From the NCBI RefSeq assembly GCF_000231445.1, contig NZ_AGFR01000003.1, forward strand, positions 124,001 through 188,000: a stretch of DNA of 64,000 nt, written 5' to 3'. The position numbers and the translations under genes are program-made. Positions 1-64,000 of this stretch are shown here, piece by piece. A model generated the notes under the pieces. The model ran no database searches. It was given only the letters and a program-made list of their open reading frames with translations, and had not been told where the DNA came from. The number at the start of each line of letters is the position of its first letter. Within the stretch, counting starts at the first letter, position 1. This DNA is from Commensalibacter intestini A911 (lineage in GTDB: Bacteria; Pseudomonadota; Alphaproteobacteria; Acetobacterales; Acetobacteraceae).

Positions 1-40
1 TCGCCTCTATGGCAAGATTCTGAATTGAAAGGCCACCACC

Positions 41-1060
41 TTGGTCCTCCAAAAAAACTGGCAATCTCTTATAAAACCAGAGAAGCTAGAAGTCGAACCG
101 GGCTCGGCGTCATCTAATGTGGCGACCGTGGTGGCGGAGCCACTTGAACGTGGCTTCGGCATGACGCTCGGTAATGCGCTTCGGCGAATACTTCTTTCTT
201 CCCTTCAAGGGGCAGCTGTTACAGCGCTTCGTATTGATGGTGTGCTTCATGAGTTCTCATCTGTGAATGGGGTTCGTGAAGATGTTACTGATATTGTGTT
301 GAACGTAAAACAACTTGCGATTCGTATGCATAGTGAAGGTCCAAAACGTATGATTTTATCAGCCGTTGGACCTGGACAAGTGACAGCAGGGCAAATTCAA
401 ACAGATCATGATATTGAAATCATGAATCCTGATTTAGTAATTTGTACACTTGATGATGGTGTAAAACTTGGGATGGAATTTACCGTAAGTATGGGTAAAG
501 GCTATGTTCCAGCTGCAGCAAATCGTCAAGAAGATGCACCAATTGGAATGATCCCTATTGATGCAATTTATTCTCCTGTTCGTCGTGTTTCTTATAAAGT
601 TGAGCCAACACGTGTCGGTCAGGTGACTGATTTTGACAAATTGTTATTAACTTTGGAAACAGATGGTTCTGTAACTCCTGAAAATGCGGTTGCTTTAGCA
701 GCACGTATTTTACAAGATCAGTTACAACTCTTTATCAATTTTGATGAACCAAAACCTGTTCAAGCCGAAGAACCTCAAGAAGATCTTCCATTTAATCGTA
801 ATCTATTGCGTAAAGTGGATGAGCTTGAGTTATCAGTACGTAGTGCTAATTGCTTGAAAAACGATAATATCGTATATATTGGTGATTTAGTACAAAGAAC
901 TGAACAGGAAATGTTGCGTACACCAAACTTTGGACGTAAGTCATTGAATGAAATTAAAGAAGTTCTTTCATCAATGGGCTTGTCTTTAGGGATGAACGTG
1001 CCTGCATGGCCACCTGAAAATATTGAAGAGTTAGCAAAGCGGCTAGATGAGCTGTTTTAG
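41..1060 (+). CDS. rpoA: DNA-directed RNA polymerase subunit alpha
   Basis: The alpha subunit dimerises to start assembly of core RNA polymerase and contacts promoter UP elements and activators through its C-terminal domain. The 339-residue product has the standard two-domain layout. The N-terminal assembly domain (about residues 1-235) carries [14 protein letters not shown] and QGAAVT, and the C-terminal domain (about 255-330) carries the helix-hairpin-helix segment around [18 protein letters not shown]. No in-frame ATG lies upstream, and the family-typical start [20 protein letters not shown] begins at a TTG codon preceded by GAAAGG 8 bases upstream. I therefore accept TTG as the start. rplQ follows 28 bases later, the usual end of the alpha operon. 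Identification is secure. Confidence 0.98.
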
Positions 1061-1088
1061 CATTGTGAATAAAAAAGGATAGAATATT

Positions 1089-1514
1089 ATGCGTCACGGT
1101 ATGTCTGGCCGTAAGCTTGGTGTTACAAGTTCTCATCGTAAAGCGATGTTCCGTAACATGGCTGTTGCTTTAATCAAGCATGAACAAATTACAACAACTT
1201 TGCCAAAAGCAAAAGAATTACGTCCTGTTGTAGAAAAATTAATTACCCTTGGTAAACGTGGTGATTTACATGCACGTAGACAAGCTTTTGCTTTATTACG
1301 TGATGAAACAATTGTTTCTAAATTGTTCTCAACAATTGCAGAACGTTATAAAGCACGTCAAGGTGGTTATAGCCGCGTATTAAAAGCAGGCGTTCGTTAC
1401 GGAGATGCAGCAAATATGGCTGTAATCGAACTGATTGAACGTGATGTAAATGCAAAAGGTTTAGACAGTGGTCCAAAACCTGAAGTAGAAGATGCAGAAG
1501 ATTTTGCTGCATAA
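1089..1514 (+). CDS. rplQ: 50S ribosomal protein L17
   Basis: L17 is a structural protein of the large ribosomal subunit near the exit of the peptide tunnel. The 141-residue product starts [20 protein letters not shown] and contains [13 protein letters not shown], both diagnostic of bL17. It has a short acidic C-terminal tail (about residues 125-141), common in alphaproteobacteria. It follows rpoA, as in most bacteria, is preceded by AAAAGGAT, and is followed by a clear hairpin terminator, so it probably ends the alpha operon. Confidence 0.98.
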
Positions 1515-1540
1515 ATCTTTGCTTTATTGCATTGAGTTTT

Positions 1541-1573
1541 AAAAGAGAGGTAGGTTTTCCTGCCTCTTTTTTT
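1541..1573 (+). terminator. Rho-independent terminator after rplQ
   Basis: A 9-bp stem (AGAGGTAGG with CCTGCCTCT, one G-U pair) with a TTTT loop is followed by a run of seven or more T. It lies 27 bases past the rplQ stop and would end the alpha operon transcript. Confidence 0.85.
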
Positions 1574-1678
1574 ATGTGTTTTATCATAAAATAATTTGTT
1601 TATTTGGTATAGATAGCTTGTGGATGTTTGTTGTCATTCTTATTTCATATGATTAACAAGGTTAAAAAGGGGGCAACT

Positions 1679-2854
1679 ATGCCATTAGCGATATGGGCGT
1701 TGGCAATGATGACTTTTGGTATTGGAATTACAGAATTTTCAATATCAGGTTTATTGCCTTTTATTTCTCATGATTTTTCAATTTCGATTGATGATGCTGG
1801 GTATGCTGCAACAGTTTATGCATTAGGTGTTTTTATATTTACCCCGATTATTGTGATTTTAGGAGCTAAAGTTCCTCAGAAGAAAATGTTGTTGATATTA
1901 GTCAGTTTTTTTATCATAGGGAACCTCGTAACTGCTTGGTCACCATATTTTTTTGTAACATTAATTGGACGCTTTATTACCTCTCTTGCTCATGGAGCAT
2001 TTATTGGTATTGGTTCTCTGATTGCCGTTGAGCTATGTAAAGGAAGAGAGACTGCAGCAATTTCTTTTATGTTTAGTGGGTTAACTTTATCTACTTTGAT
2101 AGGTACTCCTTTAGTAACTTATTTAGGTTATAAAATATCATGGCATTTTGTGTTTTATATGATTACATTTATTGGAGTTGTGGCATTTATTGCTGTTGCT
2201 AAACTAGTTCCTAGTGATATTAAAAAAGAGGATGAAGCTGATTTTAATTTGGCTCGTGAATTTGCAGTTTTTAAAGATATGGATGTCTTAATTGCATTGG
2301 CTATTACGGTTTTAGGGCCTGCAGCTTTTTTTACTTCAATTACTTATATTGCTCCTGTGGTTACACATGTTGCTGGTCTGCATGATACGACTGTATCCAT
2401 CGTTCTTTTTGTATTCGGATTGGGGTTATGTATAGGTAATACTTTAGGGGGGAAGTTGGCGGTTAAATCGCTGATGCCTGTCTTATTATTTAGTTTACTG
2501 TTACAAGCGATCATGTTGCTGATTTTATATTTTATGGCTGCAAATCAATGGGTTTTATTTATTAGTGTCTTTTTAATAGCAGCATTTGGTTTTGCAACTG
2601 TTTCGCCAATTCAGCATTTGGTTATGACAAAAGCACGTCAAGCCGGAGCAGCTAATCTTATTTCTTCTTTTAATATTGGAATGTTTAATTTGGGGAATGC
2701 TTTAGGAGCATGGATAGGGGGGCTTACTATTGCCTATCAGTTTGGGTATTCATCTCCGAATTTTGCAGGTGCTATTTTATCGATTGCTGCTTTTTTATTA
2801 GCATTAGTTTCTTATTATAGAGGTCGTATAAGAAATACATCTTCCGTTGTATAA
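1679..2854 (+). CDS. MFS transporter, DHA1 (AraJ/YdhP-like) family
   Basis: This is a predicted inner-membrane proton-coupled exporter of the major facilitator superfamily, with about 12 hydrophobic segments in about 391 residues. It resembles the arabinose-efflux/YdhP branch of DHA1: the N-terminal TM1 segment contains GITEFSISGLLPFI, and the central GRFITSLAHGAFIGIGS matches the loop around TM4-TM5. The reading frame is open from a TTG at 1628, but the ATG at 1679 has an AAGGGGG ribosome site 5 bases upstream and starts right before TM1, so I choose it. The substrate cannot be told from sequence. The gene stands alone between the rplQ terminator and a convergent efflux operon, with which it shares a bidirectional terminator. 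Confidence 0.85.
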   Translation: MPLAIWALAMMTFGIGITEFSISGLLPFISHDFSISIDDAGYAATVYALGVFIFTPIIVILGAKVPQKKMLLILVSFFIIGNLVTAWSPYFFVTLIGRFITSLAHGAFIGIGSLIAVELCKGRETAAISFMFSGLTLSTLIGTPLVTYLGYKISWHFVFYMITFIGVVAFIAVAKLVPSDIKKEDEADFNLAREFAVFKDMDVLIALAITVLGPAAFFTSITYIAPVVTHVAGLHDTTVSIVLFVFGLGLCIGNTLGGKLAVKSLMPVLLFSLLLQAIMLLILYFMAANQWVLFISVFLIAAFGFATVSPIQHLVMTKARQAGAANLISSFNIGMFNLGNALGAWIGGLTIAYQFGYSSPNFAGAILSIAAFLLALVSYYRGRIRNTSSVV

Positions 2855-2862
2855 ATGATATT

Positions 2863-2904
2863 AGGATAAATTTTTGATATTTATATTAAAAATTTATCCT
2901 TTTA
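2863..2904. terminator. Bidirectional terminator between MFS gene and RND efflux operon
   Basis: A perfect 13-bp inverted repeat (AGGATAAATTTTT at 2863-2875 and its complement at 2888-2900) sits between the convergent MFS gene and the nodT-like gene. T runs flank it in both directions, so it can serve both transcripts. This is seen directly; function is inferred. Confidence 0.7.
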
Positions 2905-2909
2905 AAAGG

Positions 2910-4457
2910 TTAGTTTGGATTTTTTTGGATAAAAGGAGGAACAAAAGGCAAGTTAGATGTTAATGAAGATCGGCTTGGTAGTCGTTTTTCATCCCATCCG
3001 CCACCTAGATTTTGGATTAAGATAACACTGTCGATCATACGTTGTTGTTGGATGCCAAGAGCAGTCTGTTGATTGCTAAGTGATGTTACTTGTTGGGTGA
3101 CGACTGTTGTATAGTCTTCAGTTCCAAATTTATATTGATTCAGGGCAATATTAACTGTTTGATTTGCAAGTTTTACAGCATCTTGTTGTTGATTATATTG
3201 TTGTTCTAAGATACGAAGATTGGAAAGTTGATCTTCTACGTTTTGGATAGCTTCTAAGACGGTCTGGCGGTAAGTTGCCACAGACATGTCGTATTGTGCT
3301 TCTGCTTGTTTGACAAGAGAAGTTCTGGAACCGCCATCAAATAAAGTTTCAGAAGCAGATGCGCCTAAAGACCAGATACGATTTGCAACTTGTACTAAAC
3401 TACCTACCGGATCTCCACTATAGCTTAAATCTGCGCTGAGTGTTACATCGGGATAAAAGGCTGCAATAGCGGCACCGATTTGTGCATTTTGTTCTTGCAT
3501 TTTTCTTTCTGCTGAGGCGATATCAGGTCTACGTTGTAAAAGTGTAGATGGAACACCAACTGGAATAGCTGGAACGGTAAAACTTAGTTTTCCATGTGGA
3601 ATACTGACTTCTGCAGGAGGTTTACCGATTAAAATTGCAATAGCATGTTCATATTGAGCTCTGGCAATTCCTGCTTGTGTTAGTTCTGCTTTAGTTTGTT
3701 GTAGTTGAGTTTTAGCTTGTAAAAAAGCTGTGGGTTCAATGGTGCCTGCATAATGTTGGTTTTGTGTAACACGTAATGAGGCTGCATAAAAATCAACATT
3801 TTGTTGGAGAAGGTCAATTAAAGAGTCTTGATAGCGCAAATTAAAGTAAGCTTGTGCAAGTTGACTTTGGTAAGAAAGACGAGCATTTGCTAAATCTGCC
3901 GCACTTGCTTGTGCTGACGCTACTTGACTTTCTGTATTTCTACGAATTTTACCCCATAAGTCTAGATCCCAACTCGCCGCAGTTTGCAGAGCATATGTAT
4001 TTTGTGTTTGACCTTTTGCATAGCTAATATTTCCACCACTGCTGATGCTTGTTGCTCCGCCGCCATTTCCTTGACGATTAAAGCTAGGGCTCATGGTAAG
4101 TGTTGGGAAAAAACCAGCTCTGGTTTGATCAATCAAAGCACGTGCGTAGCGATATGAGGCTTCGTATTGTTTTAAATTTTGGTTGGAAATATCAATTTGT
4201 TCTTCCAGTTGATTTAATAAAGGGTCGTTATATACAGTCCACCATTCGCCTTTAGACGCAGAGGCTAGGCTAGGATCTGCAGCAACCCACCCTGATGCAG
4301 GTTGCAATTCTTTAAATTGTGGAGAGACAATTGCTGAGGGACGATGATAGTTTGGACCAGCCATACAACTGCTTAACGAGAGGACACAAGCGATCGATAA
4401 ATTCTTGAAGATAGAATTTCGATAGAGAGATGATAACGAAAAAGATAGGTTACGCAC
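2910..4457 (-). CDS. RND efflux outer-membrane lipoprotein, NodT/OprM family
   Basis: This is the outer-membrane channel component of the tripartite efflux pump encoded upstream, a TolC-like trimeric tunnel. The 515-residue product has a lipoprotein signal peptide with lipobox SLSSC (Cys about 32), then GPNYHRP, the hallmark of the NodT family, and two OEP repeats (about residues 70-280 and 295-480, the second carrying LLQRRPDIASAERKM). The start is GTG at 4457 with AAAGGG 7 bases upstream. It overlaps the end of the mdtC-like gene by 8 bp, indicating translational coupling. The C-terminal 25 residues are Pro/Ser rich and poorly conserved. Confidence 0.93.
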   Translation of the reverse strand: MRNLSFSLSSLYRNSIFKNLSIACVLSLSSCMAGPNYHRPSAIVSPQFKELQPASGWVAADPSLASASKGEWWTVYNDPLLNQLEEQIDISNQNLKQYEASYRYARALIDQTRAGFFPTLTMSPSFNRQGNGGGATSISSGGNISYAKGQTQNTYALQTAASWDLDLWGKIRRNTESQVASAQASAADLANARLSYQSQLAQAYFNLRYQDSLIDLLQQNVDFYAASLRVTQNQHYAGTIEPTAFLQAKTQLQQTKAELTQAGIARAQYEHAIAILIGKPPAEVSIPHGKLSFTVPAIPVGVPSTLLQRRPDIASAERKMQEQNAQIGAAIAAFYPDVTLSADLSYSGDPVGSLVQVANRIWSLGASASETLFDGGSRTSLVKQAEAQYDMSVATYRQTVLEAIQNVEDQLSNLRILEQQYNQQQDAVKLANQTVNIALNQYKFGTEDYTTVVTQQVTSLSNQQTALGIQQQRMIDSVILIQNLGGGWDEKRLPSRSSLTSNLPFVPPFIQKNPN

Positions 4458-7400
4458 GTTGTTGCCCTTTGTGTTTGGAGAAGAAACGTTTAAAAGGACG
4501 CCATTGACGCAATTTATCCATATAAAGATAAATGACAGGCGTTGTATATAGAGTGAGAGCTTGGCTCATAATTAGTCCACCAACAATTGCAATACCAAGA
4601 GGTCGACGTAGTTCACTGGCATAACCAGTGGTAATGATCAAAGGGATACTACCAAATGCTGCAGCAATTGTTGTCATCATAATAGGACGAAAGCGTAGTT
4701 TACATGCGAGAATAATGGCTTCTCTTGCGCTCATATTATCCATTTGTTCCGCATTAATAGCAAAGTCGACTAATAAAATGGCATTCTTTTTCACTATGCC
4801 GATTAAAAGAATAATACCAATTAACGCGATAATTGAGAATTCTTCTCCAAATAGATCTAAGGCAAGTAGGGCGCCAACTCCAGCAGAAGGAAGTGTTGAA
4901 AGAATGGTAATGGGATGAATATAACTTTCATATAAAATCCCTAAAGTCACATAAACAGCAAGAATAGCTGCAAAAATTAGAGCAACACTACTATTATTAT
5001 TTTTTTGGAATTGTGCAGCATTTCCAGCAAAGCTACCTGAAATATTTTTAGGAAGATGGATTCTAACAGTTTCAGATTTTATCAGTTTCACGGCGTCGCT
5101 AAGAGATTTTCCTTTTGTGAGGTTAAAAGAGAGGGTTGCAGCAACGAATAAACTTTGATGGTTAACGCTTAAGGAAGTTAAAGCTGGCTTTTTGTGGCTG
5201 ACAATGGATAAAGGAACCATTGTTTCACTGCTTGTAGAAACAGCAGATCCATTGGATGCTCCATTTCCTCCAGCTAATTGGTTAGCAATTTGATTTTTAA
5301 AGTTGAGTTGATTAACTTGGTCTTGCTGACTTACGGTGTTGTTTGTAGACACACGAATAGTGTTAGATGTTGCGCCACCTCCAGCAGTGCCTCCAGAAAC
5401 GCTCACCCAAGTACGTTGTAAAATATTGGCGTTTTGTGAAAATTTAGGATCAACTTCCATAATAACGCGATATTGGTTTAAAGGATTATAGATAATGGAA
5501 GCTGCTCTTTGCCCAAAAGCATCATAGAGTGTGTTGGAAATTAATTGAGGAGTAATTTGAACACGTGCTGCAGTATCTCTTAAAATATCAACATCGATAG
5601 CTTCTCCGCCTTGTTGGACGTCAGAAGAAACATCACGGAGAATGTCAGGATGTTTTTGAAGAGCTTGCACCAGTTTAGGCATCCATTCATATAAATTTTT
5701 TGATGAGTCGCTTTGTAATGTATACTGATATTCAGCGTTACTAGAACGTCCTCCTGAGCGAATTAGACCTGGAATAGTAATATAAAATTTTGCACCAACT
5801 AAATTTTGTAATTGTTTAGAAAGACGAGCAACTGTTTCTTGAATAGAATCTTTACGAACATTTTTATCTTTAAGTTGGATAAAAATATTAGCCTGATTAA
5901 CGGCTCTTCCTCCAGTAAAAGCAGAAATAGATTGAATATCTTTATCATTAAGAATTTTTTCTTGTACTTCGATAACTTTATTTCTCATATTCTGGAAAGA
6001 AATTGATTGATCTGCTTGTAAATGACAAATCAATATGCCTGTATCACCGTCAGGAAAAAAACCTTTTGGCATTGTTATAAAAAGAAAAATCATTAAAATA
6101 ATTGTCGCAGGGAGAGAAAGGACAATTGATAAAGGATGTTTTAAAGCAACTTTTAATGTTTCTTGATAGAAAACACTCATTGCGTCTAGAAAGGATTCAC
6201 ATGCATTATTTATTTTTTCTTTGAATGTATTTTGTGACGATTTCTTTTTATCAGATGGGCGTGATAACATGTAGGCGCACATCATTGGGGTAAGCGTTAA
6301 TGATAGTACCATTGATGCTAATAATGCTATGGATAAGGTCATGGCGAATTCATGAAATAATTTGCCGACCATGCCGCCCATAAAAAGAATAGGCAAAAAA
6401 ACTGCAATTAAAGAAATTGTAATTGAAATAATGGTAAAAGAAACTTCTTTTGCACCATAAAGTGCAGCTCTTTTGGGAGATATTCCTGCCTCTATATGAC
6501 GATTAATATTTTCTAAGACAACAATAGCATCATCAACAACAAATCCAGTCGAAATTGTTAAAGCCATAAGCGAGAAATTATTTAAAGAGAAATCTAATAA
6601 CTTCATCATGGCAAACGTGGCAATAATAGAGGTTGGCACAACAATCGCTGGGATGGTTAGGGCACTAAGATTTCTTAAAAAGAATAGTACAACGAATACA
6701 ACTAATACAACAGACATAATGAGTGTCATTTGTGTATCTGCGAGTGATGCACGAATAGTTACAGAGCGATCAATTGCGACATGAATTTCAGTATCAGCCG
6801 GTAAAGCAGACTGTAAAACGGGGAGTTTTGCATTAATTGCATCAGTTGTTTCAATAACATTGGCCCCAGCTTGTGGAAAAACAATAGCAATAATTGCGGG
6901 AATATTATTAAAATAGCCAGCATTATTAATATTTTCGACACTATCGATGATATTAGCGACGTTTTTGAGCATAACAGGAGAGTTATTCCGATATGCAATA
7001 ACGATGCTTTCGTAATCTTTTGCATGGGGTGCTTGGTCATTAGTCGCTATTTGATAGCGTTTATTTCCTTCATCAATAAAACCTTTAGGAGTATGGGCGT
7101 TAGTTGACGCAAGAGCCGCTCTGACATCTTCAAAACCAATTCCGTATTTGAATAAAGGAAAAGGATTTAACTCAATACGAACTGCAGGGAGAGCACTGCC
7201 ACCAATTTCGACTTCACCAACGCCTGCTACAGCTGAGATCTGTTGTTGTAAAACATTAGTTGTATAGTCATAAAGTTGGGCTAAAGTTTTAGTTTTTGAA
7301 GTAATCGCAATCACCATAATGGGTGCTGAGGCAGGGTTCATTTTAAAATAAGAAGGATTTGATCGCATAGATGTTGGTAAATCAGCTCTTGCTGCTTGTA

Positions 7401-7734
7401 AGGCAGCTTCAACATCTCGAGCAGCACTATTGACATCTCGAGACAGATCAAATTGCATGATAATTCTGACTTGTCCTTGAGTTGATTGAGACGTCATCTC
7501 ATTAGTTCCAGGGATTTGTCCTAATCGTTTCTCAAGTGGACCTGCAATAGAGGATGCAATTTGTTCTGGTGTTCCCCCAGCTTGTTGTGCCATGACCATA
7601 ATAACAGGCATATCCACGTTGGGTAAATCTGCAATTGGTAAGAGGCGATACCCTAATATACCGCTAATTACCAAAGCAATTGTTAAGAGAATAGTGGCAA
7701 TTGGTCGTTTAATGAAAAGCTTGGATATATTCAT
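4450..7734 (-). CDS. mdtC: RND efflux inner-membrane transporter, MdtC-like
   Basis: This is the second of two tandem RND pump subunits. In E. coli, MdtB and MdtC form a mixed trimer that exports novobiocin, bile salts and similar compounds. The 1094-residue product has the RND duplication: TM1, periplasmic loop, TM2-6 with the proton-relay pair in FVVDDAIVVLENINRH, then a second half with LLIGIVKKNAILLVDFAI holding the conserved Lys. It is longer than usual (about 1025-1040). The extra length is mainly a Gly/Ser/Asn-rich insert at about residues 778-838 in the second periplasmic loop. Overlaps of 4 bp upstream and 8 bp downstream place it in one operon. Substrate specificity is not visible. 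Confidence 0.93.
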   Translation of the reverse strand: MNISKLFIKRPIATILLTIALVISGILGYRLLPIADLPNVDMPVIMVMAQQAGGTPEQIASSIAGPLEKRLGQIPGTNEMTSQSTQGQVRIIMQFDLSRDVNSAARDVEAALQAARADLPTSMRSNPSYFKMNPASAPIMVIAITSKTKTLAQLYDYTTNVLQQQISAVAGVGEVEIGGSALPAVRIELNPFPLFKYGIGFEDVRAALASTNAHTPKGFIDEGNKRYQIATNDQAPHAKDYESIVIAYRNNSPVMLKNVANIIDSVENINNAGYFNNIPAIIAIVFPQAGANVIETTDAINAKLPVLQSALPADTEIHVAIDRSVTIRASLADTQMTLIMSVVLVVFVVLFFLRNLSALTIPAIVVPTSIIATFAMMKLLDFSLNNFSLMALTISTGFVVDDAIVVLENINRHIEAGISPKRAALYGAKEVSFTIISITISLIAVFLPILFMGGMVGKLFHEFAMTLSIALLASMVLSLTLTPMMCAYMLSRPSDKKKSSQNTFKEKINNACESFLDAMSVFYQETLKVALKHPLSIVLSLPATIILMIFLFITMPKGFFPDGDTGILICHLQADQSISFQNMRNKVIEVQEKILNDKDIQSISAFTGGRAVNQANIFIQLKDKNVRKDSIQETVARLSKQLQNLVGAKFYITIPGLIRSGGRSSNAEYQYTLQSDSSKNLYEWMPKLVQALQKHPDILRDVSSDVQQGGEAIDVDILRDTAARVQITPQLISNTLYDAFGQRAASIIYNPLNQYRVIMEVDPKFSQNANILQRTWVSVSGGTAGGGATSNTIRVSTNNTVSQQDQVNQLNFKNQIANQLAGGNGASNGSAVSTSSETMVPLSIVSHKKPALTSLSVNHQSLFVAATLSFNLTKGKSLSDAVKLIKSETVRIHLPKNISGSFAGNAAQFQKNNNSSVALIFAAILAVYVTLGILYESYIHPITILSTLPSAGVGALLALDLFGEEFSIIALIGIILLIGIVKKNAILLVDFAINAEQMDNMSAREAIILACKLRFRPIMMTTIAAAFGSIPLIITTGYASELRRPLGIAIVGGLIMSQALTLYTTPVIYLYMDKLRQWRPFKRFFSKHKGQQRA

Positions 7735-10700
7735 TGTCCAGCTTTCTGATTAAGTTGTTTTTGGCGATAACGTGATACAGTGCGTTTACGAAGCCATAGG
7801 CTTAAGCGTTCCATATATAAATATACAACTGGAATTGTAAATAATGTTAATAGTTGGCTGGCAACCAATCCCCAGAAAATACAAATTCCTAAAGGATGAC
7901 GTAATTCAGATCCAGTTCCTGTGCCTAACATCATTGGGATAGCTGCGAACATAGCAGCAAGTGTGGTCATTAGAATTGGACGGAATCTTAATAAGGCAGC
8001 TTGATGAATGGCTTCCAGAGATGATTTTTTTTCTACTCTTTCGGCTTCCAAAGCAAAGTCAATCATCATAATAGCGTTCTTTTTAACAATTCCAATTAAA
8101 AGAACAATCCCAATAATACCCATAATATCCAAGTTGCTGCCATCTACCCATAAAGCAAATAACGCACCAATAGCAGCAGAAGGGAGTGTTGAAAGAATGG
8201 TAATTGGGTGAATAAAACTTTCGTATAAAATTCCTAAGACAATATAGACAGCGACAACAGCAGCAATAATTAAGAATAGTTCATTGCTAAGACTTTTTTC
8301 AAAAGCTGATGCAACGCCTTGGAAATTTATTACAAAACTTGAAGGTAGGTGAATGTCTTGCTCTGCTTGCTTAATTGCTTTTGTTGCATCTCCTAAAGAA
8401 GCATGTTTAGCAATGTTAAAAGAAATCGTTGTTGCAGGGAATTGCTTGTAATGTGTGATTAATAATGGGGCAGTTGAGTATTTGACAGTGGTTACCTCAA
8501 GCAGCGGAACAAGACCTGCAGTTGGATTACGTGTAGGGCCGCTTGTATTATCAGAAGCAGAGTTACCACTAATTCCAGGAAGATAAAGTTGATTTAAAGA
8601 TTTAATTTGTTTCTGAAATTGGGGTTCAGCTTCTAAAATAATACGATATTGGTTAGACTGTGTATAAATTGTAGAAACTTGACGTTGCCCAAAGGAATCA
8701 TAAAGAACGTTATCAATAGTTTGAGGTGTAATTGAGTATCTGGCGCCTGTCGTACGGTCTAAGATTACATTGGCAACTGGTCCCTCTGCTTGTAAGTCAG
8801 AGGTTACATCAGCAAGAATTGGATTTTGTTTTAATTTTGCAATTAAACGAGGCACCCAAATTTGAAATTGTTCGTAATTTGGGTTTTCTAGCAAAAATTG
8901 ATATTGAGTCGCACTAAAGGAGGACTCTAATGCAAGGTCTTGTACTGGTTGTAAGTAGAGTTGAGCACCAATGACGCTATGAGCGGCTGTGGTAATTCTT
9001 TTTGCAATTTTATCTGCAGTTGCTGAGCGTTGACTACGTTCTTTTAAATTAATTAAAAAGCGCCCTTGGTTGATGGTCATGTTTTGCCCATCAATGCCAA
9101 CAAAAGAAGATAAACTAACGACATCAGGATCTTTTAAAATAATATTCGCTAATTCTTGTTGTTTTTTTGAAACAACCTGCAAAGAAGATGTCTGAGACAT
9201 GACAGACATTCCTTGTAAAATACCATTATCTTGTGTTGGAAAAAAACCTTTTGGAATATAGTATGCCAAAACACAAGTAAGTACGAAGGTGCAGCCTGTT
9301 AGAAAAAAAGTTATTGCTTGATGTCTAAAGACAAACTGTAAACCTTTGTCATAGAGTGCGATGATTTTATGAATGATTTTATCAAAAAAATGTATTTTTT
9401 GATTTTCTTTTGTTTGTTCTTGTAACATGCGAGCACATAACATAGGCACAAGTGTTAAAGAAACAATGGCAGAAATAATAATGGTAACGGATAAAGTAAC
9501 AGCGAATTCATAGAATAGCCGACCAATAACGTCTCCCATAAATAATAAAGGAATTAAAACAGCAATTAATGAAATGGTTAATGAGATAATTGTGAAACCA
9601 ATTTCTTCTGATCCTTTAAGGGCTGCCGTCATACGATCTTCACCCATTTCAATATAACGGCTGATATTTTCAATCATCACGATGGCATCATCAACAACAA
9701 ATCCCGTTGCGATGGTTAATGCCATTAAAGAAAGATTATCGAGTGAAAAGTCTAGTAAATACATAATAGCAGCTGAACCAATGATAGACAAAGGAACAGA
9801 AAGACTTGGAATAATGGTCGCTGAAATATTTTTTAAGAAAACAAAAATAACACCAATAACAAGAATAATTGCCAAAAGTAACTCGAGTTTAACATCATGA
9901 ACAGATGCACGGATAGTGACAGTACGATCTGTTAATGGTGTTAAAGAAATACCAGAGGGTAAAGAGCTTTCTAATTGAGGAAGAATGGCTTGGATATTAT
10001 CCACAACGTCGATCACATTTGCACTGGGCTGCCGTTGTACATTTAAAATTAGAGCAGGAGTTTTGTTTGCCCAAGCTTGTAGTTGTGTGTTTTCTGGTCC
10101 TTGAACAACTGTTGCTACATCTTTTAATCGAACAGGCCCGTTATTACTATAAGCAATAATTTGATTGAGTAATTGTTCAACGCTTTGAATTTGTCCATTG
10201 ACTTGTAAAGTGATAGCACGTTGTGGGCCATCAAAAGTCCCTGTAGGCGAGTTGACGTTTACATTGCCAATAGTTGTACGAACGCTATCTAAATCTATTC
10301 CAAAAGATGTTAGTTTTGGAATATTCATTTGAACACGAATAGCTTTGCGTTGTCCACCTGATAGGGTAACTAGTCCTACGCCAGAAATTTGACTGATTTT
10401 TGAAGCTAATCTTGTATTTACATAATCCTCAACTTCCGTCAAAGGGAGTGTAGAGGACGTTATCCCTAGAGTAAAAATAGGCGTGTCTGCAGGATTAACT
10501 TTTGCATAAATTGGTGGTGTAGGCAGATCAGTAGGTAGTAATGAGTTGGCCTGGTTAATACCCTCTTGTACCTCTTGTGCTGCAACATCCATAGACATCG
10601 TCAGATTAAAACGTAATGTAATTACGGATGCTCCACCTGACGATTGCGAGGTCATTTCGTCTAAACCAGGGATTTTCCCTAATTGTGTTTCTAAAGGTGC

Positions 10701-10892
10701 AGTCACAGAGGTCATCATTACCTCTGCACTGGCGCCAGGATAAAAGGTGCTGACTGTAATGGTTGGATAGTCTACTTGTGGTAAGGCGGAAAGAGGTAAC
10801 AAGCGATAGCCTAATATTCCGCAAATAAGAATAGCAAGCATGAGTAGGGTAGTTGCTACAGGGCGCAGAATAAAGAGGCGTGAAGGATTCAT
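7731..10892 (-). CDS. mdtB: RND efflux inner-membrane transporter, MdtB-like
   Basis: This is the first of two tandem RND subunits (1053 residues). It starts NPSRLFILRPVATTLLM, typical of MdtB/MdtC proteins. The relay Asp pair is in GFVVDDAIVMIENISRYIE (TM4) and the relay Lys in IGIVKKNAIMMIDFAL (TM10). The two RND genes are clearly paralogous, and the two-pump arrangement after a single adaptor matches mdtABC. A short Ser/Asn/Thr-rich insert lies at about residues 785-805. It overlaps mdtC by 4 bp and follows the adaptor gene after 36 bp. The mdtB/mdtC naming rests on order and similarity, so the physiological substrate is open. Confidence 0.93.
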   Translation of the reverse strand: MNPSRLFILRPVATTLLMLAILICGILGYRLLPLSALPQVDYPTITVSTFYPGASAEVMMTSVTAPLETQLGKIPGLDEMTSQSSGGASVITLRFNLTMSMDVAAQEVQEGINQANSLLPTDLPTPPIYAKVNPADTPIFTLGITSSTLPLTEVEDYVNTRLASKISQISGVGLVTLSGGQRKAIRVQMNIPKLTSFGIDLDSVRTTIGNVNVNSPTGTFDGPQRAITLQVNGQIQSVEQLLNQIIAYSNNGPVRLKDVATVVQGPENTQLQAWANKTPALILNVQRQPSANVIDVVDNIQAILPQLESSLPSGISLTPLTDRTVTIRASVHDVKLELLLAIILVIGVIFVFLKNISATIIPSLSVPLSIIGSAAIMYLLDFSLDNLSLMALTIATGFVVDDAIVMIENISRYIEMGEDRMTAALKGSEEIGFTIISLTISLIAVLIPLLFMGDVIGRLFYEFAVTLSVTIIISAIVSLTLVPMLCARMLQEQTKENQKIHFFDKIIHKIIALYDKGLQFVFRHQAITFFLTGCTFVLTCVLAYYIPKGFFPTQDNGILQGMSVMSQTSSLQVVSKKQQELANIILKDPDVVSLSSFVGIDGQNMTINQGRFLINLKERSQRSATADKIAKRITTAAHSVIGAQLYLQPVQDLALESSFSATQYQFLLENPNYEQFQIWVPRLIAKLKQNPILADVTSDLQAEGPVANVILDRTTGARYSITPQTIDNVLYDSFGQRQVSTIYTQSNQYRIILEAEPQFQKQIKSLNQLYLPGISGNSASDNTSGPTRNPTAGLVPLLEVTTVKYSTAPLLITHYKQFPATTISFNIAKHASLGDATKAIKQAEQDIHLPSSFVINFQGVASAFEKSLSNELFLIIAAVVAVYIVLGILYESFIHPITILSTLPSAAIGALFALWVDGSNLDIMGIIGIVLLIGIVKKNAIMMIDFALEAERVEKKSSLEAIHQAALLRFRPILMTTLAAMFAAIPMMLGTGTGSELRHPLGICIFWGLVASQLLTLFTIPVVYLYMERLSLWLRKRTVSRYRQKQLNQKAGQ

Positions 10893-10928
10893 CAGAACTT
10901 ATCCAAATTTAAAGAAAAGTAAAAAAAA

Positions 10929-12125
10929 CTATTGTGGGTTATTTGGAATAACAACGTTGGCACCATCACGAAGTTGATCAATACCATCTGTTACTACTTT
11001 ATCTTCGGGTTTTAATCCTGTTTCAATAACAGTATGTTCACCGTCATCATATCCAGTAGTAACATTTTGTAGTTTCACAGTAGAATTCTTTTGTACAATA
11101 TAGACGAAAGAACCATTAGGACCTGTTTGAATAGCATTATTAGGGACTGTGAGAACCTGATTTAGGGTTTTTACTAAAATATGTGCATTGACGAATTGGT
11201 TCGGGAACAATTCCCAATTTGCATTTGGAAAAATTGCCCGCATACGTACAGTTCCTGTGGATGTGTCAATTTGACTATCGACAACACTGGTCGTGCCGTT
11301 CGCTAGTTTTGTTGTGTTATCACTGTTCCAGGCTTCAACAGAAAGTTTTGGTTGTTTTTTTAAGGCTTCTAAAATCATGCTTAGCTTATTCTCAGGAACT
11401 GTTAAGATAACAGAGATTGGAGTCATTTGTGTTAACGTTGCAATCCCGTTACTTTGGCCTTCAGTGACATAGTTTCCAGCATCTACTTGTCTAATTCCAA
11501 TACGACCATCAACAGGTGCTATAATATGAGAATACATCACATTCAATTTTTGTTGTCGAATAAGCGCTTGATCTGCTTTGATTTGTCCCTCAAGTTGGGC
11601 GACTTTATATTGTTGATCTTGCGCAGTCATTGGTGCGATACTATTTTGTTTTAACAGCTGTTGATAACGTGTATTATCTAATTTAGCTTGTTTTAATGAG
11701 GCTTCATCAGATTTTAATGTGCCTTCGTATTGAGCTTGAAGAGCCTCATAGGGACGTGGATCAATTAATGCTAGTAAATCGCCTTTTTTAACCTTTTGTC
11801 CTTCGGTAAAATATACATCTTGTAAATATCCTGAGGTTCTTGCTGGAACGGTAATATTTGCAATCGGAATAACGGTTCCAAGCTCTGTAAATACAACAGG
11901 GACATCTTGATTTTTTGCAATTGCTATAGCAACAGGTTTTGGTAACTCAGCTGCTTTTTTTTCTGATGTAAAAAAAGTAGTGTGTACAAAACGATATCCA
12001 ATAACTAAAACAATAATAAGAATCAAAATTAAAAAAAATCTTTTGATCCATGGATAACTTTTAGGAGAAGAGGATAGAGTATCTGCTGTATTATGATCAT
12101 TGTTTGATGAAGGAGGGGACTGCAT
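10929..12125 (-). CDS. mdtA: RND efflux periplasmic adaptor, MdtA-like
   Basis: This membrane fusion protein bridges the RND pump and the NodT-like channel. The 398-residue product has a cytoplasmic N-terminus, one TM anchor (about residues 28-47, FFLILILIIVLVIGYRF), then barrel-sandwich/lipoyl halves (around GYLQDVYFTEGQKVKKGDLL and IIAPVDGRIGIRQVDAGNYV) flanking a coiled-coil hairpin. A beta-barrel and membrane-proximal domain end near EDKVVTDGIDQLRDGANVVI. It is the first gene of the mdtABC-nodT operon. The ribosome site (AAGATCG) is weak. No regulator gene is adjacent, so control is not evident. Confidence 0.93.
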   Translation of the reverse strand: MQSPPSSNNDHNTADTLSSSPKSYPWIKRFFLILILIIVLVIGYRFVHTTFFTSEKKAAELPKPVAIAIAKNQDVPVVFTELGTVIPIANITVPARTSGYLQDVYFTEGQKVKKGDLLALIDPRPYEALQAQYEGTLKSDEASLKQAKLDNTRYQQLLKQNSIAPMTAQDQQYKVAQLEGQIKADQALIRQQKLNVMYSHIIAPVDGRIGIRQVDAGNYVTEGQSNGIATLTQMTPISVILTVPENKLSMILEALKKQPKLSVEAWNSDNTTKLANGTTSVVDSQIDTSTGTVRMRAIFPNANWELFPNQFVNAHILVKTLNQVLTVPNNAIQTGPNGSFVYIVQKNSTVKLQNVTTGYDDGEHTVIETGLKPEDKVVTDGIDQLRDGANVVIPNNPQ

Positions 12126-12429
12126 TATTTCACGATCTTTTTATGAGTTTAACCAAAGCAACTATTATTGAATATGTTTTACAAGTCTTATCTGTAGTTA
12201 AAATATGATTATTTTATGACATATACAAAAAAAGGAATAATTAGGCTTATAGCTCAAATTTGAAAATATGTAATCTCCTTTATATATATATATCATCAAA
12301 GATTTATTAATTCTTTTTTTATATTGCATATAAAGGTTTTTGGGATTTTGTATGGACTTTATAGGATAGTGTTGTCATACTTGAATAGTTCAGAATATAT
12401 AAAATTTTGTTAAATAAAGGATATTTCTT
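12126..12429. other. Divergent intergenic region between mdtA and the DUF883-like gene
   Basis: These 304 bases hold no ORF or RNA gene that I can support. They are very AT rich and include a short TA run near 12283-12293. They must carry promoters for both divergent units; only the plus-strand one is readable. Confidence 0.6.
12372..12401 (+). promoter_or_regulatory. Candidate sigma-70 promoter for the DUF883-like gene
   Basis: TTGTCA (12372-12377) and TATATA (12396-12401) are separated by 18 bases and lie 28 bases upstream of the start codon. The match to the -35/-10 consensus is good, but the region is AT rich, so chance matches are possible. Confidence 0.4.
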
Positions 12430-12840
12430 ATGAGTAAAGATCTAAAAGATTCAGTAAAAGATGTAAGTGAAAAAGTCGAAGCTGCGATAGATCAAGGCAA
12501 AGAGCAACTGAAAGGCAATACCAATCAAGCAAAAGATGATCTGCATGATTTAAAAAATGATGCAAAAGATAAATTTCATGATGCTAAGAATAGTGCCAAA
12601 GATAGTTTTCATGATATAAAAAATAAAGCAGATGATCATTTTTCTGGGCTTAATGGTAAAGCTGAAGATTTTGCTGCGACAGCTGAGGACGAATTTAATC
12701 GTCTATATGGTGAAGAAGGCAAAATGGAATCATTGGTAAATTTCGTTCGTGATCGTCCTATTCTTTCTTTAGGTGCAGCAGCAGTTGTTGGGATTATTTT
12801 GACAAAATTATTAAAATGTTGTTGTCGTAAGCATCGTTAA
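12430..12840 (+). CDS. DUF883 (ElaB/YqjD)-like membrane-anchored 11-mer repeat protein
   Basis: This 136-residue, highly charged protein has an amphipathic helical body and a single C-terminal TM segment (about residues 108-127, ILSLGAAAVVGIILTKLL). That plan matches the DUF883/ElaB/YqjD family, which in E. coli tether ribosomes to the inner membrane in stationary phase. Residues 32-86 form five tandem 11-residue units with consensus N-x-A-K-D-x-F-H-D-x-K, reminiscent of LEA-type helices. The very C-terminus is unusual, with three adjacent cysteines then a basic tail (KCCCRKHR). The gene has its own candidate promoter and terminator. The family call is moderate and the function is inferred. 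Confidence 0.7.
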   Translation: MSKDLKDSVKDVSEKVEAAIDQGKEQLKGNTNQAKDDLHDLKNDAKDKFHDAKNSAKDSFHDIKNKADDHFSGLNGKAEDFAATAEDEFNRLYGEEGKMESLVNFVRDRPILSLGAAAVVGIILTKLLKCCCRKHR

Positions 12841-12865
12841 TTTTTATCGATAATGTCGAATAATG

Positions 12866-12911
12866 AAAAGCTATTTTTTCTATTAAAAAAAGAAAAAATA
12901 GCTTTTTTTTT
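12866..12911 (+). terminator. Terminator after the DUF883-like gene
   Basis: An inverted repeat (AAAAGCTATTTTTTC at 12866-12880, complement near 12892-12905) is followed by a run of T. It lies 26 bases past the stop codon and has an AT-rich stem but a strong U-tract. Confidence 0.7.
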
Positions 12912-12997
12912 AAATTTCATATTTTCCCTCTATTTTTTGCGACTCGTTGAGTATATTATGGTTTCGTTTAAAACCGATACAGAGTATTTAATTACAA

Positions 12998-13630
12998 ATG
13001 CATTATGCAATAGAAATCGCAGGCGTTGATGAAGTGGGAATTGGATGTATTGCTGGGCCCGTTGTGGCAGCAGCAGTCATGTTTCAAGGGCTTGTACCCA
13101 AAGATTTGCTGCACCACCTAGATGATTCAAAAAAGGTCAAACCGCTTTTAAGAGAACAAATTTTTACACGTCTTATGAGTTTACCACAGACTTTTGTTGG
13201 AATTGCTGCTGCTTCTGTTTCTGAAATTTTGGTTTTAAACATTAAAAATGCAGCAGGATTGGCAATGCAAAGAGCTGTTCGTAAACTTTCTTTGCTGCCT
13301 AAACTTGTTTTGGTTGATGGGAATTCATCTCCAGACTTTTTATGTATGACACAACCAATTGTCAAAGGGGATGGGCTTTCCTTTTCGATTGCAGCTGCAT
13401 CCATCGTGGCAAAAGTTATTCGAGATCGTTTAATGTCTCGTTTATCTAAAAGATGGCCCGCGTATGGATGGGATAAAAATGTTGGTTACCCAACGGCGCA
13501 TCATCGTCAAGCTCTGACTACGCACGGGTGTTCCCCGCATCATCGTCAGGGATTTGTAACGGTTAAACAACTTTCTTTTAAAATGAACTTTCAAAATAAT
13601 GGGGCGGCATTCGTGTCGAAAAAAATATGA
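12998..13630 (+). CDS. rnhB: Ribonuclease HII
   Basis: RNase HII cuts RNA in RNA-DNA hybrids and starts ribonucleotide excision repair by nicking 5' of single ribonucleotides. The 210-residue product has the acidic residues expected for the two-metal site: D11 and E12 in AGVDEVG, an Asp in LVLVDGN, and an Asp in AKVIRDRLM. It also has the family motifs IAGPVVAAAV, DDSKKVK and SFSIAAASIVAK. One feature is odd. The GRG motif that normally follows the first acidic pair reads GIG here (residues 14-16), losing the Arg used in substrate recognition. The gene overlaps ccrM by 4 bp (ATGA), so the two are translationally coupled. Confidence 0.93.
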   Translation: MHYAIEIAGVDEVGIGCIAGPVVAAAVMFQGLVPKDLLHHLDDSKKVKPLLREQIFTRLMSLPQTFVGIAAASVSEILVLNIKNAAGLAMQRAVRKLSLLPKLVLVDGNSSPDFLCMTQPIVKGDGLSFSIAAASIVAKVIRDRLMSRLSKRWPAYGWDKNVGYPTAHHRQALTTHGCSPHHRQGFVTVKQLSFKMNFQNNGAAFVSKKI

Positions 13631-14724
13631 GCGGTGCTGTTATGTTGGATCTTCCTTTGGATCAAATTTTAAAGGGAGAATGTGTTCAGATGATGAAAAA
13701 GTTACCTTCAGCATCGATTGATTGTATCTTTGCTGATCCGCCATATAATTTGCAGTTACAAGGAGAGTTACGTAGACCTGATGATACAATCGTTGATGGT
13801 GTAACCGAGGAATGGGATAAATTCCAAAGTTTTGCTGTGTATGATCAGTTTTGTCGAGATTGGTTAAAAGAATGTCATCGCTTATTACGTAAAGACGGCA
13901 CAATTTGGGTTATTGGTTCGTATCATAATATTTTTCGTATAGGCACGATCCTACAGGATTTAGGCTTTTGGATTTTAAATGATATTATTTGGCGTAAATC
14001 TAATCCAATGCCGAATTTTAAAGGACGTCGTTTTACGAATGCGCATGAAACATTGATTTGGGCTGCCAAAGGTGCGGACAGTAAATATCGTTTTAATTAT
14101 CAGGCAATGAAAACATTGAATGATGATATTCAAATGCGTTCAGATTGGTTTTTACCATTGTGTACAGGAAATGAGCGCCTTCGAAATGAGCACGGGTTAA
14201 AGTTACACCCAACCCAAAAACCTGAGAGCTTGTTGTATCGTGTGCTTTTATCATCGACGAATATTGATGATGTTGTTTTAGATCCTTTTGCAGGAACAGG
14301 AACAACGTTAGCCGTTGCTAAGCGTTTGCAACGTCGTTTTATTGGTATTGAACGTCATCCAGATTATCTGAAAGCAGTGAAGGCACGCTTAGAATCAGAA
14401 ACACCATTGCCTGTTAAAGATATTAAGCTTTCACCCGCAAAACGTGAAATCCCACGAGTTCCTTTTGGGAATTTAATTGAGCAAGGATTTATTCAGCCAG
14501 GCACTGTTTTAATGGATCGTCAAAGACGTGTTTTTGCAACAGTTACTTCTGATAGTACGATTATTAGTGGAAATCAAAGAGGGTCTATTCATAAAATAGG
14601 GGCTGTTGTCACTAATGCGCCATCTTGTAATGGATGGACATTCTGGCATTTTGAAAAAGACGGTGCGTTACATGCATTGGACGTATTACGCACCGAATAT
14701 AATCAAGCCACGGAAAAGAAATAG
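13627..14724 (+). CDS. ccrM: Adenine-specific DNA methyltransferase, CcrM-type (GANTC)
   Basis: This is an N6-adenine methyltransferase of the beta class. In Alphaproteobacteria, CcrM methylates GANTC late in the cell cycle and couples replication to transcription. The order is IV-target-I: catalytic DPPY in FADPPYNLQLQGELRRPD (about residue 37), then a central CcrM-specific stretch (GSYHNIFRIGTILQDLGFWI), then LDPFAGTGTTLAVAKRL for S-adenosylmethionine binding (about 218-234). A C-terminal RAMA domain (about 270-360) ends with IHKIGAVV and SCNGWTFWHF. Length (365) is typical. The start overlaps the rnhB stop; Met6 is an alternative start. The GANTC specificity is inferred from family membership. 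Confidence 0.95.
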   Translation: MSGAVMLDLPLDQILKGECVQMMKKLPSASIDCIFADPPYNLQLQGELRRPDDTIVDGVTEEWDKFQSFAVYDQFCRDWLKECHRLLRKDGTIWVIGSYHNIFRIGTILQDLGFWILNDIIWRKSNPMPNFKGRRFTNAHETLIWAAKGADSKYRFNYQAMKTLNDDIQMRSDWFLPLCTGNERLRNEHGLKLHPTQKPESLLYRVLLSSTNIDDVVLDPFAGTGTTLAVAKRLQRRFIGIERHPDYLKAVKARLESETPLPVKDIKLSPAKREIPRVPFGNLIEQGFIQPGTVLMDRQRRVFATVTSDSTIISGNQRGSIHKIGAVVTNAPSCNGWTFWHFEKDGALHALDVLRTEYNQATEKK

Positions 14725-14740
14725 ATTACTATTAAAATAA

Positions 14741-15325
14741 TTATCTATTTTGGAATCCTAAAAACCCGATTTCTGGTTTAGGGGTTCCACCTTTTTGGGC
14801 AATATAAGTAGCTTCATTTGAAGCCGTCATTGTACCACGTTTATTTTTACCTTTAACAGACATGCTTGCTTTGCCGTTTTTAACGGTAACGCCTGAAGAT
14901 TCTGTAGAAACACTCGCTAATTGTTGTGGAGAGTTATTATATCCACGCATAGATAATAATAAGAACGTAATACGGTCTCTGTTAAGATCGACAGACATTT
15001 CCAATGGTGTTTGTCCTAAGACATTCTCAGCGTGTAAATCTGCACCTCGACCCACAGCCTCTTGAGCTTGGCGTAAATTACCAACATTAATTGCATTAAA
15101 TAGCATTTTTGTTGGATTTACATCTTTATCCCCTGGATTGGCATTATCATCATCGTCATCAGAATTTTGCTGTGCTTTGGGCTGATGTTGTTGGGGCTGC
15201 TTTGATGTATGAGGATGTCCTGTAACTGTTTGTGCGTTTGCAGAAACAGGTGAAAGAAGCATCGCCATACAGGCAGATCCCAGCAATAAAGAGAAGAAAG
15301 GCAATAAACGAGGTTGAGAGTTCAT
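14741..15325 (-). CDS. Secreted ankyrin-repeat protein
   Basis: The 194-residue product has a signal peptide ending near SANAQ (about residue 32), a Gln/His/Asp-rich linker including a run of five Asp, then about two ankyrin repeats (about residues 75-135) recognisable from LFNAINVGNLRQAQEAVGRG and NVLGQTPLEMSVDLNR. The C-terminal 55 residues are basic and low in complexity. It is predicted periplasmic and would mediate protein-protein contacts; no enzymatic motif is seen. It lies 84 bp downstream of the MoxR/DUF58/DUF4159 operon on the same strand, so it may be co-transcribed with it. Its 3' end is only 16 bp from the convergent ccrM. Confidence 0.75.
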   Translation of the reverse strand: MNSQPRLLPFFSLLLGSACMAMLLSPVSANAQTVTGHPHTSKQPQQHQPKAQQNSDDDDDNANPGDKDVNPTKMLFNAINVGNLRQAQEAVGRGADLHAENVLGQTPLEMSVDLNRDRITFLLLSMRGYNNSPQQLASVSTESSGVTVKNGKASMSVKGKNKRGTMTASNEATYIAQKGGTPKPEIGFLGFQNR

Positions 15326-15409
15326 GATGCTATTTCCCGTGGCATTAAAATCGATCCTAGACAGTAGTTTTTTCCGTGTATCAAATCAAGTCCTAATATG
15401 ATTATCTAT

Positions 15410-17506
15410 TTAAGAAAAACTTTCTCGGTACCATGCCATAAAAATGCTTCCTAATCCAATGATTAAGGCTAACCAAGGGGATAGAATGTGATGAATTGAT
15501 TGCTTTGTTGTTGTATAAGTGACATGTTCAGGGAAATCCATTACAGATGAATTGCCATTAACCTTATCGTGTTTGACGACATGTATGTCAGGAACCTTTA
15601 AATGATTTGGAGTATCTCCCAGCCAATACATGCGCCCATACTGCTGTAATAAAGGATCAAGTTTTTGTCCTGTAACGGCGATATCTGTCATTTCTACTGG
15701 ATCAGAGGTTTGAGGTGCTGCATAAGCAGTTAAAGAACCATTCGTAATTTTCCATATTCCATCTTCTTTTGCTGGAATGGTCGCGGTGGCCTCACCATTT
15801 TCTATTGTTTTAAATTGTAAAGGTTGCACAACACCAGAAGGGGACGTAACAGTAAAATCTTGATTATTGATATTATTTGTTAACGTATGCCATTCGACAG
15901 TTAATTTTTGATCTTTAATAAATGCAGAAAGTTGCTCTTCTTCTAACTCTGGCTCTTTCATTAACCAATGAGAAAGACGACGAAGTAATTCTGCTTGAGG
16001 CCCATTTTTATTACTGCCTTTTGACCATAGCCAGATTTGATCTGATAATAGGAGCGCTACACGACCTTTATCTACATGATTTAAGATCAGTAATGGAGAT
16101 TGACCTGGGGTTTGCATTAAGACTTCACCCTCTGTGTGATCGGCTTTGAGATAACGATACCAAGATCCCCATATGGAATTATCTTTGTTAAGTCCTTTTG
16201 TGACCGGATGTTTTTGACCTAAATTGGTAAGTTCAGGTTTGAACTTTTGTTCTATCACATCTGTGGGTGATAAAACCGTTGCAGGTAATATAGAACGTAA
16301 GGGAGAGTTCTGTAGTGAAAATTGTTGTGCGAATTCTGGCCCTGAAATGAGTAGTAAACCACCACCATTTTTTACGTAATTTGCAATGCTGGCAATATAG
16401 TAAGACGGTAATGTATAGCGATTTTCGAAGCTATCCAAGATGATTAAATCAAATTGGTTAATCTTTTGCATAAATAATTCATTGACTGGAAAAGGAATTA
16501 AAGCCAACTCTGAATCAGGAATATTTTCATTTTGTTCGGCTGAACGTAAAATTGTAAAATGAACAAGATCTACAGATGGATCGGATTTAAGTAAACTTCT
16601 CCATGCACGTTCACCTTGATTAGGTGCACTGGAAACTAATAATACACGTAATTTATCGCGAATACCGTGAATATAAAGGGTTTGATGATTATTAATTTCT
16701 GAGATTTCACCTTTTAAAGGAGAGGCCGATAAGCCCACAAGGTTTTTCCCTGTATGGGTCACAGGAATAGTAATATTCTGTGGTTTACCAACGGGAACTT
16801 GCATGGTGATGGGTTGCTTATCTTCTTGCATAATGGTTAAGGTTGCATCTCCGCTTTGTGGAGAGCCTGTATCATTTACCTGAACTTGAATAGTCGCTTC
16901 TTTACCTACAATTGTATAGGCAGGAGCATGAAGAATTTTTAAAGAACGATCCGTTTGCTCTTTTGATGCAGGGAGTAACGCATAAATAGGAACAGTTTTC
17001 TGATTAGGAAGTGTTAAAAATTTAGGGAATTTTTTTGGCACGTCATTCACTTGCCCATCCGTAATTAAGACAACACCGCCTAGTTGAGACGCTGGAATTT
17101 CATCCGTTGCTTTTTGAATTGATTGAAAAAGTTGTGTGCCTTGTTGATATGCATTATGAACCGTAACAATTTTTGTTCTGACATTTTTCGGCACTTTATT
17201 TTGTAGCTGTTGTAAAGCCTCATTTGCAATTTTAGTGCGATTACCAATCGACATAGAGTCTGATTGATCCATCATGATGAGAATGGTTTCAGGTAAAATT
17301 TGCTGATGATTTTTGAAGATCATTGGCCCTGACAACCAGAGGAGTAAGATTGAAAATGCAAAAAAACGCCAGATTAGCCCTTTATAAGATTTATTAACTA
17401 AGCTGAACAGCAATACGATTATGCAGAGTCCTGCGAGTACAAGAATTCCCCAAAAAGGCAATAATGGATCAAAATGAAGGTTCAATGAAGAAAAAGATTG
17501 AGACAT
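15410..17506 (-). CDS. Membrane-bound vWA-domain protein of the MoxR/BatA operon
   Basis: This 698-residue membrane protein has two N-terminal TM segments (about 14-35 and 43-62), a von Willebrand A domain (about 75-205) with an intact MIDAS start DQSDSMS and the ITDG motif, a beta-rich segment (about 205-290), and a class-I glutamine-amidotransferase-like fold (about 290-490). It ends with a TM helix (about 672-690, LSPWLALIIGLGSIFMAWY). No catalytic Cys triad is evident in the amidotransferase-like part, so it is probably structural. It is the fourth gene of the MoxR-DUF58-DUF4159 operon and its start overlaps the preceding stop (TAATG). The operon is thought to act on the envelope; this protein's exact role is unknown. 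Confidence 0.8.
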   Translation of the reverse strand: MSQSFSSLNLHFDPLLPFWGILVLAGLCIIVLLFSLVNKSYKGLIWRFFAFSILLLWLSGPMIFKNHQQILPETILIMMDQSDSMSIGNRTKIANEALQQLQNKVPKNVRTKIVTVHNAYQQGTQLFQSIQKATDEIPASQLGGVVLITDGQVNDVPKKFPKFLTLPNQKTVPIYALLPASKEQTDRSLKILHAPAYTIVGKEATIQVQVNDTGSPQSGDATLTIMQEDKQPITMQVPVGKPQNITIPVTHTGKNLVGLSASPLKGEISEINNHQTLYIHGIRDKLRVLLVSSAPNQGERAWRSLLKSDPSVDLVHFTILRSAEQNENIPDSELALIPFPVNELFMQKINQFDLIILDSFENRYTLPSYYIASIANYVKNGGGLLLISGPEFAQQFSLQNSPLRSILPATVLSPTDVIEQKFKPELTNLGQKHPVTKGLNKDNSIWGSWYRYLKADHTEGEVLMQTPGQSPLLILNHVDKGRVALLLSDQIWLWSKGSNKNGPQAELLRRLSHWLMKEPELEEEQLSAFIKDQKLTVEWHTLTNNINNQDFTVTSPSGVVQPLQFKTIENGEATATIPAKEDGIWKITNGSLTAYAAPQTSDPVEMTDIAVTGQKLDPLLQQYGRMYWLGDTPNHLKVPDIHVVKHDKVNGNSSVMDFPEHVTYTTTKQSIHHILSPWLALIIGLGSIFMAWYRESFS

Positions 17507-20244
17507 TATTGTTGTTTCCCTAGTTGCTTTAGCAAGGCAGAAACATGAACTTGATCTGCTTTATAGCTGCCTGTTAATGCATACATCACCAAGTTTAATC
17601 CAAAACGATAGCTTAAATTACGTTGTTGATCGGTGTTTGGAAAAATTGGATATACAGGGTTATTATCTGCTGTTATTGCCCAAGCATGTGCCCAATCATT
17701 TTCCCCAACGATGACAGAGCTCACCCCATCATTGACCAAAGGGTTACTTTGAGCAATCCAGACAGGCATGGCATCATATCGTCCAGGAAAATCATGTAGG
17801 ATATAGAATGTTCTGCTGAGTAAATCTTTATCAGATAATTGTGATAAAGCAGGGATTTTAAGCCCCTCAGTTGCATTCTTTAACGCTTGCGACGTGCCAG
17901 AGGCTTCACCGGCGAATTGATCAGGGTGTGATGCTTCGATGCTAGAACTTGCATCATGACCTTGTGTATCTAAAATCAGTAACCCGCCATGTGCAAGATA
18001 GTCGTTTAATGCGTCGTTTCGTTTAGGATCAGGCTGTAATTCCGCTGTGATTGGCCAATAAAGAAGAGGATAAAAGGCTAGTTTATCTTTGGTTGGATCA
18101 ACACCTTCGGGGGAGGATAGCTGTAGAGAAGTTTTTTCATTAATAAATTGAGATAAGCCTTCTAACCCTTGTTTTGAAGCTAAATTAACCGCAGGATCAG
18201 GGGTCAGAATATATGCTAATCGTGTATTTAACGCAGCTGGTGGAACGGATGTAGAAGTCGTAGATTGAGCGAAAGTATTGTTGCTAAGACAACTCAAAGC
18301 AAGGATCATAATCATTGTTGAGCTTTTAATTTTATTGATATAGCCACGTAAGAATAGGCTGGCTAGAATATCTGCTAAAATCAAAATAATACTCATGATA
18401 ATGAATAAACTACCCAACGTATATGATAGAGAAACACTGCCTAATGTAATGACTTTTCCAATAGGTTTAGAAGCTTTTAGGCTAGAAATATGATCCCCTA
18501 AATTAACAGCAATATTGGTTCCTGTATTGCCGTATAATCCTGGTGGATGCTCAGGGGAAATGACAAGATTTTGCAATTTATCAAAAGAGATCGATTTTGT
18601 ATAAGGGGACGGGGCTTGTAACGCACCATGACCATTTAAAGTTAAAATAGGATTTAAGACTTCTCCAGTCTGTGTGGATTGCACACCAAAAGAGAGTTCA
18701 ATTAAACGATCTAACATATCTTCGAATAAACTAGAAAGTGGTAAGGAAGACCAGTCAGGAGTACTATTTGTGTGAAATAAAATGATTTGCCCTTTACCAA
18801 CAGAACGGTGGGTAACTAGAGGAGTGCCATCTTCTAACTTTGCCCAAACATATTTATCATTGTCTAAAGCTGGCTTAACCAAGATTTGTCTATTAATGGT
18901 TACATCTTGAGGAATGGTTAAGCCATTAAAAGGAGAATCTTTGGAGAAAGAGGCTATTTTTTGAGGCTTTTCCCAAGTCATTGCTCCGCCTAATTCTCTG
19001 GTGCCTTGCAACAAAGGAAGCGGAATTAAAGGTGTTTCTTGTTGATTTAAGGTGCTGCCGGCCAGTAAGTCACCAGAGAAACGAATGAGCATTCCTCCAT
19101 TTTCTACCCAGCTTTGGAGTTCTTTTTCAGATTGTGGATCGGAAAAAACTGTATCTGGCGCAATAATGACTGATAAAGGTTGGGATAAGAGTTGATGGAT
19201 AGAGCCTTCTTTAAGATCTCCCAAAGGTGTCAGTGCTTTTTTAAGATAATATAAAGAGCCAGTAAAAGGGGTATTGGTATTATTCGAAGCAGAGATAAAA
19301 CCAATAATATGTTTTCGGTTATGTGCGTCTAAAAGGTAAACACCACCAGCTCCAGCATAATTTGCAATTTGTAGATAATCGACTTTATTTCGAGCTTCTA
19401 AAGGAAGGGTCAGGTCAATATCACTCTGTGATGTATTGGCAGGAATAGATTTTTGTATAGAGGTGAGTAACATTCCTTGTTGCGTATAAGCTTGCAAGGT
19501 TATTTGTTGTGGAATAGGGCGAGGGAGTAATGAAATAGATTGCATAAAGCCATTTTGTGTAGGGCTATTTTTAGTCAATAAAAGTGTTGATATATTACCC
19601 TCTTGAGGACGAATTTCGTATAAATTTGTATGGTCTGTTAGTTTCTTTTGAAAAGCTTGATCATCCTGATGTTGAATGCCATCAGAGAAATAATAAATTG
19701 TTTGATAATGGTTGGCTTTATTTAAAATTTCCGCTGCTTTTTGATGCTCAACAGGCCAAGCCATGGGTTGCAATCCGTTAAATTGCACGGCAGCAGAGGT
19801 ATTATCAGATAAAGTTGTGATTTTTAACGCTGTATTTTGTTCATTCGGTGCGGTTAAGAGTAAATGCACAGGTGTATTTTTTTGTTGAGCTTGCGTTAAA
19901 ACTTGTGCTGCATCGTCAATCAATTGAGACCATTGTGGGGCAGATGCCCATCCATTATCGATAACCAGTAAAATAGGATCTTTTGAGTGTTGTAAAGCAA
20001 GATTTTTTGAAGGTAAAACTGGTCTAGCCAAACCAATAATTAACAAAGCCACAGCAAGCAAGCGTAATAAAATTAACCACCAAGGTGCATGCACGGACTC
20101 TTGAGCCTTGGTTTGCAGTTGGTGCAATAATTGAATAGGCGGAAAAGATTGCTCTTTTGGGCGTGGAGGTGTCGCTCTTAAAAAGAACCAAATCAGAGGA
20201 AGAACGAGCAATGCGAATAAGAGGTAAGGGGTCAGAAAGATCAT
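17506..20244 (-). CDS. BatA/DUF4159 domain membrane protein
   Basis: This 912-residue inner-membrane protein has an N-terminal BatA-type module (TM about 5-22 and 57-77; PYLLFALLVLPLIWFFL then LRLLAVALLIIGLARP). A degenerate vWA-like region follows, where VIDNGWASAPQ replaces a MIDAS. An amidotransferase-like central part and further TM segments (about 615-640 and 650-668) come next. A C-terminal DUF4159 domain (about 680-905) contains HGGLLILDTQG and FYILHDFPGRYD. This fusion is typical of Alphaproteobacteria. It overlaps the DUF58 gene by 4 bp and the next gene by 1 bp, so the operon is tightly coupled. No enzymatic activity is established for the family. Confidence 0.85.
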   Translation of the reverse strand: MIFLTPYLLFALLVLPLIWFFLRATPPRPKEQSFPPIQLLHQLQTKAQESVHAPWWLILLRLLAVALLIIGLARPVLPSKNLALQHSKDPILLVIDNGWASAPQWSQLIDDAAQVLTQAQQKNTPVHLLLTAPNEQNTALKITTLSDNTSAAVQFNGLQPMAWPVEHQKAAEILNKANHYQTIYYFSDGIQHQDDQAFQKKLTDHTNLYEIRPQEGNISTLLLTKNSPTQNGFMQSISLLPRPIPQQITLQAYTQQGMLLTSIQKSIPANTSQSDIDLTLPLEARNKVDYLQIANYAGAGGVYLLDAHNRKHIIGFISASNNTNTPFTGSLYYLKKALTPLGDLKEGSIHQLLSQPLSVIIAPDTVFSDPQSEKELQSWVENGGMLIRFSGDLLAGSTLNQQETPLIPLPLLQGTRELGGAMTWEKPQKIASFSKDSPFNGLTIPQDVTINRQILVKPALDNDKYVWAKLEDGTPLVTHRSVGKGQIILFHTNSTPDWSSLPLSSLFEDMLDRLIELSFGVQSTQTGEVLNPILTLNGHGALQAPSPYTKSISFDKLQNLVISPEHPPGLYGNTGTNIAVNLGDHISSLKASKPIGKVITLGSVSLSYTLGSLFIIMSIILILADILASLFLRGYINKIKSSTMIMILALSCLSNNTFAQSTTSTSVPPAALNTRLAYILTPDPAVNLASKQGLEGLSQFINEKTSLQLSSPEGVDPTKDKLAFYPLLYWPITAELQPDPKRNDALNDYLAHGGLLILDTQGHDASSSIEASHPDQFAGEASGTSQALKNATEGLKIPALSQLSDKDLLSRTFYILHDFPGRYDAMPVWIAQSNPLVNDGVSSVIVGENDWAHAWAITADNNPVYPIFPNTDQQRNLSYRFGLNLVMYALTGSYKADQVHVSALLKQLGKQQ

Positions 20245-21236
20245 GTTAATCTTGGATTGCTTTTATTTGATAAAATATTCCATGCTTGCAGCAAAGTCTG
20301 CGCAGCATTACGATCAGAAAAATCACAAAGCATAGGAATACCTACATTTTGACTCAGTTTTTTTAGCTTATTTTGATGGTCAGTCCATAACGCTTCATAA
20401 TCAATAGAAGATTGCGTAGAGTTAGATAAAATCAGCCCTTCTTCGCCTTCCATTCCTGTGAATTGTAAGCGTCCTTTGAAAGGTAACTCTTTTTCTGCGG
20501 GATCAGCGACTTGTATTAATAAAAGATGACTTGGACGTTGTGCCATTTTCTTTAAAAACTCAGCAAGTTCTTCATAAGGATATAAAAAATCGCTGATTAA
20601 TACCGTCCATGAATGAGGGGAAACATGTTCTGGCATCGGAAAAGGGGTGGCCGATGGACTGTGAACAGAGCGCGTTAATTGTTCAGCCAATGGATAGAGT
20701 TGATGCGTGCCTCTGAAACTATTTATTTGTTGGTTAGGAAGCAATAAACGCACTCGTTCCCCGCCATTTAAAAGCAAAGAACTGAGGGTTAGTCCTAATA
20801 AAAAAGCTCTATTTTGTTTAGTTGGTAAATCGGATTTGGAATGCCACTGCATAGATCCAGACACGTCACACCATAAATATAAAGTTTGTGTGTTTTCTTC
20901 TTCTGTTTCTTTGACGTAGGCTTTGTTGCCTTTGGCAGATTTACGCCAATCGATCGCTTGAATAGATTCCCCAGGCAGAGCATGGCGATATTGCCAAAAT
21001 TGACTGCCTTGACCTGCACGTTTACATCCATGACTGCCTGCCAATACGGTTCTGGCGATTTTATGAGAAGCCAGTAATAAGTCAGGCAAGCTATGGGCAA
21101 GATGCTCTGAGGAAGGAACAATTGAACTGAGTGCTGTGGTCTGATGAGGTCGTGATGGCGCATCAGAGGAGGAGCCTCTTAAATGGTGAGAAGCCCCTTT
21201 GTGAAAGAGTCGTGACCACCAAGAACCTGTCATCAT
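20241..21236 (-). CDS. DUF58 domain protein
   Basis: The 331-residue product carries the DUF58 core (about residues 85-150) with AIDWRKSAKGNKAYVKETE, followed by a vWA-like domain starting WCDVSGSM, which keeps the D-x-S-x-S MIDAS pattern. Proteins of this family are encoded beside MoxR AAA+ ATPases and are presumed to be their partners. It starts 3 bp after the MoxR stop codon (ATGATG gives two possible starts one codon apart) and overlaps the BatA/DUF4159 gene by 4 bp. The N-terminal 45 residues are Ser/His rich and variable. The function is inferred from context only. Confidence 0.88.
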   Translation of the reverse strand: MMTGSWWSRLFHKGASHHLRGSSSDAPSRPHQTTALSSIVPSSEHLAHSLPDLLLASHKIARTVLAGSHGCKRAGQGSQFWQYRHALPGESIQAIDWRKSAKGNKAYVKETEEENTQTLYLWCDVSGSMQWHSKSDLPTKQNRAFLLGLTLSSLLLNGGERVRLLLPNQQINSFRGTHQLYPLAEQLTRSVHSPSATPFPMPEHVSPHSWTVLISDFLYPYEELAEFLKKMAQRPSHLLLIQVADPAEKELPFKGRLQFTGMEGEEGLILSNSTQSSIDYEALWTDHQNKLKKLSQNVGIPMLCDFSDRNAAQTLLQAWNILSNKSNPRLT

Positions 21237-21238
21237 GA

Positions 21239-22264
21239 TTAGACTGCTTTTTGTAGAAGATTTTGGATAATATCATCCAATTGTATATTTTCTGCTCTAG
21301 CGGCAAAGGTTAGGGCAATACGATGTCTTAATACCGCAGGGGCAAGGGCGATCAGATCTTCTTGGTTGGGTGCTAAACGGCCATTTAACAAAGCACGCGC
21401 ACGGACGAGTAACATTAATGCTTGAGCTGCTCTGGAACCAGGCCCCCATGCGATATTTTGTTGAATAAATGGATCTTCGCTGCTTTCTGGTCGAGCATTC
21501 CGAACAAGGCGTAAAATACTATCGACTAAGTTTTCCCCGATAGGTAGTCGTCTGACCAATGATTGTGCTTGAATAAGCATTTCTGAGGTTATAACAGGTT
21601 GTGCTTTTGCTTCATTGGCGCCAGTTGTTGCCAATAGCATTGCTTTTTCAGTATTAAGGTCTGGATAAGAGAGGTTTACTTGCACCATAAAACGATCTAA
21701 TTGAGCTTCAGGTAAAGGGTAAGTTCCTTCTTGCTCAATAGGGTTTTGTGTTGCTAAAACATGAAAAGGTGCAGGAAGAGGGTAATCTTTTCCAGCAATT
21801 GAAATATATTTTTCTTGCATGGCTTGCAGCAAAGCAGATTGTGTCCGAGGGCTGGCACGGTTAATTTCATCAGCCATTAATAGCTGACAAAAAACAGGGC
21901 CGGGAACAAATCGGAAACTACGTTTACCTTCTGCATCTTCGTCTAAAATCTCACTTCCTGTAATATCCGCAGGCATCAAGTCTGGGGTAAATTGTACACG
22001 CTTCGCGGACAATCCCATAACCGTTGCCAATGTGCTGACCAGTTTTGTTTTTCCAAGCCCAGGGGCTCCGACCAAGAGCGCATGTCCACCACTTAAAACA
22101 CTGGCAATAATTTGCTTGATTTCTTCTTGTTGTCCATAAATGACACGACTGGTTTCTGTCAGAACATTCGCCAGATGAGGCCCAAGCGTATCGGCAAGGT
22201 GTGTATCATCAGAAAGAGGATCATTATGCTTAGCGTCAATGGGAGTATTTTCTAAAGAAGTCAT
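21239..22264 (-). CDS. MoxR-family AAA+ ATPase
   Basis: MoxR ATPases act as chaperones that mature or assemble partner complexes containing vWA proteins. The product (about 341 residues) has Walker A GAPGLGKT (about residue 70), Walker B LLMADEINRA, sensor 1 in HVLATQNPIEQEGTYPLPEA, the arginine-finger region AQLDRFM, and the C-terminal lid domain. I chose ATG at 22264 over a GTG two codons upstream; neither has a strong ribosome site. It is the first gene of an operon with DUF58, DUF4159 and vWA proteins, an arrangement that fits the MoxR proper subfamily. The 285-bp region upstream presumably holds the promoter. Confidence 0.92.
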   Translation of the reverse strand: MTSLENTPIDAKHNDPLSDDTHLADTLGPHLANVLTETSRVIYGQQEEIKQIIASVLSGGHALLVGAPGLGKTKLVSTLATVMGLSAKRVQFTPDLMPADITGSEILDEDAEGKRSFRFVPGPVFCQLLMADEINRASPRTQSALLQAMQEKYISIAGKDYPLPAPFHVLATQNPIEQEGTYPLPEAQLDRFMVQVNLSYPDLNTEKAMLLATTGANEAKAQPVITSEMLIQAQSLVRRLPIGENLVDSILRLVRNARPESSEDPFIQQNIAWGPGSRAAQALMLLVRARALLNGRLAPNQEDLIALAPAVLRHRIALTFAARAENIQLDDIIQNLLQKAV

Positions 22265-22561
22265 GTGCACTCAATTAAAGGGTTAAGATTAAAACAAATA
22301 GCGAATAAGAAAGTTGCATTTTGCAGTATAAAATATAGTAAGAGCATACTGCAAGTTTTGTAAAATATTTTAAAGCAATTTATTAAGAAAAATGAATTAT
22401 TTGAGCTTTCAGGTCGCCTGTATCAATATTAATCTTTGTATTCTGTGTCGTTATATTCCTTTACCATTCTAATGCTCTAATAATAAATTTGTCATATATT
22501 TATAGAAATGATCATTTATGATAAATTGAGTTAATTCTCATCATATGTAATGAAGGTAAAA

Positions 22562-23032
22562 ATGAAAAAACTCTTACTTGCGCTCTCTATTATTGCTTTA
22601 CCTTTAACCGCTATGGCTGCTGATAAACCAGACAGAATGTCAGATGCCACGATTGATGCTGCTGTTAAAAAATTTGGCCCAAGCTTTTGTGCTAAAACAG
22701 TCAATGGTATTAAAGATGCTGCTGAAAAAGTATATGATTGTTATCAAAAAACACCAAAAGATAGCCCAAATTTGGAAATTTGTTTCTTAGGTGATGGAGC
22801 CGTAAGATCAATAATACGACCACTAACAGAAAAAGCTGAAGCCTTAGGAAAAACTAACCCTTTTGAAAAAATTACTTATTTTTCAAAACCAAACATTACA
22901 AAAAGAATAGAAGAAAAATATAATTTTCCAAAATATAAAAATTATACAAATGAAGAAAAATTAGATTATCAGGTTAATTCTATAAGATTATTTGCTAATA
23001 AAGCTAATGCATCCTGTAATCCTTCACATTAA
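22562..23032 (+). CDS. Small secreted four-cysteine protein, unknown function
   Basis: I do not recognise a family. The 156-residue product starts with a clean signal peptide (KKLLLALSIIALPLTAMAA, cleavage near AMA-AD). The mature part (about 137 residues) has four cysteines, in SFCAK, YDCYQ, EICFL and ASCNP, consistent with two disulfides, and is rich in Lys and Asn. ATG at 22562 is preferred over one four codons upstream because GAAGG lies 5 bases before it. It stands alone between the divergent MoxR operon and the tRNA nucleotidyltransferase gene. Its base composition is even more AT rich than its neighbours, hinting at fast evolution or recent acquisition. Confidence 0.7.
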   Translation: MKKLLLALSIIALPLTAMAADKPDRMSDATIDAAVKKFGPSFCAKTVNGIKDAAEKVYDCYQKTPKDSPNLEICFLGDGAVRSIIRPLTEKAEALGKTNPFEKITYFSKPNITKRIEEKYNFPKYKNYTNEEKLDYQVNSIRLFANKANASCNPSH

Positions 23033-23104
23033 TTAATTATAAAAATGCTAATTTAGTAAAATAGTATTATTTTATAAAGCTCAGTGCGTGGAAAAAGGTT
23101 GTTA

Positions 23105-24301
23105 ATGAGTATCTTGGAAAAACTATCTTGTATCAACGCACTCAATCAATTGTGGGATTATTTACCTCAGGCGCGTTTAGTCGGCGGGGTTGTCAGGGAC
23201 TTATTAGCCAATAAACCAATTGCAGATATTGATATTGCAACCCCAGAGCCACCAGAAACTGTGATGGCAATTTTACAAAAAGCTGGAATAACAGTTATTC
23301 CTACGGGACTGTCTCATGGAACAGTCACTGCGTTGATTGATCATACGCCTTATGAAATTACCACGTTACGTAAAGATATCGTCACAGATGGTCGGCATGC
23401 TCAAGTCGTATGGACTGATGATTGGCAAGAAGATGCTGCGCGTCGAGATTTTACGATGAATGCGATGTTTTGTGATCGAGATGGAAAGATCTGGGACTTT
23501 TATCAAGGGCAACAAGATCTTTTGTCTGGAACAGTGCGTTTTGTAGGGAACGCAAAGGAACGTATTGAAGAGGATGTTCTTCGTTCTCTACGTTTTTTTC
23601 GTTTTTATGCACGTTATGGAAAAGAGCCCATTGATACAGAAGCCGTAATAGCAATTCAACAAACAACATATTTGTTGAAAACGCTTTCTGCGGAACGTGT
23701 GTGGTCTGAAATACAGCGGATATTAATTGGGCCTATGGCGGATGGTATCGTGCAGCAGATGGATCAATATGGTGTGTTGAAAGAGATATTACCTTCTGGA
23801 TATCAGCTTCCTTTTTTTCAAAAACTGGTTCAGTTAGGTGCTCCTCAGGATGCGGTGTTACGGTTGGCTAGACTAGTTTCTGCATCAAGTCAGATTGTTG
23901 CTAAACAATTACGATTATCTCGGAAACAAGAAAAATTATTATGGGCATTTCAACAAGATTCTGAGGTAAGTCTCGAGAATACAGAGATTCAAAAACGTCA
24001 ATTAAGAGCAGAATATGATTTGGAAGTTTTAATCGGGCAAAGTTGGATAAAACAAACCGCTTCCGTCATAGTAGAGGATTCTGAAAAATGGAACCAATGG
24101 AGGCATTCTGTTTCGTTAATTGAACGTCCTATATTTCCTGTGATGGGGCAGGATTTAATCCAATTGGGAGTTCAGCCAGGGCCTGTCATCGGTAATACTT
24201 TAAAAATCATTAAAGATTGGTGGTTACAGAATGGTTGTTATTCTTCCCAAGAAGAATGTTTAAAGTGGTTTAAAAGCCACAAAAATGAAAGAATAAATTA
24301 A
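23105..24301 (+). CDS. cca: CCA tRNA nucleotidyltransferase / poly(A) polymerase family
   Basis: This enzyme adds or repairs the 3' CCA of tRNAs (or adds poly(A) in the pcnB branch). The 398-residue product has the class-II nucleotidyltransferase head (about residues 20-140) with LVGGVVRD and the DxD metal site in IADIDIATPEPP, then EEITTLR-like substrate residues (YEITTLRKD) and AARRDFTMNAMF. A helical neck/body follows with RIEEDVLRSLRFFRFYARYG. I chose ATG at 23105, which has AAAGG 6 bases upstream, over a GTG 7 codons earlier. Alphaproteobacterial CCA enzymes have this size. No HD domain is visible. A poly(A) polymerase role cannot be excluded from sequence alone. Confidence 0.88.
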   Translation: MSILEKLSCINALNQLWDYLPQARLVGGVVRDLLANKPIADIDIATPEPPETVMAILQKAGITVIPTGLSHGTVTALIDHTPYEITTLRKDIVTDGRHAQVVWTDDWQEDAARRDFTMNAMFCDRDGKIWDFYQGQQDLLSGTVRFVGNAKERIEEDVLRSLRFFRFYARYGKEPIDTEAVIAIQQTTYLLKTLSAERVWSEIQRILIGPMADGIVQQMDQYGVLKEILPSGYQLPFFQKLVQLGAPQDAVLRLARLVSASSQIVAKQLRLSRKQEKLLWAFQQDSEVSLENTEIQKRQLRAEYDLEVLIGQSWIKQTASVIVEDSEKWNQWRHSVSLIERPIFPVMGQDLIQLGVQPGPVIGNTLKIIKDWWLQNGCYSSQEECLKWFKSHKNERIN

Positions 24302-24393
24302 ATCATTTAATTCTTGTCAATAAAGAGGTAAATAAGTGACAACGACATCGTAAGACACGGTGATTTTGTAATTATATTTAAAGAAAATATATA

Positions 24394-26193
24394 GTGACTG
24401 CTATTTCAGACAAACCAATCCCAAAGAATAAAAAGACGATTTTATCACGCTTATTAGGGAATAATCCAAGCTGGCCATATATGCAGCGTTTGTGGAAGGA
24501 AGAAATTCGCCTTCATCCCAAACGTATTCTTGTTATTTTTATCTTAACGATGATCATGGCAGGATTAACGGCTTTGTATCCATTGGTGATTAAACGTGCT
24601 TTGGATATGTTTAGGGATAATGACCCTAGGATTTTGTATCAAGTTCCGTTACTTGTGGTAATGGTTACGGCTGCAAAGGCAGCTTCACAATATGGTCAAA
24701 CGTTGGCTATTCAAGGGTTAGTACTAGTTGTTATCCGTGGATTGCAAAAAAAGATGTTTTTGCATCTAGTGCGCTCGGATATTGCTAAAGTTGAAAGAGA
24801 AGCCCCAGCACAATTAGCATCACGATTTACAACGGATGCTTTGTCTATACGTGAGGCAATGATTAGAGTTGTAAATGCTTTTGGTGATAGTATTACGGTT
24901 GTTGGCTTGATTGCTTCTATGTTCTATATGGATTGGGAACTAAGTTTAATTGCAGCTTTGCTTTACCCCATTGCAGCAGTTCCAATCCAAAAGCTTGGAA
25001 AAAAAGTTCGTCGTGCGTCTGGTAATATGCAAGAGCAAGTTGGGAAGACCGCAGCGTTATTAAATGAAACATTTGCTCAGTCCAGGACCGTGCGCGTTTA
25101 TGGGATGGAAGAACGTGAGATTGAGCGTGCAGGAAAATCTTTTGAGCAGCTTTATGATGCGACTTTAAAAATTATTAGTGGTAGAGCTAGAGTAGATCCA
25201 ATTATGGAAGTTCTAGGAGGCACGGCTGTTGCTGCTGTATTAGGATTTGCTGGATGGCGTGCTGCGATGGGTGGAGCAACCCTAGGGGATTTCTCTGGTT
25301 TTGTTGCTGCGTTATTGTTGGCTGCAAGACCATTGCGTGCTTTGGGCTCTTTAAATGCAGCGATGCAAGAAGGAATTTCAGGGTTAGATCGTATCTTTAA
25401 AGTGATTGATGATCCAATTGAAATTATTAACAAACCGAATGCTATTTCCTTACCTGAAGGAAAAGGAAATCTTAAGTTTGATGATGTACATTTCATTCAT
25501 CCTGGCCGTCATTTGGGATTGCAAGGATTGGATTTTGATGTTGAACCTGGATTGACAGTGGCTTTGGTGGGCCCTTCTGGAGCTGGAAAGTCAACGGCAC
25601 TGACATTAATTCCTAGATTACATGATGTTCAAAAAGGACGAATTTTGTTTGATGGAGTAGATTTGCGAGATCTTAAGATTAGTGAGTTGCGCTCTGAGAT
25701 CGCTTATGTTCCACAAGATCCACTTTTGTTTGATATGTCCATCATTGATAATATTTTGATTGGTAAGCCACATGCATCTGAAGCAGAAATACAAGAAGTG
25801 TTAGATGGTGCTGCGATTAATCAATTTGTTCACAATTTACCTAACGGATTAAATACGAGAGTAGGACATGGTGGACAACTCTTATCAGGCGGACAAAGAC
25901 AACGTGTTGCGTTGGCCAGAGCGTTATTAAGAAATCCCCGTTTATTACTCTTAGATGAAGCAACCAGTGCTTTGGATACAGAGAGTGAATATATGGTGCA
26001 ACAAGCTTTGGCCAAGTTACGAAAAAATCGTACAACGCTGATTGTTGCCCATCGTTTATCTACGGTACGTTCTGCAGATTTAATTTTTGTAATGTGCGAT
26101 GGTATGGTTGCTGAATCTGGTAGTCATGAAGTATTAATGGATCAAAATGGATTATATGCAAGATTAGTACAGACACAGGATTTAAATCGTTAA
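24394..26193 (+). CDS. ABC exporter, MsbA-like (fused permease and ATPase)
   Basis: This 599-residue half-transporter has six TM helices (about residues 40-320) and a C-terminal ATPase with Walker A GPSGAGKS (about 395), signature LSGGQRQRVALARAL, Walker B LLLLDEATSALD and the H-loop VAHRLSTVR. Homodimers of this class flip lipids or export drugs. The GTG start gives a cytoplasmic N-terminus ahead of an elbow helix (WPYMQRLWKEEIRLHP). The ribosome site is weak (AAAGAAAATATATA). It may be the lipid A flippase MsbA: the window also encodes LPS transport genes elsewhere, but no kdsB/lpxK neighbours are here. It lies 62 bp upstream of emrA, so the three genes may form one export operon. Confidence 0.85.
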   Translation: MTAISDKPIPKNKKTILSRLLGNNPSWPYMQRLWKEEIRLHPKRILVIFILTMIMAGLTALYPLVIKRALDMFRDNDPRILYQVPLLVVMVTAAKAASQYGQTLAIQGLVLVVIRGLQKKMFLHLVRSDIAKVEREAPAQLASRFTTDALSIREAMIRVVNAFGDSITVVGLIASMFYMDWELSLIAALLYPIAAVPIQKLGKKVRRASGNMQEQVGKTAALLNETFAQSRTVRVYGMEEREIERAGKSFEQLYDATLKIISGRARVDPIMEVLGGTAVAAVLGFAGWRAAMGGATLGDFSGFVAALLLAARPLRALGSLNAAMQEGISGLDRIFKVIDDPIEIINKPNAISLPEGKGNLKFDDVHFIHPGRHLGLQGLDFDVEPGLTVALVGPSGAGKSTALTLIPRLHDVQKGRILFDGVDLRDLKISELRSEIAYVPQDPLLFDMSIIDNILIGKPHASEAEIQEVLDGAAINQFVHNLPNGLNTRVGHGGQLLSGGQRQRVALARALLRNPRLLLLDEATSALDTESEYMVQQALAKLRKNRTTLIVAHRLSTVRSADLIFVMCDGMVAESGSHEVLMDQNGLYARLVQTQDLNR

Positions 26194-26255
26194 AGTACGA
26201 TCATATATCATTATGTAACTTATTCAAAATTACCGAAGGCTGAAAAGGAAAATCA

Positions 26256-27356
26256 ATGGCGGATGCAGGGGAAGTGATGGATCAACAGTCCGTTTCTGCA
26301 AATGAAGAGACTGGGAAAAGCAAAGCTAATCCTTTGAAAAAGTTTCTGATTATTGGAGTATGTTGCTTATTAGTCATTGGCGCAGGCATCTATTGGTGGC
26401 TAACCCGTGATGACATTGATACAGATGATGCGTTTACAGCAGGACGAATTGTTTATATCGCACCACATGTCAATGGATATGTAACGGATCTTTTGATCAA
26501 TGATAATCAATTTGTGCATAAAGGTGATTTGTTATTAAAAATTGATTCCAGAGATTATGAAGCTGCTAAAAAAGAAGCCGAAGGGAATTTAATTCGTGCT
26601 CAAGGGCAGTATATTGCGTCTCAATATATGTTAGAAGTTGCTAAGAAGAACTATCCTGGTCAGTTGAAAGTTGCTCAAGGTCAATTGGGAATTGCTAAAG
26701 CTCAGGCGTTTAAAGCAAAAACGGAATATGTCAGACAGCATAGTATTGTCAAAGCTGCCACTACACAACAAGCCATTGATAATGCAACAGCAGCGTATGA
26801 ACAAGCAAAAGCTGAAATTATTAAAGCAGAAGGTAATTTATTAATTGCTCAACCTGTGGAAGCGAACATTCAAACAAGCAATAGCCAAATTAATGAGCAA
26901 AAAGGAGCATTAGAAGCCGCTGAAGCGAAATTAAGACAGGCTGAGTTAAATGTAGGATGGACAGAAGTCAGAGCACCTCATGATGGTTGGATTTCAAAGC
27001 GGAATGTTGAGCAAGGAAATTATGTAACAACAGGTCAGTCAATTTTGGCGATTGTAGAGCCTGAAGTGTGGGTGATTGCGAATTATAAAGAAACACAAAT
27101 TACTAATATGAGACCTGGACAAAAAGTAAAAATTGAAGTGGATGCTTATCCATTCTTAAAATTAAAAGGGCATATTGATTCTTTACAAGCAGGTACAGGT
27201 GCTGTCTTTAGTGCGTTTCCTCCTGAAAATGCAACGGGGAACTATGTTAAAATTGTTCAACGTGTTCCTGTTAAAATTTTAATTGATGAAGGGTTAGATC
27301 CAAAGATTCCATTGGCATTAGGATTATCTGTTACTCCAACGGTTTATACAAAATGA
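26256..27356 (+). CDS. emrA: HlyD/EmrA-family periplasmic adaptor
   Basis: This adaptor links the EmrB-type MFS pump to an outer-membrane channel. The 366-residue product has a cytoplasmic tail, one TM helix (about residues 29-50, FLIIGVCCLLVIGAGIYWWL), then the EmrA hallmark DIDTDDAFTAGR. A lipoyl half (HVNGYVTDLLINDNQFVHKG), an alpha-helical hairpin (about 105-225), and the second lipoyl half with WTEVRAPHDGWISKRNVEQG follow. The stop overlaps the emrB start by 4 bp. AAAGGA precedes the ATG. No TolC-like gene is adjacent; the NodT-like protein at 2910-4457 or another channel could serve. Confidence 0.92.
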   Translation: MADAGEVMDQQSVSANEETGKSKANPLKKFLIIGVCCLLVIGAGIYWWLTRDDIDTDDAFTAGRIVYIAPHVNGYVTDLLINDNQFVHKGDLLLKIDSRDYEAAKKEAEGNLIRAQGQYIASQYMLEVAKKNYPGQLKVAQGQLGIAKAQAFKAKTEYVRQHSIVKAATTQQAIDNATAAYEQAKAEIIKAEGNLLIAQPVEANIQTSNSQINEQKGALEAAEAKLRQAELNVGWTEVRAPHDGWISKRNVEQGNYVTTGQSILAIVEPEVWVIANYKETQITNMRPGQKVKIEVDAYPFLKLKGHIDSLQAGTGAVFSAFPPENATGNYVKIVQRVPVKILIDEGLDPKIPLALGLSVTPTVYTK

Positions 27357-28936
27357 GTGAAATGGTCGTTGCAGATGATGGGATTGATCGCAGTGGTTGG
27401 AAACCAAAATATAATCCTTGGTTAATTGCTGTTGTCGTTACGCTAGCAGCGTTTATGGAGATCTTAGATACAACGATTGTAAATGTGTCTTTGCCTCATA
27501 TCGCGGGTAGTCTTTCGACAACATATGACAATGCAACCTGGGCGTTAACGTCATATCTTGCAGCGAATGCTGTCGTTTTAACGATTTCTGGTTGGTTAGG
27601 AAGAGTGTTAGGGCGCAAGCGTTATTTCATTATTTGTATTTTAATGTTTACGGTATCCTCTTTTTTATGTGGAATGGCAGGAAGCCTTGGTGAGTTAATT
27701 ATTTTCCGATTGATGCAAGGTTTCTTTGGCGGTGGATTACAGCCAAATCAGCAATCGATTATTCTAGATATTTTTCCACCTGAAAAGAGAGGTGCTGCTT
27801 TTGGCTTAACTGCCATGGCAACGGTGGTTGCACCGATTTTGGGGCCATCATTAGGAGGGTGGATTACGGATAATTATTCTTGGCGGTGGGTGTTTTACCT
27901 AAATGTGCCTATTGGTATTTTTACCGTTTTTGCTGTGCTGATGTTGTTGGAAGACCCACCTTGGGAGAAAAAACGTAAAGAGCGTGTCGATGTTATTGGA
28001 TTGACATTAATTACGATGGGCTTAGGTTGCCTTGAAGTAATGGTTGATCGTGGTGAAAACGCAGATTGGTTTGGATCTTTTGACATTCGTTTGATGGGTG
28101 TGTTTGCATTTATTGGGATTGTCGGAGCTATTTTCTGGTTATTAAAAGCGAAAAATCCCGTGGTTGATCTGCATGTTTTTAAAGATCGCAATTTTGCCGT
28201 TAGTTCTATATTAATGGCGGGGCTTGGTGGATGTTTATATGCATCTGCTATTATTGTTCCACAATTCTCACAACAAGTGGTTGGATATACGGCATTTTTA
28301 TCAGGGTTGGTTTTGACACCAGGTGGGATTGTGATTATCTTTTTGCTTCCTATTGTTGGTCGTATTATTAATGTCGTGCCAATGCGGTATGTGATTGCCT
28401 TTGGATTCTTTTGGATGGGAAGTGCGATGTTCTTTTCTGCGCATTTAACCCCAACTTTAGATTTTGATCATTTGGTTTTGTTTAGAGTTGCTCAAACTGC
28501 GTGTTTGGCATTTTTGTTTGTTCCATTGTCAACGATCGCCTTTATGACTATTCCAGCCAAATATAATGCAGATGCTGCGGCGCTTTTTAGTATGGTTCGA
28601 AATGTTTTGGGGGCTTTATGTATTTCTGGTGCAACGGCTTTGGTTACACAAACAAGGCAAGCTGATCAAGCTCGGATCGTTCATACGATGAGTCCACTAA
28701 ATCAGCCTTTTAATGAATATTTAGCTCATATGAAAGCTGTTGCTCAGCAAGCAGGTTATGCAGCTCAGGATCAAGCCAGTGTTGCAATGCGGTATTTATA
28801 TACGGACTTTCAAAAGCAAGTTGCGATTTTGGCTTATAATGATGTGTTTATGATTATAGGTTTTTGTGCATTTCTTTTAGTGCCAATTTGCTTTTTATTA
28901 GATGGCTACACAGCCAAGAAGAAAAAAGAAAAATAA
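27353..28936 (+). CDS. emrB: EmrB/QacA-family (DHA2) MFS drug exporter
   Basis: This 14-TM proton antiporter (527 residues) has the DHA2 signature motif in TM1 (LDTTIVNVSLPHIAG), motif A GRVLGRKRYF, and motif C in TM5 (APILGPSLGGWITDNYSWRW). E. coli EmrB expels hydrophobic uncouplers and antibiotics through EmrA and TolC. It overlaps emrA by 4 bp and is followed 6 bases later by a strong terminator, so it ends the transcription unit. The Lys-rich C-terminus (KKKKEK) is cytoplasmic. The exact substrates are not deducible. Confidence 0.92.
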   Translation: MSEMVVADDGIDRSGWKPKYNPWLIAVVVTLAAFMEILDTTIVNVSLPHIAGSLSTTYDNATWALTSYLAANAVVLTISGWLGRVLGRKRYFIICILMFTVSSFLCGMAGSLGELIIFRLMQGFFGGGLQPNQQSIILDIFPPEKRGAAFGLTAMATVVAPILGPSLGGWITDNYSWRWVFYLNVPIGIFTVFAVLMLLEDPPWEKKRKERVDVIGLTLITMGLGCLEVMVDRGENADWFGSFDIRLMGVFAFIGIVGAIFWLLKAKNPVVDLHVFKDRNFAVSSILMAGLGGCLYASAIIVPQFSQQVVGYTAFLSGLVLTPGGIVIIFLLPIVGRIINVVPMRYVIAFGFFWMGSAMFFSAHLTPTLDFDHLVLFRVAQTACLAFLFVPLSTIAFMTIPAKYNADAAALFSMVRNVLGALCISGATALVTQTRQADQARIVHTMSPLNQPFNEYLAHMKAVAQQAGYAAQDQASVAMRYLYTDFQKQVAILAYNDVFMIIGFCAFLLVPICFLLDGYTAKKKKEK

Positions 28937-28941
28937 AGTAT

Positions 28942-28982
28942 AAAAAAAGACATTCCTTTTAATAAGAGAATGTCTTTTTTTT
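28942..28982. terminator. Bidirectional terminator between emrB and rppH
   Basis: Inverted repeat AAAAAAAGACATTC / GAATGTCTTTTTTT (about 14 bp, loop about 12 bases) has A and T runs on either side. It lies between the convergent emrB and rppH genes and suits both directions. Confidence 0.85.
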
Positions 28983-29004
28983 ATAATGAAAGAGTATAAA
29001 TAAA

Positions 29005-29478
29005 TTAAGCGTTCGAATATTTTTTAAAATACTCAGATATTTTGGCATATAGATCGCGCTTATATCCTGTCTTAATTTCTTTTAGTTCGGTAATATCAAT
29101 CCATTTCCAATCATCGAATTCTTTTTCGACATCATTATCCAGATTAATATCAAAATCGTTACCGATAAAACGAACAGCAAACCACTTTTGAGTTTGCCCT
29201 TTATATTTCCCTTTTAAAGGATTTTTTAGAACATCGGGAGGGAAGTCATAAGACAACCACTCTGGATATTCTTCTAATATTTCGATTTGATCAGAACCGA
29301 TTTCTTCTGAAAGCTCTCTTTTTATCGCATCGCGAGGATCTTCATGCTGGTCAATTCCTCCTTGAGGAAAGGACCAGATACCTTCCTTAGCAAGATCATG
29401 TCGCAGCGCAATAAAGATTTTCCCTTTAGGGTTAAAAATGATTGCCGCTACATTACGACGATAAGGAAGGTCGCTCAT
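29005..29478 (-). CDS. rppH: RNA pyrophosphohydrolase (Nudix)
   Basis: RppH removes pyrophosphate from the 5' end of mRNAs, starting 5'-end-dependent decay. It can also hydrolyse dinucleoside polyphosphates. The 157-residue product has PYRRNVAAIIFNPKGKIF at the N-terminus, WSFPQGGID, and a complete Nudix box (G-x5-E-x7-REL-x-EE-I-G, about residues 42-63). The ATG at 29478 is used; a TTG one codon upstream has a better-spaced AAGGA and remains possible. The gene closes the gpmI-envC-ctpA-rppH cluster, the usual alphaproteobacterial order. Confidence 0.93.
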   Translation of the reverse strand: MSDLPYRRNVAAIIFNPKGKIFIALRHDLAKEGIWSFPQGGIDQHEDPRDAIKRELSEEIGSDQIEILEEYPEWLSYDFPPDVLKNPLKGKYKGQTQKWFAVRFIGNDFDINLDNDVEKEFDDWKWIDITELKEIKTGYKRDLYAKISEYFKKYSNA

Positions 29479-29513
29479 CAATGATATCCTTTAATAATTA
29501 GCTAATTAGAAAC

Positions 29514-31049
29514 TTATTTCTTTTGAATCTTTTGCTCTTGAGGTGCCGGACTATTCTCATTCGCTGGTTTTTGAGGTGTTGTCGCAGGCTTTTCAGGCGT
29601 TGTTTGAGCAGGTTTTGGAGCTTCTGTTGGTTTAGCTGCAGGAACTGGGGTTTCTTTTTCAACAGGTAATCCAGCCATAGAGCGCACAACTTTTAACCCT
29701 TGTTGTAATTGGAAGTCTGTTGCTGGATTATTATAATCATATTTAGGCCAGTTTTTAGGTGGCTGTTTAGGAATAGAGCTTGCAATAGCAGGTAAATCAT
29801 TTCTGACTGGTGGCTTCGCTTTATTTCCGCCTTCATTTTTAATCACGTGATCTAAATCTGCTTCACGAATGCTGAATTCTGGCTCATCGTAACTATCTTG
29901 AACGTCAATATCTGGTGTAATTCCTAACCCTTGGATTGAACGACCAGAAGGGGTATAATAACGTGCAATGGTTAAACGTACTGCACCATTGCCAGGGATT
30001 GGCATAATAGACTGTACAGAACCTTTACCGAAAGTTTTACCGCCAAGAATAATCGCTCTACGATGATCTTGGAGAGCACCAGAAACGATTTCACTTGCAG
30101 AAGCAGATCCACCATTGGTTAAGACAACGATTGGTAAGCCATTGGTAATATCGGTACCTTTAGCATTCCAAAGTTGATTATCTTTTGGATCACGGGCTTT
30201 GGTAGAAACAATTGCACCATCTTTGATAAAGTCACGACAAACTGCAATTGCTTGATCCAATAATCCACCGGGATCATTACGAAGATCAATAATAAGGCCA
30301 GCAAGTTTTCCACCAGCTTCCTTTTGAAGCTTATCAAATGCTTTGTGCATGCCTTTTTCAGTTTCTTCGTTGAACTGAGAAATGCGGATATATCCAATTT
30401 TTCCATAAAGTGCAGATTTAATTACTTGAATATGGATAATTTCACGTGTCATCGTGACTTTGATCGGTTTTGGAGTTTTTAATCTGAGCAAAGTCAATGT
30501 GATTGGTGTATTTGGTTTACCACGCATTTTATCAACAGCGGTATTTAAGGGCATACCATCAATATTTTTACCGTCAATTGCAATAATATAATCACCAGAT
30601 TTAATTCCAGCTTTTGCAGCAGGGGTTCCATCAATAGGGGACACAACTTTAATATGTCCGTCCTCAGCCTGGACTTCTAATCCTAAACCGCCAAACTCAC
30701 CTTTGGTTTGGATTTCCATATTATGATATTGCTTTTCAGTCATATAGGAACTGTGGGGGTCAAGGCCTGTCAACATTCCATTTAATGCATTAGTAATCAA
30801 ATCACGATCAGAAACAGGCTCAACATAATTTGCCCGAACACGCTCAAAAACATCTCCAAACAATGTCAGTAAACGATATGTTTCTGCGCTTTTATCAGCA
30901 TTAGTTTGATCTTTTTTAACATCTTCAGCAAGTGCTTGTACCACTAAACTATTGCTAGAAAAAGAAGACCATTGTCCTAATTGGGAACCAAGCCCAACAC
31001 CAGCGACTAAAAATGCGGTACCTACAAGCAGTCCTTTACGGAACTTCAT
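29514..31049 (-). CDS. ctpA: C-terminal processing peptidase (S41, CtpA)
   Basis: This is a periplasmic carboxy-terminal protease. The 511-residue product has a signal peptide or signal anchor (about residues 5-25), an N-terminal helical part with LNGMLTGLDPHSSYM, a PDZ domain (about 100-180, FGGLGLEVQAEDGHIKVVSP), and the S41 core. The core has the catalytic Ser in TNGGSASASEIVSGALQD (about residue 317) and the Lys in GKTFGKGSVQ (about 340). A long Pro/Ala/Lys/Thr-rich C-terminal tail (about 450-511) is low in complexity. AGGAGAA precedes the ATG. It lies between the EnvC-like gene and rppH, consistent with joint control of cell-wall hydrolases. Confidence 0.95.
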   Translation of the reverse strand: MKFRKGLLVGTAFLVAGVGLGSQLGQWSSFSSNSLVVQALAEDVKKDQTNADKSAETYRLLTLFGDVFERVRANYVEPVSDRDLITNALNGMLTGLDPHSSYMTEKQYHNMEIQTKGEFGGLGLEVQAEDGHIKVVSPIDGTPAAKAGIKSGDYIIAIDGKNIDGMPLNTAVDKMRGKPNTPITLTLLRLKTPKPIKVTMTREIIHIQVIKSALYGKIGYIRISQFNEETEKGMHKAFDKLQKEAGGKLAGLIIDLRNDPGGLLDQAIAVCRDFIKDGAIVSTKARDPKDNQLWNAKGTDITNGLPIVVLTNGGSASASEIVSGALQDHRRAIILGGKTFGKGSVQSIMPIPGNGAVRLTIARYYTPSGRSIQGLGITPDIDVQDSYDEPEFSIREADLDHVIKNEGGNKAKPPVRNDLPAIASSIPKQPPKNWPKYDYNNPATDFQLQQGLKVVRSMAGLPVEKETPVPAAKPTEAPKPAQTTPEKPATTPQKPANENSPAPQEQKIQKK

Positions 31050-31172
31050 GCTGATTTTCTCCTGACAATCTATCCCTTATGGGGAGAGCATTAAAGTAAA
31101 TGACGAAAAGTAAAAATATCATCTTAATCTTTGTATATATTTTTTCTAGTATAAAAATAGAAAAAAAGCGAT

Positions 31173-32498
31173 TTATAAAAATGGTGACGGGTTAATGGTT
31201 CTTTCTCCACGTCGTAATTGAACGAATAATGTTGGACGCCCAGTTGTAGAGTTCCCCGACCATGCTGGCATTCGTCCAATCATAACACCTTTACTAACGC
31301 TTTGTCCGGCACCCACGTTGAGTTCTCCCATGCCTGCTAAAACAAAGCGATAGCTTTTTCCACAATTTAGGATAACCATTTGACCATATCCACGAAAAGA
31401 GCTGGCAAATTCAATTTGTCCGCTACATGGTGCACGCACAGAAGCCATTGATTGAGGCGCGTAGGTTGTGCCTTGTGCAGGGCCAGCATCGGTTGAGCTT
31501 CCCCACAAAGAAACAATACGTCCAGCAACAGGAGCTCCTTTACTGTTTGAGCTAAGTCCAGGCCCATCATTGCTTTGGGTAACGCTTCTAATTTCTTTTT
31601 TTGTGCTTTCTGCTTTTACTTGATTGCGAGCACGTTCGGCAGCAAGTGCTTCAGCTTGTAAGCGTCGCTCTGCTGCTTGTCTTGATGCTGTGATTTGTCG
31701 GATAGCATCATTAATACTGCTGGCTTTTGCAGCTGCTTTTGCAGCATCTTGTGAGACTTTAAATGCAGTAGAGGCAGAACGTTGTTGAATGGCTCTGGCT
31801 TCCTTGGTTGCTTTGGCTAGATCATCTCTTTGTTGGGTTTGATCTTTGTGTAAAGCTTCTAACTTACTGGTTTGATCTGCTAATTTAGCTTGTAATGCAT
31901 CTAACTCCACTTTGTGTTGTTTAATAACTTGAGCTTTTTGTTCTAACTGAGCAGATATTCCTTTAATGACTGATAATCCAATCGTAGAGCGAGATGAATT
32001 AATCGGAGCAGCAAGTAATGTATCTGTTGGATATAAAGAAAGTCGTTCAATCACAGGTAGGAATTTAGAGAACTGTTTTGATTCTTCTTGGAGTTTTTGA
32101 TTAAGAGCATCAGCTTGTTTTTTTAGTTGATCAATTTGTTCGGTTAATTGTGCTGATTTTGTTTCTGTGAGTTGCAGCGCTTGGGTTGCTTTTAGCATAT
32201 CACGATTGAGTTGATCTGCTTTTTTACGGTCGTCAGCTGCTCTTTTGACAGCACTATCTTTTTGTTGCTGTAAGTTTTTTAATTGGCTAGCAGCTTGTTG
32301 CTTTTGTGCTTGTAAACGTTGCTGAGCTTCTTTGGCTTGTTGCAAGGCTTCTTTAGCAGAATTTGTTTTCTCTGCTTTGACGGGATAGCCATTTAAAAAA
32401 AAGACAGAAGAGGAAAAGAAAAAGACGCAACTCCCCCTTAAAGCGATTTTTGATAATCGCTTTGACCAAAAAGGGGAGTATCGTAACGTCTCTTTCAG
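31173..32498 (-). CDS. envC: EnvC-like murein hydrolase activator (degenerate LytM), probable CTG start
   Basis: EnvC-type proteins activate amidases that split septal peptidoglycan. The product has a long periplasmic coiled coil (about residues 50-300, Gln/Lys/Ala rich) and a C-terminal LytM/M23 fold (about 330-441). Metal ligands are missing: the usual H-x-H/ELR motif reads LFVQLRRG, so it should bind rather than cut. The first ATG/GTG/TTG codon is a TTG at 32345 inside the coiled coil. The frame stays open for 51 codons upstream, encoding a basic stretch, a hydrophobic core (CVFFFSSSVFFL) and PVKA-E, a convincing signal peptide. It begins at CTG (32498) with GAGGA 4 bases before it, 12 bases after the gpmI stop. 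I annotate that start; it is inference. Confidence 0.75.
   Translation of the reverse strand: MKETLRYSPFWSKRLSKIALRGSCVFFFSSSVFFLNGYPVKAEKTNSAKEALQQAKEAQQRLQAQKQQAASQLKNLQQQKDSAVKRAADDRKKADQLNRDMLKATQALQLTETKSAQLTEQIDQLKKQADALNQKLQEESKQFSKFLPVIERLSLYPTDTLLAAPINSSRSTIGLSVIKGISAQLEQKAQVIKQHKVELDALQAKLADQTSKLEALHKDQTQQRDDLAKATKEARAIQQRSASTAFKVSQDAAKAAAKASSINDAIRQITASRQAAERRLQAEALAAERARNQVKAESTKKEIRSVTQSNDGPGLSSNSKGAPVAGRIVSLWGSSTDAGPAQGTTYAPQSMASVRAPCSGQIEFASSFRGYGQMVILNCGKSYRFVLAGMGELNVGAGQSVSKGVMIGRMPAWSGNSTTGRPTLFVQLRRGERTINPSPFL
32430..32479 (-). promoter_or_regulatory. Large hairpin over the 5' end of the EnvC-like gene
   Basis: There are nested perfect inverted repeats. The outer arms are ACTCCCC (32430-32436) and GGGGAGT (32473-32479); the inner arms are AAAGCGAT (32440-32447) and ATCGCTTT (32456-32463). 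On the minus strand the stem is followed within a few bases by a T-rich stretch, so it could act as an attenuator between gpmI and envC, or restrain translation of envC. If CTG is the start, the hairpin lies entirely in signal-peptide codons. Confidence 0.5.
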
Positions 32499-32502
32499 AA
32501 AA

Positions 32503-32507
32503 TCCTC
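32503..32507 (-). promoter_or_regulatory. Ribosome binding site supporting the CTG start of envC
   Basis: On the minus strand GAGGA is followed by TTTT and CTG. It is the only good Shine-Dalgarno match in the 160 bases upstream of the TTG at 32345, and it sits just after the gpmI stop, as expected for a coupled gene pair. Confidence 0.55.
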
Positions 32508-32510
32508 GTC

Positions 32511-34037
32511 TTATTCTTTAATGAGTGTTTTACCTGTCATTTCTTTAGGCTGAGGTAAATTCATTAAGTGTAATAGTGTTGGCGCTAGATCAGCCAATCT
32601 ACCATCACGTAATTGAACCCCAGAAACACCTTCTAAAATTACAGGCACTTTGTCCAAAGTATGTTGTGTGTGTGGTTCACCTGTTACGGGATCAACCATA
32701 ATTTCACAGTTACCATGATCTGCAGTAATGATCAAAGCACCATTTTGTTGTTTAATCGCATTAACGACTTCACCTAAGGCTTTATCGACAGCTTCAACAG
32801 CTTCGATGGCAGCTTTTAGTATTCCTGTATGACCGACCATGTCAGGATTTGCAAAGTTTACAACAATCAAATCATATTTTTTGCTGTTAATAGCTTCAAC
32901 AATTTTAGAGGTTAGCTCTGGTGCAGACATTGCAGGTTGCAAGTCATAAGTTGCAACTTTTGGAGAATTGACCAAAATACGATCTTCACCAGGGAAAGGC
33001 TCTTCACGTCCACCATTTAAGAAATATGTTACATGAGGATATTTTTCTGTTTCAGCAGAGCGGAGTTGTTTTAACCCAGCCTTAGAAACAACTTCACCTA
33101 AAACATTTTCAAAAGATTCAGGTGGGAATAAAACACCCATATATTTAGTAAGAACGTCACTATATTGCGTCATTCCGACAACGTCAGAGAATTTAACAAT
33201 TTTAGAGCGTTCAAATCCGTCAAAATCAGGGAATAAGAAAGCATCCATTAATTGGCGAATACGATCAGCACGGAAGTTGAAAGATAGAATTGCATCTCCA
33301 TCTTTCATGCCTTGATAATCTCCGACTACGGTTGGAAGGATGAATTCATCAGTGACTTTTTCTTTATAAGCACCTGTAATAACAGAAAGCGCATCAGCAC
33401 TATGTGGGCCTTTTGCTGAAATAAGTGCATCATAAGCTTTTTGTACGCGATCCCAACGTTTATCACGATCCATAGCGTAATAACGTCCTGAAACAGTAGC
33501 AATTCTCACTTCTTTAGGAAGCTCTTTTAATGCTTCTTCAACAAATCCTTTTGCTGATTCTGGAGGGGTGTCACGACCATCGGTAAAGACGTGTAAAGCA
33601 ACTTTAACGCCGGCTTGATGTAATAGTTTAGCTAAACCAACGGCATGTTCTTGATGAGCATGCACACCACCAGGAGAGAACAAACCAAGTAAATGGCAAG
33701 TTCCATCATTGCTTTTTAAAGTTTCAATGAACTTCACCATTAATGGATTTTTAATAATGCTGCCATCTTTGACAGCTTTTCCAATTTTAGGAAGTTCTTG
33801 CATGATGATGCGACCAGCACCAATATTCATATGGCCGACTTCAGAGTTCCCCATTTGTCCATCAGGTAAGCCAACATCTTCACCACTTGCATCTAACAAA
33901 GCATGAGGGCAATCTTTTAATAGACGATCTAAATTAGGAGTATTTGCGTTTGCAACCGCATTATTTTTATGTTCTGGATTATACCCGAAACCATCCAGAA
34001 TGGTTAACATCACGGGACGATATTTTTGTTGTGTCAT
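32511..34037 (-). CDS. gpmI: 2,3-bisphosphoglycerate-independent phosphoglycerate mutase
   Basis: This glycolytic/gluconeogenic enzyme interconverts 3- and 2-phosphoglycerate with two Mn ions and a phosphoserine intermediate. The 508-residue product has the alkaline-phosphatase-like metal site start TILDGFGYN, the catalytic Ser in GQMGNSEVGHMNIGAGR (about residue 62), FTDGRDTPP, and the C-terminal metal ligands in NFANPDMVGHTG and ITADHGNCE. Length is typical. It heads the gpmI-envC-ctpA-rppH cluster on the minus strand. Confidence 0.97.
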   Translation of the reverse strand: MTQQKYRPVMLTILDGFGYNPEHKNNAVANANTPNLDRLLKDCPHALLDASGEDVGLPDGQMGNSEVGHMNIGAGRIIMQELPKIGKAVKDGSIIKNPLMVKFIETLKSNDGTCHLLGLFSPGGVHAHQEHAVGLAKLLHQAGVKVALHVFTDGRDTPPESAKGFVEEALKELPKEVRIATVSGRYYAMDRDKRWDRVQKAYDALISAKGPHSADALSVITGAYKEKVTDEFILPTVVGDYQGMKDGDAILSFNFRADRIRQLMDAFLFPDFDGFERSKIVKFSDVVGMTQYSDVLTKYMGVLFPPESFENVLGEVVSKAGLKQLRSAETEKYPHVTYFLNGGREEPFPGEDRILVNSPKVATYDLQPAMSAPELTSKIVEAINSKKYDLIVVNFANPDMVGHTGILKAAIEAVEAVDKALGEVVNAIKQQNGALIITADHGNCEIMVDPVTGEPHTQHTLDKVPVILEGVSGVQLRDGRLADLAPTLLHLMNLPQPKEMTGKTLIKE

Positions 34038-34240
34038 TTTTTATCCTATTCATGAAACAATTAAAATTAAATAAATGTTTTGTAATGCACGTTATATAAT
34101 GAGCTAATATGAATATTATGGATACGACTATATCATAATAACAGATATTGATTATGATTTTTTTATATAAAAATAGTAAATGTTTTTAAATAGTTGATAT
34201 TATTAATCGTTCAGACAAAATAAATCGGATATGGAATAAA

Positions 34241-34639
34241 GTGACAGAAAAAACAAAAAATGACTTTCTATGGCTTTCTAATTTATCACCAGAACAGTTG
34301 CGAGTGATGAGAGATCATGGAACTGAACCACCAGGCAGCAGTCCTTTAAATTATGAAATGCGTTCTGGCACATATTCTTGTGCAGGATGTCACAGCCCTT
34401 TGTTTCATGGTGATATGAAATATGATAGTGGTTGTGGATGGCCTGCTTTTTTTACGGTCATTGATGGAGCCGTTGAAACAGAGATCGATCACAGTCATCA
34501 TATGGTCAGGACAGAAGTGCATTGTTCGCGTTGTAAAGCACATTTAGGCCATGTTTTCCCTGATGGCCCGAAACCAACAGGGGAGCGTTATTGTATTAAT
34601 GGGGTTTCGTTGAAATTTAAAAAGGAAGAGAGTGAATAG
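34241..34639 (+). CDS. msrB: Peptide-methionine (R)-S-oxide reductase MsrB
   Basis: MsrB repairs R-methionine sulfoxide in proteins using thioredoxin. The 132-residue, stand-alone cytoplasmic form has both zinc CxxC pairs (SCAGC and CSRC), the SGCGWPAFF motif with its resolving Cys, and the catalytic Cys in GERYCINGVSLKF. The start is GTG at 34241 after GGAATAAA. It is transcribed alone and converges on the Hint-protein gene. No msrA is adjacent. Confidence 0.95.
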   Translation: MTEKTKNDFLWLSNLSPEQLRVMRDHGTEPPGSSPLNYEMRSGTYSCAGCHSPLFHGDMKYDSGCGWPAFFTVIDGAVETEIDHSHHMVRTEVHCSRCKAHLGHVFPDGPKPTGERYCINGVSLKFKKEESE

Positions 34640-34690
34640 CGGTATAGCTTTTAGTATAATACAGTATATTTTTGTTCATTCATCATAAAG

Positions 34691-34727
34691 TTATAAGGAG
34701 AGATGATTATAACATCTCTCCCTATAA
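34691..34727. terminator. Hairpin between msrB and the Hint-protein gene, probable terminator
   Basis: A long inverted repeat (GGAGAGATG at 34697-34705, complement at 34713-34721) is extended by TTATA/TATAA with one mismatch. It lies between convergent genes, so a termination role is likely, but no T run follows on either strand. Confidence 0.45.
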
Positions 34728-34766
34728 TATTTAGACTATTATAACTATTTAACTGCTTATAAAATC

Positions 34767-37046
34767 TTAAGCTACTTTTTGCTCTAAAGAGCTTTCTTTA
34801 AGAAGATAAGGTCCAGCATTTAAAACTTCAATCACAAGAACTGCAACATTGTTAGATGGTTCTAGGCGAATGTTTAGTGCGCCATCGCCATTTGTCCAAC
34901 GACAATTCATTGGCTCTTTGACATCCCACCCTTGCAAAGTTTCAGATGTGAAATGTTCTGTAATAGAATATGCCGTATGTTTTTCTAAAAGAGTAACTTT
35001 GCCAACTAATACTCCAAGATCACGGCGATCATCTATATAAGGACCAATAGCTTGACTTGGGCGACTAGAACGAGAAATTAACTGAACATGAGTAGTATCT
35101 TCTGGAATAGGAAAAAAGAAACGTCCGTTATTTTTGTTTGTACTATGAATAATTTCACCAGTATCAGTTAATAAATGTAAGTTGCTTTCATGAGTTGTAA
35201 CAGCATTAGATTCGCAAAGTTCAAATCCTAATTGAGAAAAACGTTGTATGAGTCGTGTAAAGATGGGTTCAACAACGTCTCTATTTGTGGTCAAAGGTGC
35301 AGCTGAATCTACATTCCATTCTTTGTGATGGTTAACAATACTGACAATGTTTTCATCAGAAATAAAACCAGAACGATTCCCTGTATCAAGATAACTTTCT
35401 GTTAAAACACCATCTGCGGTAATGATAGAATGTTGTTCGGTTTCAATATGATAGTAGGTATATTCTGTAATAGAGGTATCATAAAAAATACTACCATTAT
35501 TAACCAACATTCTTGCAGGAATAAATTGTCCATCAAGCACAATGCAATGTTCTGGGGTCACTAGTAAGTCTTTGAAAGGAACGCCATCAGAAATTGCATT
35601 TTTCAAAATACGAATAGGATAATTTGCCTCGTCTTTAGAGGCATCAGTATTGACTGCTACTGTATTCTGACCAACCCAAATAACGGAACGAATTTCTTCT
35701 TTACCATCAACAACTGCAATGATTTGATCGCCGACGTTAATATTTTCAACAGCAACTAATCCATTGACTGTATTAATTAAAGTGCCAGCAAGAAAACAGC
35801 CAACAGTAGCAGTGCCCGAGCTAGTAACGGTGAGTGTATAGTTGCTAGAATTCGCATTGTAAGGTGCCATTCCTGCATATGAATCAAAAGAAGCTGTACC
35901 ATTTAGTGTAATCGTGCTAGTGGCATTCATAACCATACTAAGTTCAGAATCAGCGTCAGAAATGTCAACTGCTAGCTGCATAACCCCGCCTTGCAACATA
36001 TAGTCCCCCTGACTTATAGATCCAGATGCTCCTGTATATGTAGGGTTAAGATATGTGTTATTTAATGATGTTCCATTATTAACAATGGTAGCAGCACCGA
36101 TGAACGAGTTTTGTATAACACCACCGGCCTCGATGGTAATGCTTGGAACAGTTAGATAGTATCCTGTGTTTATCATGACCAACCCATCAACGACCGCACC
36201 ATCTTTAACTGTTAAAGAGGTAATATTGAATAAATTAAGGGGGCCATCAAAAACAGCTCCAGTATTAGAAACATATACTGTTTTGCCATCTACAAGTTGT
36301 GCGGTCCAAGTTGAAGCCACTGTTGTGCCAACTTTATTACTATTTTTTACGGTATATCCGTTAATTGTCGTATATTTTTGAACAGGTTGATTTGTTGCAA
36401 TGCTATTATCACCTATATAACTTCCTTTACTAAGAGAGATCGAGTTTGTTGACGTCGACACCCCATTTCCATAAATATTTGGGTTGTTCATTGAGCTAGC
36501 TATTCCCACGCTAGTCTTACCAGTGCCGTCTGAGGTTTGGAAAGAAGCCGTTGAATTGCCGAGTGAAATTAACGTACCACTTGAAGTTGATGTTGTGCTT
36601 GGTATATAAAATGAATCATTAGTTGATGTACCGCCTGTTGTAGTTACGTTTCCTTGTACATTGATTGTACCTGATCTTAAAGATACATCAGAAGAAACAT
36701 AACTGTTTTCTTCTGATGTCGCACCATATGAAATATAAACCTTTGATGTAAAAACCGTTGAATTAGATAAGGTACCACCTTCAGAAACAGTGATAGATGG
36801 AGCAGATGTTTGTGTTGCACTTTTTATAACAACGATATTATCAGCAACAGCACCACTAGAAATAGTTAAAGAGGTAATTCCAACAAAATTAATTGGTCCC
36901 GCATAACTTTCACCAGTAGCACTGTTAGTATACATAGTGGTGCCATTGACAAGTTTTGCAGTCCATGCCCCCCCGACAACAATTCTGTTACTATTGATAA
37001 TTACAACATTACTAAAATCTGTATCTGAATCTATATATGTACCCAT
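34767..37046 (-). CDS. Hint-domain repeat surface protein
   Basis: The 759-residue protein has no classical signal peptide. Residues 1-415 are Ser/Thr/Gly/Asn-rich beta repeats resembling AIDA-type passenger repeats, with two diverged copies of an about 80-residue unit (about 25-105 and 242-320), each with a W-T-A-x-L-V-x-G-x-T core and an I-T-S-L-T strand. A Hint domain follows (about 415-555): GCFLAGTLINTVNG with Cys417, VGDQI, LVTPEHCI and SIITADGVLTESYLD. The C-terminal 170 residues include DDRRDLGVLV, a motif I associate with Acetobacteraceae surface/glycan proteins. Such proteins are common in this family and may self-process at the Hint Cys. Export route and function are unknown. Confidence 0.8.
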   Translation of the reverse strand: MGTYIDSDTDFSNVVIINSNRIVVGGAWTAKLVNGTTMYTNSATGESYAGPINFVGITSLTISSGAVADNIVVIKSATQTSAPSITVSEGGTLSNSTVFTSKVYISYGATSEENSYVSSDVSLRSGTINVQGNVTTTGGTSTNDSFYIPSTTSTSSGTLISLGNSTASFQTSDGTGKTSVGIASSMNNPNIYGNGVSTSTNSISLSKGSYIGDNSIATNQPVQKYTTINGYTVKNSNKVGTTVASTWTAQLVDGKTVYVSNTGAVFDGPLNLFNITSLTVKDGAVVDGLVMINTGYYLTVPSITIEAGGVIQNSFIGAATIVNNGTSLNNTYLNPTYTGASGSISQGDYMLQGGVMQLAVDISDADSELSMVMNATSTITLNGTASFDSYAGMAPYNANSSNYTLTVTSSGTATVGCFLAGTLINTVNGLVAVENINVGDQIIAVVDGKEEIRSVIWVGQNTVAVNTDASKDEANYPIRILKNAISDGVPFKDLLVTPEHCIVLDGQFIPARMLVNNGSIFYDTSITEYTYYHIETEQHSIITADGVLTESYLDTGNRSGFISDENIVSIVNHHKEWNVDSAAPLTTNRDVVEPIFTRLIQRFSQLGFELCESNAVTTHESNLHLLTDTGEIIHSTNKNNGRFFFPIPEDTTHVQLISRSSRPSQAIGPYIDDRRDLGVLVGKVTLLEKHTAYSITEHFTSETLQGWDVKEPMNCRWTNGDGALNIRLEPSNNVAVLVIEVLNAGPYLLKESSLEQKVA

Positions 37047-37352
37047 GAAAAGGAATCTTTCTTAACGTCTTTAACTTTTTTTGATTTTGTTTATTTACTA
37101 AGTATGAATCAGTAAAAACAATATATTCAATTTTGTCATTATATTTAAGCATCTATTGTAAATAAACAACAGCCTTTTAATATGTAGTTTTGTTTTTTAA
37201 TTTCAAGAGTTCTAGTAAAAAAATAAATAAAAATATTCCTCATAACTAATACTTTGTGATTATTGTGATCATTCCGTTCGGGTGGTAGTGTTATAGCCGT
37301 TATAATTTAATAAGAGACACAGATTTATATTTTCAGTCAAAGCGAGGCAGTT
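37047..37352. other. Divergent intergenic region between the Hint gene and nirB
   Basis: These 306 bases contain no supported gene. They are strongly AT rich. Two direct copies of TTGTGAT (37254-37260 and 37263-37269) lie about 40 bases upstream of a perfect TATAAT, which may be an activator site for nirBD. No complete FNR or NtrC palindrome was found. Confidence 0.55.
37277..37306 (+). promoter_or_regulatory. Candidate nirBD promoter
   Basis: A perfect -10 hexamer TATAAT (37301-37306) lies 46 bases upstream of the nirB start, but the -35 position (TTCGGG, 18-base spacer) is poor. That pattern fits an activator-dependent promoter. The direct repeat TTGTGAT lies just upstream. Confidence 0.4.
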
Positions 37353-39866
37353 ATGGATCCCATTCGATTAGTGATTATTGGAAACGGAATGGTAGGGCAT
37401 AAATTTGTTGAAGAGCTAAGCAATAAAGCGGATATCAGCCAATTTAATGTGACTATATTTTGTGCAGAACCACATGTTGCTTATGATCGAGTGCATCTGT
37501 CGTCTTATTTTTTAGATTATCAAGCGTCATCATTATCTTTGGTTGTTCAAGGGTTTTATGAAGATAATAAAGTTAATCTTTTGCTTGGCGAAGAGGCAAC
37601 AGTCATTGATTGTCAAAAGAAAGAAGTGCATGGAGCTTCAGGGAAAATTGTTCCTTATGATAAACTCATCATTGCAACGGGCTCTCATGTTTTTGTTCCG
37701 CCTATTCCAGGATCAGATGGGAAAGATTGTTTTGTTTATCGGACGTTAACAGATTTAGATGCGATTTCTGCTTGTGCGAAACGTAGTAAAAGAGGTGCCG
37801 TTGTTGGTGGTGGTTTGTTGGGGTTAGAAGCTGCGGGTGCTTTAAGAAATCTTAATGTTGAAACGCATGTCGTTGAGTTTGCACCTGTTTTAATGGCTGA
37901 GCAGCTTGATAAAATGGGTGGAGATTTGCTTCGTAAAAAAATTGAAGCAATGGGTATTACTATTCATACTCAAAAAAATACTAAGCAAATTATCGATACG
38001 GATCATGGTAAAGCCATGGAATTTGCCGATGGTTCTTCATTAGAGTTGGATTTCATCGTGTTTGCAACGGGTATTCGTCCGAATGATGCTTTGGCTAAAA
38101 AATCTAATTTAACTTTGGGGACAAGAGGCGGTATTCAAATTAATGAATATTGTCAAACATCTGATCCTAATATTTACGCGATTGGTGAATGCGCTGTTTG
38201 GAATGGTAAAGTTTTTGGATTAGTTGCGCCAGGTTATAAAATGGCACAGATTGCGATTAGCCATTTATTAGGCAAAGAAGTTGATCCATTTATTGGCGCA
38301 GATATGAGTGCTAAATTAAAATTATTAGGGGTTGATGTCGGTAGTATTGGTGATGCAAAAGGAATTACACCAAACGCAAATAGTTATGTCTATTTAGATG
38401 AAAAAGCAGAGATTTATAAACGATTAATTGTTAGTGAAGATAATACAAAATTATTAGGTGCTGTGTTAGTCGGAGATACTTCTGACTATGGTAATTTATT
38501 ACAGTTGATGTTGAATCAAATGGATTTGCCAGAACATCCTGATGCATTGATTTTACCTTCTTATACAGGTAGCAAACCTGTTTTGGGAGTGGATTCCTTA
38601 CCTGATTCAGCAACGATTTGCTCTTGTCTTGATGTTAGTAAAAGAGAGATCGTTGAAGCTGTTCAAGCAGGTTGTCATACGGTTGATGCAATTAAAGCGA
38701 CAACCAAAGCGGGAACAGGATGTGGTGGATGTATTCCAATGATTACTCAAGTTTTGAATGCAGAACTTAGTAAACAAGGAATAGAAGTTAAAAAACAACT
38801 ATGCGAGCATTTTGCTTATACCAGACAAGAGCTTTATCATTTAATTAAAGTGGGTAAGATTAAAACGTTCCAAGAGCTTCTTAAAAAACATGGTCAAGGA
38901 TATGGATGTGAAATCTGTAAGCCTACAGCAGCTTCTTTGTTAGCCTCTTGTTGGAATGAATATATTTTGAAACCTGAGTTGGTGTCATTGCAAGAAACAA
39001 ATGATAGTTTCTTGGGAAATCTTCAAAAAGACGGTACATATTCTGTGATTCCACGTTCAGCTGGTGGAGAAATCACTCCTGATGGGTTAATTGCTGTGGG
39101 GCAAATTGCTAAGAAATATAATCTATATTCTAAAATTACAGGCTCTCAACGGATTGCGCTTTTCGGTGCTAAATTACATGAATTACCAGATATATGGAAA
39201 GCATTAATTGCAGCAGGTTTTGAAACAGGACATGCTTATGCCAAAGCATTACGGATGGCAAAGACATGTGTTGGTAGTGAGTGGTGTCGATATGGTGTAG
39301 GTGACAGTGTTGCTTTTGGCGTTGAAATTGAAAATCGCTATAAAGGGATCAGAACACCTCACAAAGTTAAAATCGGTGTATCAGGCTGTACACGTGAATG
39401 TTCAGAAGCTCAAGGTAAAGATATTGGTTTAATTGCAACCGACAAAGGTTGGAATTTATATGTTTGCGGTAATGGAGGAATGACACCTCGTCATGCAGAC
39501 TTGTTGGCTAGTAATTTAGATCGTGAAACAGCTTTAAAATATATGGATCGCTTTATGATGTTCTATATTCGTACAGCTGATAAATTACAAAGAACATCTG
39601 TTTGGTTGCAAACTTTAGATGGTGGTATCGATTACGTTCGTAGTGTTGTTATTGATGATAAATTGGGCATTAACGCAGAGCTTGAACAAGATATTACAGA
39701 GTTGCGTGAACAGTTTAAATGCGAGTGGAAAGAAACTGTAGAAAATCCAGAATATCAAAAACGATTTACACATTTTGTGAATAGTGATGCCCCTGATGAG
39801 AATGTGCAAATGGTGTCTGAACGTCAACAACATCGTCCAGCAAAACCAGAAGAACGTATTTTTTAG
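37353..39866 (+). CDS. nirB: Nitrite reductase (NAD(P)H) large subunit
   Basis: NirB reduces nitrite to ammonium with six electrons from NAD(P)H through FAD, [2Fe-2S], [4Fe-4S] and siroheme. The 837-residue product has a pyridine-nucleotide oxidoreductase part (about residues 1-320; VVGGGLLGLEAAGAL), BFD-type [2Fe-2S] ligands (CSCLDVSKREIVEAV and GCGGC, about 425-465), and a second BFD-like segment with CEIC. The sulfite/nitrite reductase half carries siroheme-cluster cysteines in TCVGSEWCRYG and SGCTRECSEAQG. All key cysteines are present. Ribosome site GCGAGGCAG precedes the ATG. nirD follows after 17 bp. No nitrate reductase or nitrite transporter gene is in the window. Confidence 0.96.
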   Translation: MDPIRLVIIGNGMVGHKFVEELSNKADISQFNVTIFCAEPHVAYDRVHLSSYFLDYQASSLSLVVQGFYEDNKVNLLLGEEATVIDCQKKEVHGASGKIVPYDKLIIATGSHVFVPPIPGSDGKDCFVYRTLTDLDAISACAKRSKRGAVVGGGLLGLEAAGALRNLNVETHVVEFAPVLMAEQLDKMGGDLLRKKIEAMGITIHTQKNTKQIIDTDHGKAMEFADGSSLELDFIVFATGIRPNDALAKKSNLTLGTRGGIQINEYCQTSDPNIYAIGECAVWNGKVFGLVAPGYKMAQIAISHLLGKEVDPFIGADMSAKLKLLGVDVGSIGDAKGITPNANSYVYLDEKAEIYKRLIVSEDNTKLLGAVLVGDTSDYGNLLQLMLNQMDLPEHPDALILPSYTGSKPVLGVDSLPDSATICSCLDVSKREIVEAVQAGCHTVDAIKATTKAGTGCGGCIPMITQVLNAELSKQGIEVKKQLCEHFAYTRQELYHLIKVGKIKTFQELLKKHGQGYGCEICKPTAASLLASCWNEYILKPELVSLQETNDSFLGNLQKDGTYSVIPRSAGGEITPDGLIAVGQIAKKYNLYSKITGSQRIALFGAKLHELPDIWKALIAAGFETGHAYAKALRMAKTCVGSEWCRYGVGDSVAFGVEIENRYKGIRTPHKVKIGVSGCTRECSEAQGKDIGLIATDKGWNLYVCGNGGMTPRHADLLASNLDRETALKYMDRFMMFYIRTADKLQRTSVWLQTLDGGIDYVRSVVIDDKLGINAELEQDITELREQFKCEWKETVENPEYQKRFTHFVNSDAPDENVQMVSERQQHRPAKPEERIF

Positions 39867-39883
39867 TTAAAGAGGAAAAAACA

Positions 39884-40213
39884 ATGAGCGAATGGGTAAC
39901 AATCTGTCAACTTAGTGATGTTTTACCTCAGACAGGCATATGTGCTTTGGTAAATAAAGAACATGTGGCGATTTTTCGACCAACAGAAGAAAAACAACTC
40001 TATGCGATTAGCAATATTGATCCTTTTGCAAAGGCAAGTGTTTTATCAAGAGGATTAATAGCTGAGCATCAAGGGGATTTATGGGTCGCCAGTCCTCTCA
40101 AAAAACAACGTTTTCGTTTGAAAGATGGTGTTTGTTTGGAAGATAAGACATATAACGTTAAATCTTATGATGTGCGGGTGCATGAAGATACGATTGAGAT
40201 CAGAGTAGGATAA
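39884..40213 (+). CDS. nirD: Nitrite reductase small subunit
   Basis: NirD is the Rieske-fold partner of NirB. The 109-residue product matches family length and lacks the Cys/His pairs of true Rieske proteins, as NirD does. Recognisable parts are LPQTGICALV, VAIFRPTEEKQLYAISNIDPF and HQGDLWVASPLKKQRFRLKDG. AGAGGAAAA precedes the ATG, and the terminator 43 bp after the stop shows nirBD to be a two-gene unit. Confidence 0.95.
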   Translation: MSEWVTICQLSDVLPQTGICALVNKEHVAIFRPTEEKQLYAISNIDPFAKASVLSRGLIAEHQGDLWVASPLKKQRFRLKDGVCLEDKTYNVKSYDVRVHEDTIEIRVG

Positions 40214-40255
40214 GTTATAATACTGCTCATTTCATAAAAAGCGCTATATTTTGGG

Positions 40256-40297
40256 TAGGAGACACTACGTAATCGATGTAGTGTCTCCTATTTTTTT
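40256..40297 (+). terminator. Strong terminator after nirBD
   Basis: A perfect 13-bp stem (TAGGAGACACTAC with its complement at 40278-40290) and 9-base loop are followed by seven T. It is the strongest hairpin in the window. Confidence 0.93.
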
Positions 40298-40404
40298 GTT
40301 ATAGTGGCTTTATTAATGAATAATGTATTGATTTTTGGATAGCAAAGCGAATGAGGATACAAAAAGTATCGCTTCCAAATTTATCATAATAATTTAAGGT
40401 GAAG

Positions 40405-41127
40405 TTATTCTTTTTCGATTAAATCTTCAGAGAAAATTTCGTTACTAGAGTCTTTTATAGGCATAACATCTAAAGAGGGTTTAGTTACAAATGTTAAATT
40501 TAAATTATATTGAAACATTCCACTAGTCATAATATAGCCCAAGAAATCGTAATTGCTAGGGCGGCTCATTGTTTCCGTATTAACGATGATCTGACGCTTA
40601 TTTTGTTTATTAATAACATTCATCTTCATGCCATTACAACTGACATTTCCTTCGATACAGCTATTCAGTAGAAAGAATTTGTAAGTTTTTGATTCATAAA
40701 GCTCACCTTTATCGTAGTTCCACTTGCCGTTTTCTTGTAAAATTATTTTTGGTGCAGTGGTTTTACTTTTTTTAATAATTGTTAACGTCCAAGTATCTAA
40801 ATCTTTTGAATCAGCAGAAGGAGATAGAGTATACATGTGATTTTGATTAATAAAAGAATATCCTTTGAAATTATATGAAGGGCTTTCATTGAGCGTAGCA
40901 CCTTTTAGCATAATTTTTTGTTGGTTTTTTTTGTTAATACCAGTGTAAATCACATTGTCACAAACATTGGCATATAAAGGGCAGGGATCTTTTATATAGA
41001 TTTTAAATTTTTCTGTTTCAAAAAAAGGAGCTTGGAATGGTGTTGCTTGGGCATTCGCTTTTAGTGGCATTATGCTTGATATGGATAATATTATAGAGGT
41101 GAAGCTAAAAATATCTTTAAACAGCAT
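40405..41127 (-). CDS. Secreted protein with internal duplication, unknown function
   Basis: I do not recognise a family. The 240-residue product has a signal peptide (cleavage near KANAQA, about residue 27). The mature protein shows two related halves (about residues 45-105 and 155-215): each begins with a pair of cysteines (CPLYANVC and CIEGNVSC), then N-K-x-N-x-x-x-I, a short spacer, and S-Y/N-Y-x-F-x-G-Y. The Cys pairs probably form one disulfide per half. It is transcribed after an ilvA terminator, so it likely has its own promoter. Lys/Asn/Ile-rich codon use makes it look faster evolving than its neighbours. Confidence 0.68.
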   Translation of the reverse strand: MLFKDIFSFTSIILSISSIMPLKANAQATPFQAPFFETEKFKIYIKDPCPLYANVCDNVIYTGINKKNQQKIMLKGATLNESPSYNFKGYSFINQNHMYTLSPSADSKDLDTWTLTIIKKSKTTAPKIILQENGKWNYDKGELYESKTYKFFLLNSCIEGNVSCNGMKMNVINKQNKRQIIVNTETMSRPSNYDFLGYIMTSGMFQYNLNLTFVTKPSLDVMPIKDSSNEIFSEDLIEKE

Positions 41128-41140
41128 TGCATGTTACCAT

Positions 41141-41178
41141 ATAAAAATGGAGTTATTGGTAAATTAATAACTCCATTT
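41141..41178 (-). terminator. Terminator after the threonine ammonia-lyase gene
   Basis: A 13-bp perfect inverted repeat (AAATGGAGTTATT at 41145-41157 and its complement at 41166-41178) is followed on the minus strand by TTTTTAT. It sits just past the lyase stop codon. Confidence 0.75.
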
Positions 41179-41189
41179 ATTGGAAAATA

Positions 41190-42392
41190 TTATATTCTTT
41201 CGACTTTATATTTTTCTTGCAAGCAGTTCAGGATTTCTTGAGAATGTTCAGCACTTCGTGCTTCGATCATAATTTCTAGAACTGCAGATTGAACGCTAGA
41301 CGTGGTGAATAGACGTTGATGGGAGACCTCAATAATATTGCCGTTCATTTCGGTGCCAATAATATGAGAAATATCCGCGAGTAATCCAGGACGATCGGGA
41401 ATAAAGAAACGTAATCTTAATAAGCGTCCTTCACGTAATAGGGTGCGTAAGAGTGTATTTGCTAAAATACGTGTATCAATATTCGCGCCACTAATCGGGA
41501 AGGCAATATTCTTGTTTTTGAAGCGTTCTGGATAGGTTAAAATCGCAGCCAAAGCATTTGCGCCAGATCCTTCTGTGACTTGCTTTGCATGCTCTGCGGT
41601 TAACGTAATGGCATCCTCAATGGCTTGTTCAGGGACAGAGATAATGTCATGAACATATTTCTTAATTACTTCAGATGTATGATGTCCCAATTGACGAACA
41701 GCCGTACCTTCAGCAATCGTGGCTCCACCCAAAACAGGTAAGTCTTTGTTTTGAGCTATAGAGTAAGAGAAGAATTGCTCACTTTGAACGCCAATAATTT
41801 TGGTATAAGGACGCAGCGCGGCTGCAGCGACGGCAAAGCCAGAAATTAATCCGCCGCCACCCACTGGAACCAGTAAGTAATCTAAATCTCCAGGAGCATC
41901 TTCAAAGATTTCCAAAGCTGCTGTGCCTTGCCCTGCCATGACGGCAAGATCATCATAAGGATGCACAAAAACACGACCATCTTTGGCAGCTAAATCATCC
42001 GCGAATAAAGAAGCTTGTGTAAAATCTTCACCTTCTAGGATGATTTTGGCACCCCATGCAGCCGTACGGTTGACTTTGGAGACAGGGGTAAATTTAGGCA
42101 TAACAATAATGGCATCAATGCCGAGTAACTGAGCGTGACGGGCAACGCCTTGAGCATGGTTTCCCGCTGATACGGTAATTACACCACGTTTTTTTTCATC
42201 TTCAGTTAACATAGCCAAACGGTTGGCAGCGCCTCTTTCTTTGAAAGAACCCACAGATTGTAGGTTTTCCAGTTTTAAGGTAACGTTTGCATTAACGCGT
42301 TTGGATAAAGATTGGCAAGTAATGGTAGGGGTGCGAGTAACGCGCCCTTTGATCCGTTCTGCTGCGGCATAGATATCATCAATTGAAAGCAT
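41190..42392 (-). CDS. ilvA: Threonine ammonia-lyase with C-terminal ACT domain
   Basis: This PLP enzyme converts threonine to 2-oxobutanoate and ammonia, the first step towards isoleucine. The 400-residue product has the PLP Lys in SVGSFKERGAANRL (about residue 51), the phosphate-binding glycine loop PVGGGGLISG (about 180), SAGNHAQGVA, and a single ACT domain (about 325-400, LRFFIPDRPGLLADISHIIG). Size and single ACT match the TdcB/IlvA form common in Alphaproteobacteria, so the biosynthetic or catabolic role is not settled. It lies 15 bp downstream of greA and probably shares its transcript. Confidence 0.93.
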   Translation of the reverse strand: MLSIDDIYAAAERIKGRVTRTPTITCQSLSKRVNANVTLKLENLQSVGSFKERGAANRLAMLTEDEKKRGVITVSAGNHAQGVARHAQLLGIDAIIVMPKFTPVSKVNRTAAWGAKIILEGEDFTQASLFADDLAAKDGRVFVHPYDDLAVMAGQGTAALEIFEDAPGDLDYLLVPVGGGGLISGFAVAAAALRPYTKIIGVQSEQFFSYSIAQNKDLPVLGGATIAEGTAVRQLGHHTSEVIKKYVHDIISVPEQAIEDAITLTAEHAKQVTEGSGANALAAILTYPERFKNKNIAFPISGANIDTRILANTLLRTLLREGRLLRLRFFIPDRPGLLADISHIIGTEMNGNIIEVSHQRLFTTSSVQSAVLEIMIEARSAEHSQEILNCLQEKYKVERI

Positions 42393-42407
42393 TGTTTTTA
42401 CCAGACC

Positions 42408-42884
42408 TTAGGCACCATAAGTGATTTCAAGGATTTCATAAGAGCGGTCTCCGCCTGGTGCGGGAACGGAAACGGTGGCACCTTTTTCTTTTCCGATTAA
42501 GGCTTTTGCCAAAGGTGAGGAAATTGAAAGTAAACCAAGTTTAATATCAGCTTCATGCACACCGACAATTTGAAATTCTTTTTCTTTATCTGTTTCTTCG
42601 TCTACTAATAAAACTTTTGCACCGAATTTTACGGTATTTCCAGACAAAGTTGATGGATCAATGACTTGTGCAGAAGAAATGATTTGTTCAAGCTCTAAAA
42701 TACGTCCTTCAGTAAAAGATTGACGATCACGAGCTGCATCATATTCTGCGTTTTCAGATAAGTCACCATGGCTACGTGCTTCTGCAATTGCACGAATAAT
42801 TTCAGGGCGTTCTTTATCTTTAAGTCGGCGAAGCTCTTCTTCCAAACGTTGGAGCCCTTGAGCCGTCATTGGAAATTTTTGCAA
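42408..42884 (-). CDS. greA: Transcription elongation factor GreA
   Basis: GreA enters the RNA polymerase secondary channel and triggers cleavage of backtracked RNA. The 158-residue product has the N-terminal coiled coil (residues 8-75) with the acidic tip in HGDLSENAEYDAARD, and the C-terminal FKBP-like domain ending SYEILEITYG. There is no ATG at the expected N-terminus. TTG at 42884 gives the standard MQKFPMTAQG and has AAAGGA 8 bases upstream, whereas a TTG two codons earlier is only 2 bases from it. I therefore choose 42884. Confidence 0.95.
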   Translation of the reverse strand: MQKFPMTAQGLQRLEEELRRLKDKERPEIIRAIAEARSHGDLSENAEYDAARDRQSFTEGRILELEQIISSAQVIDPSTLSGNTVKFGAKVLLVDEETDKEKEFQIVGVHEADIKLGLLSISSPLAKALIGKEKGATVSVPAPGGDRSYEILEITYGA

Positions 42885-43055
42885 GATCAATATCCTTTAA
42901 AAAACGAACAAGCAGATACTATAGCGAATACAGCAATGATAATAAACATATTTCTATATAAACGAGGTTTTTTGTAAAAAATACTGAATTATTGTGATTT
43001 TCGAAAGAGAATTTATTATAAAGTAAATGTAAAGCTGAAAGCAGGATAAGGTGTT

Positions 43056-44114
43056 ATGATGTATAAAACAATGCTGATGAGTATGGCATTAGGAATGATG
43101 GTGGGAACGTCAGTTTTTGCTCAAGGGATTTCATTCGAACATAAAGATTGGCAAATTAATTGTGATAATACACGCACATGTCGTGCTGCGGGCTACTCGC
43201 CTGAGGATGATGCTAATCGTGTGACGGTTTTACTTACCCGCAAAGCGGGTAAAGGGCAGGAGGTTTCCGCATTAGTGCAATTGTCTGATATAGCAAATGA
43301 TAATGAGAAAAAGGTTGTTTTACCTGATAAAATGATTTTGAAAATTGGAGATCAATCTTATGGAGATATTCAATTACCTTCTGTTAAAGACTCAGATGAT
43401 GATTTGCCCTCAGTTCTTTTAACAGCAGCACAAACAAAAGCATTGCTTCATGCACTGAAAGGAACTGCTAAGATTTCATTTGTTGGAGGAAATCAAGAGT
43501 GGGTTTTACCAGGAAATGGGGCTTCTGCAGTTTTACTCAAAATGGATGCTGAGCAAGGGCGGGTTGGAACACCTTCTGCATTGATCAAACAAGGAAATAA
43601 ATCAGAAGATAGCGTCTTACCAGCATTGCCTACGCCAGTTATTTATCAAAAACTCTTACCTAAAGGTGATGTGAAGGTTTGGCAATCAAAAATAGACTGG
43701 GTGTTACTTCAGAAAGAGTTGGTTAAAATTAAGGGAGATTATTGTGATGCATTAGAAAATTCTGATGCTAGCTTCGAACCTAAAGTAGTGGAAGTGCTCA
43801 CATATAATCGTTTATTAATCACTGGGTTCTGCTCATCTGGAGCTTATCATACGAACTATGGATATTGGATTATTCACCAAGAGCAACCATATCAACCAAA
43901 ATTGATTACGATGATAGGTGAAGATGAAATGGAAGATAATACTATTGTGTTTCGTATGAAAGAAGATGTGTTAGGAGACTGTTGGTCGCACCAATCTTGG
44001 GTTTGGAATGGAAAGGATTTTGTTCAAGCTTCTAACATTCCCTCTGCAATGTGTCGTATGATTGCGATGGGTGGTGCGTGGGATCTTCCTACTTATGTAT
44101 CAATAGTCAAATAG
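43056..44114 (+). CDS. DUF1176 domain secreted protein
   Basis: The 352-residue product has a signal peptide (cleavage near VFAQG, about residue 23). The rest matches the DUF1176 pattern: KDWQINCDNTRTCRAAGY near the mature N-terminus, VTVLLTRKAGKG, a central LPALPTP segment, and conserved cysteines through to SAMCRMIAMGGAWDLP. It is predicted periplasmic, and the family's function is unknown. Two ATG codons are adjacent and either may be used after AAGGTG. The ubiC remnant begins 9 bp after its stop, so the two were probably one transcript. Confidence 0.82.
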   Translation: MMYKTMLMSMALGMMVGTSVFAQGISFEHKDWQINCDNTRTCRAAGYSPEDDANRVTVLLTRKAGKGQEVSALVQLSDIANDNEKKVVLPDKMILKIGDQSYGDIQLPSVKDSDDDLPSVLLTAAQTKALLHALKGTAKISFVGGNQEWVLPGNGASAVLLKMDAEQGRVGTPSALIKQGNKSEDSVLPALPTPVIYQKLLPKGDVKVWQSKIDWVLLQKELVKIKGDYCDALENSDASFEPKVVEVLTYNRLLITGFCSSGAYHTNYGYWIIHQEQPYQPKLITMIGEDEMEDNTIVFRMKEDVLGDCWSHQSWVWNGKDFVQASNIPSAMCRMIAMGGAWDLPTYVSIVK

Positions 44115-44123
44115 TTTATACAC

Positions 44124-44648
44124 ATGGATTCTTGTCTATTTAATTGGCAGAAATGTCATAGATTACAAAAACAACTTTCTGAGCTAGAGATAGATTGGCT
44201 ATTTGGTGAAGGGTCTTTGACGCAACGACTAACATTGCTTAGTAATCATCATTTTTCTTTAGCAGTTCTCTCGGAAAAAGAGACATATCTTAGAGAAGAT
44301 GAATATGTATATTTAAATATTGCTTCCTCACGAAAAGAACGGGTGAGGGAGGTTGTTTTAAAAGGGCATAATGAACCTTGGGTTTATGCTCGTAGTGTCA
44401 TTATCCCTGATGATAAAACTTCTGATACATTAATAGATATTGGCCAGAAACCGCTTGGGGCTATCTTATTTACCAGTAACCATTTTCAAAGGTCAGAATT
44501 AGAAGCTGCATCCTATCCAATCCATTTGATGCCATCATTATATCGTTATGACAATTTATAGGCAAGACGTTCTTGTTTTACAAGCCATCAACAAAAAATA
44601 CTTGTACAAGAAATATTCTTGCCACAATTTTGGTCTCAAACAAAATAG
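44124..44648 (+). pseudogene. ubiC: Chorismate-pyruvate lyase, interrupted by an in-frame TAG
   Basis: UbiC makes 4-hydroxybenzoate and pyruvate from chorismate, the first committed step of ubiquinone synthesis. Residues 1-145 match the family: EGSLTQRL, VREVVLKGHNEPWVYARSVI and IGQKPLGAILFTSNHF. A TAG stop at 44559-44561 then ends the frame, but the same frame continues for 28 codons with the missing C-terminus (ARRS, then VQEIFLP) to TAG at 44646. The stop replaces the Trp of the conserved (W)xRRS motif, one base change from TGG. The short product lacks the catalytic Glu of the ELFLP-like motif, so it should be inactive unless the amber codon is read through. A sequencing error is the main alternative. 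Confidence 0.85.
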
Positions 44649-44661
44649 ATATCTGGTTGAA

Positions 44662-45177
44662 TTACATTGCTAGCTTTAAATGTTCGCGAGCTTCTTTTGA
44701 GAGTTCGCTAGATGGGCACGCAATGATGGTTTCATCATCAACACCACAATCTTCAATAAATGTAATTCTTGCAAATTCGTCTACGATTTCAATTGGGTAA
44801 GTTGGACCAGCTTCGCGATATAGTTCGATCAACGGGATTGTATCATTGATAGCATGAGCAGCTTTTTCAGGGTGTTTAATAATCCAGTGTGGGAAAAATA
44901 AAGTCCCTTGGTAACAATGATCGACCAAATTAATAATAATACTGACGTTTGTTCCAGTTCTTTCAGTCCATGATAATTTACAGATATCTTTGGAAATTAG
45001 TGCCATATAAACATGTTGGTTTTTAATCCAACGATCGCCAATAACGCCATGATGAACGCGATAATCAACTCGGCCTGTATTTTTTATGTAAAGTTCATAA
45101 CTCCAGCCACTATTATAAGTAAATACAAAGCGTTTACCTATAAATTTTGAAAGATCATTTTTATCAAAGCCAAACAT
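44662..45177 (-). CDS. padC: Phenolic acid decarboxylase
   Basis: PadC decarboxylates p-coumaric, ferulic and caffeic acids to vinyl phenols, detoxifying plant phenolics without cofactors. The 171-residue product covers the whole lipocalin-like barrel and resembles enterobacterial enzymes: NGWxYE-like SGWSYELYIKN, DYRVHHGVIGDRW, SWTERTGT, FFPHWI, EFARITF. The conserved Arg (in DRW) and Glu (in WTE) are present, but the first Tyr of the Y-T-Y pair is Phe (F19-T-Y21). AAGGAAA lies before the ATG. No padR-type regulator is adjacent. It converges on the broken ubiC 13 bp away. Horizontal acquisition is plausible, because this family is scattered among bacteria. Confidence 0.88.
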   Translation of the reverse strand: MFGFDKNDLSKFIGKRFVFTYNSGWSYELYIKNTGRVDYRVHHGVIGDRWIKNQHVYMALISKDICKLSWTERTGTNVSIIINLVDHCYQGTLFFPHWIIKHPEKAAHAINDTIPLIELYREAGPTYPIEIVDEFARITFIEDCGVDDETIIACPSSELSKEAREHLKLAM

Positions 45178-45342
45178 AAAAAATTTCCTTGTACTAACGC
45201 GTATATTGATATTTTACAGATAAATGAGAAATGATTGAAAAGTTAATAATTTCAAAAATACAGTCGTTATTATTGTAAAATATTAAAGGTTTTGTAAAGA
45301 AAAATAATAAATCTTTTTAGAAATAATTTAAAGGTCAGTAAT

Positions 45343-45380
45343 AAAAAAAAGATCTTAAGAATTGAATCCTAAGATCTTTT
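45343..45380 (-). terminator. Terminator after carB
   Basis: An inverted repeat (AAAAGATCTTAAGA at 45347-45360, complement ending at 45380, one mismatch) is followed on the minus strand by eight T. It lies about 50 bases beyond the carB stop. Confidence 0.8.
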
Positions 45381-45427
45381 ACAAGTTAGTTTTAGTAGTA
45401 ATTAATTTTGTTTAAAAAGAATAAATT

Positions 45428-48400
45428 TTAATGTCTAAAGTAAGATTGTAATGGAGCAACGTCTGATTGCCCTTCACGTAATGCAGAGATCGCATGAACG
45501 GCAGCAATCGCACCAGCCATTGTGGTATAATAAGGGATACCATGTGTTAATGCAGAGTGACGAATATCAAAACTATCTGCAGCTGCTTGCGCACCTTGGA
45601 CAGTGTTAATAATCAACTGAACTTCTCCAGAAAGAATAGCATCAATACAGTGAGGGCGTCCTTCTAGCACTTTATTAACAACTTTAGCTTCAATGCCTGC
45701 TTGCTTTAATGTTTCAGCAGTGCCTCTGGTTGCTAAAATGGTAAAGCCCATTTCAGTTAATTTACGTCCTAATGAAGGTAAAGAAACACGATCATTTTGG
45801 CGCACAGAAAGGAAAACATTGCCTGATAAAGGTAAGCTTACACCAGCTCCTAATTGTGATTTTGCAAACGCGCGTTCAAAGGAAGTATCAATGCCCATGA
45901 CTTCACCTGTAGAGCGCATTTCTGGACCTAAGATAATATCAACATTTGGGAAACGTGCGAATGGGAAGACGGCTTCTTTAACAGCAACGTGACCAGAAAT
46001 TGAACGTTCGGTAAGAGCGAAAGATTTTAATTTTTCGCCAGCCATTACGCGAGCCCCAATTTTTGCGACAGGAACGCCTGTTGCTTTTGCCACAAAAGGA
46101 ACTGTTCTAGATGCGCGAGGATTGACCTCTAAAATAAAGATCTCATTATTTTTAATCGCATATTGAACGTTCATTAACCCAACAATACCCAATGCTTTGG
46201 CTAAGGTTGAAGTTTGTGCTTTGAGTTCCGTTACAATGGCAGGCGATAACGTATAGGGTGGGATTGAACATGCACTGTCACCAGAGTGAATACCTGCTTG
46301 CTCAATATGTTCCATAACCCCAGCAACATAGACATCTTCGCCATCAGCAACACAATCAACATCTGTTTCAATTGCGTCGCTTAAATATTGATCAATCAAT
46401 AATGGGCCAGAAGTTACGTCAATACCAGCTGATTGTAGAACTTCACGCAGATAACGATGTAAGCTTGGTTTATCGTAAACGATTTCCATTGCGCGACCAC
46501 CTAAAACATAAGATGGACGAATAACAACAGGATATCCAATTTTTTCTGCAATTTGTTCAGCTTCATCACCGTTGCGAGCAATTCCATTGGAAGGCTGGCG
46601 TAGGCCAAGTTTTTGTAACAATACTTGGAAACGTTCGCGATCTTCAGCTAAATCAATAGCATCAGCAGGGGTGCCAAGTAATGGAATGCCAGCTTCCTCC
46701 AATGCTTTGGAAAGTTTTAATGGTGTTTGACCACCATATTGAACGATACATCCTTTAACTTTGCCGTTTTGTTGTTCACGACGGATTAAAGAAATGACAT
46801 CTTCATTGGTTAATGGCTCGAAATACAAACGGTCAGAAGTATCATAGTCTGTTGAAACAGTTTCTGGGTTACAATTAACCATGATGGTTTCGTAACCAGC
46901 TTCTCTAAGTGCATAAGAGGCATGAACACAGCAATAATCGAACTCAATCCCTTGTCCAATACGGTTTGGCCCACCACCTAAGATGATGATTTTTTCACGA
47001 TCTGTAGGGTTGCTTTCACAAACAGGAGTATTAAAGCTGCCTTCATATGTTGAGTACATATATGAAGTCGAAGATGCGAACTCACCTGCACAGGTATCGA
47101 TACGTCTGTAAACAGCATGAACGTCCAAGCTGTCACGTAATTGGGTGACATCAGCTTCGGTTGTGTTTGTTAATACGGCAAGTTGTTTATCAGAGAAGCC
47201 AAGTGCTTTGATCGCTCTGAGCTGGTAAGTATCTTTTGGTAAACCATGTGCTTTTAAATCATTTTCAGTTTGAATGATTTTTTCTAGTTCACGTAGGAAC
47301 CAAAAATCAAAACGGCAAGCTTCATGAATGCGTTCCAAAGATAATCCTGCACGGATTGCTTGGGCTGCCATTAAAATACGATTTGGACGAGGTTGAGAAA
47401 GTGCTGCACGGAATGCATCTTCATCACCATCCCCGGGGATTTCAACAGGATCCAATCCAGCAAGACCGATTTCCATAGAGCGAAGCCCTTTTTGTAAAGC
47501 TTCTGGGAAGCTACGTCCAATAGCCATTGCTTCACCAACAGATTTCATGCTGGTGCTGAGAAGAGCAGGGGTTCCAGGGAATTTTTCGAATGTAAAGCGA
47601 GGGATTTTAATAACTACATAATCAATCGTAGGTTCGAATGATGCTGGTGTTGTTTTGGTAATATCGTTCTTTAATTCGTCTAACGTATAACCAACCGCTA
47701 ATTTTGCAGCAATTTTAGCAATTGGGAAACCGGTTGCTTTGGAAGCAAGAGCTGATGAGCGAGAAACACGAGGGTTCATTTCGATGACAACCATACGGCC
47801 ATCAACAGGGTTTAAGCCAAATTGTACGTTTGATCCGCCTGTATCTACACCAATTGCTCGTAAACATGCAATGGAGGCATCACGCATCCGTTGATATTCT
47901 TTATCTGTTAAGGTTAATGCAGGAGCAACCGTGATTGAATCGCCTGTATGAATTCCCATCGGATCAATATTTTCGATCGAACAAATAATGATACAGTTAT
48001 CTGCACTGTCGCGGACAACTTCCATTTCATATTCTTTCCAACCCAAAATGCTTTCTTCAATAAGCACTTCTGTTGTTGGTGACGCGTCTAATCCAGAGGT
48101 AACAATTTGCTCAAATTCATCTTTGTTATAAGCAATACCGCCACCAGAACCACCTAACGTAAAAGATGGACGAATAACAGCTGGAAGCCCTGTGAATTTT
48201 AAAGCTTCTCTAGCTTCTTCTAGGGTATGAGCGATTGTGCTGCGTGGGCTTTCAATGCCGATTTTTTCCATGGTTTCACGGAATTTTAAACGATCTTCAG
48301 CACGATCAATGACGTCTGCTTTTGCGCCGATCAGTTCGACATTATGCTTTTGTAAGAAACCAGATTTATCCAATGCCATCGCTGTATTTAAAGCAGTTTG

Positions 48401-48676
48401 CCCACCCATTGTTGGTAGAATTGCATCAGGTTTTTCTTTAAGAATAATTTTTTCAACGGTTTCTGGGGTGATTGGCTCAATATAAGTTGCATCGGCCATA
48501 TCTGGATCTGTCATGATTGTGGCTGGGTTAGAGTTAACCAAAATCACGCGATAGCCTTCTTCTCTCAACGCTTTACACGCTTGAGCACCAGAATAATCGA
48601 ATTCACATGCCTGACCGATCACAATCGGTCCAGCACCAATAATCATAATAGAGGATATGTCTGTCCGTTTAGGCAT
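45428..48676 (-). CDS. carB: Carbamoyl-phosphate synthase large subunit
   Basis: CarB makes carbamoyl phosphate for arginine and pyrimidines from bicarbonate, ammonia and two ATP. The 1082-residue product has two ATP-grasp halves, each starting with a nucleotide-binding motif ([20 protein letters not shown] and [20 protein letters not shown]), an oligomerisation domain between them (about residues 405-555), and a C-terminal MGS-like allosteric domain (about 940-1075). It follows carA by 9 bp and is co-transcribed. Length and motifs are standard. Confidence 0.98.
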
Positions 48677-48685
48677 AGGAACACC

Positions 48686-50059
48686 TTATTGTTTTTTGTG
48701 AGGAGAATGTTGATCCATTAATTCCGCAAAGCGTTGGAATAAATAATGGCTATCGGTTGGGCCAGGGCTGGCTTCTGGATGGTATTGCACAGAGAATGCA
48801 GGATACTTGTCCGAAGCAATCCCTTCGTTTGATCCATCAAATAAATTAATATGAGTTGCATGCGCATCAGAAGGAAGGCTGTTAGGATCCACAGCAAAGC
48901 CATGATTTTGACTGGTGATTTCAACTTTTCCTGTTTTTAGATCTTTTACAGGTTGGTTTGCCCCACGATGTCCTTGTTCTAATTTGTAGGTTTTACCACC
49001 TAAAGCATGGGCTAATAGTTGATGTCCAAGGCAAATACCAAAAATAGGAATTCTTTTTTCAAGAAGTTCTTTTAACACAGGAACTGTATAATGAGTTGTT
49101 GCTGCAGGATCTGCAGGGCCATTGGATAAGAAAACACCATCAGGATTATGACTAAGAATTTCTTCAGCAGAGGTAGTGGCTGGTACAACGGTAAGGTTAC
49201 AACCAACTTCAATTAGGTTGCGGAAAATATTATATTTTGCACCATAATCAATTGCAACGACATTATATGTTTTGCTAGGTTTGGGAGATGTTTCGTCGCC
49301 CCAATGCCAAACGCCATCTTTCCATTGGTGTGGTTTTGCGCAAGTGACTTCCTTGGCTAAATCCATTCCTTGCAATCCAGGCCATGCTTTTACTTTTGCT
49401 TGTAAAGCATCAATGTCAAAGATGCCATCTTCAGGGAAGTATAATAAAGCACTTTGAGGGCCGTGGTCGCGGATGCGTAAGGTTAATGTGCGTGTATCAA
49501 TGCCGCAAATACCTGTAACATTTTGTTCTTTCAACCAATTTTGCAAAGATTCACTTGAACGCCAATTTCCAGGCTCAGTGACTTGTTGTTTAACAATTAA
49601 GCCTTTTGCAACAATTTTATTGTCTTCATTATCATCAATATTTGTGCCAACATTTCCGATGTGAGGAAAAGTAAAAGTAATTAATTGTCCAGCAAAAGAA
49701 GGATCAGTTAAAGTTTCTTGGTATCCCGTCATGCTGGTTGAAAAGCAGATTTCTCCAATGGCAAGATTGTTTTTTGAAGAATATGCACCAAATCCAATTC
49801 CCCATAAAATAGTACCGTCCTCCAGAAGAAGAACGGCATTTGCACCTGCTGGGCAGGTATGAGGAGTCGAATCGTTAATTTCGTTTGGTTGTAAATCAGA
49901 CAATGTTAGACCCGTTTCTTGAATAATAGTTGCCCAATGTTTGGATGGAATGGCACGGGCTTGTTTCCATTTGCGGATGGCCTCGGTGCTTACTTTTGTG
50001 ATGCGGGCGGCTTGTTCAATCCCCCCAAGGCGAGAAATAATTGTATCAATATCCATCAT
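48686..50059 (-). CDS. carA: Carbamoyl-phosphate synthase small subunit with N-terminal HTH domain
   Basis: CarA hydrolyses glutamine and channels ammonia to CarB. Residues about 70-450 are a complete CarA: GANAVLLLEDGTILWGIGFG, FSTSMTGYQETLTDPS, the catalytic Cys in GICLGHQLLAHALGG (about residue 343) and VQYHPEASPGP with the His/Glu pair. The first about 60 residues are an extra Cro/YdaS-like helix-turn-helix domain (RLGGIEQAARI, STEAIRKWKQARAIPSKHW), joined by a short polar linker. The protein is therefore 457 residues rather than about 380. An in-frame TTG at the linker (in TLSDL) has no ribosome site, so separate expression is unlikely. I believe NCBI names such a small domain carph-isopro. 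Any DNA-binding role is inference. Confidence 0.95.
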   Translation of the reverse strand: MMDIDTIISRLGGIEQAARITKVSTEAIRKWKQARAIPSKHWATIIQETGLTLSDLQPNEINDSTPHTCPAGANAVLLLEDGTILWGIGFGAYSSKNNLAIGEICFSTSMTGYQETLTDPSFAGQLITFTFPHIGNVGTNIDDNEDNKIVAKGLIVKQQVTEPGNWRSSESLQNWLKEQNVTGICGIDTRTLTLRIRDHGPQSALLYFPEDGIFDIDALQAKVKAWPGLQGMDLAKEVTCAKPHQWKDGVWHWGDETSPKPSKTYNVVAIDYGAKYNIFRNLIEVGCNLTVVPATTSAEEILSHNPDGVFLSNGPADPAATTHYTVPVLKELLEKRIPIFGICLGHQLLAHALGGKTYKLEQGHRGANQPVKDLKTGKVEITSQNHGFAVDPNSLPSDAHATHINLFDGSNEGIASDKYPAFSVQYHPEASPGPTDSHYLFQRFAELMDQHSPHKKQ

Positions 50060-50108
50060 GTCCTTATGTCCTTTGCTGGACGAATGTCGTATACTCTATA
50101 TAATCGAT

Positions 50109-50163
50109 TGGGAAAAAAATTCCCAGAGTAATTGTGAAAAATTTTTACATGGAAAAAATTTCC
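50109..50163. promoter_or_regulatory. A/T-centred palindromes in the carA-yqeY divergent region
   Basis: TGGGAA-N5-TTCCCA occupies 50109-50125, AAAAATTTTT 50137-50146, and GGAAA-N3-TTTCC 50151-50163. The first lies just upstream of a TATATA-like -10 for carA on the minus strand (near 50096-50101). They could be operator sites or bent DNA. The binding protein is unknown; the HTH domain on CarA is a speculative candidate. Confidence 0.4.
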
Positions 50164-50217
50164 TATTTTCAGTAAAGATTAAAAGAATATTTTAATTAAA
50201 AAGGATGGAGGATCCAC

Positions 50218-50673
50218 ATGGATTTACGTGAACGTTTTAAAGAAGAACTTAAAACAGCAATGAAAGCAAAAGAAGCTGAAAAAGTTTCAACCTTGCGTAT
50301 GATTGGTGCGAAATTAAAGGATTTAGATATCGGTGCTCGTCCAAAAGGGATTGAGCAAGTGGGTGAAGAAGAGATCATTGCAATGTTAAAAGGCATGATT
50401 AAATCTCGTCGCGAATCCATGGAAATGTATCAACAAGCTAATCGTAGCGACTTAGCTGACAAAGAAGAAAGTGAAATTGTTGTGATTGAAACGTTTCTTC
50501 CAGCTCAGCTTGATGATGCAGGAATTGCAAAAGCTGTTGACGAAGCGATGGCACAAACAGGTGCAGCCTCTGTAAAAGATATGGGGAAAGTTATGGCTTT
50601 CTTAAAAGAAAATTATGGTGCAGTCATTGATTTCTCAAAGGTAAATCCTTTAGTTAAAGCAAAACTTTCTTAA
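50218..50673 (+). CDS. GatB/YqeY domain protein
   Basis: This 151-residue helical protein is of the YqeY family, which resembles the tail domain of the GatB/GatE amidotransferase subunit and is thought to bind tRNA. Motifs are LRERFKEELKTAMKAKEAEK, STLRMIGAKLKD, and a C-terminal QTGAASVKDMGKVMAFLKE. Length matches the family. ATGGAGGATCCAC precedes the ATG. It lies 24 bp upstream of dnaG, the usual alphaproteobacterial yqeY-dnaG-rpoD order, and is transcribed divergently from carAB. Confidence 0.92.
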   Translation: MDLRERFKEELKTAMKAKEAEKVSTLRMIGAKLKDLDIGARPKGIEQVGEEEIIAMLKGMIKSRRESMEMYQQANRSDLADKEESEIVVIETFLPAQLDDAGIAKAVDEAMAQTGAASVKDMGKVMAFLKENYGAVIDFSKVNPLVKAKLS

Positions 50674-50697
50674 GATTTATAATGAAGCAGGTGACTT

Positions 50698-52518
50698 GTG
50701 GCGTTTGATCAACGATTTCTTGAGGAGTTACGGCAACGTCTTCCTTTACACAGTATCATTTCAAGAAAAGTAAAGGTTGCACGCTCAGGTCGTCACTGGA
50801 AAGCTTGTTGTCCTTTTCACGGTGAAAAGACACCTTCTTTTTATATTTATGATGATCACTTTCATTGCTATGGCTGTGGTGTGCATGGAGATGTGATTTC
50901 CTTTGTTATGCAAAGTGAAGGACGTAGTTTTAATGAAGCGGTATCAGAATTAGCATCATTAGCAGGCATAGAAGTTCCTGAACAAACACCACAGCAAAAA
51001 CAACGTCAAGAACAACAGCATAACTTATATGAGCTAATGACTGCAGCTCATGAATATTATTTATCTGAGTTTCAAACGCCCAAAGCAAGAGTGGCACGCG
51101 AGTATTTATTAAATCGTGGGATTACGCAGCAAACTATTCGCGAGTTTGGTTTGTGTTGGTCTGGTGATGGTCGTGGTGGACTAGTTGAATATCTAAAAAC
51201 AAAAGGATATGAGTTAAAGCATATCGGTGAAGCTGGTTTATTAAGGCGGCAAGCAGATGGTCAATGGGGAGGGGAGCTCTTCTTTAACCGTGTTATGTAT
51301 CCGATATGTGATAAGCGTGGCAGAGTGATTGCCTTTGGTGGGCGTATTATTGGTGATGGTCAGCCAAAATATTTGAACAGCCCAGAAACCCCTTTATTTT
51401 CCAAACGACGTGTTTTGTTTGGGTTAAATCACTTATCCTCTGTTTTTTCTCGGAAAGATATTGATCCTTTGTATAATACAGTAATCGTCGTTGAGGGATA
51501 TATGGATGTTATTGCGTTATATCAGGCGGGTTTTCATGGTGCTGTTGCTCCTTTAGGGACGGCATTAACTCAAGATCAATTAGGATTATTGTGGAGGGCA
51601 AGTTCTCAACCTGTATTATGTTTTGATGGAGATGGTGCAGGTCGTAGAGCAATGTTGCATGCTGCTGAAGAGGCTCTGCCAATTTTAACGTCTGAGCAAA
51701 CATTAAATTTTATTTCACTTCCTGATGGTGAAGATCCAGATAGTTTTGTGCAGCGTTATGGATCGGAAGCATTTATTAACATTATTCGTCAGAGAAAAAA
51801 TCTAAGTGAAACATTGTATACGCTTTCGGTGAATGCAATGACCGATCAATCGCCAGAACAGAGAGCAGCACTGAAAGCGCGTTTGACTTTTATTGCACAG
51901 CAAATTACAGATCAAAATTTATCCAAAGAATATCGTAAGGTACTGATGGATCGGTTTTATGAACAGTTTTATCCTCGTAATGGTAAATTTGATCGTAAGT
52001 CCCTATCTAATAAACAGAAAAGTCTAGTGTTGAATACGCAGCTCGTGCGTCCGACTATACATAAAAATCAGGTTGATTATGAACGGATGTGTATTTTAAT
52101 TGCTTTATTGTTGTATTGTCCTATAATTATAGCGAGTGTTGAAGAAGCACTTTGTCGTTTAGAGTTGCCAGAAGATCTGGCTCAAATAAGAGAGGCTTTA
52201 TTAGATTTGCCCTATGAGCATGAAGATATTTCGCTGTATTTAAAGCAAAAAAACATATTTGAATTAGCAGAAAAAATTAAAAAAAGCTCTAATTTAACCT
52301 TGTTAAATCATAATAATTACGATAAAAATTCTGATTTTCAACAGGTTGAAAAGCAATGGTGGCATTTTTATGGATGGTTAAATATCCAAGAGCTAGAAGA
52401 TCAAGTTGTTCAAGCACAACAAGCATGGATACAGTCACCAGATGAAAAAAATCAACGCACCTTAATCGCTCGGTTAAATGCTTTGGAGGCTGTTAAACGT
52501 GGTGAAATTGATACATGA
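50698..52518 (+). CDS. dnaG: DNA primase
   Basis: DnaG makes RNA primers for replication. The 606-residue product has the N-terminal CHC2 zinc finger (about residues 37-65: CCPFHGEKTPSF, HCYGCGVHGD), the catalytic core with NRVMYPICDKRGRVIAFGGR, a TOPRIM fold (VVVEGYMDVIALYQAGF, then FDGDGAGRRA, about 260-330), and a diverged C-terminal DnaB-interaction region. The start is GTG at 50698 after CAGGTGA. The C-terminal 150 residues are AT rich and weakly conserved, as usual. rpoD follows after about 260 bp. Confidence 0.97.
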   Translation: MAFDQRFLEELRQRLPLHSIISRKVKVARSGRHWKACCPFHGEKTPSFYIYDDHFHCYGCGVHGDVISFVMQSEGRSFNEAVSELASLAGIEVPEQTPQQKQRQEQQHNLYELMTAAHEYYLSEFQTPKARVAREYLLNRGITQQTIREFGLCWSGDGRGGLVEYLKTKGYELKHIGEAGLLRRQADGQWGGELFFNRVMYPICDKRGRVIAFGGRIIGDGQPKYLNSPETPLFSKRRVLFGLNHLSSVFSRKDIDPLYNTVIVVEGYMDVIALYQAGFHGAVAPLGTALTQDQLGLLWRASSQPVLCFDGDGAGRRAMLHAAEEALPILTSEQTLNFISLPDGEDPDSFVQRYGSEAFINIIRQRKNLSETLYTLSVNAMTDQSPEQRAALKARLTFIAQQITDQNLSKEYRKVLMDRFYEQFYPRNGKFDRKSLSNKQKSLVLNTQLVRPTIHKNQVDYERMCILIALLLYCPIIIASVEEALCRLELPEDLAQIREALLDLPYEHEDISLYLKQKNIFELAEKIKKSSNLTLLNHNNYDKNSDFQQVEKQWWHFYGWLNIQELEDQVVQAQQAWIQSPDEKNQRTLIARLNALEAVKRGEIDT

Positions 52519-52777
52519 GTAACATATTATATAAAGATTTAAGAAGATTTTTGATTTAAATCTTGATTTATCCTAATAAAACATCATTTCTATGTAATGA
52601 TTTATTTTTGGCTATAACAGTTGTTCCGCTAACCCTTCGTAATATACAAGTATAGGGTTTAAAAGAGCCAATAAAAGAGTCAGTGAGTTGTAGTTTTATT
52701 TATTGATCAGTTGTTTGTTAATATTTAAAAAAATAGCGCTATATTAAGTAGTATCTATTTATTCTTTGAGGCGGAAA

Positions 52778-54781
52778 ATGGCAGTAAAACCAGCAGGAAA
52801 AAATGACGGAAATGCAAATGATCGTGAAAATGACACGGCGTTGTTGGATGTCAGATCTGCAGATGTAAAAAAATTAATCAGCAAAGGTAAGGAAAGAGGA
52901 TACGTTACCTTAGATGAACTAAATGCGATTCTTCCTCAAGATAAAATGTCTTCCGAACAGATTGAAGATGTGATGTCTGCATTTTCTGAAATGAATATTC
53001 AAATCATTGAGAATGAAGAAACAGAAGACGATAGTAGTGATGAAAGTGGTGAAGAGGTTGATACAGATGCCGAAGCTGCTGAAAGTGATGAAGACGGTGA
53101 AAGTGAAGGTGCCGTTGTCGCTGCTGAATCGACTGCAGGTCGCACTGATGATCCGGTTCGAATGTATTTACGTGAAATGGGAGCGGTTGAGCTTTTGTCA
53201 CGTGAAGGCGAAATTGCTATTGCTAAACGGATTGAAGCTGGTCGTAATCAAATGATCGGCGGGCTTTGTGAAAGTCCGTTAACATTTAAAGCAATCATTG
53301 GTTGGCATGAACAGTTAAAAGTTGGTGATGTTCTTCTGAGAGATATTGTTGATTTAGAAGCTACGCAAACTGAGTACGATCAGTCTGATTTATCAGAGAT
53401 GGAAAACTCTTTGAGTGTATCAGGGGCTGAAAGTAATGATGAAAATGATAGTGAAAATGAGAACGATGAAGAGGGAGATGAAAGTGGAGAGGATTCTAAT
53501 GAAGAGAATAGTCTTTCTTTATCTGCCTTAGAAGAAAAGTATAAAGATGAAATTTTCGGTCATTTTGATGAGATCGAAAAGATTTATACAAAACTATATC
53601 AACTTCAAGTTCAACGTTTAGATGTAATTCAAGCTGGTGAAAAATTAACACCAGTTTTTGAAAATGAATATGAAGACCTTCGGAATAAATTAATTATAGA
53701 GGTTCAGCAAGTTCATCTACAGAGTAGTAAAATCGATTTTTTAGTTGAGCAACTGAAAACTGTTTCTAAGAAATTAGCTACTTTAGAAGGTAGTATGCTT
53801 CGTATGGCAGAGAAATGTAAAATTTCTCGTGATGACTTTTTATCAAAATATCATGGTTATGAACTGAATCCAGATTGGATGGATGCGGTTCGTGGTTTGC
53901 CCGGAAAGTATTGGAAGCTCTTTGTCGAACGATATGAAGACGATGTGAATAAATGTCGTGATGAGATTGCTGAGCTTTCTCAAAGAGTTGGTTTGCCGAT
54001 TAGTGAGTTTCGTCGTGTGTTCTCTACAGTTTCTTATGGCGAAAGAGATGCATCTCGTGCTAAAAAAGAAATGATTGAAGCAAATTTACGTTTGGTTATT
54101 TCTATTGCTAAAAAATATACAAATTGTGGATTGCAATTCTTGGATTTAATTCAAGAAGGAAATATTGGGTTGATGAAAGCGGTTGATAAATTTGAATATC
54201 GCCGTGGTTATAAATTCTCAACTTATGCAACTTGGTGGATTCGTCAGGCGATTACTCGCTCGATTGCAGATCAAGCCAGAACGATTCGTATTCCTGTGCA
54301 TATGATTGAAACAATCAATAAATTGGTTCGTACGTCTCGTCAAATGCTTCATGAAATTGGCAGAGAGCCTACTCCGGAAGAATTAGCTGAGAAGTTAGGC
54401 ATGCCTTTAGAAAAAGTCAGAAAAGTTCTGAAGATTGCTAAAGAACCTATTTCTTTGGAAATTCCGATTGGGGATGAAGAAGACAGTCACTTAGGTGATT
54501 TTATCGAAGATAAAAGTGCTGTTATTCCTTTGGATGCTGCTATTCAAACCAATTTAAGAGAAGCAACAACTCGTGTGTTGGCCTCTTTAACCCCAAGAGA
54601 AGAACGTGTTTTACGGATGCGTTTTGGTATTGGGATGAATACAGATCATACATTGGAAGAAGTTGGACAACAGTTCAATGTGACTCGTGAGCGTATTCGT
54701 CAGATTGAGGCAAAAGCGTTACGCAAGTTAAAACATCCAAGTAGAAGCCGTAAATTACGTTCTTTCTTGGATGATAATTGA
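52778..54781 (+). CDS. rpoD: RNA polymerase sigma factor RpoD (sigma-70)
   Basis: This is the housekeeping sigma factor. The product (about 667 residues) has region 1.1 (about residues 18-75), region 1.2 ([20 protein letters not shown]), and a large non-conserved region with an Asp/Glu/Asn/Ser-rich stretch at about 215-250. Region 2 ([20 protein letters not shown] to [20 protein letters not shown]), region 3, and the region 4 helix-turn-helix ([20 protein letters not shown]) follow. A TTG four codons upstream also lies in frame, but GAGGCGG precedes ATG 52778, so that start is used. It ends in a strong terminator. Confidence 0.97.
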
Positions 54782-54807
54782 TCTTATTCTAATTTTTAAG
54801 ATATAAG

Positions 54808-54840
54808 GAAAGAGGGGATTTGCCCCTCTTTCTTTTTTTA
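54808..54840 (+). terminator. Terminator after rpoD
   Basis: A perfect 10-bp stem (GAAAGAGGGG at 54808-54817 with CCCCTCTTTC at 54823-54832) has a 5-base loop and is followed by seven T. The acetyltransferase gene begins right after it. Confidence 0.9.
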
Positions 54841-54850
54841 TGTTGAGATA

Positions 54851-55432
54851 ATGTCTGCAATTAATAATATTCGCCCAGCTACGCCAGTCACGGTTGCCAT
54901 TACTTTTTTAAGAATGGATCATCCGCCTAAGTATACATTATTGGATTTGCCTGAGGGATATGTGTTAGAGAAGCTTTCTTTTATTCCGATCCCTTTATAT
55001 CGATATATTTATGGAACGGTGGGTAGAGAATGTTGTTGGTGGATGCGCAGGGTATTATCTGATCAATATTTAGAACAGTTATTCTCTGATCCTTTTGTTG
55101 AAGTTTATGTGCTTAAAGATCCAAAGGATATTATTTCTGGTTTTTTTGAACTGGATTGTCGTTTAAAATCAAATGTAAATATTGCCTATTTTGGGTTAAT
55201 GCCGCATTTGGTGGGTAAAGGGATGGGAACGGCTTTTTTTCATCAAGTTTTACGATATGCTTGGGGTAAACATCCTCGCTGTTTACGGATTAATACGTGT
55301 AATTTGGATCATCCAAGAGCTCTGAAGCTTTATAAAAAAGCTGGTTTTGAGCAATTTAAAGTAGAAACAGAACTCTGGAATATCCCTGATGTTTTAAACC
55401 TTCCTATTCCTAAAAAATTTCTAAAAAAATAA
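54851..55432 (+). CDS. GNAT-family N-acetyltransferase
   Basis: The 193-residue product has a GNAT fold in its C-terminal half (about residues 95-185): the acetyl-CoA pyrophosphate loop in HLVGKGMGTAFFHQVLRYAW, then CLRINTCNLDHPRALKLYKKAGF. The N-terminal 90 residues are poorly conserved. The substrate is unknown; an amino acid or small amine is possible. It starts only 10 bases after the rpoD terminator with a weak ribosome site (TTGAGAT), so its promoter may overlap the terminator, or it may be expressed by read-through. Confidence 0.85.
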   Translation: MSAINNIRPATPVTVAITFLRMDHPPKYTLLDLPEGYVLEKLSFIPIPLYRYIYGTVGRECCWWMRRVLSDQYLEQLFSDPFVEVYVLKDPKDIISGFFELDCRLKSNVNIAYFGLMPHLVGKGMGTAFFHQVLRYAWGKHPRCLRINTCNLDHPRALKLYKKAGFEQFKVETELWNIPDVLNLPIPKKFLKK

Positions 55433-55484
55433 GATAAACACTTGCATTCTTTACCTGTTTGTGCTTTTAAGAGAGTTCTTCCCT

Positions 55485-55560
55485 GCCAAGGTTTTACGGC
55501 TATACCTTGGCTATACCCAAAAGATGGAAGAATAATCAGTTTTGACTGATTTTATTGGGT
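55485..55560 (+). promoter_or_regulatory. Structured leader upstream of rpsF, candidate S6:S18 autoregulatory element
   Basis: Two hairpins precede rpsF. The first has an 8-bp perfect stem (GCCAAGGT at 55485-55492 with 55504-55511). The second is a two-part stem: ACCCAA (55515-55520) with TTGGGT (55555-55560), enclosing AATCAGT-TTTG-ACTGATT (55534-55551). A CCG (55570-55572) lies beside the ribosome site. Many bacteria have an S6:S18-binding leader with a conserved CCG bulge here; the match in this case is unproven. Confidence 0.45.
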
Positions 55561-55584
55561 TGAAGTCAGCCGAAGGGAGATAGT

Positions 55585-56070
55585 ATGCCATTATACGAAT
55601 GCGTGTTTATTGCACGTAATGATGTCACTCAACAACAAGTTGAAGATATCGCTAATGGAGTTGCTTCTTTAATCGAAAGTGAAGAAGGCTCCGTACAAAA
55701 GCGCGAATATTGGGGATTACGTAACTTAGCATATCGTGTTAAGAAAAATCGTAAAGGCCATTATATGCTTTTAGGTGTTGATGCAAAAGCAACAACCATT
55801 AAAGAAATCGAACGTCAATTGAACTTGAATGAAGATGTTCTTCGTTTCATGACATTGCGTATTGATGCTATTGATGAAGCACCATCTGCAATTCTTTCTC
55901 GTAAAGGGGATGACAGCAGAGATCGTTCTGATCGTTCTGACAGATCTTCAAGCAATCGTTCTTCTAAATCATCAGGACGCTATGAAAGCGGCCGTAAGAA
56001 TGTAGAAGATGATTTAGGTTCTGATGACAGCAGTTTTGCTGTTGATCAAGCTGATGAAGTGGAGGCATAG
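55585..56070 (+). CDS. rpsF: 30S ribosomal protein S6
   Basis: S6 pairs with S18 on the small-subunit platform. The 161-residue product has the S6 fold (residues 1-95) with MPLYECVFIARNDVTQQQVE, REYWGLRNLAYRVKKNRKGHY and LNEDVLRFMTLR. It is followed by a Ser/Arg/Asp-rich low-complexity tail of about 60 residues, longer than in E. coli but usual in Alphaproteobacteria. AAGGGAG lies before the ATG. It is first in the rpsF-rpsR-rplI operon. Confidence 0.97.
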   Translation: MPLYECVFIARNDVTQQQVEDIANGVASLIESEEGSVQKREYWGLRNLAYRVKKNRKGHYMLLGVDAKATTIKEIERQLNLNEDVLRFMTLRIDAIDEAPSAILSRKGDDSRDRSDRSDRSSSNRSSKSSGRYESGRKNVEDDLGSDDSSFAVDQADEVEA

Positions 56071-56073
56071 TCA

Positions 56074-56349
56074 ATGTCAGAAACAGCTCAAGTAAATCCA
56101 GCTGCACGTCGTGTTGCGGTGGGGGCACGTCGTCCTTTCCATCGTAGACGTAAAACATGTCCTTTTTCATCTGCGAATGCACCAAAGATCGATTATAAGG
56201 ATATTCGTTTATTGTCTCGTTTTCTTTCAGAAAGAGGCAAGATCGTTCCAAGTCGTATCACAGCAGTTTCTGCAAAGAAACAACGTGAATTGGCACAGGC
56301 AATCAAACGTGCTCGCTTTTTAGCATTATTGCCTTACGTTCAAGACTGA
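56074..56349 (+). CDS. rpsR: 30S ribosomal protein S18
   Basis: S18 binds S6 and 16S rRNA. The 91-residue product carries [31 protein letters not shown] and [19 protein letters not shown], all diagnostic of bS18. The alanine/arginine-rich N-terminus is extended. It starts 3 bp after rpsF, with its ribosome site (GTGGAGG) inside the end of rpsF. Confidence 0.98.
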
Positions 56350-56362
56350 GGGAGAAGAGATT

Positions 56363-56962
56363 ATGGCTGCAACTGAAGTTATTCTACTTCAAAGAGTAGA
56401 AAAACTAGGGCACATGGGTGATATCGTTAAGGTAAAACCTGGTTTTGCTCGTAACTATTTGCTTCCTCAAGGTAAAGCAATCCGTGCGACGGCTGCTAAT
56501 CGTGAACGTTTCGAAAGAGAACGTGGACAATTAGAAGTGCAAAACGTTAAACGTCGTGAAGAGGCAGAACGTCTCTTGGAACGTTTAGAAGGTCTTGCAG
56601 TAGTTATTATTCGTCAAGCTGGCGAAAGTGGAAACCTTTATGGTTCTGTAACTGCGCGTGATATTTCTGAAGCTGCTGCGAAAGATGGTGTATCTTTCTC
56701 TCGTCAGCAAGTTGAAATTGCACACCCAATTAAATCATTAGGTTTGTATCAAGTTAAAGTTCAACTTCATCCAGAAGTTCACTTGGATGCAAAAGTTAAT
56801 GTTGCTCGTTCTGTTGAAGAAGCTGAACGTCAAGCACAAGGCGAAGTGACACAAGTTGAAGTAGCACATACACATGTGGATGCTGAAGCTGTTGAACATG
56901 CTAATGCTGAAATGTTAGAAAATGCACCTGTTGCTGAAGAAGCTGCTGCTACAGCAGAATAA
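56363..56962 (+). CDS. rplI: 50S ribosomal protein L9
   Basis: L9 binds 23S rRNA near the L1 stalk and limits frameshifting. The 199-residue product has the N-domain (EVILLQRVEKLGHMGDIVKV, FARNYLLPQGKA), the long connecting helix (about residues 45-75) and the C-domain (about 80-150). A Glu/Ala/His-rich acidic extension of about 45 residues follows, typical of Acetobacteraceae and other Alphaproteobacteria. GGGAGAAGAG precedes the ATG. It ends the rpsF operon. Confidence 0.97.
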   Translation: MAATEVILLQRVEKLGHMGDIVKVKPGFARNYLLPQGKAIRATAANRERFERERGQLEVQNVKRREEAERLLERLEGLAVVIIRQAGESGNLYGSVTARDISEAAAKDGVSFSRQQVEIAHPIKSLGLYQVKVQLHPEVHLDAKVNVARSVEEAERQAQGEVTQVEVAHTHVDAEAVEHANAEMLENAPVAEEAAATAE

Positions 56963-56984
56963 TCAAAACAGCATTTGAATATTG

Positions 56985-57016
56985 AAAAAGCGGAGGCAAT
57001 TGCTTCCGCTTTTTTT
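56985..57016. terminator. Terminator between rplI and rsmA
   Basis: AAAAAGCGGAGGCAA pairs with TTGCTTCCGCTTTTT (one G-T mismatch). A and T runs flank it on both sides, so it can end the rpsF operon and also the convergent lpt-surA-rsmA operon. Confidence 0.85.
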
Positions 57017-57109
57017 ATGTTATTTATATTTAAATTATTATGACGATATAAATTTTAGCTGTGTATTGAACTAAGATAGATAATAAAATTAAAGAATAAA
57101 TAGTTATTG

Positions 57110-57946
57110 TTAGGCGTTAATTGCTAGATGTAAGCGAGCAAGTTGGTCAAATTCAGCAATCGTTAATGTTTCTGCTCTTCTTGTGCTATCAATATTTGCA
57201 GCAGAAAGTAAAGTTTCTCCACCAATATTTTTTAATGCACCTTTTAGCATTTTCCGCCTTTGACCGAAAGCAGCAGCAGTCACTTGTTCCATAGCTTTAA
57301 AAAGCTCTGGAGATGGTTGCTCAGCTTTTGGTAGTACATTAATGACCGCTGAATAAACTTTCGGAGGAGGAGCAAAAGCGCCCGGAGGAATACGCTTCAT
57401 AATCATACATTCCGCAACCCATTGTGCAATCACAGACAATCTACCATAATATTCGGTATTGGGAGCCGCACAAATACGCTCAGCAACCTCTTGTTGGAAC
57501 ATTAAGGTCAAACGTGTCCATTGCTGTCCTTGCTTTAACCAGCCTAATAACAGAGATGTGCCAATATTATATGGAAGGTTTGCAATAATTTGACGAGGTG
57601 AATCACAAAGCGTTGTTAAATCTAATTTTAAAGCATCATGTTCAACAACTTGAAAACGTTCGGGGTAGAAAGGTTGTAGTTCATGTAGTAACTGCAAAGC
57701 TCGTTGGTCAACTTCAATGCCAATAACCTTTTGAGCAGGACTATCCAACAAAGCCCTCGTTAAACCACCAGGGCCAGGACCAACTTCGACAACGTTTTTG
57801 TTGGTTAAATCTCCAGCCAAGGCAATAATTTGCTGATTAATCATGGGGTCTAACAAAAAATGTTGCCCCAATGATTTTTTGGCGTGAAGATTATACTTAT
57901 TTATGCTTTCTTTTAGGCTGGGTAGCTGGTTTTGCTGTAGAGTCAT
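57110..57946 (-). CDS. rsmA: 16S rRNA dimethyltransferase RsmA (KsgA)
   Basis: RsmA dimethylates A1518 and A1519 of 16S rRNA and checks 30S assembly. The 278-residue product has AKKSLGQHFLLD, the S-adenosylmethionine loop VVEVGPGPGGLTRALLD (about residue 55), and the catalytic IIANLPYNIGTSLLL. A C-terminal helical domain with FGQRRKMLKGAL follows. The ATG at 57946 lies inside surA, a 50-bp overlap in another frame, which is long but keeps the usual N-terminal arm. It is the last gene of the lpt operon. Confidence 0.95.
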   Translation of the reverse strand: MTLQQNQLPSLKESINKYNLHAKKSLGQHFLLDPMINQQIIALAGDLTNKNVVEVGPGPGGLTRALLDSPAQKVIGIEVDQRALQLLHELQPFYPERFQVVEHDALKLDLTTLCDSPRQIIANLPYNIGTSLLLGWLKQGQQWTRLTLMFQQEVAERICAAPNTEYYGRLSVIAQWVAECMIMKRIPPGAFAPPPKVYSAVINVLPKAEQPSPELFKAMEQVTAAAFGQRRKMLKGALKNIGGETLLSAANIDSTRRAETLTIAEFDQLARLHLAINA

Positions 57947-59345
57947 CAGGTGTATTTTGCATTTGAATAATCGCTTGACGATGTAAGTCGCGATCTAATT
58001 GTTGAGATACTTGTTCGACACGTTGGCTGAGAAGTTGGTTTGCAATTTCACTTGTAGAAATATCTGCAAGGTTTTTCTTTTCACGAGAGCAAACCATAAT
58101 TAAAGCAATCCCGTCAATGGAAACTAATGGTTTACTAACTTGTCCAGGTTGTAGACCTTGTAAAACACCAGCCATTTCAGGATTCATACGTTCTAATTGC
58201 ATTTCACCAGGATCAGAAGGGTGTACATTGCCTGCTTTCTGGTTTGCTGCTTCTACTTGTTGGCAAGTATGTAAAGAATTTTTTAATTGATTGACTTGAT
58301 TTAACACGCTTACTTGTTGAGGAGTTGGGTGTTTAGGATCTAACTTAGAAGAGAATGGGAGGAATAATTGTCGGATATTCATTAATGTTCCCATTTCATT
58401 ACCAATGGTACGCTTTCCGCTAAGCATTGCAATAATATATCCGCCTGCAACTTTAATAGGATTAGAAATTGCTCCAATAGGCATTTTATTGACTAAAGCA
58501 ACCACTTCTGGGTCTAAACTATCTGGTTGTACCCACCCTAAAGATCCCCCTTGTAAAGCACTTTGTGCTTGAGAGAATTGTGCCGCCACAATTGGGAATG
58601 GGGCACCATTTCTTAATTGTTGAATAATGGTTTGAGTAAATTGAAGTTCTTGTTCTGGATGGCGTGCATTTTCAACAGGAACAAAAATTTCATTTAATAA
58701 ATATTCAGGCTGACCAACTTCTTGTTTAAGTGCCTTTTGTCTTTGTTCAACATCTTGGGCAGTTATACGGTTTTGACTGCCGAGTTCTTGTTGAATGACT
58801 CTACCCCAGCCGAGTTGAAGGCGAATTTGATCAATGAGTGTGCTCATTGATACACCATCTGCAGAAAGACGATTCCTTAGTGCATTTGGTGGCATACCAT
58901 TGCGTTTCTCGATGTCTGCAATGGCTGTAGCGATTTGCTCAGGAGAAATATTTACGTTTCGTCTAAGCATTTCTTGAGTATGGAGGCGTTCTGTAATTAA
59001 TTGTTTAATTAATTGTGGACGCATGCGTTGTAACACTTCAGGGGTTAAGTGAACGCCAGCCGTAAGTTGGAATAGTTGTTCTCTATTGTTAATGTCTCTT
59101 TGTGTTAAAAGTTGACCATTAATAATTGCAACAATTTTACTTTCTGTATCAACTTGCGCATCAGGTATAGAATACCCTTTTCCCATTGCATGAGAGTTAA
59201 TGCTAGAAGATGTAGCTTGAGGATGTTTATGCGTGGTAGTGATTGCAAATGCAGCTGTACTTAAAAAAGTACTAGCTACTGCCAAACAAATGCCTAGCTT
59301 ATATTGAGAGCGTAAAAAGGAAACTTTATGTTTTGTATAGATCAT
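57897..59345 (-). CDS. surA: Periplasmic peptidyl-prolyl isomerase/chaperone SurA
   Basis: SurA escorts outer-membrane proteins, including LptD, to the BAM complex. The 482-residue product has a signal peptide (about residues 16-34, LGICLAVASTFLSTAAFA), a SurA N-terminal domain (about 65-195, IVAIINGQLLTQRDINNREQ) and one clear parvulin domain (about 210-320, QGGSLGWVQPDSLDPEV). A second, degenerate one follows (about 350-430, NPEMAGVLQGLQPGQVSKPL). The start overlaps the lptD stop by 4 bp. Confidence 0.93.
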   Translation of the reverse strand: MIYTKHKVSFLRSQYKLGICLAVASTFLSTAAFAITTTHKHPQATSSSINSHAMGKGYSIPDAQVDTESKIVAIINGQLLTQRDINNREQLFQLTAGVHLTPEVLQRMRPQLIKQLITERLHTQEMLRRNVNISPEQIATAIADIEKRNGMPPNALRNRLSADGVSMSTLIDQIRLQLGWGRVIQQELGSQNRITAQDVEQRQKALKQEVGQPEYLLNEIFVPVENARHPEQELQFTQTIIQQLRNGAPFPIVAAQFSQAQSALQGGSLGWVQPDSLDPEVVALVNKMPIGAISNPIKVAGGYIIAMLSGKRTIGNEMGTLMNIRQLFLPFSSKLDPKHPTPQQVSVLNQVNQLKNSLHTCQQVEAANQKAGNVHPSDPGEMQLERMNPEMAGVLQGLQPGQVSKPLVSIDGIALIMVCSREKKNLADISTSEIANQLLSQRVEQVSQQLDRDLHRQAIIQMQNTPDDSTAKPATQPKRKHK

Positions 59346-61717
59346 CCGTTAATTCCAAAGGTTCCAAGCGTTTTAAAGGTTAGCATAAACAATATAGTAT
59401 CCACATTGTCTTCACCATTAATCATTGTGTATTGTTTAAGATAGATGACATCCATGCTGAAACAGTCATTTTTATAACCAGCAGAGCCCCCCATAGCAAC
59501 ATTTTCTTTTCTAGATAAACTACGACGGCCAAAAGCTGAGGCGTGCCAATGATCCCAATCTGTAGATGCTCCTAAGGTTAGTTCGCTTGTTCTTTCTTTA
59601 TATAAATAAGATGGACCATTCTTTGTAAAAGGATTTCCAAAATAATAATAATATGGCGTAATAGGCTCGTAAAGATAACCCCCATTAATACCAAAGTGAC
59701 GGAAACCGGCATTGAAAACGCCTTCACCATAGGTGATATCACCACTATAAGGATCTACACGCCCTCTAACTGTTGTGCTGAAAAATTGAGTGGGTGAAAA
59801 GCGTAACCGAGCAACAACGTCTGACATATGGCGACTAACCCCAGAGTTCTGAGGAAGATTTTTATTGACATGTTCTAGGTAACTTTGCCCAGCTAAGAAA
59901 TCAACTTGATGTCCATTCCAAGACCAATTGCTGTGAATACCCACGTTGGCTCTTGCACCACCATCTAAACGATCTGTTCCTTGATAACGGTTTAGAGCAA
60001 ATAATGTTGTATCAGAAAATTCATAGGCCAAGCTGTCCTCGTTTGGCATAGCCCAGTTTCTTCCGCCTTTTGCATGAGGAGCTGCAATGAGTTGAACAAT
60101 AGGTTCAATAATTTGTGTGCCAGAAGAATCACCTAGTTTAAATTCTCTGAGGAAAGGCCAATTCATTTTTACAGCAAGGGTAGGGAGTGCCTGACCACTA
60201 ACATTTGTTCCTCGTTTATTTAGATAAAGAGGCATTTCATTTAGGTCTGTTGCTCTATAAATATTAGAATCAACATGGAGGGTAACTAACCATTTTTGTC
60301 CGAAATCCGTGTCAAATGGACGATCCCAATTGAGTGTAGCTTGTCCTCTTTGATCTGAAGCACCCGTTGGTCGGTAAATGACAAAATCAGTTGTATTAAA
60401 AGAGAAACGTCCCCCTAAGGCATCTGGTTGTCCTAAAAAGCTGTAGGTATAGCGAGGTAATACAAAAGGTAAGTCTGAATCGTTAATAACACCACGATTT
60501 AGCCCTTGATATCCTTGCATGGTGATTTTTGAGTAAGCACCTTCACCAAAACCTTCTAAATAGAGGTTAGATCCTAATGTATCTTGACCATATCCATTAA
60601 TACGATAATCACGCATATAATCCGCAGAAGTTGCAACGTTAATATTTGCACCATATCGCCAGTTTTGATTTAATGCCCATTCGGTTTTAAGGAATAAATA
60701 TCCTTGAGCACCATTTCCGTTATTGTAAATGGTGTCGCCTACAGCATTTTTCCAAGAACCTTTGTTAACTGTATCGTCAGCAACCCCACCTTCGACGCGT
60801 AGCATGCCTTGATTGAAGCGTGCGCGATAAATTGCACTCAATTGAGGTCCTGTTTTGGTTGCGAATAAAGGGATAAAGGTTAAATCAGACCATTTATTCA
60901 TTGCCCAGTAATACGGGATTGTGGTGTAAGCTCCCATATACTTACCGCTAAAGTTAATGCTGGGGATTAATAAACCACTTTTACGTTTAACAGATGGGTC
61001 AACAATAGAGAAGAATGGCATGTAAAAAACAGGAACACCAAAGAAATCGATGAATGTATCAGAAAAATCAATGCGTTGATTTTCCATATCTCGAATAGCT
61101 TGGTAAGAGCGCAGTTGCCAAAAAGGAGCTTTTTTAGGATCTTTTTCACAAATAGGGCAGGCCGTATAAACAGATCTACTGAAATCGTGTACTTTTCCAC
61201 CTGTGCGACGTGCACCGTTTGCAGCAAGTTTTCCATTGTCTGCAAGAAGCGCATAGACTTGGTCCATAACGCCTTCGCGCATATTTTCACCCAATTGCAC
61301 ATGTTGGGTAAATAAAATCTCCCCATCAGGTTCAATCATAGACACATTACCATCGGCATTTGCTATATTTGTTGTGCGGTTATACGTTACTTTATCTGCA
61401 CGTAGGACGTGATCATTTTGCCAAATATGGACATCACCTGTCCATGTTACTTCACCTGTTTTAGCATTATAAGAAACATTATCTGCTTGGAAAGTAATAG
61501 GGTCTTTTCCTGTAAAAGGAGCGCCATTAGATTTTCCAATATTAGAAGTCGCAATTTGCATTTGTTGTTGTGCAAAGGCATTTTGGTCAATAAAAAAGCT
61601 CATACTCCCTACGGATCCGCTGATAACGCTGATCAAAAGTAAGGTTTGATGCTTATTTTTGCGTGCTAATTTTCGAGCTAATTTTTTAAAGAGTGAAGGT
61701 GAAGTGTAATTGCGCAT
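59342..61717 (-). CDS. lptD: LPS-assembly outer-membrane protein LptD
   Basis: LptD with LptE inserts lipopolysaccharide into the outer leaflet. The product (about 791 residues) has an N-terminal basic/hydrophobic export signal ending near NAFAQ, an OstA/jellyroll domain (about 65-200, ADNVSYNAKTGEVTWTGDVH, LRADKVTYN) and a large beta-barrel. Two cysteines in TACPICEKD and one near the C-terminus (NDCFSM) could form the inter-domain disulfides. The frame is open upstream to 61783, but ATG at 61717 overlaps the lptG stop (TAATG) and has GGAAG 7 bases before it, so it is preferred. No lptE is adjacent. Confidence 0.94.
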   Translation of the reverse strand: MRNYTSPSLFKKLARKLARKNKHQTLLLISVISGSVGSMSFFIDQNAFAQQQMQIATSNIGKSNGAPFTGKDPITFQADNVSYNAKTGEVTWTGDVHIWQNDHVLRADKVTYNRTTNIANADGNVSMIEPDGEILFTQHVQLGENMREGVMDQVYALLADNGKLAANGARRTGGKVHDFSRSVYTACPICEKDPKKAPFWQLRSYQAIRDMENQRIDFSDTFIDFFGVPVFYMPFFSIVDPSVKRKSGLLIPSINFSGKYMGAYTTIPYYWAMNKWSDLTFIPLFATKTGPQLSAIYRARFNQGMLRVEGGVADDTVNKGSWKNAVGDTIYNNGNGAQGYLFLKTEWALNQNWRYGANINVATSADYMRDYRINGYGQDTLGSNLYLEGFGEGAYSKITMQGYQGLNRGVINDSDLPFVLPRYTYSFLGQPDALGGRFSFNTTDFVIYRPTGASDQRGQATLNWDRPFDTDFGQKWLVTLHVDSNIYRATDLNEMPLYLNKRGTNVSGQALPTLAVKMNWPFLREFKLGDSSGTQIIEPIVQLIAAPHAKGGRNWAMPNEDSLAYEFSDTTLFALNRYQGTDRLDGGARANVGIHSNWSWNGHQVDFLAGQSYLEHVNKNLPQNSGVSRHMSDVVARLRFSPTQFFSTTVRGRVDPYSGDITYGEGVFNAGFRHFGINGGYLYEPITPYYYYFGNPFTKNGPSYLYKERTSELTLGASTDWDHWHASAFGRRSLSRKENVAMGGSAGYKNDCFSMDVIYLKQYTMINGEDNVDTILFMLTFKTLGTFGING

Positions 61718-62835
61718 TAACCATCTTCCAGGTGAATAAGAAGAGAAATTGCTAAACAAAGTCCAGCAGCAGTAGGAGCCCAAGCAGCGATAAGTGCAGG
61801 AAGAGCACCAGATTCACCAAATTGCTCAGCAACTTTTGAAATGGTGAACAAAGCAAATCCAGCAGCAACTCCAGAACCAATCATTCGTGCAACCCCACCT
61901 CTGCGTGTAGAGCGTGTCGCAAACCCAGCAGCAACCAAAGCCATTGTGCTTGCCAATAAAGGCTGAGCCAATAATGCTTGGAAACGTAAACGGTGACTAA
62001 TAGAAGAAAAGCCAGATTCGTTTAATAAATGAATAAATCCTGGTAAAGACCAAAACGATAACGTATCAGGAGATGAAAAGCTTTCTTCTATGTTTAATAA
62101 TGACAGATTTGTTGGCAATTTCATGGTTCCTAAATTGACAGGAAGTTTATCTGGTTTAATAGAAGTCGCATTATTCAATACCCAATATTGATTATGTTCT
62201 AAATATCCCGAAGGTGATTCAATACGAACCAGTAAATGGTCGTTATCGTCAAGTCTGAAAATGCTAATTCCGTCCATATGTAGGATCTTATCTTGCACTT
62301 TCACTGATTGAGCATGTAAAATTGCAACACCTTTTTGGTCTAATTCTTGATCTGACTGCCGAACCCAAAGAGAGCCTCCAGATAAATTAGTAAGTTTTCC
62401 ACCATTAGTATTAAGGTAAGTTTGATCAAGAATTTCAGCTTGGCGGTATAGGTTTGATGAAATAGGGGAAATTATCATAATAGAGAATAAACCTAATCCA
62501 AAAGCGCATGTTACAGGTGCCATTAGAAATTGCCATGCAGAAATTCCTGCTGCACGTGTAACAATAAGTTCAGAGGAGCGCGTCAGTCTCCAAAAGCAAA
62601 TAATGCCGCCTAATAAAATACCAAAAGGTAAAATTTGCATACAGAAATTAGGGATATGATAAAGCGCGATAGAGGTCGCGATACTCGTTGATACATGTGG
62701 TTTTGTTGCAACGCGACGTAATAGGTCAATAAAGTCAAATAAAGAGACCAAAGCTGTCAGCGCTAAGATCATAGAAATTGATGCGAAACAAAACTGTTTA
62801 GCGATATAAATGGAAATAGTACGAGCAGTGAACAT
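61717..62835 (-). CDS. lptG: LPS export ABC transporter permease LptG
   Basis: LptG and LptF form the inner-membrane channel that, with LptB, extracts LPS and feeds it to LptC/LptA. The 372-residue product has the YjgP/YjgQ plan: three N-terminal TM helices (SIYIAKQFCFASISMILALT first), a periplasmic beta-jellyroll (about residues 125-265), and three C-terminal TM helices (GGVARMIGSGVAAGFALFTI). It overlaps lptD by one base and starts 3 bp after lptF. Confidence 0.94.
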   Translation of the reverse strand: MFTARTISIYIAKQFCFASISMILALTALVSLFDFIDLLRRVATKPHVSTSIATSIALYHIPNFCMQILPFGILLGGIICFWRLTRSSELIVTRAAGISAWQFLMAPVTCAFGLGLFSIMIISPISSNLYRQAEILDQTYLNTNGGKLTNLSGGSLWVRQSDQELDQKGVAILHAQSVKVQDKILHMDGISIFRLDDNDHLLVRIESPSGYLEHNQYWVLNNATSIKPDKLPVNLGTMKLPTNLSLLNIEESFSSPDTLSFWSLPGFIHLLNESGFSSISHRLRFQALLAQPLLASTMALVAAGFATRSTRRGGVARMIGSGVAAGFALFTISKVAEQFGESGALPALIAAWAPTAAGLCLAISLLIHLEDG

Positions 62836-62838
62836 ATT

Positions 62839-63993
62839 TTATCTTTCCTTTCTAGGGGAAGATAATGGAATAGGTTTATTATTCTTTGAATTGATGTCTG
62901 GTAAGAACAAAATGCATGAGGCAATAATTCCAGGAAGAATGGCAACAATCCATATAACAGGAATGACTGCCATATTTCTGGTTGCAACATTTTGAACGAT
63001 AAGAATTAACGACATTAACCCTACAATGGTAAAAATAGCGCCTAAGGGTCTTACAATATTTCCATATCGTGCAAATCCTCCTCTTAAAACGCTGACTAAT
63101 GCGATCATTGTAAAGGAGAGAATAGTTAAGGGAGAAGTTAACCGTCGATGTGCCTCAACAGCGAGTTTTCCGTAATCTCGGTCGAAGACTTCTTGTGCGT
63201 TCGGATGTAATAACTCATAGAGTGACATCTCTGTTGCGTCTTTAAGGCGTGCAGATTGTTCTTTATTTGAAGATAGATCGATTGTATTACGCTCAAAATT
63301 TAAGACATTTAAACGTCCTGTTTTTTTATCAATAACTTCTCTGGACCCGTTTAAAAGAACAACTTGGGGTTTATCGTTAATGATAACAATATTACCGCTT
63401 TCTGCTAAAATAGTGGCTTTATTCGTTGGTTGTCGATCGTCTTCAACAAGAATACCTTTTAGGATACCGTTATGATCTTTTGATTTAATATAAACAGTTA
63501 AATTATCGGATACATTTGTAAAAACACCCTCTTGTAACATGAAGGCAGCCATCTTATTTCTAATCTTATATTCAAATTTTCTGAAAGAATGGTAAGAGGC
63601 GGGAACAATCCAAATATTCAGTAAGTAGCATAAAATAGTGGCAATGAGAGCACAAATCATTCCTGGTTTTGCAAGTGCAAATGAGGACATGCCCGCGGCT
63701 CGCATAACGATAATTTCTCTGTCTCCAGCTAAACGATGGTAAACAAATTGCACCACAACAAATGTTGTAATTGGTAAAATAACAGCAATAAAAGAAGGTA
63801 CTAACAATCCTGTTAGTTCAAGGAATACGCCAAGCGACAAACCTCGATCTACAACAAGCGATACGAACCGTAAAGATTGTGTAAGCCAAATTAATGCTGC
63901 CAGCCCTCCTGTTGTGGCCACTAACGCAATCAATAATTGATGTAAAATGTAGCGGTCAAACATAGGGAGACGCAAGGAAGTAAATAAACGCAT
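62839..63993 (-). CDS. lptF: LPS export ABC transporter permease LptF
   Basis: This is the partner of LptG in the LptB2FG extractor. The 384-residue product has the same plan: FDRYILHQLLIALVATTGGL as TM1, REIIVMRAAGMSSFALAKPG in the coupling region, a periplasmic domain (about residues 130-270), and C-terminal TM helices (NMAVIPVIWIVAILPGII). The start at 63993 is 7 bases from the window edge. An internal ATG (63963) would give the more usual MFDRYI start, but no ribosome site is visible for it. It appears to be the first gene of lptFG-lptD-surA-rsmA. Confidence 0.93.
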   Translation of the reverse strand: MRLFTSLRLPMFDRYILHQLLIALVATTGGLAALIWLTQSLRFVSLVVDRGLSLGVFLELTGLLVPSFIAVILPITTFVVVQFVYHRLAGDREIIVMRAAGMSSFALAKPGMICALIATILCYLLNIWIVPASYHSFRKFEYKIRNKMAAFMLQEGVFTNVSDNLTVYIKSKDHNGILKGILVEDDRQPTNKATILAESGNIVIINDKPQVVLLNGSREVIDKKTGRLNVLNFERNTIDLSSNKEQSARLKDATEMSLYELLHPNAQEVFDRDYGKLAVEAHRRLTSPLTILSFTMIALVSVLRGGFARYGNIVRPLGAIFTIVGLMSLILIVQNVATRNMAVIPVIWIVAILPGIIASCILFLPDINSKNNKPIPLSSPRKER

Positions 63994-64000
63994 ATGAAAA

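Follow-up and report, generated by a model that had tools for sequence, protein, structure and literature searches.

The ubiC locus and its internal TAG codon

The window analysed here, a stretch of 64,000 nucleotides from the genome of Commensalibacter intestini A911 (124001-188000 of its contig), carries a gene for a UbiC-like chorismate lyase that is interrupted by a stop codon. The ubiC ORF (44124..44561, plus strand) is closed after 145 codons by an in-frame TAG at 44559-44561, and the same frame continues downstream of this TAG for 28 codons (44562-44645; ARRSCFTSHQQKILVQEIFLPQFWSQTK) before it meets a second TAG at 44646-44648. The 145-codon 5' part matches the Pfam Chor_lyase profile PF04345 with an E value of 5.1e-22 over positions 7-133 of 168. 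The tail (44562..44648 with its stop, plus strand), which contains ARRS and VQEIFLP, matches positions 139-166 of the same profile with an E value of 0.0011 and 19.1 bits, which is below the cut-off of 23.6 bits. A search of the whole genome (2,454,778 bases in the 26 contigs of a draft assembly) merges the two parts into a single match of 103.5 bits (cut-off 23.6) over positions 7-166 of 168 with one internal TAG, so that the window gene covers the family profile along its length, across the stop. The ORF reading and the profile agree on what an earlier note, made from the letters of the sequence, had described, namely a TAG after residue 145 and a frame that stays open for 28 more codons of UbiC up to a second TAG.

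The gene upstream (43056..44114, plus strand) encodes a DUF1176 protein (PF06674, E 5.5e-66) and ends with a TAG nine bases before the ATG of ubiC. On the other side, a padC-like gene for a phenolic acid decarboxylase (44662..45177, minus strand; PF05870, E 2.2e-64) is convergent with ubiC. The borders of the block are formed by two ORFs that we take, from their sequences, to be greA on the left (42408..42890, minus strand) and carB on the right (45428..48676, minus strand). The gene order greA-DUF1176-ubiC-padC-carB is common to the window and all four relatives examined (G007, G004, G006 and G002). The DUF1176, UbiC and PadC proteins of the window share 42-64% identity with those of the congeners with which they were compared, and the products of greA, ilvA, carA and carB are 85-96% identical to those of the same four relatives; the DUF1176-ubiC-padC block (43056-45177) is far less conserved than its flanks. 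The padC-like gene beside ubiC makes two adjacent genes of phenolic acid chemistry. Further to the right, the carA-like protein (48686-50059, minus strand) has about 75 residues ahead of its CPSase domain with a faint likeness to DNA-binding proteins of the Cro/YdaS type (E 0.0007 and 0.0022, both under the Pfam cut-offs), and this extension is conserved in C. papalotli.

The window ubiC was aligned with seven intact copies from congeners, two of which are 99% alike; an eighth congener, G003, has no intact copy. The column of the stop is Trp in all seven, and the tail is present in all seven. The amber codon stands at a conserved Trp position as the note had claimed, and the comparison with close relatives that it had called for reveals no shorter functional UbiC in the genus, since every intact copy has the segment. 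What is found is a premature stop relative to intact orthologues at the same locus (Trp in 7/7; gene order shared with the four relatives examined), as is expected of a nonsense pseudogene.

Compared with the E. coli-type UbiC (PDB 1jd3, 1fw9; PF04345), the window protein is only a distant relative, its N-terminal part scoring 54.3 bits against an NCBIfam equivalog cut-off of 191 bits. The two are alike in the profile match, which spans the stop of the window gene, and in having counterparts of the LWGRRS and ELFLP segments; they differ in that the internal TAG takes the last 28 codons of the window gene out of normal translation. When the alignment was made through the congener C. papalotli, its LWARRS aligned with LWGRRS of the solved E. 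coli UbiC and its VQEIFLP with the E. coli segment whose final ELFLP reaches residue 159, so that the Glu is residue 155. The tail can be aligned in this way up to residue 159, Glu155 included. We take Glu155 to be the catalytic residue of E. coli UbiC. The residue aligned with it falls 3' of the TAG and is absent from the 145-residue translated product, and the note was right to place the segment of the catalytic Glu downstream of the stop. As the 28 tail codons hold neither ATG nor GTG, and their sole TTG lies near the end with eight codons after it, a restart that makes a separate tail peptide is unlikely.

Constraint, surrounding sequence and a decayed copy in a congener

Of the residues invariant in the genus, the window ubiC retains 42 of 44 upstream of the stop and all 10 downstream of it; the two exceptions are an Ile replaced by Val and an Ile replaced by Leu. 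Leave-one-out controls on the intact copies gave 42 of 42-47 kept before the stop column and 10 of 10-11 after it. Identity of the window UbiC to its relatives is 50-68% after the stop and 41-49% before it; that is, the part after the stop is not below the part before it. We argue that the stop is young because the genus-invariant residues have been retained on both sides of it.

The age of the stop was bounded by a rough Poisson calculation, in which the 54 invariant codons supply 126.7 nonsynonymous sites. At fourfold sites of carB, carA and ilvA, the window and its three nearest relatives are 0.85-0.88 changes per site apart, and the branch was accordingly set at about 0.43. If neither of the two residue changes is counted, loss of constraint over more than 6% of that branch is rejected at 95%; if both are, the limit rises to 12%. 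With a fourfold-site branch of 0.30 the 95% bounds on the unconstrained share become 8% and 17%. A quick tree of UbiC gave no sign of faster evolution of the window ubiC before the stop, its end branch being 0.37 and those of the other genus rows ranging from 0.00 to 0.40, with the C. melissae pair on a stem of 0.75. Protein identities are in agreement with the tree that ubiC evolution has not accelerated. The retained residues and the branch bound indicate constraint until very recently, as the note had supposed in suggesting that the gene was disabled very recently. A bound of this kind does not discriminate between a recent mutation, an assembly error and read-through, all of which it fits.

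How common internal stops are in the surrounding sequence was judged by comparing the window with the same four congeners, to which 46 (G007), 44 (G004), 43 (G006) and 44 (G002) genes were matched. Per relative, 53.6-56.6 kb of matched sequence was scanned for internal stops; genes merely ending early would escape such a scan. In all four comparisons, ubiC alone is interrupted by a stop within the body of the gene. Five further matches were flagged, none of which we accept as an interrupted gene. In four of these (the RNase HII-like gene at 13.0 kb, those at 12.4 kb and 10.9 kb, and carA) the stop precedes the usual start and lies in a 5' extension. The fifth is an ORF on the plus strand (32245-32550) that overlaps the ends of two longer ORFs on the minus strand and is probably no gene. 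As ubiC alone has a stop in its body among the matched genes, the sequence does not look generally bad; a single wrong base at the TAG remains compatible with such clean surroundings and is the main rival to a true mutation.

In G003, carB and greA are separated by 725 bases (L156, 10425-11149). This gap still contains ubiC at almost its full length, but wrecked by several stops and by a frame change that splits it over two frames, and a search there with the DUF1176 and PadC proteins of C. papalotli found no match to either. G003 keeps the 4-hydroxybenzoate octaprenyltransferase UbiA (TIGR01474, 319.4 bits) as well as UbiG, and both are also found in the genome of the window. The two cases are alike in that ubiC is lost at the same slot with UbiA and UbiG retained, and differ in that G003 has several stops, a frame change and no detected DUF1176 or PadC gene, whereas the window has a single stop between whole neighbours. 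ubiC has thus already been lost once in the genus with these later steps retained, and the window looks like a second, fresh case, giving two of nine genomes.

Decoding of the TAG codon and competing explanations

That the amber codon may be suppressed or read through was one of the two possibilities raised by the note. We found no CTA anticodon among the 41 tRNAs of the genome, for all of which ARAGORN gave an anticodon, after 150 of the 184 first-look candidates had been scored; Ile-GAT and Ala-TGC are absent from the 41, so that the assembly may lack a small part of the genome. When tRNAs with a CUA anticodon were sought by a loose pattern, five matches came up, in three Glu, one Leu and one Arg tRNA genes, none of them at the anticodon. 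Release factor 1 is present (487.8 bits, cut-off 423.25), and TAG terminates 8 of the 46 window ORFs supported by relatives (the truncated ubiC possibly counted), besides ending the upstream DUF1176 gene and serving as the second stop of ubiC. On tRNAs, RF1 and TAG use, we reject an amber suppressor or recoding within the reach of this tRNA search. Read-through helped by a downstream hairpin, by which some full-length UbiC would still be made, is a separate matter. It would account for a fully constrained tail, and a hairpin is indeed predicted directly 3' of the amber codon (44562..44622, plus strand): the fold of the 87 bases that follow the stop has an energy of -19.1 kcal/mol and a z score of -4.26, with none of 200 shuffles as stable. 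Our own shuffles gave a z score of -3.95, a level equalled by 5-7 of 500 random coding 87-mers taken from long ORFs of the window (5 at z of -4.0 or below, 7 at -3.5 or below), and in raw energy 77 of the 500 equal or exceed its stability. For the corresponding segments of the seven relatives this fold is not predicted. In read-through signals the stem usually lies further from the stop than here, where it starts at the first base after it. The predicted hairpin is probably incidental and leaves a small opening for read-through, which we consider very unlikely.

It is slightly more improbable still that the 145-residue protein is itself a working enzyme or has another job. Its retention of 42 of 44 genus-invariant positions would be expected of a functional protein, but the tail, which carries the counterpart of Glu155 in the alignment, is present in all seven intact congeners, and the near absence of start codons speaks against its being supplied as a separate peptide. 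A more serious objection to a real mutation is that the stop could be a base error in the 26-contig draft assembly, with ubiC intact in the living strain. The gene is otherwise undamaged, and the youth of the stop is also how an error would look. Of the 1557 single-base changes possible in the 173 sense codons, 92 make a stop, and at an error rate near 1e-5 we estimate about one such false stop per genome, although the true rate may differ. Against an error, no other gene body among the 43-46 genes matched per relative has an internal stop, and ubiC was truly lost in G003. On balance we regard an assembly error as unlikely, though by far the strongest of the rivals, and a very recent nonsense mutation that inactivated ubiC in this Commensalibacter strain as the probable explanation. 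Of the two possibilities in the note, the recent loss by a TGG-to-TAG change is favoured by the conservation of the gene, and suppression is disfavoured by the lack of a CUA tRNA among those found and the presence of RF1.

If ubiC was inactivated by a recent nonsense mutation, a single TAG would have arisen in frame at an otherwise Trp column, the rest of the gene, tail included, being as conserved as in intact copies. Translation would end at the TAG, and the 145-residue product would lack the segment bearing the catalytic glutamate and hence be inactive. The cell would tolerate the loss by obtaining 4-hydroxybenzoate or another ring precursor from elsewhere; candidate sources are a rich medium, the diet, or whatever route apparently serves most Acetobacteraceae. 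That loss is tolerated in the genus follows from G003, where UbiA and UbiG persist although the ubiC at this locus has decayed. Ordinary young nonsense pseudogenes of host-associated bacteria likewise have one stop in a constrained gene of a small AT-rich genome, and the window ubiC differs from them solely in the choice of gene. Taken alone, the interrupted ubiC is most likely a loss-of-function allele of recent origin in a single bacterium of the insect gut.

UbiC in the family and the supply of 4-hydroxybenzoate

In a profile survey, which very divergent UbiC proteins may escape, UbiC was matched in only 5 of 150 sampled Acetobacteraceae genomes, the genome of the window included, and four of these matches are over the cut-off. 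Three of the five are Commensalibacter, and G021 is the only other genome over the cut-off. Across the class, 7 of 385 genomes were matched (own included), five over the cut-off, among them three Commensalibacter.

The note had proposed a search for a second ubiC or a xanB2-like gene, and neither was found in the genome: PF04345 gives one place, and the match of PF01947 is the same gene. PF21168 (FkbO/Hyg5-like N domain), which we take to be the mark of XanB2-like chorismatases, matched none of the nine Commensalibacter genomes. The model is able to find members, with 1 of 60 genomes matched in all and 0 of 14 control genomes, and it was the N domain only that was searched. As a replacement, a second chorismate lyase is rejected within the reach of these three profiles, which an unrelated or very divergent enzyme would escape. 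The note had further held that the strain, if the stop is real, needs another route to 4-hydroxybenzoate, and that this would be telling for a host-associated ubiquinone user. This goes too far; because UbiC is rare in Acetobacteraceae and the ubiC of G003 has already long decayed, the source of 4-hydroxybenzoate is a family-wide question.

Published work, as far as the portions consulted go, describes the same gap elsewhere. Acetic acid bacteria have ubiquinone-9 or -10 despite the rarity of UbiC; in passages of PMC6151773, Q-10 is reported in Asaia from a medium called minimal yet containing 0.05% yeast extract. Passages of PMC12423496 describe Hyphomicrobium denitrificans as having neither UbiC nor XanB2, with a source of 4-hydroxybenzoate that the authors cannot explain, and mention 4-aminobenzoate as a further substrate of UbiA; a part of PMC5615194 calls the source in bacteria without UbiC open more generally. 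For Cereibacter azotoformans, in which ubiC is not annotated, an excerpt of PMC12024278 proposes a homologue of the XanB2-like ArcB. According to a section of PMC6747719, deletion of ubiC leaves E. coli deficient in ubiquinone, and 4-hydroxybenzoate rescues the mutant. The type strain of C. intestini was grown with 10 g/l yeast extract, as a passage of PMC10149009 states, and such a medium could hide a need for 4-hydroxybenzoate; the same paper mentions genomes from two C. intestini isolates. Titles and abstracts of the literature searched hold no earlier report of ubiC loss in Commensalibacter, and the main text of PMC10149009 contains no words beginning ubiC, ubiquinone or chorismate.

We tentatively propose that Commensalibacter with a broken ubiC (this strain and G003) still make ubiquinone via the ring-precursor source apparently used by most Acetobacteraceae and many other Alphaproteobacteria, and that UbiC in the genus is a redundant extra being lost again; we see this as plausible, though somewhat short of probable. 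If true, that source would be a chorismate-to-4-hydroxybenzoate enzyme not yet known, or another ring precursor. The genus offers a natural experiment, since its species combine ubiA and ubiG with a ubiC that is intact in some, probably newly broken in one and long decayed in another. It may thereby help to trace how 4-hydroxybenzoate is made in this family, in which genes for UbiC and XanB2-like proteins were rarely found.

As to where the UbiC of the genus came from, relatives were fetched with patterns made from it, which gave four Commensalibacter records and 44 others (loci L089-L132; G021 is L049), from a collection in which the genome of the window may be absent. A scan of viral sequences found no relative. 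We take the fetched relatives from outside the genus, by their record titles, to be gammaproteobacteria. In a quick tree, the Commensalibacter proteins form one group (SH-aLRT 96) on a long branch that lies among sequences titled with names of gammaproteobacteria; the tree carries a warning of long branches that meet, the genus group being at one of them, and the UbiC of G021 is itself very long-branched and very divergent. As the patterns of the scan came from the genus, this placement gives no more than a hint that ubiC may have been acquired by Commensalibacter.
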